This document shows, piece after piece, positions 1 through 36,766 of a stretch of 36,766 nucleotides of DNA. The notes under the pieces were generated by a model. It ran no database searches and was not told the origin of the DNA. It was given only the letters and a program-made list of their open reading frames with translations. Made by a program: the position numbers and the translations under genes. The stretch comes from an uncultured Allomuricauda sp. (GTDB lineage: Bacteria; Bacteroidota; Bacteroidia; Flavobacteriales; Flavobacteriaceae): the NCBI GenBank assembly GCA_937899065.1, contig CALBPG010000224.1, positions 1 through 36,766 of the forward strand, read 5' to 3'. The stretch's first letter is position 1, and each line of letters opens with the position of its first letter.

Positions 1-336
1 AACCCACTTTTTTTAGCGGTATTCCTAGGGCCTATTCCTTTGCTCTTTTGCAATGTCTTTTTGCAGCGTAATCCAACTACTTGGGAATTCTGGACGTTGC
101 TCTTGGCCGCCTTACTCTTTTGCTTCGGTATTGGTTGGGTGACCATTTTCAGAAACGTGCCTTTGAACAACATCCTGGACCAAAGTCTTTTGGAACAGCT
201 TTCAGTTCAAGACCTGAAAGCGCTCAGAAAGAAGTTTGAAACCCCCTGGAACTACTGGCATCTAGTGCGTACCCTAACGTCTTCAATCGCCTTTGCCTTA
301 CTGCTCATTGGAATCCTATTTCATAAATCATCATAA
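1..336 (+). CDS. DUF1772 (anthrone oxygenase-like) membrane protein, 5' truncated
   Basis: The frame is open from base 1, so the N-terminus lies outside the window; 111 residues are visible. The sequence shows hydrophobic segments around the window edge, at positions about 90-150 and near the C-terminus. The family hallmark is an Asn-Val-Pro-Leu-Asn motif (NVPLNN) after the second membrane segment, followed by a Trp-x-x-Trp and an Arg-Thr pair before the last helix. DUF1772 proteins are small four-helix membrane proteins related in fold to fungal anthrone oxygenases; the bacterial role is not known. It is followed after 11 bases by another small membrane protein and then an NmrA-like protein, so the three probably form one transcript. 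Confidence 0.8.
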   Translation, partial: NPLFLAVFLGPIPLLFCNVFLQRNPTTWEFWTLLLAALLFCFGIGWVTIFRNVPLNNILDQSLLEQLSVQDLKALRKKFETPWNYWHLVRTLTSSIAFALLLIGILFHKSS

Positions 337-347
337 AACAAAACATC

Positions 348-752
348 ATGCAAATTGTAAGAACCTTAGTTATTGGCATCCTGATTTGGATTATAGGCGT
401 GAGCTTGTATTCGCTATCCTTTTTCGTTTCCATCTTAAAAGATGCTACCCTACAAGCCAACCTTATCCTATCGTTTGGAGTGCTCCCCCTAGTATGGCTA
501 GGAACGAAACTGTACTATCGAGGAAAGAATAACCCAAAAGGGTATTGGGTAGGACTAGCCTTTTTCTTAATAGCCGGAAGTCTAGATGCCCTGATTACCG
601 TGCCCTATCTCATCGTACCCAGCGGCGGGAGTTATTTTGATTTTTTCACGGCCATCGGTTTTTGGCTCATCGGCATCGAATTCATCGGAATGGCCACGCT
701 TTACTGGTATACCCAAGTACGAAAGAAAGTAAACACAACCCATTATTCATAA
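348..752 (+). CDS. Small four-helix membrane protein (DUF5367-like)
   Basis: A 134-residue integral membrane protein with four hydrophobic segments at about residues 7-28, 38-55, 65-85 and 100-122. A short loop before the last helix contains a Pro-Ser-Gly-Gly-Ser-Tyr turn followed by aromatic residues. The layout and length resemble the DUF5367 family of Bacteroidota, but I assign that from memory of the pattern, not from a diagnostic motif. The gene starts 11 bases after the DUF1772 gene and lies 58 bases before the NmrA-like gene. The role is unknown; the neighbourhood suggests a small membrane pair encoded with a redox-sensing or reductase-type soluble protein. Confidence 0.75.
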   Translation: MQIVRTLVIGILIWIIGVSLYSLSFFVSILKDATLQANLILSFGVLPLVWLGTKLYYRGKNNPKGYWVGLAFFLIAGSLDALITVPYLIVPSGGSYFDFFTAIGFWLIGIEFIGMATLYWYTQVRKKVNTTHYS

Positions 753-760
753 AACAACGT

Positions 761-778
761 ATTCCGCAGCGACGGAAT
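761..778. repeat. Short inverted repeat upstream of the NmrA-like gene
   Basis: ATTCCG and CGGAAT arms separated by six bases. There is no T-run, so it is not an intrinsic terminator. It could be an operator or an mRNA hairpin in front of the gene starting at 811; a six-base arm can arise by chance. Confidence 0.3.
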
Positions 779-810
779 CAAAATTCAAAAACAATTAAAT
801 ACAAGTAAAA

Positions 811-1659
811 ATGAAAAAAGAAAACATCTTAGTTATCGGAGGAACCGGAAAAACCGGAAAACGAATCGTAAACCTTTTGAACGCGAAGGGCCACAATGTG
901 CGAGTAGGCTCGCGTAGTGCAACACCAGCCTTTGATTGGCATGTGCCTGAAGGTTGGGACAAAGTTTTGGAAGATATGGATAAAGTTTACGTAACCTACC
1001 AACCTGATTTAGCGGTGCCAGGAGCATTGGATGCTGTAGAACAATTGGTAAAAGCCGCCAAGCGTGCAAATCTGAAAAAAATGGTGTTGCTCTCCGGAAA
1101 AGGTGAGCGCGAAGCCCAATTGTCCGAGCAAGTAGTGATTCACTCTGGATTGGATTACACTATCGTACGGGCCAGTTGGTTCAATCAGAACTTTAGTGAG
1201 AACTTTTTGCTGGAACCTGTTTTGGATGGTTTTGTGGCCTTACCGCAGTCCGAAGTACAGATTCCATGGGTAGATGCCGATGATATTGCCGAAGTAGCCG
1301 TAGAAGTCTTGCTGAATGACCAACATAATGGCAACATCTATCAGCTTACTGGACCGGAAACCTTGACATTTCCAGAAACGGTTGCAACAATTGCTAAAGC
1401 CACGGACCGACAAATCACTTATGTGCCGGTTTCTTTGGAAGAATACAGCGAAGGCATGCGAAAAGCGGGACTACCAGAAGATTTTGTATGGTTAGTGAAC
1501 TATTTATTCGACGTGGTACTGGGTAACCCCGCCAATTCGGAAATCACCAATGATGTTGAAACCATTTTGGGCCGACCTGCTAAACGTTTCGAACAATATG
1601 TTGCAGAAACCGAAGCAACTGGCGTCTGGAATGTGGCCGCCCACCAAGCCAATGCTTAA
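811..1659 (+). CDS. NmrA-like NAD(P)-binding oxidoreductase
   Basis: A 282-residue Rossmann-fold protein. The N-terminal beta-alpha-beta turn carries the dinucleotide motif GGTGKTGKR (residues 10-18), followed by a Gly-Ser-Arg that could contact the adenosine phosphate of NADPH. The later pattern (a Leu-Leu-Ser-Gly segment near residue 93, then an I-V-R-A-S-W-F-N-Q-N-F run) is typical of the NmrA / NAD(P)H-azoreductase-like branch of atypical short-chain dehydrogenases. This branch lacks the classical Tyr-x-x-x-Lys and includes both redox sensors and quinone or azo reductases; the sequence does not show which. It closes the putative three-gene unit from base 1 and is followed directly by an intrinsic terminator. 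Confidence 0.88.
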   Translation: MKKENILVIGGTGKTGKRIVNLLNAKGHNVRVGSRSATPAFDWHVPEGWDKVLEDMDKVYVTYQPDLAVPGALDAVEQLVKAAKRANLKKMVLLSGKGEREAQLSEQVVIHSGLDYTIVRASWFNQNFSENFLLEPVLDGFVALPQSEVQIPWVDADDIAEVAVEVLLNDQHNGNIYQLTGPETLTFPETVATIAKATDRQITYVPVSLEEYSEGMRKAGLPEDFVWLVNYLFDVVLGNPANSEITNDVETILGRPAKRFEQYVAETEATGVWNVAAHQANA

Positions 1660-1667
1660 TTATTACC

Positions 1668-1700
1668 AACCCCAGAACAAAATGTTCTGGGGTTTTGTTT
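1668..1700 (+). terminator. Intrinsic terminator after the NmrA-like gene
   Basis: A 12-bp perfect stem (1668-1679 with 1683-1694), three-base loop AAA, then a T-rich tail. It begins 8 bases after the stop codon of the NmrA-like gene and separates that unit from the AT-rich serine hydrolase gene downstream. Confidence 0.9.
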
Positions 1701-1781
1701 CTTTCATTGATGTAGTTGGAATCAAATCAGACCTTGGTGTATGGGACTACATGTTGGAAATAGGGTACTCGATAATTGCTT

Positions 1782-1789
1782 TAACTTTA
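1782..1789 (+). promoter_or_regulatory. Candidate -7 element (TAACTTTA) for the TPR serine hydrolase
   Basis: TAACTTTA resembles the Bacteroidota -7 consensus TAnnTTTG and lies 33 bases before the chosen ATG. No TTG is found at the canonical 19-base upstream spacing. The same octamer precedes four other genes in this window. Confidence 0.4.
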
Positions 1790-1822
1790 TCAGAACCTTG
1801 TGCACAATCCAAAACACTACGG

Positions 1823-3325
1823 ATGAAAAAAATTATTCTAGTTTTTCCACTATTGCTTCTTTTTCTAAGTTGTTCAACCAAAAACAATACAGATGAAAGA
1901 ACAGATAAAATTGATTCCATTTTAAGGTCCTTGCAAAAAAAAGGTCTCTTCAATGGGAACCTACTTATTGCCGAAAAAGGAGAAATTATCTATGAAAAGT
2001 CTTTTGGATATTCAGATATCGAACAAAACAAAGCCTTAAATAGCAAGAGTATATTCAATATCGCTTCAGTTTCCAAATTGTTTACAGTTGTTGGTATTAT
2101 GGTGCTTGAAGAAGAAGGTAAATTGAATCTTAATGATAGGATTATCAAATACCTTCCTGAAATTCCCTATGAGAATATTTCTGTTAAAAATTTACTGACA
2201 CATACTTCAGGTCTTCCAAGAATCCAAAGTCAACCTTTTAGAAATCTTATTGAAGGAAAACAATATGATAATACACAAATAATAAACACTTATACCACCT
2301 CGGCACCTGACCTACATTTTGAAGCAGGAACCAATTATTTTTATTCTAACACCAATTACATTTTTCTTGCTTTGATTATAGAGCAACTATCCAATCAAAA
2401 TTTTAATCAGTTTTTGAAGACTAGGATTTTTGAAAAGGCCGGAATGACCGAAACCTTTTTAAGAAAAAAAAGAGTGCCGAAAGAATATCAAACCAGAATA
2501 GTTTCAAATTATACGAAACCTAAATGGTTGTCAAAGGATTTTCAAAATGTAAATCATTTAGAATCAAAAATTAGTGATGATTTAACATTCGGCAATGATT
2601 ATGGAGCTAGTTCTGTGTACACTACTACTGGAGATTTACTTAAGTTTCATAGTGCACTTCAAAATGAAGTATTGCTTAAATCGGAATCACTAAAAAAAAT
2701 GTACAGTCCCAACTACCTTTCTAACGCTAAAGAGTATACCGTTGATGCAAAATCCAATTATCCATCTTTAAGAGGATTGGGTTGGTGTATTGCTAAAGAC
2801 AAACCGAGCATTGTATATCATGCGGGGGGCATTGTAGGGTCGAGAAGCTTTTTTATCAGAAATATGGTGAAAGACCAATGTATTGTTATTCTTACAAACA
2901 ATCAGGAAATGAATCGCTACAACTTCACTTTTCCAATGAAGATACTTTCAGAGGAAAAGTATCAATTGGACCCAATATCCTTACCTAAATTATTCGCAAA
3001 AGAATACATTGAAAACGGTATTGAAGCGGCTTTAACAACATATAGCGAGGCGAAAAGTGATACGAGCTATATACAGTTTGTCGATTGGGATTTTGAGGAA
3101 ATTGGACAAGAACTTATGTCTAAAAAGGAGTATTTCTCGGCAATTGAGTTATACAAATTGTATACGGAGCAATATCCAGAAGACGAGTATTCGTGGTCGT
3201 TTCTGGGAGACTCCTACTATTCTAACAACAATTTGGAAAAGGCCTTGGAAAACTATAAAAAATCATTTGTAATCAATCCTGAACATAAGCATGCGAAAGA
3301 AATGATTGAAAAATTGAAGAAATAA
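1823..3325 (+). CDS. Serine hydrolase lipoprotein (beta-lactamase fold) with C-terminal TPR
   Basis: A 500-residue protein. The ATG at 1823 is chosen because it begins a lipoprotein signal ending in Leu-Ser-Cys (Cys17); the frame is open further upstream but would run through the terminator. The beta-lactamase/PBP-type domain shows the three catalytic motifs: Ser82-Val-Ser-Lys85, Tyr174-Ser-Asn176 and His333-Ala-Gly-Gly336 in place of Lys-Thr-Gly. The last 70 or so residues form one or two TPR-like helical hairpins. Such proteins are cell-envelope esterases, D,D-peptidases or amidases; the substrate is not predictable. The gene is AT-rich (77 G+C in 240 bases at 2281-2520, against 55 in 120 at 1261-1380), which suggests horizontal acquisition. 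Confidence 0.9.
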   Translation: MKKIILVFPLLLLFLSCSTKNNTDERTDKIDSILRSLQKKGLFNGNLLIAEKGEIIYEKSFGYSDIEQNKALNSKSIFNIASVSKLFTVVGIMVLEEEGKLNLNDRIIKYLPEIPYENISVKNLLTHTSGLPRIQSQPFRNLIEGKQYDNTQIINTYTTSAPDLHFEAGTNYFYSNTNYIFLALIIEQLSNQNFNQFLKTRIFEKAGMTETFLRKKRVPKEYQTRIVSNYTKPKWLSKDFQNVNHLESKISDDLTFGNDYGASSVYTTTGDLLKFHSALQNEVLLKSESLKKMYSPNYLSNAKEYTVDAKSNYPSLRGLGWCIAKDKPSIVYHAGGIVGSRSFFIRNMVKDQCIVILTNNQEMNRYNFTFPMKILSEEKYQLDPISLPKLFAKEYIENGIEAALTTYSEAKSDTSYIQFVDWDFEEIGQELMSKKEYFSAIELYKLYTEQYPEDEYSWSFLGDSYYSNNNLEKALENYKKSFVINPEHKHAKEMIEKLKK

Positions 3326-3518
3326 AGCGCTTTTGCATGCTCTCATTTTTTCAATACTGAATATCTCTTAAGCAAAATGTCGTTTTCATAAGTCGGCAAT
3401 TGTGACCGCCAGATAACGCAAAAAAAGTTTACTAAATAGCATCTGGTAACAATACTTTTAAGTAAACCTGGGTTATTACTCCAGACCATCTTTGTTCGTT
3501 TCTTCTAAATCCCGGCGA
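3326..3518. other. Intergenic spacer with an inverted repeat
   Basis: No convincing gene. GTTTACT at 3427-3433 and AGTAAAC at 3461-3467 form an inverted repeat around a 27-base loop. There is no T-run typical of a terminator. A 28-codon open stretch on the - strand overlaps the repeat, but it has no plausible start and I do not call it. Confidence 0.35.
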
Positions 3519-3989
3519 ATGGAATTCATTGAATCCTCCGTTTTATCAGATGCTCAAAAACTTGAGATTATTGCTTTATGGAACAACGAGTACCCCGAAT
3601 CGCTATCGCATAAGTCCATAGAAACCTTCAACGAATACCTTGAGGGCATTGCCAACCTGTGGCATATTCTTTTAATAAATTCTAATGGAAAGATACAAGG
3701 TTGGTGTTTGTGCTTTACTCGAGAAAGTGAAAGATGGCTCACATTAATTCTCAGTTCGAGCGTTCATGGAAAAGGATTTGGCACCCAACTTTTGCAATAT
3801 GCCAAAGCAAAAGAGAAAAAGCTGAACGGTTGGGTGATTGACCATGATAAGGAAAAAAAGAAAAATGGAGAACCGTATTGTTCGCCTTTGGCGTTCTATC
3901 TTAAGAACGGATTTCAAATTGTACCAACGGAACGATTGAACCACAAAATATCAGCAATAAAAATAGAATGGGAAAAAACCGCTACTTAA
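3519..3989 (+). CDS. GNAT family N-acetyltransferase
   Basis: A 156-residue protein with the GNAT layout: an N-terminal helix pair, a central beta sheet, then the acetyl-CoA pyrophosphate loop His-Gly-Lys-Gly-Phe-Gly-Thr (near residue 96) and a helix after it, and the late Phe-Tyr-x-Lys-Asn-Gly-Phe motif near the C-terminus that is typical of these enzymes. The ATG at 3519 is preferred over the TTG 27 bases upstream because the GNAT fold starts there. The acceptor substrate cannot be inferred. Its 3' end overlaps the next gene by 22 bases, which implies translational coupling or a later start in the neighbour. Confidence 0.85.
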   Translation: MEFIESSVLSDAQKLEIIALWNNEYPESLSHKSIETFNEYLEGIANLWHILLINSNGKIQGWCLCFTRESERWLTLILSSSVHGKGFGTQLLQYAKAKEKKLNGWVIDHDKEKKKNGEPYCSPLAFYLKNGFQIVPTERLNHKISAIKIEWEKTAT

Positions 3990-4645
3990 AGAAACAAACG
4001 ACTATCATAGGTATGCTACTACTAGGTATGTCAATCACAACACTTGTGGCATGCGGAGAAAACTCCAAATACAATGAAGAATGCGGCGATTTGGTGGAAT
4101 TTGAAGTCGATGAGGAATATTGCCAAAAGTATGGCCTTCGTGAAGAAGCTTTTACGTTGAAATATCCCGAAAGCTTGGAAGTCGACACCCAAGAAGATTA
4201 TCCATCTAAAAACTATGCGAGTTTTTTCAAATACGACAAAGACACCTTAATCGTTGAATCCGTGAACATCGGGTATTTCTATGGCTTAAAGGAAAGCGGA
4301 AAAGATGGTATTGGAAGTTTTTTCGGCCTTACGAAGGAATCCTTATTGACATCGATAGTAGACCAATACAGAGCCCAAGGTTTGGATATTCGGGAAACTA
4401 CCATGCAAGATGAAACTATCCGCGGCGAGAAACACTTTACCGTTAGGGGTTCCATCAACGCTGATATGGAAGACATAGGGCTTGCAGGGAGTTATTTGAT
4501 TCAAATGGTGATGATAGCCACCGAAGCGGACCATGGCGTGCTACTCATCATGCTGGCCAGAGAGGATTCGGGCATTACATCTTTTAAAGAGTTCGAGACC
4601 AAAGGTTGTACTTCGCCTATATTGCAGACAATCGAAGGGAGTTGA
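3968..4645 (+). CDS. Hypothetical lipoprotein
   Basis: A 225-residue protein with a lipoprotein signal ending Leu-Val-Ala-Cys (Cys29 from this start). The ATG at 3968 overlaps the GNAT gene by 22 bases; the ATG at 4013 would avoid the overlap and still keep a usable signal (Met-Leu-Leu-Leu-Gly...), so the start is uncertain. The mature part is acidic and predicted mixed alpha/beta, with Cys pairs near the mature N-terminus (Cys-Gly, Tyr-Cys). I do not recognise the family. It resembles surface lipoproteins of Flavobacteriaceae whose function is unknown. Confidence 0.8.
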   Translation: MGKNRYLKKQTTIIGMLLLGMSITTLVACGENSKYNEECGDLVEFEVDEEYCQKYGLREEAFTLKYPESLEVDTQEDYPSKNYASFFKYDKDTLIVESVNIGYFYGLKESGKDGIGSFFGLTKESLLTSIVDQYRAQGLDIRETTMQDETIRGEKHFTVRGSINADMEDIGLAGSYLIQMVMIATEADHGVLLIMLAREDSGITSFKEFETKGCTSPILQTIEGS

Positions 4646-4689
4646 CCTAGACATCTCCTCATAAAGTGTATGAATAGAGTAATTCAAAA

Positions 4690-4887
4690 GTGACTTCGAA
4701 CAAGAACAAAGGCCTAGTTATTATCATCATTTCAATAATTGTTTTATTCCCAAACTTAGGTTGCTTAATAATGGCTCACTATTATTTGAGACCAGCTCCA
4801 ATTTTATTATATGTTGTCCCATGTATAATGATTTCCCTATGCGCTTTAGGGTTAGCCTATGGTATCCAACTCCTGCTTAGAAATTGA
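4690..4887 (+). CDS. Small hypothetical membrane protein
   Basis: A 65-residue reading frame starting with GTG. It has two hydrophobic segments, about residues 8-30 and 36-60, separated by a short polar turn with Arg-Pro-Ala-Pro. Length and hydrophobicity fit a two-helix membrane protein, but there is no family match I recognise. It lies in an AT-rich stretch together with the alpha/beta hydrolase gene downstream (128 bases away). It could also be a chance frame; the hydrophobic pattern and Lys/Asn-rich cytoplasmic N-terminus favour a real gene. Confidence 0.5.
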   Translation: MTSNKNKGLVIIIISIIVLFPNLGCLIMAHYYLRPAPILLYVVPCIMISLCALGLAYGIQLLLRN

Positions 4888-5000
4888 TAAGTTTTTCATT
4901 CCTGTTGAATAGTCAAAAAACATCGTAGCCTTTAAGAAAATGACCCAACAGCTTTGTGGGGAAAAATAAATGGGATTGGAAATTCGCACGTGGATTGATT

Positions 5001-5008
5001 TAACTTTA
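5001..5008 (+). promoter_or_regulatory. Candidate -7 element (TAACTTTA) for the alpha/beta hydrolase
   Basis: TAACTTTA ends 6 bases before the ATG at 5015, so a transcript started from it would have almost no leader. No TTG lies at the canonical 19-base spacing; the nearest is 22 bases upstream. Confidence 0.35.
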
Positions 5009-5014
5009 AACACA

Positions 5015-5659
5015 ATGAAAATTTTCACTATAAGCGGGCTAGGTGCGGACAAAAGGGTATTTCAATATTTGACGTTAGAACATGAATTAATTCATGTGGA
5101 CTGGATTGAACCCAAAGAAAAAGAGCCTATTGCCGATTATGCCAAACGACTTGTTGGCAAGTATCAAATTGATAATGAACTGGATTACGGTATTATGGGT
5201 GTGAGCTTTGGTGGGCTCATTGCAACTGAAATAAGCAAACTTACCAAGCCAAAATTCACTATTCTAATCTCCTCTATTGAAACTAAGTCTGAACTACCTT
5301 GGTTTATGCGGCTTGCAGGCAAACTTCGATTGGTCAATTTTGTTCCAAAAGCTATGCTTCTACCGCCGAATTCGATTGCCAGCTTTATGTTTGGAACGAG
5401 CAAAAAGGAACTACTTGGTGCAATTCTAAAAGATTCAGATTTAAGGTTTACAAAATGGGCTATTGGTGAATTGCTACGTTGGAAAAACCATTCAAAACTA
5501 AAAAATCTCATCAAAATTTGCGGAATGAATGACAAGCTCCTCCCGCCAAAAGGTAAGAATTCCATCTTAATTGAAAATGGTGAGCATTTTATGATTGTAG
5601 ACAGAGCTAAAGAAATAAGTAGCATACTTAATGAGAAATTGAGATTTTACTCTGATTAA
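5015..5659 (+). CDS. Alpha/beta hydrolase
   Basis: A 214-residue protein from the ATG at 5015; a longer frame from 4970 exists but the recognisable fold begins at Met-Lys-Ile-Phe-Thr-Ile-Ser-Gly-Leu-Gly. The nucleophile elbow is Gly-Val-Ser-Phe-Gly-Gly, with the serine near residue 65. A late His in the Gly-Glu-His-Phe-Met segment is the likely catalytic base, and the Asp of Gly-Met-Asn-Asp-Lys the acid, as in other small alpha/beta hydrolases. There is no signal peptide, so it is cytoplasmic. Substrate unknown. The gene is AT-rich (about 33% G+C in the lines I counted at 5221-5280 and 5401-5460), unlike most of its neighbours. Confidence 0.85.
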   Translation: MKIFTISGLGADKRVFQYLTLEHELIHVDWIEPKEKEPIADYAKRLVGKYQIDNELDYGIMGVSFGGLIATEISKLTKPKFTILISSIETKSELPWFMRLAGKLRLVNFVPKAMLLPPNSIASFMFGTSKKELLGAILKDSDLRFTKWAIGELLRWKNHSKLKNLIKICGMNDKLLPPKGKNSILIENGEHFMIVDRAKEISSILNEKLRFYSD

Positions 5660-5680
5660 CTCACTTCCCAAGTTCAGAAG

Positions 5681-5872
5681 TTAATAGAATAACTTATCTA
5701 TCTCTACTATAAACTCCACAACCTGTCTACTACCTTTCTGCACAACAATTTGAAGTGAGCTCTCAAAAAACAGTTCACCCCAAGAATCATAATCTTGAAC
5801 TTCAGCACATAAAAGAAATCAATTCTGATTAGGTATATTTAAACGTCCTATTTCCAAACCAAATCCAGCATT
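5681..5872 (-). pseudogene. Decayed 3' fragment of an unidentified gene
   Basis: On the - strand this intergenic stretch reads as protein-like sequence: a Gly-rich start (AGFGLEIGRLNIPNQN), one in-frame TGA, then a 45-codon run (FLLCAEVQDYDSWGELFFE and onward through a Val-Val-Gln-Lys-Gly strand to ...EIDKLFY) ending in TAA at 5681-5683. The alternation of hydrophobic and charged residues looks coding. There is no start, and the 5' side runs into the SDR gene on the other strand. I read it as the remaining C-terminal part of a gene lost when the neighbours were inserted. A chance open frame is possible. Confidence 0.4.
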
Positions 5873-5873
5873 A

Positions 5874-6605
5874 ATGAAAAAACTCTTGATTACCGGAGGA
5901 TTCGGGAAAATTGCGCGATACTTTATCCAAAACCATCATCACCAGTATCAGATTATCGCTGCGGATATTGTGGTGAAAGAAGGGGTTTTCCCCAACGTAG
6001 TTCAAGTAGAAGAAGCAGATTTGAGAGATGCAAAACGATGTTTGGAATTATGCGAAGGTGTCGATACTGTCGTTCATTTTGCAGGTATGGTCGACCCCGT
6101 TTCCGAATCGGATGAAATTTTGGAGGTCAATATCAAAACTACCCAAAACATTTTCAAAGCTGCCGTTGCCAAAAATTGCCACAGGTTGATTTTTGCAAGT
6201 AGCGCCCAAACCATCGAAAGCTACCACACAGACATTCAAGTCCATAAAGACATGCTGGTCAAACCCAAAAATCTGTATGGGGTATCCAAATGTTTTGGTG
6301 AAGCTTTGGCAGCTTACTACGCCAACAACAAGACAATTTCAGCCATATCTTTGCGCATTGGAGCGTATGAGTTTCCTAACGATTTCACTGAAATGAACGC
6401 TCGGGACTTGAGCGCCTACCTACACCCTGATGATTTTAATCAATTGCTTGTCGGATGCATCGAAACCGAAGGTATAAAGTATGAGGTACTTAATGCTATT
6501 TCAGATAACCGCTATAAAAGATTAGATATTACAGAAGCCATCGAAAAAGTCGGATATCAACCAAAAGCAGATGCCTTTGAACTTTTTGCGCTAAAGCGGG
6601 AGTGA
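5874..6605 (+). CDS. NAD(P)-dependent epimerase/dehydratase (extended SDR)
   Basis: A 243-residue extended short-chain dehydrogenase. The N-terminal nucleotide-binding motif is Thr-Gly-Gly-Phe-Gly-Lys-Ile at residues 7-13, with an Asp at the end of beta-2 suggesting NAD specificity. The Ser-Ser-Ala segment followed by Tyr-Gly-Val-Ser-Lys gives the catalytic Ser and Tyr-x-x-x-Lys. The length and the Arg-Ile-Gly after the active-site helix are close to uronate dehydrogenases and small sugar-nucleotide epimerases; I cannot decide the substrate. No signal peptide. It stands alone, 154 bases before the next gene. Confidence 0.88.
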   Translation: MKKLLITGGFGKIARYFIQNHHHQYQIIAADIVVKEGVFPNVVQVEEADLRDAKRCLELCEGVDTVVHFAGMVDPVSESDEILEVNIKTTQNIFKAAVAKNCHRLIFASSAQTIESYHTDIQVHKDMLVKPKNLYGVSKCFGEALAAYYANNKTISAISLRIGAYEFPNDFTEMNARDLSAYLHPDDFNQLLVGCIETEGIKYEVLNAISDNRYKRLDITEAIEKVGYQPKADAFELFALKRE

Positions 6606-6726
6606 CAATCACATAAAAAAGCTAAGAATACATACTCGTAGAAACGGTATCGTCTCGCACAAAATTGCGATTGAACCTGCTCTCCTAGTAGAAGGAGTAG
6701 CAAAATCAAGTACCACTCCATTTCCT

Positions 6727-6734
6727 TAACTTTA
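6727..6734 (+). promoter_or_regulatory. Candidate -7 element (TAACTTTA) for the WD40-like lipoprotein
   Basis: TAACTTTA, part of the longer CTTAACTTTAG, lies 25 bases before the ATG at 6760. No TTG is present at 19-base spacing. Confidence 0.4.
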
Positions 6735-6759
6735 GCTACCGCGAAGAACCTAGCACCCT

Positions 6760-7938
6760 ATGAAAAAAATCAGCAAGCTTTTTTTGGTTTTGGTTATCCT
6801 AAGCGCTTGCAAAACCCAAACCGAAAAGGTTGATTATTTTGGCCAGCCTGAACCCTCAACCACTCCCGTGCCTTTTGCTGAAGGCATCATCTCACAGAAA
6901 AACAGATTTGAACATGGTATTTCATTTTCACCGGATAATCAAGAACTAGCCTTCGGCATATTAGATGCTAACAGTTCGAAGGGTACCATCTATCATTCAG
7001 AAAAAAGTAATGGCAGCTGGGCCAAACCTGAGAATTTTGCTCCATTACAAAATAAAAGTGTGTATCTCCCCTATTTCACACCTGACGGTAAGGCTTTGCT
7101 TTGCGCGCAAAGCATACCCGATACCAGTAGACTGTTTATCACGGACCTCTGGAAGTTGGATAAAACAAACGACAATTGGGGTACTCCAGAAAAATTGCTA
7201 AGCCCGCTGAGTTCAGATAGTCGGGAAGCTTCGGCCAGCATGTCCCTTAAGGGAAACTAGTATTTATCTTCCAATCGAAATAGTGAGGGTAAAGAAAATT
7301 GCTACACCGCAGATTTGTTTTCTGCTCCACTAACGGACAATAGCTACCGAAATGCCACCGCCATTGCTGAAGTAAATTCGGAAAGCGATGAAGAAAGCAT
7401 CTTTATTTCGCCCCAAGAGGATTACTTGATTTTTTGTCGTTATACCGACAACACCACTTGGATGGACTTGTATATCAGCTATCGAGATGCCAATAACCAA
7501 TGGACAACTCCTCGTCTCGTGGATGCTTCTATTAATTCAAAAGATTGGGATAGACGCCCCTATGTAAGCATGGATAACAAATTTTTGTTTTTCACCCGCT
7601 TACAAATTGAAGAAACGGGCCTGAAAGAATCCGATATTTATTGGGTGAAAACCTCAAAACTGTTCAAGCCTTTTGTTTATCGTCCGGTTTCCAGCTTTAC
7701 GGTAAAAACAGGTGAACCATTTGAAATTTACCTGCCCACCGATTTGTTTAATGATATCGATGGAGATAACCTGGAAGTTACTCTCGAAACCCAATTAGGT
7801 AGGGTGACCTTCGACGCCGATGAAATGAAATTGTTGGGCACCGCCAATTTTGAAGACAGTCATTTGATTGCCCTAACCGCGGCGGATTCGTTTTCCAATA
7901 AAGTAAAGCATCAAATTACGCTTGTTGCTAACAAATAG
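6760..7938 (+). pseudogene. WD40-like (PD40) beta-propeller lipoprotein, split by an in-frame TAG
   Basis: One frame of 392 codons interrupted only by TAG at 7258-7260 (codon 167). The first part (6760-7260) has a lipoprotein signal ending Leu-Ser-Ala-Cys (Cys17) and PD40 blades. The second part, in the same frame, continues the propeller without a gap and ends with an Ig-like or cadherin-like beta domain (residues about 310-392). The stop sits in the blade segment Gly-Asn-[stop]-Tyr-Leu-Ser-Ser-Asn-Arg, where this family normally has Gly-x-Leu-Tyr-Phe-Ser-Ser-x-Arg. A single base change TTG to TAG would explain it. The rest of the frame is undamaged, so the event is recent or a sequencing error. 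Such TolB-like lipoproteins sit in the outer membrane; the partner is unknown. Confidence 0.8.
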
Positions 7939-8013
7939 TTCTTCAGCTCAAAACGCTTCAAAAAATCAAAAGCTATACCTTCTTAGTTGATAAAACTATA
8001 GAGGCCGTTTCAC

Positions 8014-8021
8014 TAACTTTA
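8014..8021 (+). promoter_or_regulatory. Candidate -7 element (TAACTTTA), possibly giving a leaderless mRNA
   Basis: TAACTTTA ends 4 bases before the ATG at 8026. If used as a -7 element, transcription would start at or next to the start codon. A TTG lies 24 bases upstream, longer than the usual spacing. Confidence 0.4.
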
Positions 8022-8025
8022 GGGT

Positions 8026-8679
8026 ATGAGAATTCTATTGCTTGGTGCCACGGGAAGAACCGGAAAATGGGTTCTTAAAACCATTCTTGAAAAAGGACAT
8101 TCCGTACACTGTCTATCGCGAAATTCCCATAGAATACCGAAGCAAGATGGAGTAACTGTTTTTGAAGGGAATCCCACCCATTCGGATGATTTGAAAAAGG
8201 CTATAACAGGTTGCGAAGCTATCATTAGCGTTTTGAATATTTCGCGAACTTCTGATTTCCCCTGGGCACGATTACGAACACCCAAAACCCTGCTTTCCGA
8301 TACCATGTCTTTAGTGGTGTCTTCCGCAAAAGAATTAGGTATAAAAAGGGTTGCCATCTGCTCAGCTTGGGGTGTAGCCGAAACAAAAAAGGACATACCG
8401 AAATGGTTCAAATGGTTTATTGACAACAGCAATATTGGTGTCGCCTATACCGACCATGAACGGCAAGAAAACATTTTATCGCAATCGCTTCTGAATTGGG
8501 TCATAGTACGCCCCGTAGGACTCAGCAATAGTAAATCGACGGAGACCATTCAAGAAAGCTTTGACAATAAACCAAAACCTAGCATGCTCATCAGCCGAAA
8601 AAGTGTGGGGCGGTATTTGGTGGAAAGTTTGGAAAAGGAAGCTTTGATTGGAAAAAAGATAGTGATATCCAAAAAATGA
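8026..8679 (+). CDS. NAD(P)H-binding protein (atypical SDR, NmrA-like)
   Basis: A 217-residue Rossmann protein with the motif Gly-Ala-Thr-Gly-Arg-Thr-Gly-Lys at residues 7-14 and a Ser-Arg near residue 31, pointing to NADPH. It lacks the classical Tyr-x-x-x-Lys and has the short C-terminal half typical of NAD(P)H-binding proteins related to flavin reductase (BLVRB) and NmrA. The phrase Ile-Val-Arg-Pro-Val-Gly near residue 165 fits that family. It is soluble. It is only distantly similar to the NmrA-like protein at 811. It is followed 51 bases later by a GNAT gene with the same candidate promoter element. Confidence 0.85.
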   Translation: MRILLLGATGRTGKWVLKTILEKGHSVHCLSRNSHRIPKQDGVTVFEGNPTHSDDLKKAITGCEAIISVLNISRTSDFPWARLRTPKTLLSDTMSLVVSSAKELGIKRVAICSAWGVAETKKDIPKWFKWFIDNSNIGVAYTDHERQENILSQSLLNWVIVRPVGLSNSKSTETIQESFDNKPKPSMLISRKSVGRYLVESLEKEALIGKKIVISKK

Positions 8680-8692
8680 AATGTCCCATTCC

Positions 8693-8700
8693 TAACTTTA
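8693..8700 (+). promoter_or_regulatory. Candidate -7 element (TAACTTTA) for the GNAT/membrane gene pair
   Basis: TAACTTTA lies 30 bases before the ATG at 8731, between the stop of the NAD(P)H-binding gene and the GNAT gene. It has no canonical -33 TTG at 19-base spacing. Confidence 0.35.
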
Positions 8701-8730
8701 GAAACGTCATTAACAAAATAATAGACCAAA

Positions 8731-9186
8731 ATGACCTTTAGAAAAGCAACCGAAAAAGACGTCACCGCAATTGTGGAGATGCTGGCGGATGATGCACTGG
8801 GACAAACCCGAGAAAACTTCAAAATTCCCCTGCCACAAGAATATCTCGACGCCTTTACTAACATCAACCGTGACTCAAATCAAGAATTGATTGTTGTGGA
8901 AGATGACGCCTTGGAAATCATTGGTACCATGCAACTTTCTTTTATTCAATACCTAACCTATCGAGGTGGTGTTCGTGGGCAAATTGAAGCGGTACGGATT
9001 CGCAAAGACAAAAGAGGACAAGGTTTGGGCAAAACCATGTTCGAATGGGCCATAAACCGGGCCAAATCGCGAAAGGCCCATGTCCTCCAATTGACCACGG
9101 ACAAAAGAAGACCTAAAGCCATCGCTTTTTATGAAAAACTAGGTTTTTCAGCACCCCATGAAGGAATGAAAATGCACTTTACATGA
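8731..9186 (+). CDS. GNAT family N-acetyltransferase
   Basis: A 151-residue GNAT enzyme. The conserved acetyl-CoA loop is Arg-Gly-Gln-Gly-Leu-Gly at about residues 97-102, preceded by the Val-Arg-Ile strand and followed by the alpha-3 helix. The late motif Ala-Ile-Ala-Phe-Tyr-Glu-Lys-Leu-Gly-Phe is complete, as in the PhnO/RimI-like group. The acceptor substrate is unknown. The stop codon overlaps the ATG of the next gene (ATGA), so the pair is translationally coupled. Confidence 0.9.
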   Translation: MTFRKATEKDVTAIVEMLADDALGQTRENFKIPLPQEYLDAFTNINRDSNQELIVVEDDALEIIGTMQLSFIQYLTYRGGVRGQIEAVRIRKDKRGQGLGKTMFEWAINRAKSRKAHVLQLTTDKRRPKAIAFYEKLGFSAPHEGMKMHFT

Positions 9187-9599
9187 AATCCATTACCAAC
9201 GGAAAAATTTTAGTCTTTTTTGGAATCATTCACCCCCTACTTGGGATTTCTCCTTTTGCTTTTGGAGAACAATTTGCCGGTTTTGCAGGTCAGTTTTTCT
9301 TCAAAATAAGCGAGGGGCTATTCGAGTTCCCGCTCCTGAACGGACAAATGCAATATGATAATTTTGCAGCCTGTTGGTTTTTCTATTTTGGAATTTTACT
9401 CATTCCGCTAGGACTCTTGGTCCACTATGTAGAAAAAACGACTGGAAACCTTCCCAAAAACTTTGTTTGGACCTATCTTATTGTTGTGCTTATCGGGGTT
9501 TACATGATTCCATTCTCTGGAATGACCTTTCTAATGTTACCCCACGCCATTTACATGCTTGTTCAGCAGCGAAAACTTACTATCAAAACCCATTCATAA
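9183..9599 (+). CDS. DUF6463-like membrane protein
   Basis: A 138-residue protein with four hydrophobic segments (about residues 9-28, 58-82, 96-112, 114-130). The first helix contains Gly-Ile-Ile-His-Pro-Leu-Leu-Gly. An aromatic stretch followed by Gly-Ile-Leu-Leu-Ile-Pro-Leu-Gly-Leu fits the DUF6463 family of small membrane proteins, which I assign tentatively. The ATG overlaps the GNAT stop by 4 bases. Function unknown; the coupling implies that both products are made together. Confidence 0.75.
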   Translation: MKSITNGKILVFFGIIHPLLGISPFAFGEQFAGFAGQFFFKISEGLFEFPLLNGQMQYDNFAACWFFYFGILLIPLGLLVHYVEKTTGNLPKNFVWTYLIVVLIGVYMIPFSGMTFLMLPHAIYMLVQQRKLTIKTHS

Positions 9600-9609
9600 C
9601 CTATTTCCT

Positions 9610-10332
9610 GTGAAATTCGCCCTTTTTTCATGTTTCCTTTTGGGTCTAATAGGGATTTCTTGCCAAAACAAAGCCCCCAAGAATATCAACTCCGTCGAAA
9701 GTTATGGCAACCGGCAACGTATCCTCAAGCAAAACCAACTCAAGGGGAATGTAATGCTGGATACTCTTTTCATGGGAGAGCGGTTGTTTGCTTTGGGACC
9801 TGTTTCGGGGCTTCAAGGAGAAATTACGGTTTACGATGATGTCGTCTCCATTGCTACCGTAAAAAAGGGTACGCACCATATTTCTTCTTTAAATAAAACG
9901 GAAGCTATCTTTCTCATCAAATCCAATGAAAACGATTGGGTAAGCCATACCATAGAAGAACCTCTTTCCAGCTTGGATGCCATTGAACAACATATGAAAG
10001 CGCTTCTGCTTTCCAAAGACCGTGATACTTCCCTAGCCACTCCTTTTCGAATAGAAACAAAAGTGCAACGCATGGTGTACCACATCATTTATAAACAGGA
10101 CACCTTACCACACAACAAAAAAGAACACCAAAAAGCCAAGGTGAAATTTGAACTCCGAGATACTGAAGTAAACATCATTGGCTTTTGGGTCGATAAAGCA
10201 AGAGAAGGAAAATTGACCCATCCCGGAAAGCGAACCCACCTACATTTTATGACCAAAAACAATGAAACTTCCGGTCATATTGATGAAATTAGTATTCCAA
10301 CAAACGCAAAAATCTACTTCCCGTCACAATGA
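9610..10332 (+). CDS. Acetolactate decarboxylase-like lipoprotein
   Basis: A 240-residue protein from a GTG at 9610, chosen because it gives a clean lipoprotein signal ending Gly-Ile-Ser-Cys (Cys18). The mature part matches alpha-acetolactate decarboxylase (AlsD/BudA family): the early Gly-x-x-x-Leu-Gln-Gly-Glu-Ile-Thr strand near residues 66-73, and the zinc-site pattern His210-x-His212 followed 11 residues later by His223 in Ser-Gly-His, the same spacing as the metal ligands of the Brevibacillus enzyme. Classical AlsD is cytoplasmic and makes acetoin, and some are secreted; a lipid-anchored form facing the periplasm or surface is unusual. There is no acetolactate synthase nearby, so the substrate may differ. 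It lies 10 bases after the preceding gene. Confidence 0.8.
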   Translation: MKFALFSCFLLGLIGISCQNKAPKNINSVESYGNRQRILKQNQLKGNVMLDTLFMGERLFALGPVSGLQGEITVYDDVVSIATVKKGTHHISSLNKTEAIFLIKSNENDWVSHTIEEPLSSLDAIEQHMKALLLSKDRDTSLATPFRIETKVQRMVYHIIYKQDTLPHNKKEHQKAKVKFELRDTEVNIIGFWVDKAREGKLTHPGKRTHLHFMTKNNETSGHIDEISIPTNAKIYFPSQ

Positions 10333-10344
10333 AAACATAGAAAA

Positions 10345-11097
10345 ATGACATCAGTGCATCACCTTAATTGCGTGAAAATCGAATCGCCCTTAGGCTCGGC
10401 CATCGGACATTGCCTGCTACTCCAAGAAAATGAAAAATTCGTCCTTATTGATGCCGGCATCGGAATTTCGGAATCGCAAGAACCAGACAAGTATTTAGGA
10501 AAAGAACTTATTGAAGTAACCGGATTTGTTTTTGATGAAGCGTTGACAGCCCTAAATCAAATCAAAGGTCTGGGCCTGGACCCATTTAACGTAAAACACA
10601 TTATTTGCTCACATCTTGACCCTGACCACATTGGTGGGTTAGCAGATTTTCCATGGGCTACGGTACATGTTTCCCATGAAGAATATACCACCTTCACAAG
10701 TGGGCATGAACGCTATTTGCCTCAACAACTTGCACACCAACCAGAGCTACGACTTTATGAATCCAATGATGTCAGCTGGTTTGGCCTGCCCGCCCGAAAG
10801 TTGGCTTTGGAGTTGGAAACAGAGATATACTTGATTCCCCTATTCGGGCATACCTTGGGGCATTGTGGCATAGCCCTAAAAGTGAATGACAAATGGATTT
10901 TTTATGCGGGAGACGCCTATTACCTGAGAGCAGAGCTATTGGATAAAAACCATCCGGTCGACCAACTTGCAACGATGAGAGCAGTAGACAACACCATGCG
11001 ACTTAAATCCCTGGAAACCGTTCGGCAACTGCTGGAAAAGTACGGTGCTGAAATGGAGTATTTCGGATATCACGACCCAACAGAATTTTTAGAATAA
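10345..11097 (+). CDS. Metallo-beta-lactamase-fold hydrolase
   Basis: A 250-residue cytoplasmic MBL-fold protein. The metal-binding motif is Ser-His90-Leu-Asp92-Pro-Asp94-His95-Ile-Gly-Gly. Compared with the His-x-His-x-Asp-His of lactonases and glyoxalases, the second His is replaced by Asp. Further ligands are the His of Phe-Gly-His-Thr-Leu-Gly-His and the Asp of Gly-Asp-Ala. The insertion after the motif and overall length resemble AttM/AiiA-like lactonases, but the replaced ligand places it in another subgroup whose substrate I cannot name. It lies 12 bases downstream of the acetolactate decarboxylase-like gene, probably on the same transcript. Confidence 0.88.
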   Translation: MTSVHHLNCVKIESPLGSAIGHCLLLQENEKFVLIDAGIGISESQEPDKYLGKELIEVTGFVFDEALTALNQIKGLGLDPFNVKHIICSHLDPDHIGGLADFPWATVHVSHEEYTTFTSGHERYLPQQLAHQPELRLYESNDVSWFGLPARKLALELETEIYLIPLFGHTLGHCGIALKVNDKWIFYAGDAYYLRAELLDKNHPVDQLATMRAVDNTMRLKSLETVRQLLEKYGAEMEYFGYHDPTEFLE

Positions 11098-11166
11098 GAA
11101 GAGGTACAATGTTGGATTAGCCTTTGCTCCGGTTTTCTGTAAACCTTCAAATTCCGAATAATATAT

Positions 11167-11209
11167 GTAACCAGTTACATAATTTAAGTATATTTGTGTA
11201 ACCAGTTAC
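11167..11209. promoter_or_regulatory. Two identical palindromic operators flanking the marR promoter
   Basis: GTAACCAGTTAC occurs at 11167-11178 and 11198-11209, a perfect 12-bp palindrome in two copies 31 bases apart (about three helical turns). The first lies where the -33 element would be; the second covers the expected transcription start and ends 6 bases before the ATG. This is the arrangement of an autorepressed MarR gene: two dimers on the same DNA face blocking RNA polymerase. Confidence 0.85.
11189..11196 (+). promoter_or_regulatory. -7 promoter element TATATTTG of the marR operon
   Basis: An exact match to the Bacteroidota -7 consensus TAnnTTTG, located between the two palindromic operators. 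There is no TTG at the -33 position; the first operator occupies it. Confidence 0.75.
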
Positions 11210-11215
11210 GTTTTT

Positions 11216-11683
11216 ATGGAAGATTATACCCGTCAATTGGCTTATTATGGCCTTACCGCTCGTATCAAACGTCTTAGCGACACCTTGAATGCTGAAGCCC
11301 GTGCGATATACGCCCATCTGGGTTTTGAAATTCAACCCAACTGGCACTTGGTGTTATTGTTGCTCAAAGACCGTGAACTGCCCGTCACAGCTATTGCAAA
11401 CGCGTTGGGTTTCTCACATGCAGCCATCATCAAAATTACCCAAAGCATGAAAGAAAAGGGGTTTGTCACCAGCAAGCCCGATAAACAAGATGCCCGAAAA
11501 CAAATGTTGTCCCTAACGGATAAAAGCAAAAGCGTATTACCGCTTTTCGAAAAGGAATGGTACAAAATCCAAAAAATAGTGAAAGAATGCTCCGATGATG
11601 GTTTTTTGGAAAGTCTTGCCTATTTCGAAAACGCTATGGCTGAAAAGAGTCTCTCGGAACGTTTTAAGGCATACGATGAGTGA
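11216..11683 (+). CDS. MarR family transcriptional regulator
   Basis: A 155-residue winged-helix regulator. After an N-terminal dimerisation helix, the helix-turn-helix lies at about residues 55-82 (Val-Thr-Ala-Ile-Ala-Asn-Ala-Leu-Gly-Phe-Ser...). The wing contains the MarR signature Asp-Lys-Gln-Asp-Ala-Arg-Lys-Gln-x-Leu-Ser-Leu-Thr at residues about 90-102, and long C-terminal helices complete the dimer. It is transcribed from a promoter enclosed by two copies of GTAACCAGTTAC, so it very likely represses itself and the two overlapping genes downstream. The ligand is unknown; no Cys pair suggests redox sensing. The stop overlaps the next start by 8 bases. Confidence 0.92.
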   Translation: MEDYTRQLAYYGLTARIKRLSDTLNAEARAIYAHLGFEIQPNWHLVLLLLKDRELPVTAIANALGFSHAAIIKITQSMKEKGFVTSKPDKQDARKQMLSLTDKSKSVLPLFEKEWYKIQKIVKECSDDGFLESLAYFENAMAEKSLSERFKAYDE

Positions 11684-11918
11684 TGTCTGGGGTGTATTGG
11701 CTTTAGGTATTTCGTTGGCGGCCATGGCGCAAGTGAACATGCTACGGTTGCGTTGGTTACATATCTGCTCCAGCGCGCTTTATGTAGTATATGGCTTCAC
11801 CATCTCTGCCTTCCCGATTGTATTTGGAGGCATCACCTATTGCCTTATCCATCTCTACCGGATACGAAAACAGTATTTAAACATTAAAAACAAAACACAT
11901 GAAGATATTGAAAAGTGA
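11676..11918 (+). CDS. Small membrane protein in the marR operon
   Basis: An 80-residue protein from the ATG at 11676, which overlaps the end of marR by 8 bases; the longer upstream frame lies inside marR and is not used. Two to three hydrophobic segments (about residues 3-17, 25-42, 44-60) are joined by short basic turns (Leu-Arg-Leu-Arg-Trp-Leu-His). The pattern resembles the YgjV or PQ-loop-like class of small membrane proteins, but this is only a shape similarity. The basic C-terminal tail should be cytoplasmic. The role is presumably linked to the signal sensed by the MarR regulator. Confidence 0.7.
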   Translation: MSDVWGVLALGISLAAMAQVNMLRLRWLHICSSALYVVYGFTISAFPIVFGGITYCLIHLYRIRKQYLNIKNKTHEDIEK

Positions 11919-12405
11919 AAAAGAGGACATCCCTGTTATCCTGGAGTTATATCGCACTGCCTCAGCATATATGAAAACCAAAAATCAGGTTGTATGGCCC
12001 GAATTCCCAAAAAGCTTAGTTGAGATGGAGATTGCAGAAAACCGTCAGTGGAAACTCGTTATCGAAAATGAGATTGCCTGTATTTGGGCCATTGCTTTTG
12101 AGGACCCCTTAATCTGGGCCCCCGAAAATGATGAACCTTCGGTATACATCCATCGCATTGCCACAAACCCCAATTTTAGAGGTCGAAATCTGGTTGGGAA
12201 TCTGGTACAATGGGCAGATACTTTTTGTTTGGAACATAACCTGAAATTTATTCGGCTCGATACCGTAGGGCACAACCACGGACTGATTGCACACTACCAA
12301 AAGTTGGGGTTTGAGTTCTTAGGCGCTAAAGATTTGCCGGATACCGATGGACTGCCAGAGCATTACAGCAAAGGTCCAGCCTGTTTGTTTCAAAGGGAAG
12401 CATAA
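11899..12405 (+). CDS. GNAT family N-acetyltransferase
   Basis: A 168-residue GNAT enzyme. The acetyl-CoA loop is Asn-Phe-Arg-Gly-Arg-Asn-Leu-Val-Gly at about residues 92-100, a variant in which Asn replaces the usual second Gly. A well-formed His-Arg-Ile-Ala strand precedes it, and the Tyr-Gln-Lys-Leu-Gly-Phe motif lies near residue 134. The ATG overlaps the preceding membrane gene by 20 bases, so it is the third gene of the MarR-controlled unit. MarR-regulated acetyltransferases often inactivate small molecules or toxins; that role is inferred. Confidence 0.88.
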   Translation: MKILKSEKEDIPVILELYRTASAYMKTKNQVVWPEFPKSLVEMEIAENRQWKLVIENEIACIWAIAFEDPLIWAPENDEPSVYIHRIATNPNFRGRNLVGNLVQWADTFCLEHNLKFIRLDTVGHNHGLIAHYQKLGFEFLGAKDLPDTDGLPEHYSKGPACLFQREA

Positions 12406-12433
12406 GGCCCTTTCGCAATTGAACAAAATCCTT

Positions 12434-12441
12434 TAATTTTA
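12434..12441 (+). promoter_or_regulatory. Candidate -7 element (TAATTTTA)
   Basis: TAATTTTA, one base from TAnnTTTG, lies 37 bases before the ATG of the lipoprotein gene at 12479. No -33 TTG at standard spacing. Confidence 0.35.
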
Positions 12442-12478
12442 GTTAGAACGTAACCTGATTACGCCTTAACGTATTGCT

Positions 12479-12955
12479 ATGAAACGTATATACCTGTTCT
12501 TTTTTGCACTAATTGCGATTTCTTGTTCTTCCGATGATCCATCAGCGCCGGAATTCTCTCCGGAACAACTCTTGGTTTCGGGAAGCCCTTGGTTGTTTTC
12601 CGAATATCGTATCGACGAAGTCATTAACACCGATGGAGTGCTTCTGGATGATGAGGACCTCGCCAATGAAATCGTCAGACAAAATGGCATTAGTCAAGGG
12701 CTTACTTTGATTTTTGACTCCGATGGGACAGGGCGGGCAATCGAAAATCCGGCAGAAACCACGAATTTTGATTGGACATTAAGTGCCACAAGCGTACTTA
12801 CCCTAAACTATGAAGAAGGAAATGCTGAATCTTTTGATGTATTCTCATTGACCGATACCATATTAATTATAAGTTTTGATGACGAATTCGAGGTAATCCT
12901 TGATGACCAAAGTATACGCGGTGTTGACATCAAAGCAAGTGCAGTTTTTGATTAA
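12479..12955 (+). CDS. Hypothetical lipoprotein (lipocalin-like fold possible)
   Basis: A 158-residue lipoprotein. The signal ends Ala-Ile-Ser-Cys and is followed by Ser-Ser-Asp-Asp, the acidic tetrad seen after the lipid cysteine in surface-exposed Bacteroidota lipoproteins. The mature part alternates short strands (Trp-Leu-Phe-Ser-Glu-Tyr, Leu-Thr-Leu-Ile-Phe-Asp-Ser-Asp-Gly-Thr-Gly, Leu-Thr-Leu-Asn-Tyr) in the way of lipocalin-like beta barrels common in this family. No enzymatic motif. It lies 9 bases before the monooxygenase-like gene, possibly on the same transcript. Confidence 0.82.
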   Translation: MKRIYLFFFALIAISCSSDDPSAPEFSPEQLLVSGSPWLFSEYRIDEVINTDGVLLDDEDLANEIVRQNGISQGLTLIFDSDGTGRAIENPAETTNFDWTLSATSVLTLNYEEGNAESFDVFSLTDTILIISFDDEFEVILDDQSIRGVDIKASAVFD

Positions 12956-12964
12956 AACAACAAG

Positions 12965-13270
12965 ATGATAGCTCGAATTTGGAACGGAAAGACCCTTTTG
13001 GAACATAAAGAAGCCTACATTGATTTTATGAAATCAAGGGCACTACCGGATTATCAAAGCACCGAAGGTTTTGTAAAACTTGAGTTTTTGTGCCAGACCA
13101 AAGTGGGTGTGGCGTACTTTAAACTTATCACCTTTTGGGAAAATCTTGAGGTAATCAAAAACTTTGCAGGCGAGGATTATGAAAAGGCAAAGTACTATCC
13201 TGAAGATGATGATTTTTTGCTAGACTTTCCTGAAAAGGTAGCCCATCATGAGGTGTTCGCAAGTACGTAA
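12965..13270 (+). CDS. Antibiotic biosynthesis monooxygenase (ABM) domain protein
   Basis: A 101-residue single-domain protein with the ferredoxin-like ABM layout: an N-terminal strand (Ile-Ala-Arg-Ile-Trp-Asn-Gly), a helix, a Glu-Gly-Phe turn, a strand, a Phe-x-Leu-Ile-Thr-Phe-Trp-Glu segment typical of the family, and a helix ending in the Phe-Ala-Gly-Glu-Asp-Tyr-Glu-Lys-Ala-Lys-Tyr-Tyr-Pro signature, then a C-terminal strand carrying His-His-Glu-Val. ABM proteins dimerise and include quinol oxygenases and haem-degrading enzymes; many are uncharacterised. No haem-ligand pattern is evident, so the reaction is open. Confidence 0.85.
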   Translation: MIARIWNGKTLLEHKEAYIDFMKSRALPDYQSTEGFVKLEFLCQTKVGVAYFKLITFWENLEVIKNFAGEDYEKAKYYPEDDDFLLDFPEKVAHHEVFAST

Positions 13271-13310
13271 TAGCCCTCAGCTTGTCCTTTGAACTTAGAA
13301 TTGATTATAT

Positions 13311-13327
13311 TTTGGAGGAATTCCAAA
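13311..13327. promoter_or_regulatory. Inverted repeat directly upstream of the AraC gene
   Basis: TTTGGA and TCCAAA separated by five bases, ending 10 bases before the likely start of the AraC gene. It could be an autoregulatory site or a hairpin over the ribosome-binding region, which contains GGAGGA. Confidence 0.35.
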
Positions 13328-13337
13328 GTTAAATGGC

Positions 13338-14174
13338 TTGCAATATCATGTGGTCCACCATACCGAAAATGCTTTCCTGAGTGAACAGGTAGATTTGGTG
13401 TATCGATTACAAAATACCCAGAATACGCCGCAGTATTACAAAACCGTTACCAATGGCATCATAGGTCTTGGCATCATCTTAAAAGGGTCCGCCTTCATTG
13501 ATGTGGATGGCCAATGGGAACTCATACCTCGTTTTTCGATTTTTGGTATGGGCGAAAAACCCTATCACATCAAATTAAGTGCAGATTATGAAGAAATCTC
13601 CATCGGGTTCAAACCCTATGCCTTCAATTTTTTCGTTAATACACAACAGCGTTATTTCACCAAAGGAAGAATTACGGACGCTTCACTGCTGTACCCAGGC
13701 CATACTTTGGAGGAACTAGCTGAAGCAGTGTCAAAATCCAAAAACGACCCAGACATTCTGAGCGCGCTGGATGGCTTTTTTCAAAAACAATTCAACAGTG
13801 ACCGTTCCGACCACAGGGTAAGAGCCGCCACACAATGGATTTATGATAACGACATTATCCGTGTACAGGATATTGCCCAAAAATTGGATATCAGCTCGGT
13901 TACTTTGCGAAATTTGTTTGACGAGCACGTAGGGGTGACTCCAAAAGAACTCATTAAAATCACACGAACACATAATGTATTGAAACAATGTGCTTTTTTC
14001 AAAGAAAACCTGACAGAATTGGGCTATGAATTTGGCTACTTTGATCAATCCCATTTTATCAAGGAGTTCAAAAGTGTTATGGGCATAACCCCAAAAGCCT
14101 ATTTCAGAAATGAACAGCTTGCTTTCGATTTTTACAATTATGGTAGATGGTTAACCGACAACTTTACAGAATAA
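13338..14174 (+). CDS. AraC family transcriptional regulator
   Basis: A 278-residue regulator. The N-terminal half is a ligand or dimerisation domain without a recognised name; the C-terminal 100 residues hold the two helix-turn-helix motifs, ending in the AraC signature Gly-Tyr-x-x-Gly-Tyr-Phe-Asp-Gln-Ser-His-Phe-Ile-x-x-Phe-Lys and Gly-Ile-Thr-Pro-Lys-Ala-Tyr-Phe. There is no in-frame ATG near the N-terminus; an in-frame TGA at 13302 limits the start to ATT 13320, TTG 13338 or GTG 13350. I chose the TTG. The gene ends 10 bases before three serine hydrolase genes and probably controls them from a common transcript. Confidence 0.88.
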   Translation: MQYHVVHHTENAFLSEQVDLVYRLQNTQNTPQYYKTVTNGIIGLGIILKGSAFIDVDGQWELIPRFSIFGMGEKPYHIKLSADYEEISIGFKPYAFNFFVNTQQRYFTKGRITDASLLYPGHTLEELAEAVSKSKNDPDILSALDGFFQKQFNSDRSDHRVRAATQWIYDNDIIRVQDIAQKLDISSVTLRNLFDEHVGVTPKELIKITRTHNVLKQCAFFKENLTELGYEFGYFDQSHFIKEFKSVMGITPKAYFRNEQLAFDFYNYGRWLTDNFTE

Positions 14175-14184
14175 AATTCTGCAG

Positions 14185-15684
14185 GTGCGGTTTGCGTTAA
14201 CTCTATTTCTAGTTCTTGTTACCTCCTATTTCAGCTTCGGACAAGCAAAAGATTCCCTTGAATACAAAATCAACCAAATTCTGCAAACCACCCAGGTGCC
14301 AGGTGGTGCAGTAGGTGTGATTTACCATGACTCTATTTATTTTGCTAAGGGTTTTGGATTTCGAGACCTTTCCGAAAAACTTCCGGTAGACACCCAAACG
14401 ATTTTTCCGATAGGTTCCTGCTCCAAAGCGTTTACAGCCACTTTGCTCGGTTGGGCGCAAGAAAAAGAGCTTTTGGACTTTAAAGATGCACCTTCGAAGT
14501 ACATCCGAGAACTGAAGTTTGCCAATGCAGACTTGGACCAAAAAATTCAGATTCGAGATTTGTTGGCCCATAGCACAGGTTTACCCAGACATGACTTATC
14601 ATGGTATTTGTTTCCCACGGAAGAAGCAGATAGCCTGACACAACGGATAGCCCATCTTGAACCTTTTGCGAAAGTCCGTGAACGTTACCATTACAACAAT
14701 TTTGGCTATTTCTTGGCGGGAGAATTAGCTGAAAAGGCATTTCAAATCTCATGGGAAAATGCTTTGGATTCATTGCTTTTCACACCCTTGAAGATGAAGC
14801 GCACCCATACGAACATCCTACAAAAAGAGGATATGAATACCGCTATGGGGTATACTTCTCCTTCGGATGCTATAGCAAATCCCATGGCCTACTATGATTT
14901 GCAAGCCATGGCTCCCGCCGGAAGCATTTGCAGTTCTTTGGAGGATATGTTAAAATGGACGCGATGTTGGCTTCATTTCGGAAAAAGCGATGGAGAAACT
15001 GTAATCCCAACTTCCTATGTACAGGAAGCCATAAGTTCGCAAACCATCATGCGGGCTAACTTGCCTAGTGACGCGGAACCTTATCTGTTCTTTTCCAATT
15101 ATGGTTACGGCTGGATGCTGAGTTCCTACAAGGGACGGTATCGCGTAGAACATGGAGGCAATATCAACGGATTCTCGGCCAACGTTTGCTTCTTACCTAC
15201 AGAAGGTTTGGGTGTTGTAGTATTGACCAACCAAAATAATTCCGACGCTACCTATCTCATTCGTAACACATTGATAGACTTCATCCTGAATTTGAATCCA
15301 TCTGACTGGTTGGGAGATTATCTAGCCGAAAGCGTAATGAAAAACACGCCAATACCTGCTAAAACCATAAAAGAAACCGATTCGAGACCGTTAAATGATT
15401 TTGTCGGAACCTATCAAAATCCCGGATATGGCACCATAAAGATTCTTTTGGAGAAAAATACGCTTCAAGCTCAGTTTCCAGTGGGGACCTTTAACTTGGA
15501 TAATACAGACAAGCTTACATTTCAATTAAAAGCGAATACCTCATCCGAAATTGACCCTGACACCGTTCCGAATCTTGAGTTTACATTCACTTCAAATTCC
15601 AACGAAAATATAAGTGGTCTTGCTATTCCGCTTGAGCCGACCTTGGAACCCATTCTCTTTCAAAAAATCAAACCAAAATCATGA
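14185..15684 (+). CDS. Periplasmic serine hydrolase (beta-lactamase fold), first of three
   Basis: A 499-residue protein starting with GTG 10 bases after the AraC stop. It has a cleavable signal peptide (Phe-Gly-Gln-Ala near residue 21). The catalytic motifs are Ser78-Cys-Ser-Lys81, Tyr170-Asn-Asn172 and His323-Gly-Gly325. The C-terminal region (from about residue 395) resembles the DUF3471 beta domain with the family phrase Gly-Thr-Tyr-Gln-Asn-Pro-Gly-Tyr-Gly-Thr. Members act as D-aminopeptidases, esterases or carboxypeptidases in the periplasm; the substrate is unknown. It shares most sequence features with the third hydrolase (positions 17051-18577). Its stop overlaps the next start by 4 bases. 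Confidence 0.92.
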   Translation: MRFALTLFLVLVTSYFSFGQAKDSLEYKINQILQTTQVPGGAVGVIYHDSIYFAKGFGFRDLSEKLPVDTQTIFPIGSCSKAFTATLLGWAQEKELLDFKDAPSKYIRELKFANADLDQKIQIRDLLAHSTGLPRHDLSWYLFPTEEADSLTQRIAHLEPFAKVRERYHYNNFGYFLAGELAEKAFQISWENALDSLLFTPLKMKRTHTNILQKEDMNTAMGYTSPSDAIANPMAYYDLQAMAPAGSICSSLEDMLKWTRCWLHFGKSDGETVIPTSYVQEAISSQTIMRANLPSDAEPYLFFSNYGYGWMLSSYKGRYRVEHGGNINGFSANVCFLPTEGLGVVVLTNQNNSDATYLIRNTLIDFILNLNPSDWLGDYLAESVMKNTPIPAKTIKETDSRPLNDFVGTYQNPGYGTIKILLEKNTLQAQFPVGTFNLDNTDKLTFQLKANTSSEIDPDTVPNLEFTFTSNSNENISGLAIPLEPTLEPILFQKIKPKS

Positions 15685-17051
15685 AAAACCGAAATATCAT
15701 TTCTCTGTTGATTGTTTGCTTCTTCTTCGGATGTAAACCTGCAACAAAAACCGAAACTTCATCCGATATTGAATCCAGCCCAAATTTTGAAGCTTTTGAA
15801 GAAAAAGTGCAACAGTGGCAAAGCGCTCTAAACATTCCTTACACCGGAGTGGGAATCATTGAAAATGGTGAGGTGCAATATGCCAGTGTCATCAGTGCTT
15901 CGGATAGTATTCCTAGGCAAGACATGCTCTTCAACCTGGCATCGGTAACCAAAGTGATTTTTGGCACCACGGTGATGAAGTTGTTTGACCAAGAGCAATT
16001 GGACCTCGATGCGCCGCTTCACCCCTATCATATCGATGACGATGTGAAAGATGACCCCAGACACCTTCAACTCACAGCGAGGGATGTATTGAGTCAACGT
16101 TCGGGTTTTGTGAATTGGCGCTGGAACCATCCTACCGGAAAACTAACCTTTGATTTTGACCCCGGTACTACCTGGAACTATTCTGGAGAAGGAATGGAAT
16201 ATCTCCGGTTGGCGATTGAAAAGAAGTTTGAAACAGGCATTCAAACCATAGCAGATTCACTGCTGTTTCAACCCGCGAACATGAAGGATACCAATCACGC
16301 GTGGGATGGTAAAACTCAATTTGAGCGGTTTAGTGGTTTTTATGACACCGAAGGAAAGCTTCATGAATTGGAAGACCATAGCTTTACTGCCCAAGCTGCA
16401 GATGATGTCATGTGCACCATTGCCGACCTAGACCATTTCGGTCGATATGTGGTGCAAGGTGCCGGGCTATCAGAAAAGAATTTTCAAACCATGGTCACCG
16501 CTCAAACCCCAATAAATGACAATCAAGACCAAGCACTGGCTTGGCGGTTGATTCAAAATTTACCCGATGGGGAATATGCCATCCATCATGGAGGGAATGA
16601 TATCGGCGTAGCTACTTTGATAGTTTTACTCCCCAAAAGTAAACGCGGTATTGTTGTAGTGACCAACGGGGATGGCGGCTTGGTCCTTTGCAATAATGTA
16701 GTACGGGAATTATGGTCCGAGGGAGCAGAAATCATCCATCGTGCATACAGAGCAGGTTCCATTGAGGATGTTCCAAAAGCTATTGTCCTAACTCCTGAGA
16801 TTTTGGAAGGATATGTAGGTGTGTACGAACAACCGAGCGGTCGAAAAGTGACCATCGCTCAAAGTGAAAATGGTCTTTTGATGAAGATGCCAGGCGTTCC
16901 TAACTTTCAATTGTTCCCTGAAAAGAAAACCCTATTCTTTCTAAAGGATTTTGACCCGAAAATCGAATTTTTGAAAACCCAGTCAGAAGACAACTTTAGC
17001 CTAAAAATCATTGAGGGAGAAAACACTATTCTTTGTAAAAAGATTCAATAA
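15681..17051 (+). CDS. Lipoprotein serine hydrolase (beta-lactamase fold), second of three
   Basis: A 456-residue lipoprotein with lipobox Phe-Phe-Gly-Cys (Cys18). The nucleophile motif is Ser88-Val-Thr-Lys91. The second motif reads Tyr166-Ser-Gly168 instead of Tyr-x-Asn, and the third is His302-Gly-Gly. The loss of the Asn leaves the Ser-Lys-Tyr triad intact, as in esterase-like (EstB/EstU-type) members of the family, and points to a substrate different from its two neighbours. A short C-terminal beta domain follows from about residue 375. It is coupled to both sides (ATGA overlap upstream, TAATG overlap downstream), so the three hydrolases are made together but differ in anchoring. Confidence 0.9.
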   Translation: MKNRNIISLLIVCFFFGCKPATKTETSSDIESSPNFEAFEEKVQQWQSALNIPYTGVGIIENGEVQYASVISASDSIPRQDMLFNLASVTKVIFGTTVMKLFDQEQLDLDAPLHPYHIDDDVKDDPRHLQLTARDVLSQRSGFVNWRWNHPTGKLTFDFDPGTTWNYSGEGMEYLRLAIEKKFETGIQTIADSLLFQPANMKDTNHAWDGKTQFERFSGFYDTEGKLHELEDHSFTAQAADDVMCTIADLDHFGRYVVQGAGLSEKNFQTMVTAQTPINDNQDQALAWRLIQNLPDGEYAIHHGGNDIGVATLIVLLPKSKRGIVVVTNGDGGLVLCNNVVRELWSEGAEIIHRAYRAGSIEDVPKAIVLTPEILEGYVGVYEQPSGRKVTIAQSENGLLMKMPGVPNFQLFPEKKTLFFLKDFDPKIEFLKTQSEDNFSLKIIEGENTILCKKIQ

Positions 17052-18577
17052 TGCAGCACCATCTATGTAAGGTCGCTTTGCTTACCCTTTTTGTGGTTTT
17101 TATCTATAAGGGGCATACACAAGAACCGTTTCTCTCTTTCTTGGACAACAACATGGACAGCGTCGTACAGGCAGAATTGAAGCGATGGGATGTCCCCGGA
17201 CTTTCCCTTGGCATTATAATGAATGATACTGTGCGATACAACAAGGGATTTGGTGTTGCCTCCATAAATACCCCTGAAAAAGTTGATGAACACACCCTTT
17301 TCCGGATTGGTTCCTTGACCAAAGCCATGACTTGCGCCACCGTTTTATTGGCAGAGCATCGCGAAGAGCTTTCCATACAGAACAAATTGGTCAACTATTT
17401 TCCAGATTTTCATTTGGAGAAAGCATCAGTAGCAAACGTTTTGGACCTTGAAGACTTTATGTGCGGTCAAACTGGTCTTGGGGCACATTTTGGTGACTTT
17501 TTTTATTGGAAAACCCAAAAGGAAATCAAGGATGTTATACCCACATTAGCACTTTTTGACTATCAAGAAAAAATCCGATATCGCTTTCGATACAACAATC
17601 TCGCCTATATGGTTTTGGGCGAAGTCCTTGAAAAAAGCAGTGGTGTCTCCTGGGCGGGGCAAATCAACAAGCATTTGTTTGAGCCTTTGGAAATGAGCCA
17701 TTCTTTTCCTTACCAAAGCCTTGTACCAGATAAACTTGCCATTGCTGCACCACACTTTAAAGATGGGATTATAATCCAGTTGCCTGCAGAAAACATTGCC
17801 AACATGGGACCGGCAGGTTCGGTCCTTTCAACGAGTACAGATATGCTGAAGTGGTTAAGAGCCCTTTTGAGTTTGGAGCAAGACAGAGAAAGGGTTTTCC
17901 CTGTGTCTGTTTTGAAAAAAATACGAAGACCGCATACGCTGTTGGGGTATCGAAGAAGTAAAAGTGATTCGGACCAACTTCGATTTCTATTCTACGGAAA
18001 AGGATGGTCTATTTCCGACGAGCATCAGCGGTTACATTATAGTCACAATGGGGGAACGGATGGTTTTCTTTCTCAGTTGCTTATGATTCCAGAGGAAGGT
18101 TTCGGTGTGGTTGTACTTACGAATTCCCGTTCACACAATCTCGCAGAAGGGCTCGCCGAGTATATCCGAAAAGTCTACTTCCAAGATTCAACTGAAAACT
18201 ATTTTGAGGGCCTATTTGATGAATTCACAAACGACCAAAAAAAAGAAAATGACCTTTATTATTCTCTTAGAGATAGTACCCAAAAACAAAAAACACTGTT
18301 AGAATTAGAACCTTCCCGACTAGGTGTTTACAAAAATACCGGCTACGGAACCATTACTGTTTTACAAAACGCCAAGGGTGCAACGCTTCATTTTAATGCA
18401 CATCAAAATGAAGTCACTGCAAGATTGGCTCTTAAGAAGGATAATGCTTATCATGTGGTTTTTGATAGCGCTGTTTTGGGCCATACCGAACTTAGGTTTT
18501 ACGAGGAAGATGAGCAACTAAAGGGGTTCTATTTAAGTATGGATAATACGTCCTACTATTTTCAAAAACAACCTTAA
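17051..18577 (+). CDS. Periplasmic serine hydrolase (beta-lactamase fold), third of three
   Basis: A 508-residue protein with an N-terminal signal (hydrophobic residues 8-19, probable cleavage after Gly-His-Thr-Gln). Catalytic motifs are Ser88-Leu-Thr-Lys91, Tyr181-Asn-Asn183 and His332-Asn-Gly-Gly335. The C-terminal domain has Gly-Val-Tyr-Lys-Asn-Thr-Gly-Tyr-Gly-Thr, the same phrase as in the first hydrolase, so the two look like older paralogues. The start overlaps the stop of the second gene (TAATG). Its stop is 7 bases from the end of the convergent DUF2200 gene, with no terminator visible between them. Confidence 0.92.
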   Translation: MQHHLCKVALLTLFVVFIYKGHTQEPFLSFLDNNMDSVVQAELKRWDVPGLSLGIIMNDTVRYNKGFGVASINTPEKVDEHTLFRIGSLTKAMTCATVLLAEHREELSIQNKLVNYFPDFHLEKASVANVLDLEDFMCGQTGLGAHFGDFFYWKTQKEIKDVIPTLALFDYQEKIRYRFRYNNLAYMVLGEVLEKSSGVSWAGQINKHLFEPLEMSHSFPYQSLVPDKLAIAAPHFKDGIIIQLPAENIANMGPAGSVLSTSTDMLKWLRALLSLEQDRERVFPVSVLKKIRRPHTLLGYRRSKSDSDQLRFLFYGKGWSISDEHQRLHYSHNGGTDGFLSQLLMIPEEGFGVVVLTNSRSHNLAEGLAEYIRKVYFQDSTENYFEGLFDEFTNDQKKENDLYYSLRDSTQKQKTLLELEPSRLGVYKNTGYGTITVLQNAKGATLHFNAHQNEVTARLALKKDNAYHVVFDSAVLGHTELRFYEEDEQLKGFYLSMDNTSYYFQKQP

Positions 18578-18584
18578 GGAACGA

Positions 18585-18953
18585 TTATGGGTCTTTTCGT
18601 AAAATCTTTTCCATTTTACGGCCCTTTGCCAATTCATCGACCAACTTATCTAAGTAACGTGCTTGTTTTGTCAAATCATTGTCAATTTCCTCAATGCGAT
18701 AGCCACAAATCACCCCTTTGATAAGATGGGCATTGGGGTGTAACTTCGCTTGACCAAAAAAGGCTTCGAAGGTCACTTTATCATCAATGAATGTTTGGAT
18801 TTTGGCATCGTCAAAACCGGTTAGCCAAGTAACAACTTCATGCAATTCTTCTTTGGTCCTTCCCTTTTTCACCACCTTGTTCACATAGTGCGGATACACC
18901 GAAGCAAAAGTCATTTTTGCAATTCGTTCATTGTGTTCAGGGGTTGGTTTCAT
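18585..18953 (-). CDS. DUF2200 family protein
   Basis: A 122-residue cytoplasmic protein. It carries the DUF2200 features from end to end: Met-Thr-Phe-Ala-Ser-Val-Tyr-Pro-His-Tyr near residue 14, Lys-Lys-Gly-Arg-Thr-Lys-Glu-Glu, Trp-Leu-Thr-Gly-Phe, Gly-Val-Ile-Cys-Gly, and the C-terminal Tyr-Leu-Asp-Lys-Leu-Val-Asp-Glu-Leu-Ala-Lys-Gly. The family is widespread but has no established function. It lies 18 bases downstream of the single-helix protein gene (18972-19613) and probably shares its transcript. Confidence 0.92.
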   Translation of the reverse strand: MKPTPEHNERIAKMTFASVYPHYVNKVVKKGRTKEELHEVVTWLTGFDDAKIQTFIDDKVTFEAFFGQAKLHPNAHLIKGVICGYRIEEIDNDLTKQARYLDKLVDELAKGRKMEKILRKDP

Positions 18954-18971
18954 TGGTCAGAGGTTTTGTTA

Positions 18972-19613
18972 CTACTTCTTATCGCCTACAGAATCCGCTG
19001 GTATACGCTTTATGCTTTGCAGCGAATCAATGGTTCCATTCGCTTTTTGCAATGCCATCTCTAGGCGTTCGTTTTCGGCCTTGTATTCCAGTTCCAAACG
19101 TTCCATCCGTTTCTCAAACTCCGCTTTTGGAACATATTCGGGCTGAAGCAAGGTGTTGTATAGAATGCTATATAACGTAAACAAAAAACTGATGACAATT
19201 GCCGACACCATAAGCGTCAATACGGTTCGCTCCCTTTTTAGGGTGGGTGATTTTTGCTGCAGCAAGTCACGTTCGCTTTTGGATAACTTTTTGCTGGTAC
19301 CGAGTTGGTTGAAGAAAGAATCCCACTTCTCTTCCTCTTTCACATGCATATCTAGAAAACCTCCATCCTCCAGAAAGCCCAAGGTATGACTCGTGGAAGC
19401 CAGCATAAAGATTTCAGCACCATTGCCGCTCATTACATCCAGCAGGTTGTCATCGTATTCCAAAATCTCACGAAGAAGGCGTTCTACGAACGCTTCATTA
19501 TAATTCGGGCTCAAAAACTCATCGTAAAGCACGCTGACTTCAAAGTAATCCTTTCGGGCATGGGCGTAATTCAAAAATCGGTCTTTGAGTTCAGCTTTAA
19601 AAAACTCTCCCAT
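18972..19613 (-). CDS. Hypothetical single-helix protein with C-terminal coiled coil
   Basis: A 213-residue protein I do not recognise. Residues 1-120 are an acidic helical domain beginning Met-Gly-Glu-Phe-Phe-Lys-Ala; one transmembrane helix lies at about 131-152; residues 164-200 form a predicted coiled coil (repeated Glu-Arg-Leu-Glu pattern). The positive-inside rule (Lys-Arg-Glu-Arg before the helix) places the N-terminal domain in the cytoplasm and the coiled coil in the periplasm. No catalytic motif. It is followed by DUF2200 and preceded by a 139-base gap downstream of clpS. Confidence 0.8.
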   Translation of the reverse strand: MGEFFKAELKDRFLNYAHARKDYFEVSVLYDEFLSPNYNEAFVERLLREILEYDDNLLDVMSGNGAEIFMLASTSHTLGFLEDGGFLDMHVKEEEKWDSFFNQLGTSKKLSKSERDLLQQKSPTLKRERTVLTLMVSAIVISFLFTLYSILYNTLLQPEYVPKAEFEKRMERLELEYKAENERLEMALQKANGTIDSLQSIKRIPADSVGDKK

Positions 19614-19752
19614 GCGGTGTTACGTCGTTTGGTTATGGTTAGGACTAAATTTAACTGAAATCACCCCATTATAAAATAGATGCATTCGAATTTTACATAG
19701 AAATAACAACTTGAAAAATGCTCGGTGTAAAACAGCGTCTGCGTAAGGTGAA

Positions 19753-20028
19753 TCAAACGATTTCAGCACTCAAACCAGCATCGAGTAGTTTTGAACAGCG
19801 GGGTTTGAGGTCGTTGTATTCCCCTGTTTTTACCGTACACTTGCCATTGTAATGCACAATAAGGGAGCATTGCTCTGCTTGCTCAGGGGTATGGTCACAG
19901 ACCTTAATCAAAGTATCGATAACATGGTCAAAAGTGTTGACGTCATCATTAAACAACACGATTTCGTGCTGCTTTTTGACGTCTTCTTCTACCAAAAGTG
20001 CTTCTGAACTTTTTTCTTGCGTGCTCAT
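19753..20028 (-). CDS. clpS: ClpS, adaptor of the ClpAP protease
   Basis: A 91-residue protein from the ATG at 20028; a GTG 12 bases upstream would add Met-Ser-Ile-Val. It has the ClpS core: Val-Leu-Phe-Asn-Asp-Asp-Val-Asn-Thr-Phe-Asp-His-Val-Ile followed by the hydrophobic helix and a Gly-Lys-Cys strand, with residues of the N-degron pocket (Asn-Asp-Asp, and His in His-Tyr-Asn-Gly) present. It hands proteins bearing bulky hydrophobic N-terminal residues to the Clp ATPase. In many Flavobacteriaceae it lies beside prmA and tpiA; here a metalloprotease gene separates them. Confidence 0.93.
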   Translation of the reverse strand: MSTQEKSSEALLVEEDVKKQHEIVLFNDDVNTFDHVIDTLIKVCDHTPEQAEQCSLIVHYNGKCTVKTGEYNDLKPRCSKLLDAGLSAEIV

Positions 20029-20101
20029 CACTATACTCACTACGACTAATATACTAATTTTCAGGTACGCTGATTTTTTTTAACGCATCTCTGAGACAGA
20101 A

Positions 20102-20126
20102 AAAGTGCCCAAAAAGAGCACTTTTA
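20102..20126 (-). terminator. Intrinsic terminator of the M57 metalloprotease gene
   Basis: An 8-bp stem (AAAAGTGC with GCACTTTT) around a nine-base loop, with T-residues following on the - strand. It begins 26 bases after the stop codon and lies before clpS. Confidence 0.75.
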
Positions 20127-20151
20127 TGAAGTAAGCAAATCCTAGAGTATT

Positions 20152-21012
20152 TTAATATAAAAATCGCAACGCGGTAATGTCGTTGTTATTGAACTCCCCA
20201 TCGTCGGAAGCACTAAAACAAGCCAACATTAGCGAAGTAGGGTCGTATCCAGAGGGGGTTCCAGGTATCGGATTGGCACCGATACTACCCACACCTTCAT
20301 TGATGTTTTCACCACAGCTCTGCCGACTGAACCAATCCGTATGTCTAAATCCAACGGAGTGTCCAATTTCATGTGTGATCACATGTTCATTGACGTTGGT
20401 GCTGAAGTTATCCAAGCCGTAAATCTGAATAAACTTATTTGGATTCCCGTTGCTAGGAAAACCAGCAGAACCTCCGCTACCGGTTTGATTGGGGTTGTGG
20501 TACACCACCATATCCTTGTCTTGGAACGCAGTTCCAAACGTAAGTGACATTGTTATGGTTAGGTTTAAACGATTGTAATTATTGACCGCCCATTGCAACG
20601 CCGTACGTTCCTTACTAGACAGCCCAAAACCACCTCCACCGGTATATCCAATGATGGTCAACGTCCCAGGACTTACCAAGTTGTTGGTGTGATAGTTTCT
20701 AGTGGACTTTCCTAGTTGTTTCAACCATTGCACATGTTCCGCGGTAAAGGTGATATCATCTTCAATTTGATACCGCTTTTCTGTGGTACCGTCCGGGAGA
20801 TAAAAATCCACCACCTGCACATCATTGACATTAAAATAATTGTCCTTTAATATCCCGACGACCTCATCGGTGATTTCCAAATCCTCTTGATTTGGGTTCT
20901 CGCTTGTAATTTGCTCTTGTGTTTCAGGGGCATTTTCCAAGTTTTCTGCCTCACAGGAGACGAATAAAATACCACTAACTAACCCGAAGGTCAGCAATCT
21001 TAAAGTGTTCAT
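20152..21012 (-). CDS. M57-type zinc metalloprotease, lipoprotein
   Basis: A 286-residue lipoprotein (lipobox Phe-Val-Ser-Cys, Cys20, then Glu-Ala-Glu). The zinc site is His214-Glu-Ile-Gly-His218-Ser-Val-Gly-Phe-Arg-His224, the extended metzincin-like HExxHxxGxxH motif of the dual-action M57/M43-like families, followed by His-Thr-Asp-Trp. A Met-turn-like Ser-Leu-Met lies about 35 residues later. A propeptide-like acidic region (residues 25-95) precedes the catalytic domain. It would act at the cell surface or in the periplasm on unknown proteins. It has its own terminator and an AT-rich 85-base upstream region, so it is a separate unit within the clpS-prmA block. Confidence 0.9.
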   Translation of the reverse strand: MNTLRLLTFGLVSGILFVSCEAENLENAPETQEQITSENPNQEDLEITDEVVGILKDNYFNVNDVQVVDFYLPDGTTEKRYQIEDDITFTAEHVQWLKQLGKSTRNYHTNNLVSPGTLTIIGYTGGGGFGLSSKERTALQWAVNNYNRLNLTITMSLTFGTAFQDKDMVVYHNPNQTGSGGSAGFPSNGNPNKFIQIYGLDNFSTNVNEHVITHEIGHSVGFRHTDWFSRQSCGENINEGVGSIGANPIPGTPSGYDPTSLMLACFSASDDGEFNNNDITALRFLY

Positions 21013-21097
21013 TAATAAAAGAGATTTAGGGTTAAAAGAATAGGATTTTACCTACTTTTTTAAGTTACAACGAAAACCTTAATCTCTTAAATTTTTG

Positions 21098-21928
21098 TTA
21101 ACCTTTTCGATAAACTGCAGCAACCCAATCGTTCTTGGAGTTGTGTTTTTGATATGCTAAACCTAAGGTTAGCGTCGCTTTGGAGATATCTTCCAGGTCT
21201 TTTTCATAGAATCCGCTCAACAATAACGTTCCCCCAGAATTAAGGCATTCGACGTATGCAGGCATGTCTTGGAGCAGTATATTTTTATTAATGTTGGCTA
21301 TAATGAGGTCATAGGATTTACCAACTAGTACAGACTTGTCTCCTTGATAGACCTGAATGTCACCACAATGATTGCGTTCGATGTTCTCAATGGTGTTTAG
21401 ATAGCACCATTCATCGATATCTACCGCATCTGCGGACTTAGCCCCTCTCATCTTGGCCAAGATGGCCAACACTCCTGTACCACAACCCATATCAAGGACT
21501 GTTTTTCCCTCAATTACCTCATCTAAAAGGAGTTGCAACATCATGTAAGTGGTTTCATGATGCCCTGTTCCAAAACTCATCTTGGGTTCTATGACGATAT
21601 CATAAGGAACGGTTTTCGCTTCATGAAATGGTGCACGGACCAGTATTTGGTCATCTACTTCAATAGGATTGAAATTCTCCTCCCATTTCGCATTCCAGTT
21701 TTGCTTTGGGATTTCTGCAACCTGCCAAGAAATGGTTACTTCAGGAAGTGATGGCGTCCAGAGCTTTTCTAAAGCGCTGGGGTCATGTTCATCCTCTGAA
21801 ATATAGGCCAACAACCCGGTATCTGTAACGGCAAAACTCTCAAAACCCATTTCCCCAAGTTCAGCGGCCAATAAGTCCGCAAAGGGTTGCACAGGGCTTA
21901 TCGTAAAATTGTACTCTAAATAGGTCAA
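21098..21928 (-). CDS. prmA: Ribosomal protein L11 methyltransferase
   Basis: A 276-residue SAM-dependent enzyme that trimethylates ribosomal protein L11. The N-terminal substrate domain (residues 1-60) is followed by the class I methyltransferase fold: Thr-Val-Leu-Asp-Met-Gly-Cys-Gly-Thr-Gly near residue 143, an acidic end of beta-2 (Asp-Ile-Asp), and Asn-Ile-Asn-Lys-Asn as the post-IV loop, which is typical of PrmA. A Gly-Thr-Gly-His-His-Glu-Thr-Thr stretch precedes motif I as expected. The start is TTG at 21928: the tpiA stop is in the same frame 9 bases upstream, and no ATG fits the conserved N-terminus. Fourth gene of the DUF1599 operon. Confidence 0.95.
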   Translation of the reverse strand: MTYLEYNFTISPVQPFADLLAAELGEMGFESFAVTDTGLLAYISEDEHDPSALEKLWTPSLPEVTISWQVAEIPKQNWNAKWEENFNPIEVDDQILVRAPFHEAKTVPYDIVIEPKMSFGTGHHETTYMMLQLLLDEVIEGKTVLDMGCGTGVLAILAKMRGAKSADAVDIDEWCYLNTIENIERNHCGDIQVYQGDKSVLVGKSYDLIIANINKNILLQDMPAYVECLNSGGTLLLSGFYEKDLEDISKATLTLGLAYQKHNSKNDWVAAVYRKG

Positions 21929-21937
21929 AGGGAAATT

Positions 21938-22687
21938 TTAAATCGCTTTGATAATAGCGACAAAATCTTCAGCTTTTAGGGAAGCGCCGCCAATCAATCC
22001 GCCATCAACATCAGGCTTGGAAAAAATATCCGTCGCATTGTTTGGTTTCACACTACCTCCATATAAAATGGATACTTGTTCGGCAATCTCTGTGCTGAAA
22101 GCTTCCGTAATGGTGCTACGAATGAAGGCGTGCATCTCTTGGGCTTGCTCGGGGCTTGCCGTTTCTCCGGTACCAATGGCCCAATCTGGCTCGTAGGCTA
22201 ACACAATTTGAGGCCAAGCTACCGCATCCAATCCAAACAGCGCATTCTGCAATTGGGATTTCACTACATCAAAATGATTTCCAGACTTGCGCTCTTCCAA
22301 TTCTTCCCCAAAACAAAAGATGATTTGCATGCCCTTGTCCAATGCAGTTTTTACTTTTTGAGCTAACAGCGCATCATCCTCCCCAAAAAGTGACCTTCTT
22401 TCCGAGTGTCCGAGAATCACGGTTTCTACACCTATATCCAACAGCATATCGGCTGAAATCTCTCCCGTATAGGCGCCATTGGCCGCGAAGTGCATGTTTT
22501 GAGCTGCTACCACTATAGTGGAAGATTGAAGACTATTTTGGGCTGTACTCAAATTAACAAAGGTCGGCGCCACGATTACCGACGCGTGGGTATCGGGTAA
22601 TTTTGCGGAGAGTTCGTCCAACAAACTTTCGGTTTCTGAGGCAGTTTTGTTCATTTTCCAGTTGCCTGCCACAATTTGGTTTCTCAT
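21938..22687 (-). CDS. tpiA: Triosephosphate isomerase
   Basis: A 249-residue glycolytic enzyme interconverting dihydroxyacetone phosphate and glyceraldehyde 3-phosphate. The catalytic residues are Lys11 in Asn-Trp-Lys-Met-Asn-Lys, His94 in Leu-Gly-His-Ser-Glu-Arg-Arg, and Glu166 in Ala-Tyr-Glu-Pro. The phosphate-binding end (Leu-Tyr-Gly-Gly-Ser-Val) is complete. The residue after Glu-Pro is Asp168, where the family almost always has Val at the hinge of the mobile loop 6. It follows the DoxX gene by 11 bases from that gene's ancestral stop, and precedes prmA by 9 bases, within one operon. Confidence 0.96.
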   Translation of the reverse strand: MRNQIVAGNWKMNKTASETESLLDELSAKLPDTHASVIVAPTFVNLSTAQNSLQSSTIVVAAQNMHFAANGAYTGEISADMLLDIGVETVILGHSERRSLFGEDDALLAQKVKTALDKGMQIIFCFGEELEERKSGNHFDVVKSQLQNALFGLDAVAWPQIVLAYEPDWAIGTGETASPEQAQEMHAFIRSTITEAFSTEIAEQVSILYGGSVKPNNATDIFSKPDVDGGLIGGASLKAEDFVAIIKAI

Positions 22688-22698
22688 AGGTATGTCTT

Positions 22699-22806
22699 TT
22701 ACAATTGTATCTTATCAAGGTCGTTATAGTGTACTTTCTGGGTGATGGTTCCTTTTTCAACCACCAAAACCGCTGGATTTGATCGCACTATAGTTTTTAA
22801 AGCCGT
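22699..22806 (-). pseudogene. Untranslated 3' tail of the DoxX gene, after a premature stop
   Basis: After the TAA at 22807-22809 the same frame continues for 35 sense codons to a second TAA at 22699-22701. The residues read ALKTIVRSNPAVLVVEKG, then Thr-Ile-Thr-Gln-Lys-Val-His-Tyr and Asp-Leu-Asp-Lys-Ile-Gln-Leu. This is the normal C-terminus of the family, including the Pro of the thioredoxin fold. It ends 11 bases before tpiA, which fits the tight spacing of the rest of the operon. It is not translated unless the TAA is read through. Confidence 0.85.
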
Positions 22807-23793
22807 TTAATCCGTGAAATAAAAATCAAAATCCAGACGATATTGCGCTTTCAAATCATTTTTTAAATCATCATTGGAAGCGGACATGCCAATAACTTTG
22901 TATCCTTTGGCTTGCGCTTTGCTTGCTATGGCATTGACCACGTTGAACACCGAACGGTTGGTCTTGGCCAAATCATAGGCCACCACCATCACTAATTTGG
23001 GTTCTTCCAATAAACTTTCGCTGTGGTCTGTCCCGTCTTTTTCAATGGTGAAATCATGAATAGGCGGCTCGTAGCCCTCTTGGATTTCAGTGGTTTCCAC
23101 TCCAACAAAAGTTCCTTCTACCGTCGGGTACTCGCCCAAAGTGGTGACGATTTTTTCTGTTCCATTTTGGTCAAATTTCCATGCATATTCATAAATCGCC
23201 TTTGGTGCATCCTCGGGAACAACCATTCCCTCTTTGATGTTGGTGCCAATTTTGTAGGGTCTGAAGTCAATTGAAGGTAAATGATTCAATACGTGATTCG
23301 CGAAAACTCCACAAGCAATCAAAGCTATTACAGCCACGCTCCAATTCGCAAGATTTCCAAAGATAGGTTTGATGTGTTTCTTCCCCACAAACAAAACCAC
23401 AATCAGAATTAACAATACCACATCCTTACCAAAAGATTCCCATGGGGTCAGTTTGACGGCATCGCCAAAACAACCGCAGTCCGTTACTTTATTGAAATAG
23501 GCAGAATAAAAGGTGAGAAAAGTAAAAAAGACAATCATCAACAATAAGCTCCAAACCGTGAAGCGCACTTTGAATCCTATCAATAAAAAAACACCCAGCA
23601 AAACTTCTACAATGACCACAAATAGAGAAATGGCCAAGGCATATGGTGCCAAAGAGGGTAAATCAAGTACCCCGGGGCTAAAGTATTCTTCCAACTTGAA
23701 CGAAAAACCAACCGGGTCGTTCAATTTAATGATTCCACTGATGATAAAAAGCACACCAACCACAATTCTTGCAAAGGCGACTACCCACTTCAT
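22807..23793 (-). CDS. DoxX/MauE membrane protein with thioredoxin-like tail, truncated
   Basis: The BT_3928-type protein common in Bacteroidota. Residues 1-140 form the four-helix DoxX domain with Ser-Gly-Ile-Ile-Lys-Leu-Asn-Asp-Pro near the start and an Asp-Cys-Gly-Cys-Phe-Gly-Asp motif near residue 110, as in MauE. A fifth helix lies near residues 155-175, then a periplasmic thioredoxin-like domain. Translation stops at codon 329 by TAA at 22807; the ancestral protein was 364 residues. Codon context (Thr-Asp then TAA then Thr-Ala-Leu) suggests Glu GAA became TAA. The lost 36 residues include the last strands of the thioredoxin fold, so the product is probably impaired. It overlaps the DUF1599 stop by 4 bases. 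The family is thought to act in periplasmic redox. Confidence 0.88.
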   Translation of the reverse strand: MKWVVAFARIVVGVLFIISGIIKLNDPVGFSFKLEEYFSPGVLDLPSLAPYALAISLFVVIVEVLLGVFLLIGFKVRFTVWSLLLMIVFFTFLTFYSAYFNKVTDCGCFGDAVKLTPWESFGKDVVLLILIVVLFVGKKHIKPIFGNLANWSVAVIALIACGVFANHVLNHLPSIDFRPYKIGTNIKEGMVVPEDAPKAIYEYAWKFDQNGTEKIVTTLGEYPTVEGTFVGVETTEIQEGYEPPIHDFTIEKDGTDHSESLLEEPKLVMVVAYDLAKTNRSVFNVVNAIASKAQAKGYKVIGMSASNDDLKNDLKAQYRLDFDFYFTD

Positions 23794-24332
23794 TTGCCGT
23801 AGTTTAAATGGATGAGCGCAAAGACCGCATAATTAATGATGTCTTGATAATTGGCATCAATCCCTTCACTGACCAAAGTAGCCCCTTGATTGTCCTCAAT
23901 TTGCTTGACCCTTAACAGTTTTTGCAGAATCAAATCAGTTAGGGAACTTACTCGCATATCGCGCCACGCTTCCCCATAATCGTGATTCTTGTTCTCCATC
24001 AAGTTTTTGGTTTGTCCGATGGCGTTATCATATTCATTCAAAGCTTCCTCCAAGGTCAAGTCAGCTTGTTCCGATATGCCTTTGTCGATTTGAATCAAGG
24101 CCATAATGGAGTAGTTGATAATCCCAATAAATTCGGATTGTTCCCCTTCATCCACCTTACGCACCTCGTTTTCCTGTAAACTTCTAATACGTTGTGCTTT
24201 GATGAAAATCTGGTCAGTAAGCGATGGAAGTCGTAAAATACGCCAAGCCGTTCCATAATCCTTCGTCTTCTTGATAAAAAGTTCTCGGCAATCCTTTATA
24301 ATGGAATCATACTGAGCGGAATTTTGCTGCAT
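23790..24332 (-). CDS. DUF1599 protein
   Basis: A 180-residue cytoplasmic protein made of two similar halves, each with a Lys-x-x-Asp-Tyr-Gly-x-Ala-Trp-Arg motif (near residues 22-32 and 114-124) followed by Ser-Leu-Thr-Asp and an Asn-Tyr-x-x-x-Ala-Leu-Ile helix. This is the DUF1599 (nucleotide modification associated domain) pattern, one domain duplicated. Acidic and Tyr/Asp residues in each motif suggest a nucleotide or metal site; the biochemical role is not known. It begins the - strand operon DUF1599-doxX-tpiA-prmA and is divergent from folP. Confidence 0.9.
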   Translation of the reverse strand: MQQNSAQYDSIIKDCRELFIKKTKDYGTAWRILRLPSLTDQIFIKAQRIRSLQENEVRKVDEGEQSEFIGIINYSIMALIQIDKGISEQADLTLEEALNEYDNAIGQTKNLMENKNHDYGEAWRDMRVSSLTDLILQKLLRVKQIEDNQGATLVSEGIDANYQDIINYAVFALIHLNYGK

Positions 24333-24374
24333 GTTTTCTCTCTGATTTATGTATTTTTCCCGTGTGGTACATTT

Positions 24375-24382
24375 TAATTTTG
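24375..24382 (+). promoter_or_regulatory. -7 element TAATTTTG of the folP promoter
   Basis: An exact match to TAnnTTTG, 44 bases before the folP ATG. There is no TTG at 19-base spacing, so -33 is weak. Confidence 0.6.
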
Positions 24383-24390
24383 AACCACCT

Positions 24391-24398
24391 CAAAGATA
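24391..24398 (-). promoter_or_regulatory. -7 element TATCTTTG of the DUF1599 operon
   Basis: An exact TAnnTTTG match on the - strand, 58 bases before the DUF1599 start. It lies to the right of the folP -7 element, so the two promoters face each other and their transcripts would overlap at the 5' ends. Confidence 0.6.
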
Positions 24399-24426
24399 CA
24401 TAAACCCAACAAAGCATTTAATACCC

Positions 24427-25254
24427 ATGACCCTAAACTGCAAAGGAAAACTAGTGGACTTGAGTAGTCCAAAAATCATGGGAATCTTGAATCTCACGCC
24501 GGACTCTTTTTATGATGGGGGGAAGTATAAAGATGAAGCAGCCATTTTAAACCAAGTGGAACGAATGCTGAATGAAGGTGCGACTTTTATTGATATGGGT
24601 GCATACAGTTCTCGTCCTGGTGCGGAACACGTTTCTGAAGATGAAGAGAAACGCCGCTTGCTTCCAATTCTGGAATTGGTTTTGAAGAACTTTCCAAAAG
24701 CTCATATTTCCATAGATACTTTTCGTAGCGGAATGGCGCGTGCATGTTTGGAGCGCGGGGCGGCCCTAATCAATGATATCTCCGCAGGTAATTTAGATAC
24801 CCAAATGTTTCAAGTGGTTTCTGAGTTTAGAACGCCATACATTATGATGCACCTGAAAGGTACCCCACAATCCATGCAAAAACAGGCGGTATATGAAGAC
24901 TTGATTCAGGAGTTGCTTTTTTATTTTTCCAGTAAGCTGAAACAGGCCCATGAAACAAAACTGGTTGATGTTGTGATTGACCCGGGCTTTGGTTTTGCCA
25001 AAACAACACCACAAAACTTTGAACTCTTAGAACAGCTCGATTTATTTAAAACCCTTGGCAAGCCCCTGCTGATTGGTTTGAGTCGTAAATCAATGATATA
25101 TAAAACCTTAGGCACCTCTGCGAAGGAAGCCTTGAACGGTACCACAGCCCTACATGCGGTTGCACTCCTCAAAGGAGCCAATATTTTACGGGTGCATGAT
25201 GTAAAAGAGGCTCATGAATGCATTCAATTGGTGAACGCCTTACCCAAATCTTGA
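24427..25254 (+). CDS. folP: Dihydropteroate synthase
   Basis: A 275-residue TIM-barrel enzyme joining p-aminobenzoate to hydroxymethyl-dihydropterin pyrophosphate in folate synthesis. Motifs: Met-Gly-Ile-Leu-Asn-Leu-Thr-Pro-Asp-Ser-Phe near residue 18 (pyrophosphate site), Asp-x-Gly-Ala-Tyr-Ser-Ser-Arg-Pro-Gly-Ala, Ser-Ile-Asp-Thr-Phe, Asp-Pro-Gly-Phe-Gly-Phe-Ala-Lys, and Gly-Leu-Ser-Arg-Lys-Ser at residues about 218-223. The ATG at 24427 is used because the fold starts there; an upstream TTG at 24349 overlaps the promoter. The downstream cdaA is close and in the same orientation, a pairing seen in many bacteria. Confidence 0.96.
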   Translation: MTLNCKGKLVDLSSPKIMGILNLTPDSFYDGGKYKDEAAILNQVERMLNEGATFIDMGAYSSRPGAEHVSEDEEKRRLLPILELVLKNFPKAHISIDTFRSGMARACLERGAALINDISAGNLDTQMFQVVSEFRTPYIMMHLKGTPQSMQKQAVYEDLIQELLFYFSSKLKQAHETKLVDVVIDPGFGFAKTTPQNFELLEQLDLFKTLGKPLLIGLSRKSMIYKTLGTSAKEALNGTTALHAVALLKGANILRVHDVKEAHECIQLVNALPKS

Positions 25255-25292
25255 GTGTTCGAGAATTTGTTAATTTTACAAAAACGCTGCCG

Positions 25293-26078
25293 TTGGACTT
25301 CCTTAATTTCCTAGAATTCAAAATCACGGACTTTATTGATATTATTCTGGTGGCTGCACTGCTCTACTACGTGTACAAACTGGTAAAAGGTACCGTAGCC
25401 ATCAACATCTTTATTGGAATTGTAATCGTTTGGGCGCTTTGGAAACTAACGGAGCTACTCCAAATGAAAATGATAAGCAGCATGGTTGGCGGATTCATGA
25501 ACATAGGTTTGATTGCACTGATTATTGTTTTCCAACAAGAAATCCGGAAGTTTTTGTTGATGATTGGCTCCACCAATTTCGCCACCAAAAGAAACTTTAT
25601 TCGACATTTCAAATTCTTAAAGCAAGAAGCGTTACCTTCTATGACCAACGTAACGGCTTTAGTTGCAGCATGTGAAAAAATGGGGGTTTCCAAAACCGGA
25701 GCACTTTTGGTTATTGAACGGAACAATTCGTTGGATTTTATAAAATCCACAGGCGACCAAATGAATATTGAAATCACCCAACCTATCCTCGAAAGCATTT
25801 TTTTCAAAAACAGCCCCTTGCATGATGGTGCTGCAGTGATACAAGACAACTATATTACAGCAACCCGGGTAATCTTGCCCGTTTCCAATGATAGAAACAT
25901 TCCATTGCGTTTTGGCCTACGCCACCGCGCCGCAGTTGGCATTTCCGAAAAAACCGATGCCATTTGCCTTGTGGTGAGCGAGGAAACCGGAACTATCTCT
26001 TACATTAAAAATGGAGAGTTTATCGTATTCAAGGGGGTTGATGATCTCACCCAAAAACTTCAAAAGGATTTGGAATAG
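25293..26078 (+). CDS. cdaA: Diadenylate cyclase (c-di-AMP synthase)
   Basis: A 261-residue membrane enzyme making c-di-AMP from ATP. Three N-terminal helices (about residues 13-32, 35-50 and 60-82) precede the DAC domain, with the catalytic Asp-Gly-Ala of His-Asp-Gly-Ala-Ala-Val and the Arg-His-Arg-Ala-Ala-Val-Gly motif. The TTG at 25293 is preferred because family members start at (Met)-Asp-Phe-Leu-Asn-Phe-Leu-Glu-Phe; an ATG at 25218 exists but overlaps folP by 37 bases and adds an unlike extension. It is followed with no gap by the DUF3667 gene. c-di-AMP controls potassium and osmolyte balance and envelope stress. Confidence 0.94.
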   Translation: MDFLNFLEFKITDFIDIILVAALLYYVYKLVKGTVAINIFIGIVIVWALWKLTELLQMKMISSMVGGFMNIGLIALIIVFQQEIRKFLLMIGSTNFATKRNFIRHFKFLKQEALPSMTNVTALVAACEKMGVSKTGALLVIERNNSLDFIKSTGDQMNIEITQPILESIFFKNSPLHDGAAVIQDNYITATRVILPVSNDRNIPLRFGLRHRAAVGISEKTDAICLVVSEETGTISYIKNGEFIVFKGVDDLTQKLQKDLE

Positions 26079-26912
26079 ATGACTTGTAAAAACTGTGGAA
26101 CTACTTTACGAACGGATTTTAGTTATTGTCCAGGTTGCGGGGCAAAAGTGATTCGAAAACGCATTACCCTAAAAAATCTCTGGACCGATTTTGCCGAACG
26201 CTTTTTCAATTTAGACAATACGCTATTAAAGACCATAGCGCATTTGTTTACCCACCCAGAACAGGTGATTGGAGGCTATTTGAATGGGCAGCGCAAAAAG
26301 TATTTAAATCCTATAAGCTATTTCACTATTGCATTAACGCTCTCTGGGTTACTGGTTTTCATTATTCAAAAATTTTACGGGGCCGAAGTTTTTGATTTTT
26401 CCCAAGGTGCTGGGCGAGCCACTCCTGAGTTTGCTAAAAAGTGGTCGGAAATCGTTTTTGATTTGAACGCGTTTTTCTTTGTGATGTATATTCCCGTATT
26501 GGCTTTTCCCGCCTATCTCATCATGAACAAAGCCAAATATAACTTTCCGGAAAACCTTATCGTTTTTATTTACATTCTTGCGCATTACAGTGTATGCTCC
26601 TTTCCGATTAGTTTGGTTTCCGTGGCAATTGACCCTACGGGTTATCTGGACTTAAGTCGCGTTGTGATCGGATTTAAGCTCGATTACTGTATTTATGTGC
26701 TACAGCGATTGCACAACTTTTCGTGGAAGGCTTTAATATTTCGTTCTTCTTTATTCTTGAGCCTAGTAGTTATTCTGTTTTTTATGCTTGTCATTGGGCT
26801 CATGGCGGCTCTTTTAGTAGTTGGTGTTTTTGAGCTGAAAGATTTTGCCGCTCCACCCAAGCCTCAAGCCATTTCCTCGGCCATAAATTGGGCCTCATAC
26901 AAATTGCTATAG
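26079..26912 (+). CDS. DUF3667 membrane protein with zinc ribbon
   Basis: A 277-residue protein starting at the base after the cdaA stop. The N-terminus has a Cys-x-x-Cys pair twice (Cys-Lys-Asn-Cys-Gly and Cys-Pro-Gly-Cys-Gly), a zinc ribbon of about 25 residues. An amphipathic stretch (Leu-Trp-Thr-Asp-Phe-Ala-Glu-Arg-Phe-Phe-Asn-Leu-Asp) and Pro-Gln/Glu-x-Val-Ile-x-Gly-Tyr follow, the DUF3667 hallmark, then four or five hydrophobic segments. Function unknown. The last 49 bases overlap the convergent ABC transporter gene. Confidence 0.88.
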   Translation: MTCKNCGTTLRTDFSYCPGCGAKVIRKRITLKNLWTDFAERFFNLDNTLLKTIAHLFTHPEQVIGGYLNGQRKKYLNPISYFTIALTLSGLLVFIIQKFYGAEVFDFSQGAGRATPEFAKKWSEIVFDLNAFFFVMYIPVLAFPAYLIMNKAKYNFPENLIVFIYILAHYSVCSFPISLVSVAIDPTGYLDLSRVVIGFKLDYCIYVLQRLHNFSWKALIFRSSLFLSLVVILFFMLVIGLMAALLVVGVFELKDFAAPPKPQAISSAINWASYKLL

Positions 26913-28636
26913 TAGCCGCCTTTTTCCAATAAGGATTTGTGGTCGCCCATCTCGACAATGTTACCCGCTTCCATAACCAAAATCTTATCTGCCTTTTTGA
27001 TGGTGGCTAAACGGTGGGCAATCACAATAGAGGTTCGGCCCTCAGTAATTTTATCAGTAGCCTTTTGAATCAATTGTTCAGAGTAGGTATCCACCGAAGA
27101 AGTGGCTTCATCCAAAATCAATATGGTAGGATTGCTTACGTAGGCACGCAAGAAAGCGAGTAATTGGCGTTGTCCACTTGATAACATGGTACCCCTTTCT
27201 TTCACATTGTATTGGTATCCTCCGGGTAAACTCGAGATAAACTCATGCACCCCGATTTGCTTCGCGGCGTCGACAAGCGCTGCCTCCGTTATATCTGGAT
27301 TACCCAAGGTTATGTTCTTTGCTATAGTGTCGGCAAAAAGAAAAACGTCCTGCAGAACAACTGCAATATGCGAACGTAGCGACCTCAAAGTAAATTCCTT
27401 GATATCAGTGCCATCAATGCGGATGTGACCTGAATTGATTTCGTAAAAGCGGCTCAACAAATTGATAATGGTAGATTTTCCAGCACCCGTAGCCCCAACA
27501 ATGGCGACCGTTTCTCCAGCTTTCACTTCAAACGAAATCCCATGGAGTACTTCCTCATCTTCCACATACCCAAAACGCACTTCGTCAAACGCAATATCTC
27601 CCTTTACTTCTGTTTTTTCCGAGGTCCCATTGTCCGCAATTCGACTATCGGTGTCCAAAATTTTGAATACGCGATTGGCTGCCACCATTCCCATTTGAAG
27701 GGTATTGAATTTATCCGCAATCTGACGCAACGGTCGGAACAACAAATCCATTAAGAAAAAGAAAGCGAAAACGGATCCTTCATCATTAAGCCCAACATTC
27801 TCAATATTTTGAATGACCCCAAAATATACAACCATACCAATGCCGATGGAATATGATATTTCCGCAATAGGAAAGAAAATGGAGTTATACCAAACCGTTC
27901 GCAACCAAGCATTTTGATGCTTTTCGTTGATGTCGCGGAATTTCTTCTTCTCGATATCCTCTCTCGTGAAAAGTTGGATAATCTTCATTCCAGCAATGCG
28001 TTCTTGCACAAAAGAGTTCAAATTGGAGACCTGTGAACGTACTTCAACAAATGCCACCTTCATCGCTTGCTGGAACAAGCGCGTGGCAATCAAAATAATA
28101 GGTAAAATGGCAAATACTATCAAGGCTAGTCGCCAATTAGAATATAGCATGTAAATCGCTGCCGACAACATCTTCAACAAATCCGACACGATAACAAAAA
28201 AGCCTTGGCTGAAAATTTCACCAATTCGTTGCATATCAGCCACGGCACGGGTTACCAAAACCCCAATGGAAGAGTTGTCAAAATAGGTCATTTTGAAACC
28301 CATCATTTTTTGAAAAAGCTTGACTCGAATATCTCGAATTACAGACTCGCCCAATAAATTGGCGAAATAATTAAAGGATAATTGCGCTATCACTTGACCT
28401 ACTAGCGTGCCAAGCATTGCTAGAGTAAGAGTAAACAACAATTCCCCATCTTTAGATGAAAGGGCTTCATTTACTATAGACTTCACCAAATGCGGAATCA
28501 AAACCGCAAACGCCGCCGACAATATCGCCGCAATTACCACCGTCCAAAAAATGGTACGGTACGCCTTGGTATAGGCGAAAACCCTTTGGAACAAACCAAA
28601 GTCAAACGCTTTCCCAATTTCGGAATTGTTACTCAT
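26864..28636 (-). CDS. ABC exporter (MsbA/LmrA-type half-transporter)
   Basis: A 590-residue fusion of a six-helix membrane domain (residues 1-320) and an ATPase. The nucleotide domain has Walker A Gly-Ala-Thr-Gly-Ala-Gly-Lys-Ser-Thr (about residue 380), signature Leu-Ser-Ser-Gly-Gln-Arg-Gln (about 485), Walker B Ile-Leu-Ile-Leu-Asp-Glu-Ala-Thr-Ser (about 505-513), and a switch His in Ile-Val-Ile-Ala-His-Arg. The Ser replacing the second residue of the usual Leu-Ser-Gly-Gly-Gln is common in this subfamily. It would work as a homodimer on lipids or drugs. The ATG at 28636 is chosen; a TTG just upstream gives Met-Met. It overlaps truA by 8 bases. Confidence 0.94.
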   Translation of the reverse strand: MSNNSEIGKAFDFGLFQRVFAYTKAYRTIFWTVVIAAILSAAFAVLIPHLVKSIVNEALSSKDGELLFTLTLAMLGTLVGQVIAQLSFNYFANLLGESVIRDIRVKLFQKMMGFKMTYFDNSSIGVLVTRAVADMQRIGEIFSQGFFVIVSDLLKMLSAAIYMLYSNWRLALIVFAILPIILIATRLFQQAMKVAFVEVRSQVSNLNSFVQERIAGMKIIQLFTREDIEKKKFRDINEKHQNAWLRTVWYNSIFFPIAEISYSIGIGMVVYFGVIQNIENVGLNDEGSVFAFFFLMDLLFRPLRQIADKFNTLQMGMVAANRVFKILDTDSRIADNGTSEKTEVKGDIAFDEVRFGYVEDEEVLHGISFEVKAGETVAIVGATGAGKSTIINLLSRFYEINSGHIRIDGTDIKEFTLRSLRSHIAVVLQDVFLFADTIAKNITLGNPDITEAALVDAAKQIGVHEFISSLPGGYQYNVKERGTMLSSGQRQLLAFLRAYVSNPTILILDEATSSVDTYSEQLIQKATDKITEGRTSIVIAHRLATIKKADKILVMEAGNIVEMGDHKSLLEKGGYYSNLYEAQFMAEEMA

Positions 28637-29375
28637 CAAAAATGGAATTTGGATATTGTACCTGAGTCAAATATAGCCCTTTTGCCGGCACGGAAACACC
28701 TGCATTAGACCTGTTTTTGCTTTGAATAATTTGATGCATATCGGCTACTTTCCTTTTCCCCATTCCTATCTCCAACAAAGTCCCCGTAATGGCTCGAACC
28801 ATGTTACGTAGAAAACGATCTGCGGCAATGCTAAAAACCAAAAGTTCTTCACGCTCGCTCCATGCGGCCTTACGCACATCGCAAATGAAGGTCTTTACAT
28901 CGGAATGGCTTTTGGAAAAACACTCAAAATCGTCATACTCCATAAGAATGGCGGCTGCCTCGTTCATTGCTTTTACATCCAAAGGAAACCGAACACTGTG
29001 TGCATGATCCTTAAAAAAAGGATGCTTCTCGCGAACCACCCAATATTCATAGGTGCGTTGGGTAGCATCAAATCTGGCGTGTGCCTCGGGCTTGACTTTT
29101 TCCAGAGCTTGTACTGCGATATCAGAGGGCAAAAGGGAATTCAAACTGTGCATTAATTCTTCTGGGTTGTCCAAAGGGGATAGGTCAAAATGCGCGAACA
29201 TTTCTTTGGCATGCACGCCGGTATCCGTTCGGCCTGCCCCTACTACTTCCACATTGGTCCGCAGAATAGTGGAGAGTGCTTTTTCCAAAACTTCTTGTAC
29301 CGTTATGGCGTTTGGTTGTTTTTGCCAACCATGATAAGCCTTTCCGAAATACGAAAAACGAATAAAGTACCGCAA
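28629..29375 (-). CDS. truA: tRNA pseudouridine38-40 synthase
   Basis: A 248-residue enzyme that isomerises uridines in the anticodon stem of tRNAs. The catalytic Asp51 sits in Gly-Ala-Gly-Arg-Thr-Asp-Thr-Gly-Val-His-Ala. N-terminal Tyr-Phe-Gly-Lys-Ala-Tyr-His-Gly-Trp-Gln and the later Arg-Thr-Tyr-Glu-Tyr and Phe-Leu-Arg-Asn-Met-Val-Arg complete the family pattern. The start is TTG at 29375, fixed by the conserved Arg-Tyr-Phe-Ile-Arg-Phe-Ser-Tyr-Phe N-terminus. It is divergent from the phosphoesterase gene across 88 bases. Confidence 0.96.
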   Translation of the reverse strand: MRYFIRFSYFGKAYHGWQKQPNAITVQEVLEKALSTILRTNVEVVGAGRTDTGVHAKEMFAHFDLSPLDNPEELMHSLNSLLPSDIAVQALEKVKPEAHARFDATQRTYEYWVVREKHPFFKDHAHSVRFPLDVKAMNEAAAILMEYDDFECFSKSHSDVKTFICDVRKAAWSEREELLVFSIAADRFLRNMVRAITGTLLEIGMGKRKVADMHQIIQSKNRSNAGVSVPAKGLYLTQVQYPNSIFDE

Positions 29376-29463
29376 AGAGGAATTGAATTAAGACGGATAA
29401 ATATACTTCAATGCGCAACAGTGCAAAGGGCCTTACCCTATTTTAGCATATTTTTAGCGTACC

Positions 29464-29955
29464 ATGAAGATTTTATTGTTGTCTGACACTCACAACCATA
29501 TGGATGATACCATTCTTAAATATGCGAAAGGGGTTGATGAAATTTGGCATGCTGGTGACATGGGGGACCTTTCTGTCACCGATGCCTTGGCCGAGCATGC
29601 CCCAGTTCGAGGGGTTTATGGAAACATTGATGGGGATTTGGTGCGAAGGGAGTTTCCTGAACATTTACGGTTTATGTGCGAGGGGGTTTCTGTTTGGATA
29701 ACTCATATTGGCGGCTATCCGGGCAGATATAATATTAGGGTACGCGATGAGATTCGACGAAACCCTCCGAAGTTGTTCATTTGTGGACATTCACATATCC
29801 TTAAAGTAATGAACGACAAAAAACTTGGGCTACTACATATGAATCCTGGGGCTTGTGGAAAACAAGGGTTTCATCAAATGCGGACCATGCTACGGTTTTC
29901 CATAGAAGGTGAAAACATCAAAGATTTGGCCGTAGTGGAATTAGGTAAAAAATAA
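29464..29955 (+). CDS. YfcE-type metallophosphoesterase
   Basis: A 163-residue calcineurin-fold phosphodiesterase. Metal ligands are in Leu-Ser-Asp-Thr-His (residues 6-10), Gly-Asp-Met-Gly-Asp, Gly-Asn-Ile-Asp, Ile-Thr-His and Cys-Gly-His-Ser-His. These match the YfcE / MJ0936 family, cytoplasmic enzymes active on small phosphodiesters in vitro with unclear natural substrate. It stands alone in + orientation between divergent truA and convergent DUF4293, followed at once by a bidirectional terminator. Confidence 0.93.
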   Translation: MKILLLSDTHNHMDDTILKYAKGVDEIWHAGDMGDLSVTDALAEHAPVRGVYGNIDGDLVRREFPEHLRFMCEGVSVWITHIGGYPGRYNIRVRDEIRRNPPKLFICGHSHILKVMNDKKLGLLHMNPGACGKQGFHQMRTMLRFSIEGENIKDLAVVELGKK

Positions 29956-29983
29956 AAACCCCGATATGGCTATCGGGGTTTTT
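29954..29983. terminator. Bidirectional terminator between the phosphoesterase and DUF4293 genes
   Basis: Stem CCCCGATA / TATCGGGG with a four-base loop, an A-run before and a T-run after, so it works on both strands. It overlaps the stop of the phosphoesterase gene and lies 28 bases past the DUF4293 stop. Confidence 0.92.
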
Positions 29984-30010
29984 CGCACTAATACTACTAA
30001 GATGTTAGGT

Positions 30011-30421
30011 TTAACGTAAGCGGTCCACAGATTTTACAAGGTCTTCATCCTTTTTGATGGCTCTATTGGCTAGAACCAGAAAAACGATAGAAAATACAGG
30101 AATCAGCATCCCAATACCCTTCTCAGGAACTTCAGTTCCTCCGGATAAGCTTAGCGACCGGTAAACGAAAAATCCTAGTAAAAAAAGATTCAATATGATG
30201 TTCAATCGATTTACTACGAATTGATTTTGTCGTTTTTTGTACATGAAAATCACCAATAGCGCCAACAAGGCAGAGACAACGAATACCACTAAAACCAATG
30301 GCTCGTCAATCCCATATCTGGCGACGCCTTCTTCGGTCACGCCCAAAGGCAGGAAGAAAGGCGAAACCCCAGCTATGAGGGCAGCTATCAATAAAAAGAA
30401 CGTTTGTATCCGCTGAATCAT
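30011..30421 (-). CDS. DUF4293 membrane protein
   Basis: A 136-residue protein with four hydrophobic segments (residues about 7-25, 42-60, 70-88, 105-122). It starts with the typical Met-Ile-Gln-Arg-Ile-Gln-Thr-Phe-Phe-Leu of DUF4293, a family almost limited to Bacteroidota and normally adjacent to rho, as here. Function unknown. A consensus -7 element lies upstream. Confidence 0.92.
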   Translation of the reverse strand: MIQRIQTFFLLIAALIAGVSPFFLPLGVTEEGVARYGIDEPLVLVVFVVSALLALLVIFMYKKRQNQFVVNRLNIILNLFLLGFFVYRSLSLSGGTEVPEKGIGMLIPVFSIVFLVLANRAIKKDEDLVKSVDRLR

Positions 30422-30443
30422 TGTTTGAATGAATTTCGGAAGG

Positions 30444-30451
30444 CAAAAATA
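30444..30451 (-). promoter_or_regulatory. -7 element TATTTTTG of DUF4293
   Basis: An exact match to TAnnTTTG on the - strand, 22 bases before the DUF4293 ATG. At the -33 spot the sequence is TTT, not TTG. Confidence 0.6.
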
Positions 30452-30512
30452 AGAGTCTTTTTAAGAAATAAAACGAGAATGTTTAAAATTATTTTGTATC
30501 ATTGCGACAGTA

Positions 30513-30531
30513 TTGACGGCAGAGCCGTCAA
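30513..30531 (+). promoter_or_regulatory. Hairpin in the rho leader
   Basis: TTGACGGC and GCCGTCAA form a perfect 8-bp stem with an AGA loop, without a T-run. It lies 84 bases before the rho ATG, downstream of a possible -7 (TATCATTG at 30497-30504), so it would be near the 5' end of the mRNA. Rho is often autoregulated in its leader; whether this hairpin takes part is inferred. Confidence 0.45.
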
Positions 30532-30614
30532 AGGAGTCTTTCCTAACAGTAGTACCCAGATAATATAATCCACTACTTTATTCATTTCTAGAATCATAAT
30601 TTATCGTCTATTTG

Positions 30615-32195
30615 ATGTTTGAGATTTCAGACCTAAAAACAAAAAAGCTTCCTGAGTTACAGGATATCGCAAAAGGACTTAATATACCTAAATTCAAGTC
30701 TTACAAAAAACTTGACTTGGTATATCAAATTTTGGATGTGCAAGCTTCCAATCCAAAATCGGTGGCTACTGCGGCACCAAAATCAACCGAAGAATCAAAG
30801 CCAAAACCAAAACGCTCTCGCGTTTCACGTGCTAACAAAGAATCATCGGAAGAAACCAAACCAACTCCAACTCAGGACAACAAAGAAACCCAGGAGCACA
30901 AGGGTGGTAAGGAAGAAGGTTCACAAAACCGTTCCAACAGGGACCATAAATCCAATGGGCCTGCTAAAAACCAAAACCACCGTAGGAACAACCAACAAAA
31001 CAAGAACCAGCACAAAGAGCCTAAAAGCAACAACTTTGACAAGGATTTAAGAAACCGTTACAAGGAACCTGAATTTGAATTCGATAGTATTATCGAAAGT
31101 GAAGGGGTATTAGACATTGCAAAAGATGGGTACGGGTTCTTGAGGTCTTCGGATTATAACTATTTATCATCTCCAGATGATATATATGTATCACAATCCC
31201 AGATACGTCTTTTTGGTTTGAAAACTGGGGATACGGTATTGGGTAACGTACGTCCGCCGAAAGAAGGCGAAAAGTATTTCCCACTCATTAAGGTTTCCAA
31301 AATCAACGGGTTGGACCCGCAGATTGTTCGTGACCGAGTATCTTTCGAGCACTTGACACCACTTTTCCCAAAGGAAAAGTTTCGACTCGCTGAAAGACAA
31401 AGTACGATTTCTACTAGAATCATCGATTTGTTTTCGCCTATTGGAAAAGGGCAAAGGGGAATGATTGTTTCGCAACCCAAGACTGGTAAAACCATGTTGT
31501 TGAAGGATGTTGCCAATGCTATTGCGGCAAACCATCCGGAGGTGTATCAAATCATTTTGTTGATTGATGAACGGCCTGAGGAAGTTACCGACATGCAGCG
31601 TAACGTGCGTGGTGAAGTAGTTGCCTCGACCTTTGATAAAGAAGCTACGGAGCACGTAAAAGTCGCCAACATCGTTATTGAAAAGGCGAAAAGGTTAGTC
31701 GAATGTGGTCATGATGTAGTGATTCTTTTGGATTCCATCACGCGTTTGGCACGTGCCTACAACACGGTACAACCTGCTTCAGGAAAAGTATTGAGTGGTG
31801 GTGTGGATGCGAACGCTTTACACAAACCAAAGCGTTTCTTTGGAGCGGCCCGAAATATTGAAAATGGAGGTTCATTATCCATCATCGCTACAGCTTTGAC
31901 CGAGACCGGTTCTAAAATGGATGAGGTCATCTTTGAGGAATTCAAGGGTACGGGTAACATGGAATTGCAACTTGACCGTAGAATTTCGAATCGAAGAATT
32001 TTCCCTGCGATTGACCTTATCTCCTCTTCTACGCGTAGAGATGATTTATTGCTGGACGAAAATAACATCCAACGGATGTGGATCATGCGCAAATACTTGG
32101 CAGATATGAATCCTGTAGAAGCCATGGAGTTCATGGAACAACGCATCAAGCAAACCCGAAATAATGAAGAGTTTCTGCTTACGATGAACGGGTAG
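30615..32195 (+). CDS. rho: Transcription termination factor Rho
   Basis: A 526-residue hexameric RNA helicase ending untranslated transcripts. Residues 1-43 are the Rho_N helical domain; about 45-150 are a Lys/Asn/Gln/Glu-rich insert; about 155-235 the RNA-binding cold-shock-like domain (Gly-Tyr-Gly-Phe-Leu-Arg-Ser). The ATPase has Walker A Pro288-Lys-Thr-Gly-Lys-Thr293, Walker B Val-Val-Ile-Leu-Leu-Asp, the Arg-Ala-Tyr-Asn segment, and the Q/R loops (Gly-Gly-Val-Asp-Ala-Asn-Ala-Leu, Gly-Thr-Gly-Asn-Met-Glu-Leu). The ATG at 30615 is preferred over a TTG directly before it. E. coli Rho is 419 residues; the excess is the insert, usual in Bacteroidota. Confidence 0.97.
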
Positions 32196-32236
32196 AAAAT
32201 TTTTACAACTTTCTGGGCAGAACACACAATATTACA

Positions 32237-32266
32237 GCCCTTCCTTACTTCAGGAAGGGCTTTTTT
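32237..32266 (+). terminator. Intrinsic terminator of rho
   Basis: Stem GCCCTTCCT / AGGAAGGGC, six-base loop, then six T. It begins 41 bases after the rho stop codon. Confidence 0.93.
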
Positions 32267-32342
32267 AGCTTCATATTAAAGAAATACCATATCTTTAAGA
32301 CAGGTTTCCCCAACTAATAAATCCTGACTGACAACTACTATT

Positions 32343-32984
32343 ATGAAAAACATTAACTCCTTAAAAATCGTAGTGCTAGGCCTTGGACTGACTAGTCTTG
32401 TTGCCTGCAGAACTGAAGTAAAACCGGAAGAAACGCCTGAAAAAGAAGTACCTCAAAAAGTGCTAGCCCCGGAGGGAATTATTACCCTTGAAGAATCTAA
32501 AAAACTATACGACAACTACACCCGATACAGAGCAGAAAGCATTGAAAAGTTTGAAAAGGAGAATTTTGAAAACGAAGAATTTATGGCTGCTCGTTACACC
32601 GATTTCGATTACAAAGACCTTAAGCAATATCTCGATTTCGTAGAACAAGCGGCAGCCAAGGCCGACGTTGATGTATCTACCGTGCGGGTATATTATGCAA
32701 ACAAAGGGGGGAAAACCCATCAAAATTCAATCTTTTTCGTACCGACCCTAAAGAAAGGGAAAGAAAACTATGGTTTTTACATTGGAGCCGATGGTTCAGC
32801 ACAACTTATTAAGGATAGAGTTAGGGTTGACGTACAGCAACAAGGCGCTGAGGTTCTCAAGAAGAATGAACTTGAAAAAGCCCACCCCAGTACGTTAACG
32901 GTGTCTGCTCCAATGCTATTCGATGACCAAAGTTTGGCCTATAACAAGGGAACCAGTGGCCCTCCGCCGCCGCCAGATTATTAA
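32343..32984 (+). CDS. Hypothetical lipoprotein with Pro-rich C-terminus
   Basis: A 213-residue lipoprotein; signal ends Leu-Val-Ala-Cys (Cys22). An acidic, Lys/Glu/Pro-rich linker follows (residues 23-50), then a mixed alpha/beta domain with a Tyr-Tyr-Ala-Asn-Lys-Gly-Gly-Lys segment and a short run of five prolines before the end (Pro-Pro-Pro-Pro-Pro-Asp-Tyr). No family I recognise. A TATCTTTA -7-like element lies at 32290-32297. It is separated by 6 bases from a membrane protein gene, and the pair is probably co-transcribed. Confidence 0.82.
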   Translation: MKNINSLKIVVLGLGLTSLVACRTEVKPEETPEKEVPQKVLAPEGIITLEESKKLYDNYTRYRAESIEKFEKENFENEEFMAARYTDFDYKDLKQYLDFVEQAAAKADVDVSTVRVYYANKGGKTHQNSIFFVPTLKKGKENYGFYIGADGSAQLIKDRVRVDVQQQGAEVLKKNELEKAHPSTLTVSAPMLFDDQSLAYNKGTSGPPPPPDY

Positions 32985-32990
32985 TATTGG

Positions 32991-33680
32991 ATGGCGAAAG
33001 ACATATTACTACAAATTCTAAAAGAGTATTACATCCCCCTATACCTTTTGACATGGGTGGTGGCGATGATACGTTTTAAGCGCTATGATGATACGGTGCT
33101 AAAGCACTTACCTATTTTCATCATTTATACTTTCTTCACGGAATTGTTGGGATACTTTATCAAGTTTCATGAAGATTTTCAGTTTTTCTCTGCTGAAGGT
33201 ACTGACTGGCACAATGTTATCATCTTCAATATATACCAAGTGGTGGTTTTCGCGTACTTCTTTTGGGTCTACCATAAAGTGTGCTTGCTACCTGAAAACA
33301 AACGCCGAATTAAATTCTTAGCGATTGGAACCTTTTCTTCGTACTTCATTAGTCTCTTTTTTCAAGATCCGTTTCATGTAGGATTATATTATGGTGATTT
33401 AGTAGGTTCACTTTCATTAGTAATTGTAATTGTCTTATACTTTATGGAGAAGACTAAGGAAACGCCAAAGTATCCCACAATAAACAATCTCATGTTTTGG
33501 ATAAGTATAGGATTAGGTATCTTCTATCTTTTCTTCCCATTTATTTACCTAACAGGATATGTTAAATATGAAATTTGGGTCGAGTATCACTTCCAAACGG
33601 TATTGAGCATTCTGATTGTTACCATGTATATCCTCTTTAATATTGGATTCATCTTTGGGAAGAAGAAGGCATTTACCTAA
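32991..33680 (+). CDS. Hypothetical multi-pass membrane protein
   Basis: A 229-residue protein with about seven hydrophobic segments, rich in Phe, Tyr and Ile (such as Thr-Trp-Val-Val-Ala-Met-Ile and Phe-Leu-Ala-Ile-Gly). A Glu-Leu-Leu-Gly-Tyr segment in helix two and charged loops are conserved-looking. I see no transporter or enzyme motif. The shape resembles seven-helix sensor modules of Bacteroidota, but no kinase or other output domain is attached. It is paired with the upstream lipoprotein. Confidence 0.8.
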   Translation: MAKDILLQILKEYYIPLYLLTWVVAMIRFKRYDDTVLKHLPIFIIYTFFTELLGYFIKFHEDFQFFSAEGTDWHNVIIFNIYQVVVFAYFFWVYHKVCLLPENKRRIKFLAIGTFSSYFISLFFQDPFHVGLYYGDLVGSLSLVIVIVLYFMEKTKETPKYPTINNLMFWISIGLGIFYLFFPFIYLTGYVKYEIWVEYHFQTVLSILIVTMYILFNIGFIFGKKKAFT

Positions 33681-33907
33681 GTGTATTTCTCTATTTATTG
33701 GGCTAATTCGCGTCAAAACGACGTTTCATCGATTATTTTAAATAGTTTGTAGGTTTTTTCGTTCAAGTACTGTAAAAAAGATTATCGGACTTTTTAAACC
33801 ACTCATCGACACTTAATCGCGTCTAATCACAAATCACGCTTTTCGATTTAGGTTCAGAAGTACTTTTGGTCTAAGTTTTATTTCAAATCCTACAAAAAAC
33901 CATAGAG
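33681..33907. other. Intergenic region upstream of the LruC gene
   Basis: AT-rich, with no coding-like frame. Contains the palindrome AAACGACGTTT (33716-33726), two direct copies of TCATCGA (33726 and 33803, 77 bases apart), and a -7-like TAAGTTTT near 33870. It may hold regulator sites for the LruC gene. Confidence 0.35.
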
Positions 33908-35950
33908 ATGAAAACGTCCCGAATCATGGGCTCCATAATGGCCCTACTACTTATGGCGAGCATTACTTCTTGTGTGAAAGACAGTTTTGACGAAACCGTA
34001 ATCGACCCAGACGGCGAAGAAAACCCAGAAACACCAACCCCCATCGAAGAGTTGGAAATCACACAACTGCAAATCCCTGAAGATTTTGAGTTTGCGACAG
34101 ATAAAACCGTAAACTTGACTATCAACGATAATGCATCCAACGTAAAATATGATGTATATGCCTACCAGGAGTCAAGACTGACCAGCAACCAAATCACCTA
34201 TCTTAATGAGGAGGAGGAAGAGGTCACCGAAACCGAAATTGCTGTTGACAATTTGAACCATCTTATCTTTTCAGGAGCGCCTTCTTCAGGAGGTATACAA
34301 CACTCTTTTGTAGTGCCCAACTATTTTGAAAAACTATACATCCGTAGAAAAGAAGGTTTTGTGTATTCCTCAGCAGTGGTTGACATCAATGATGGGAATA
34401 TCACTTACACCCATAATCCGAACAGTGGCCGGGGTTCCAACGCTGGTAGGTCCATTGTACAAGATTATCTGTATTGCGTAAATGGAAGCGGGGATTTATT
34501 TCAAGTAGACCCTGTTGATGGGGCTTATACCTTTATTAGTGATATGCCCATGGGCAGTTATACGGCCGCTATCGACCAACAAAACAAGGTACTGTATTCC
34601 ATAGGACGAAGTAAGCCAAATCCTTTAATGAAGTACGATATCGTCAATGACAGCTGGACTACCGTAAGCAATTTGAACAAAGGAGGCCCTAGACTTGACT
34701 ATAATGACCAAGATGGCTTACTGTATTTTTCCACAGGGGCGAAGTTGTTCACCATTGACCCTATAAATGGTACATTTCTTTCCGAATGGGACATCAATGG
34801 ATTGGATAAAACCAATGGTGGAGATTTAGCCTTCGCTGAAGACGGAACACTTTTCCTTTGTACGTTCTCAGGTCTATATCGTTTGGAATTGAACAACGAA
34901 GGTGACTACGATTCTACAAGAATTAGTGGAGAAGACCTTCCGTTCAATCCAACATCCATGACTTTTGATTCCAACAATGAGCTATGGTTGGCCAACAGTA
35001 CAGGAGACGGAGATTTAATTGTAATGGATACACAAACCGGTGGTTGGCAGTATAGTTATGGACCAAACTCCAACACCAATGTCACTTTTGGTAGAACCAT
35101 TAATGACCTAACTACTTTTAGAATTATTGACGAAAATGCTGTAGACCCTGATACGGATGGTGATGGTATTACGGACAGCAACGATGATTTTCCAGAAGAT
35201 GCCGATAAAGCGTTCGAGCAATTCACGCCCAGTAAATATGGTTGGGGAACTGTAGCTTTTGTAGATATATTGCCGTTTTTAGGAGATTATGATTTTAATG
35301 ATACCGCTGTGAATTATCGCTTTGTAGCTGTATTGAATTCCCAAAACCAAGCTGTGCAATTGGATATTCACTATGAAGTTACCTCCGATGGGGCTAATTT
35401 CACCAATGGTTTTGGTATTGAATTCGAGAATATGGACCCTAGTCTTGTAGCTTCCGTTACGGGTACAGTGTTGACAGAAAACTATATCACAGAAGCGGCA
35501 AATGGCTTGGAAGCAGGACAAGACAATGCGGTGGTCATCTTATTCGATAATAACGAAACCAGACTTAACATCGCAAGTACAGTATCCATTACGTTTGTTA
35601 ATCCCATAGCCACATCCACACTAGGCACTGCTCCATTTAATCCTTTCTTGATTATTAATAAAGAAAGAGAAAAGGAAATTCATTTACCCAATAAGAGCCG
35701 AACCACTTTGGGAGCTGATGCTTCTTCTGCTGAAGGTGCCAATCAAGATGTAGACGGAAATTATAGAACAGATTCTGGTTTACCATGGGCGATTAACATC
35801 GTGCACAACTTTAAACCACCAAAAGAGAGAGTGCCTGTAAACCAAGCGTATAACTTTTTCAATGTTTGGGCGTCTTCTGGCGGTAGTTCATATCCCGACT
35901 GGTACAAAGACTCCAATGGTTACCGAAATGAATCCAACTTAAAAGAATAA
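33908..35950 (+). CDS. LruC-domain surface lipoprotein with beta-propeller region
   Basis: A 680-residue lipoprotein; signal ends Ile-Thr-Ser-Cys (Cys22), then an acidic Pro-rich linker. Residues about 175-395 repeat a propeller-like unit (Leu-Phe-Gln-Val-Asp-Pro-Val-Asp-Gly, Leu-Phe-Thr-Ile-Asp-Pro-Ile-Asn-Gly, Leu-Ala-Phe-Ala-Glu-Asp-Gly-Thr). A thrombospondin type 3-like calcium motif (Asp-Pro-Asp-Thr-Asp-Gly-Asp-Gly-Ile-Thr-Asp) at about 412-422 leads into the LruC domain (Gly-Trp-Gly-Thr-Val-Ala-Phe-Val-Asp, Asp-Tyr-Asp-Phe-Asn-Asp). The end (Leu-Pro-Trp-Ala-Ile..., Tyr-Pro-Asp-Trp-Tyr) matches DUF4842. LruC proteins are surface proteins of unknown role; those of Bacteroidota often bind polymers or act in adhesion. 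Confidence 0.9.
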   Translation: MKTSRIMGSIMALLLMASITSCVKDSFDETVIDPDGEENPETPTPIEELEITQLQIPEDFEFATDKTVNLTINDNASNVKYDVYAYQESRLTSNQITYLNEEEEEVTETEIAVDNLNHLIFSGAPSSGGIQHSFVVPNYFEKLYIRRKEGFVYSSAVVDINDGNITYTHNPNSGRGSNAGRSIVQDYLYCVNGSGDLFQVDPVDGAYTFISDMPMGSYTAAIDQQNKVLYSIGRSKPNPLMKYDIVNDSWTTVSNLNKGGPRLDYNDQDGLLYFSTGAKLFTIDPINGTFLSEWDINGLDKTNGGDLAFAEDGTLFLCTFSGLYRLELNNEGDYDSTRISGEDLPFNPTSMTFDSNNELWLANSTGDGDLIVMDTQTGGWQYSYGPNSNTNVTFGRTINDLTTFRIIDENAVDPDTDGDGITDSNDDFPEDADKAFEQFTPSKYGWGTVAFVDILPFLGDYDFNDTAVNYRFVAVLNSQNQAVQLDIHYEVTSDGANFTNGFGIEFENMDPSLVASVTGTVLTENYITEAANGLEAGQDNAVVILFDNNETRLNIASTVSITFVNPIATSTLGTAPFNPFLIINKEREKEIHLPNKSRTTLGADASSAEGANQDVDGNYRTDSGLPWAINIVHNFKPPKERVPVNQAYNFFNVWASSGGSSYPDWYKDSNGYRNESNLKE

Positions 35951-35972
35951 AACCAGTACAACCCGCAATAAA

Positions 35973-35997
35973 AAACGCCCCTCAAAAAGGGGCGTTT
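35973..35997. terminator. Bidirectional terminator between the LruC gene and rpsT
   Basis: A 10-bp perfect stem (AAACGCCCCT / AGGGGCGTTT) with a five-base loop. It begins 22 bases past the LruC stop and lies 22 bases past the rpsT stop on the other strand, with A and T runs on either side. Confidence 0.93.
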
Positions 35998-36019
35998 ACT
36001 TTTTCCAAAAGAAATCAAA

Positions 36020-36271
36020 TTACATCGCAGCTACTTTGCTCGCCAATTTGCTCTTAAGGTTTGCTGCTTTGTTTTTGTGGATGATGTTTCGTTTTGCCAG
36101 CTTGTCAATCATTCCGATTACGCTGGGCAACATTTCCGCTGCAGCTTTCTTATCTTCCTCATTGCGTAATTTCTTCATGGCATTACGCATGGTTTTATGT
36201 TGATAACGGTTACGCAAACGTACCGCCTCATTTCTTCGAATTCTTTTTAACGCTGACTTGTGATTCGCCAT
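36020..36271 (-). CDS. rpsT: 30S ribosomal protein S20
   Basis: An 83-residue basic helical protein of the 30S subunit. It begins [12 protein letters not shown] and contains the S20 pattern (Asn-Arg-Tyr, Met-Arg-Asn-Ala, [15 protein letters not shown]). Length is typical. It begins 21 bases after the 3' end of a tRNA-Glu on the same strand, so it is likely released from a tRNA-rpsT precursor. Confidence 0.97.
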
Positions 36272-36292
36272 TTCCTTAAATTTCTTTTTTCG

Positions 36293-36364
36293 TAGCCCGT
36301 AGGGGAATCGAACCCCTGTTACCAGGATGAAAACCTGGCGTCCTAACCCCTAGACGAACGGGCC
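36293..36364 (-). tRNA. tRNA-Glu (anticodon TTC), copy 1
   Basis: A 72-base tRNA on the - strand. Acceptor stem GGCCCGT pairs with ACGGGCT (a G-T pair at position 1-72), discriminator A. The anticodon loop holds TTC between CCAGG and CCTGG arms; the T arm is GGGGTTCGATTCCCC-like. The CCA end is not encoded. It reads glutamate codons and is the glutamate donor for tetrapyrrole synthesis via glutamyl-tRNA reductase where that route is used. Confidence 0.97.
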
Positions 36365-36409
36365 AATAATTAACTGAACATCCGGATTCCAATCTAGAAT
36401 CCTTTTTCG

Positions 36410-36481
36410 TAGCCCGTAGGGGAATCGAACCCCTGTTACCAGGATGAAAACCTGGCGTCCTAACCCCTAGACGAACGGGCC
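36410..36481 (-). tRNA. tRNA-Glu (anticodon TTC), copy 2
   Basis: Identical in all 72 bases to copy 1, 117 bases away, with six to eight matching bases just beyond its 3' end (TTTTTCG). A tandem duplication kept the leader but not the rest of the spacer. The CCA end is not encoded. Confidence 0.97.
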
Positions 36482-36547
36482 AAAAATTTCACCTTGTCAA
36501 ACCTAAATGATTCCCCCTCAACTAAGAAGATACCATTCTGGCGGGTG

Positions 36548-36577
36548 CAAAAATACAACTATTTTTAAGTATTGCAA
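36548..36577 (-). promoter_or_regulatory. Canonical promoter of the tRNA-Glu/rpsT unit
   Basis: On the - strand: TTG (36575-36577), 19-base spacer, TATTTTTG (36548-36555). This is the full Bacteroidota consensus (-33 TTG, -7 TAnnTTTG), and the first tRNA lies 67 bases downstream of it. It is the best promoter in the window. Confidence 0.82.
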
Positions 36578-36600
36578 CAGTAAAATCCAATTTTTGGCAT

Positions 36601-36766
36601 TTAATATGCCTTGGCAAAGAGTACGCGTTTGGAGGAGGGTGCACCAGTCAAAATACATTGCCCTTCCTCCTCTGACGCATCAAGAGGGATACAGCGAATC
36701 GTAGCCTTCGTTTCATCCTTGATTCGTTCTTCCGTTTCAGAAGTTCCATCCCAGTGGGATGATACA
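36601..36766 (-). CDS. proS: Prolyl-tRNA synthetase, C-terminal end (5' part outside the window)
   Basis: The last 55 codons of an archaeal/eukaryotic-type (class II, ProS type 3) prolyl-tRNA synthetase. The visible residues include Trp-Asp-Gly-Thr, [17 protein letters not shown], Cys-Ile-Leu-Thr-Gly and the C-terminal Arg-Val-Leu-Phe-Ala-Lys-Ala-Tyr, the conserved zinc-like C-terminal extension with its final Tyr. The stop is at 36601-36603. The spacer to the tRNA-Glu promoter is short, so this gene probably ends shortly before the next unit begins. Confidence 0.93.

Follow-up and report, generated by a model that had tools for sequence, protein, structure and literature searches.

Proteins of the BT_3928 family (NF045576) are, as judged from their domain content, composed of a MauE/DoxX membrane domain and a thioredoxin-fold domain. 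A limited, titles-level literature search yielded nothing useful on this family and no paper on isolated nonsense errors in draft assemblies. Based on a structure model of an intact relative (locus L074; mean pLDDT 83.4, pTM 0.69), the soluble part of the protein (residues about 175-364) is predicted to be similar to ResA (2f9s, Foldseek E value 6.6e-4) and to 1z5y_E (Z 11.5, rmsd 2.6 over 111 residues). The gene is present in 58 of the 59 genomes searched. In 75 of 80 GTDB loci its product is 364-368 aa long; the remaining 5 (L082, L087, L113, L123 and L126; frames of 555-577 codons) carry a C-terminal fusion to a further domain. Two of these fused loci were examined with Pfam, and DUF6624 was matched above the cut-off in L126 and weakly in L113.

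The interrupted gene and its relatives

The gene analysed here lies in the window, meaning the whole stretch of 36,766 nucleotides under study, which is derived from an uncultured Allomuricauda sp. The relevant features of the window are:

22810-23793, minus strand: BT_3928-family frame of 328 aa, ending at the first TAA (frame reading; NF045576, PF07291, PF07681)
22807-22809, minus strand: in-frame TAA (Glu, Gln or Met at the same position in 115 of 115 related loci)
22702-22806, minus strand: open tail of 35 codons matching the conserved C-terminus (frame, relatives, conservation, model of an intact relative)
22699-22701, minus strand: second TAA (close to where relatives end)
21938-22687, minus strand: tpiA, triose-phosphate isomerase, the downstream gene, frame intact (frame, profile search, comparison with relatives)
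23790-24332, minus strand: DUF1599 gene, the upstream neighbour, frame intact (frame, Pfam, comparison with relatives)
22184-22186, minus strand: tpiA codon 168, Asp versus Val in 104 other sequences, in the YEPVWAIGTG stretch (alignment)
7258-7260, plus strand: second lone stop of the window, a TAG that is the only interruption of the PD40-like lipoprotein frame at 6760-7938 (frame scan)

Starting from an ATG at 23793 on the minus strand, the BT_3928 frame runs for 328 codons to the TAA, the only stop that a frame scan found within it, and 11 bases (22688-22698) separate the second TAA from the ATG of tpiA at 22687. All of these positions had been given correctly in a preliminary description of this DNA. 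The frame scores 391 bits against NF045576, with a curated cut-off of 250, and is thus a member of the family. Up to the stop, it holds the MauE/DoxX membrane domain (PF07291, 80.1 bits; PF07681, 34.1 bits), including the DCGCFG loop, and then most of the thioredoxin-fold domain. From about 19 kb on, the genes of the window are collinear with those of the relatives G014 and G023, and all frames except the BT_3928 gene are intact. A promoter scan found no promoter near the gene; such scans are not informative in the phylum Bacteroidota. Elsewhere in the window, two tRNA-Glu (ttc) genes are located in tandem near the contig end (36292-36481, minus strand), and PF00144 serine hydrolases are encoded three in tandem at 14185-18577, with a fourth at 1784-3322 (plus strand).

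The stop position was compared across 115 related loci, comprising 35 same-genus genomes and 80 named GTDB loci (the best 80 of 575 confirmed relatives); the two sets overlap and represent 104 distinct DNA sequences. Glu, which the preliminary description had expected at the stop, is found in 104 of the loci, Gln in 8 and Met in 3. The residues following the stop, proposed to be the C-terminus of the family, match it in 35 of 35 same-genus genomes and 80 of 80 GTDB loci, and by these alignments the match is far beyond chance. The 14 more distant loci that were fetched all continue through an LKT/IKT/CKT motif, and a tpiA motif lies at most 900 nt downstream in all 35 same-genus loci. The preliminary description took the operon gene to be undamaged apart from the stop, which it ascribed either to a consensus error or to a nonsense mutation of recent date. 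Relatives ending at the same position, or orthologues devoid of the tail, would have contradicted this proposal; all 115 loci read through and carry the tail, and none ends at the position of the TAA. A natural short form was rejected, given that every one of the 75 GTDB loci without a fusion encodes 364-368 aa. Among the relatives searched, from which the organism's own or very near genomes were possibly left out, no other genome of this species was found.

Relaxed constraint and further lesions, which would characterize a pseudogene, were not found in the gene. In comparison with 7 chosen relatives, dN was 0.127-0.190 for the tail and 0.201-0.221 for the body (dS being saturated), and 16 of 36 positions in the tail versus 100 of 328 before the stop are invariant in 33 relatives, as counted by hand. 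By both measures, conservation of the tail equals or exceeds that of the body, and the stop, if real, must be very young. In the model of the intact relative, the part after position 328 is predicted to contain the last two helices (329-336 and 356-361), Pro340 and two strands (341-346 and 349-355), in agreement with the earlier expectation that the last strands and the Pro of the thioredoxin fold would be lost. A model of the deposited 328-aa form gave a pTM of 0.54. A complete C-terminal thioredoxin-fold domain, present in all 115 relatives, is absent from the deposited frame.

Lone stops elsewhere in the genome

Isolated stops were sought in 621 kb of the 269-contig genome, where three sampled contigs (L173, L182 and L190) consisted only of N and gave nothing, and in 880 kb of control sequence from three relatives (G014, 248 kb; G023, 237 kb; G024, 395 kb). 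A codon-usage scan with a sensitivity of about 64% identified 23 candidates in this genome versus 4, 6 and 7 in G014, G023 and G024, respectively. A stricter scan identified 14 versus 2, 2 and 0. For 12 of the 23 candidates, a profile or a relative runs across the stop: six TAA (BT_3928 gene, DUF5683 gene, glucose/sorbosone dehydrogenase, GH30, GH17 and nadC), five TAG (PD40 frame, trmD, HHH_3 protein, sucA and CarbopepD_reg_2 protein) and one TGA (rpsF). The PD40 stop at 7258 was included even though the NF052230 match spanning it (51-218) scores far below the family cut-off; leaving it out gives a count of 11. The other 11 candidates (L174:8607, L175, L176, L178, L188, both L233, L234:3805, both L240 and window position 21938) were not counted, as they reflect adjacent genes sharing a frame, the natural end of a gene or stops with no profile across them.

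Among the 17 control candidates, one was supported above the cut-off, a lone TAA in a DUF427 gene of G023 (L211:1884), and one below it. The excess in this genome, about 20 lone stops per Mb (12 in 621 kb), corresponds to p values of 0.0005 (11 versus 1) and 0.0014 (12 versus 2). It should be noted that the supporting evidence was wider for this genome than for the controls; restricting it to Pfam gives 7 versus 1 (p 0.011). An excess of isolated stops, as expected of consensus errors, is thus found in the genome.

Counting by homology gave 4 stops in 31,110 aa versus 1 in 52,600 aa of the three relatives, a difference not significant alone (Fisher p 0.067). These are the BT_3928 stop and stops in C145 (K in the relative), C171 (L) and C4 (E, near the C-terminus), the control stop being in G023 (L212). 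Four of eight homology rows in this genome (three L171, one L236) and three of four in the controls (L210, two L230) had been dropped as antisense or spurious frames. The stop in G023, a fragmented assembly, is a lone TAA at L212:18315, in a frame that is 82% identical to an intact frame here and looks like metG. No convincing frameshift was found in 110 regions, frameshift-like rows (1, 5, 3 and 0) being judged mostly antisense as a group and not singly.

The mix of stop codons fits random substitution, for which 46% TAA, 35% TAG and 20% TGA are expected (observed 6, 5 and 1; p 0.60). The 12 stops show some clustering by contig (p 0.042), a pattern expected from uneven coverage. Four lone stops fall within 40 kb of contig C10 (1-40000; L180 and L250). 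The same contig shows a jump in private changes at about 21.6 kb (23 of 119 in a PriA piece, and 4 in the first nine codons of the neighbouring gene), where there is perhaps a chimeric join, judging from the sequence.

The scan had flagged four housekeeping genes, trmD, rpsF, nadC and sucA, which were examined for that reason; clean relatives therefore indicate the privacy of the stops and not a rate. The internal TAA of nadC occurs in none of the 32 other genomes with a match, the TGA of bS6 (rpsF) in none of 36 other genomes, and the TAG of sucA, located in a 454-codon fragment at a contig edge, in none of 27 full-length others. The trmD gene carries a TAG at codon 38. Of the 30 relatives fetched, 29 have an open frame there and one was not matched by the search pattern; apparent trmD stops in relatives were matches extending past the natural gene end. 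No intact spare copy of nadC, trmD or bS6 was found, each yielding a single match in the genome. TrmD is essential in well-studied bacteria, and stops in trmD and rpsF would hardly be tolerated.

Consensus error, mutation or readthrough

The simplest reading, and the one we consider likely, is that the TAA at 22807 represents a base-substitution error in the draft consensus of this genome, a member of the Allomuricauda/Flagellimonas group. The recurrence of lone stops in this genome, also in housekeeping genes, shifts the weight toward such an error, and the occurrence of all three stop kinds, the varied residues replaced, the involvement of genes that can hardly be lost and the lack of a convincing frameshift all fit substitution errors in a consensus. 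We infer that the lone stops are probably consensus errors and that the assembly is probably metagenome-assembled. The living organism would then most likely encode the usual full-length BT_3928 protein of about 364 aa, with Glu where the consensus has a stop. The private Asp at codon 168 of tpiA, 0.6 kb away from the BT_3928 stop, may be another consensus error.

Several observations stand against a consensus error. Random errors should yield about 16 missense changes per nonsense change, and such an excess is not clearly seen. In RpoB, none of the 615 columns that are invariant in 25 other genomes carries a private change, with only about one expected at this rate; within the genus, this genome has 8 private changes at 1,167 RpoB columns, second of 15. 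Four window genes show 1 private change at 295 columns, which is ordinary among 98 sequences, and seven window genes show 3 at 467 columns. The count for contig C10 (64 of 996 versus 12 of 911 in the next genome) was set aside, as a likely antisense frame and the divergent PriA piece inflate it. Further, contigs of 20-80 kb suggest fair coverage, the homology count alone is not significant, and rpoB, rpoC, mutS, mutY and prfA contain no stop.

The main rival, which we regard as unlikely, is a genuine nonsense mutation that arose very recently in the strain. The product, of 328 aa, would retain the membrane domain in full but have a thioredoxin-fold domain devoid of the conserved Pro, the last two strands and the last helices; judging from the models, this domain would probably misfold, and the gene would be a new pseudogene or a tolerated truncation. 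The intact remainder of the operon agrees with such a mutation, as do the absence of decay in the tail, expected of a young mutation, and the clean sequence of most conserved genes tested. However, the lost tail belongs to the best conserved parts of a protein present in 58 of the 59 genomes, many sibling stops exist, some of them in genes that can hardly be lost, and no convincing frameshift accompanies them, whereas decaying genomes usually show frameshifts too.

Accelerated mutation, whether in a mutator lineage or in a genome at an early stage of decay, would mean many true nonsense changes and could account for the density of lone stops in the sample and for the position of the genome as a fairly deep branch of its genus. 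We nevertheless consider it very unlikely: mutS and mutY, the two mut genes examined, are present and open, RpoB is free of private changes at its 615 invariant columns, and the genes struck include trmD and rpsF.

A real stop that is translated, via a suppressor tRNA or leaky termination with the full protein still made, would suit the constrained tail and the recurrence of lone stops in housekeeping genes that must be made, but is extremely improbable, since the 34 tRNAs found (150 of 286 first-look candidates scored; genome 92.3% complete) include none with an anticodon for TAA, TAG or TGA, prfA is intact, the three stops replace Glu, Leu, Gly and other residues of relatives so that no single suppressor fits, long frames in the sample are closed by TAA (194), TAG (66) and TGA (58), and the stop, which programmed readthrough should leave conserved among relatives, is found in 0 of 115 loci. 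A suppressor or altered code was rejected as a likely explanation based on the tRNAs found, the intact prfA and the closing of long frames by all three stops. It is scarcely credible that, without a dedicated suppressor tRNA, all three stops would be read through at a useful rate in trmD, rpsF, nadC, sucA and the BT_3928 gene.

If the TAA is a consensus error, annotating the gene as truncated would be wrong, and the lone stops of this genome call for reads before they are taken for pseudogenes or recoding. If the stop is real, it would represent a natural truncation in a conserved family of unknown function, with the membrane domain kept and the thioredoxin-fold domain lost, and would help to separate the roles of these two parts.

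Comparison with known systems

The lone stops described here share several properties with isolated nonsense errors in draft assemblies, namely single stops in otherwise intact frames, several affected genes in one genome and the presence of all three stop types. They differ in being probable rather than established errors. The interrupted gene resembles other members of the BT_3928 family with respect to its profile score, its MauE/DoxX domain with the DCGCFG loop and its placement between an upstream DUF1599 gene and a downstream tpiA, as in relatives. The difference lies in its end, with the deposited frame stopping at residue 328 while relatives reach about 364. The intact relative is predicted to share the fold of its soluble part with ResA/DsbE-type thioredoxin-fold proteins, as indicated by the matches to 2f9s and 1z5y_E. 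In contrast to those proteins, the BT_3928 thioredoxin-fold domain does not contain a conserved active-site cysteine pair, given that the only cysteines invariant in 33 relatives, C106 and C108, are both part of the membrane domain, and the version deposited here additionally lacks the Pro and the last strands of the fold.
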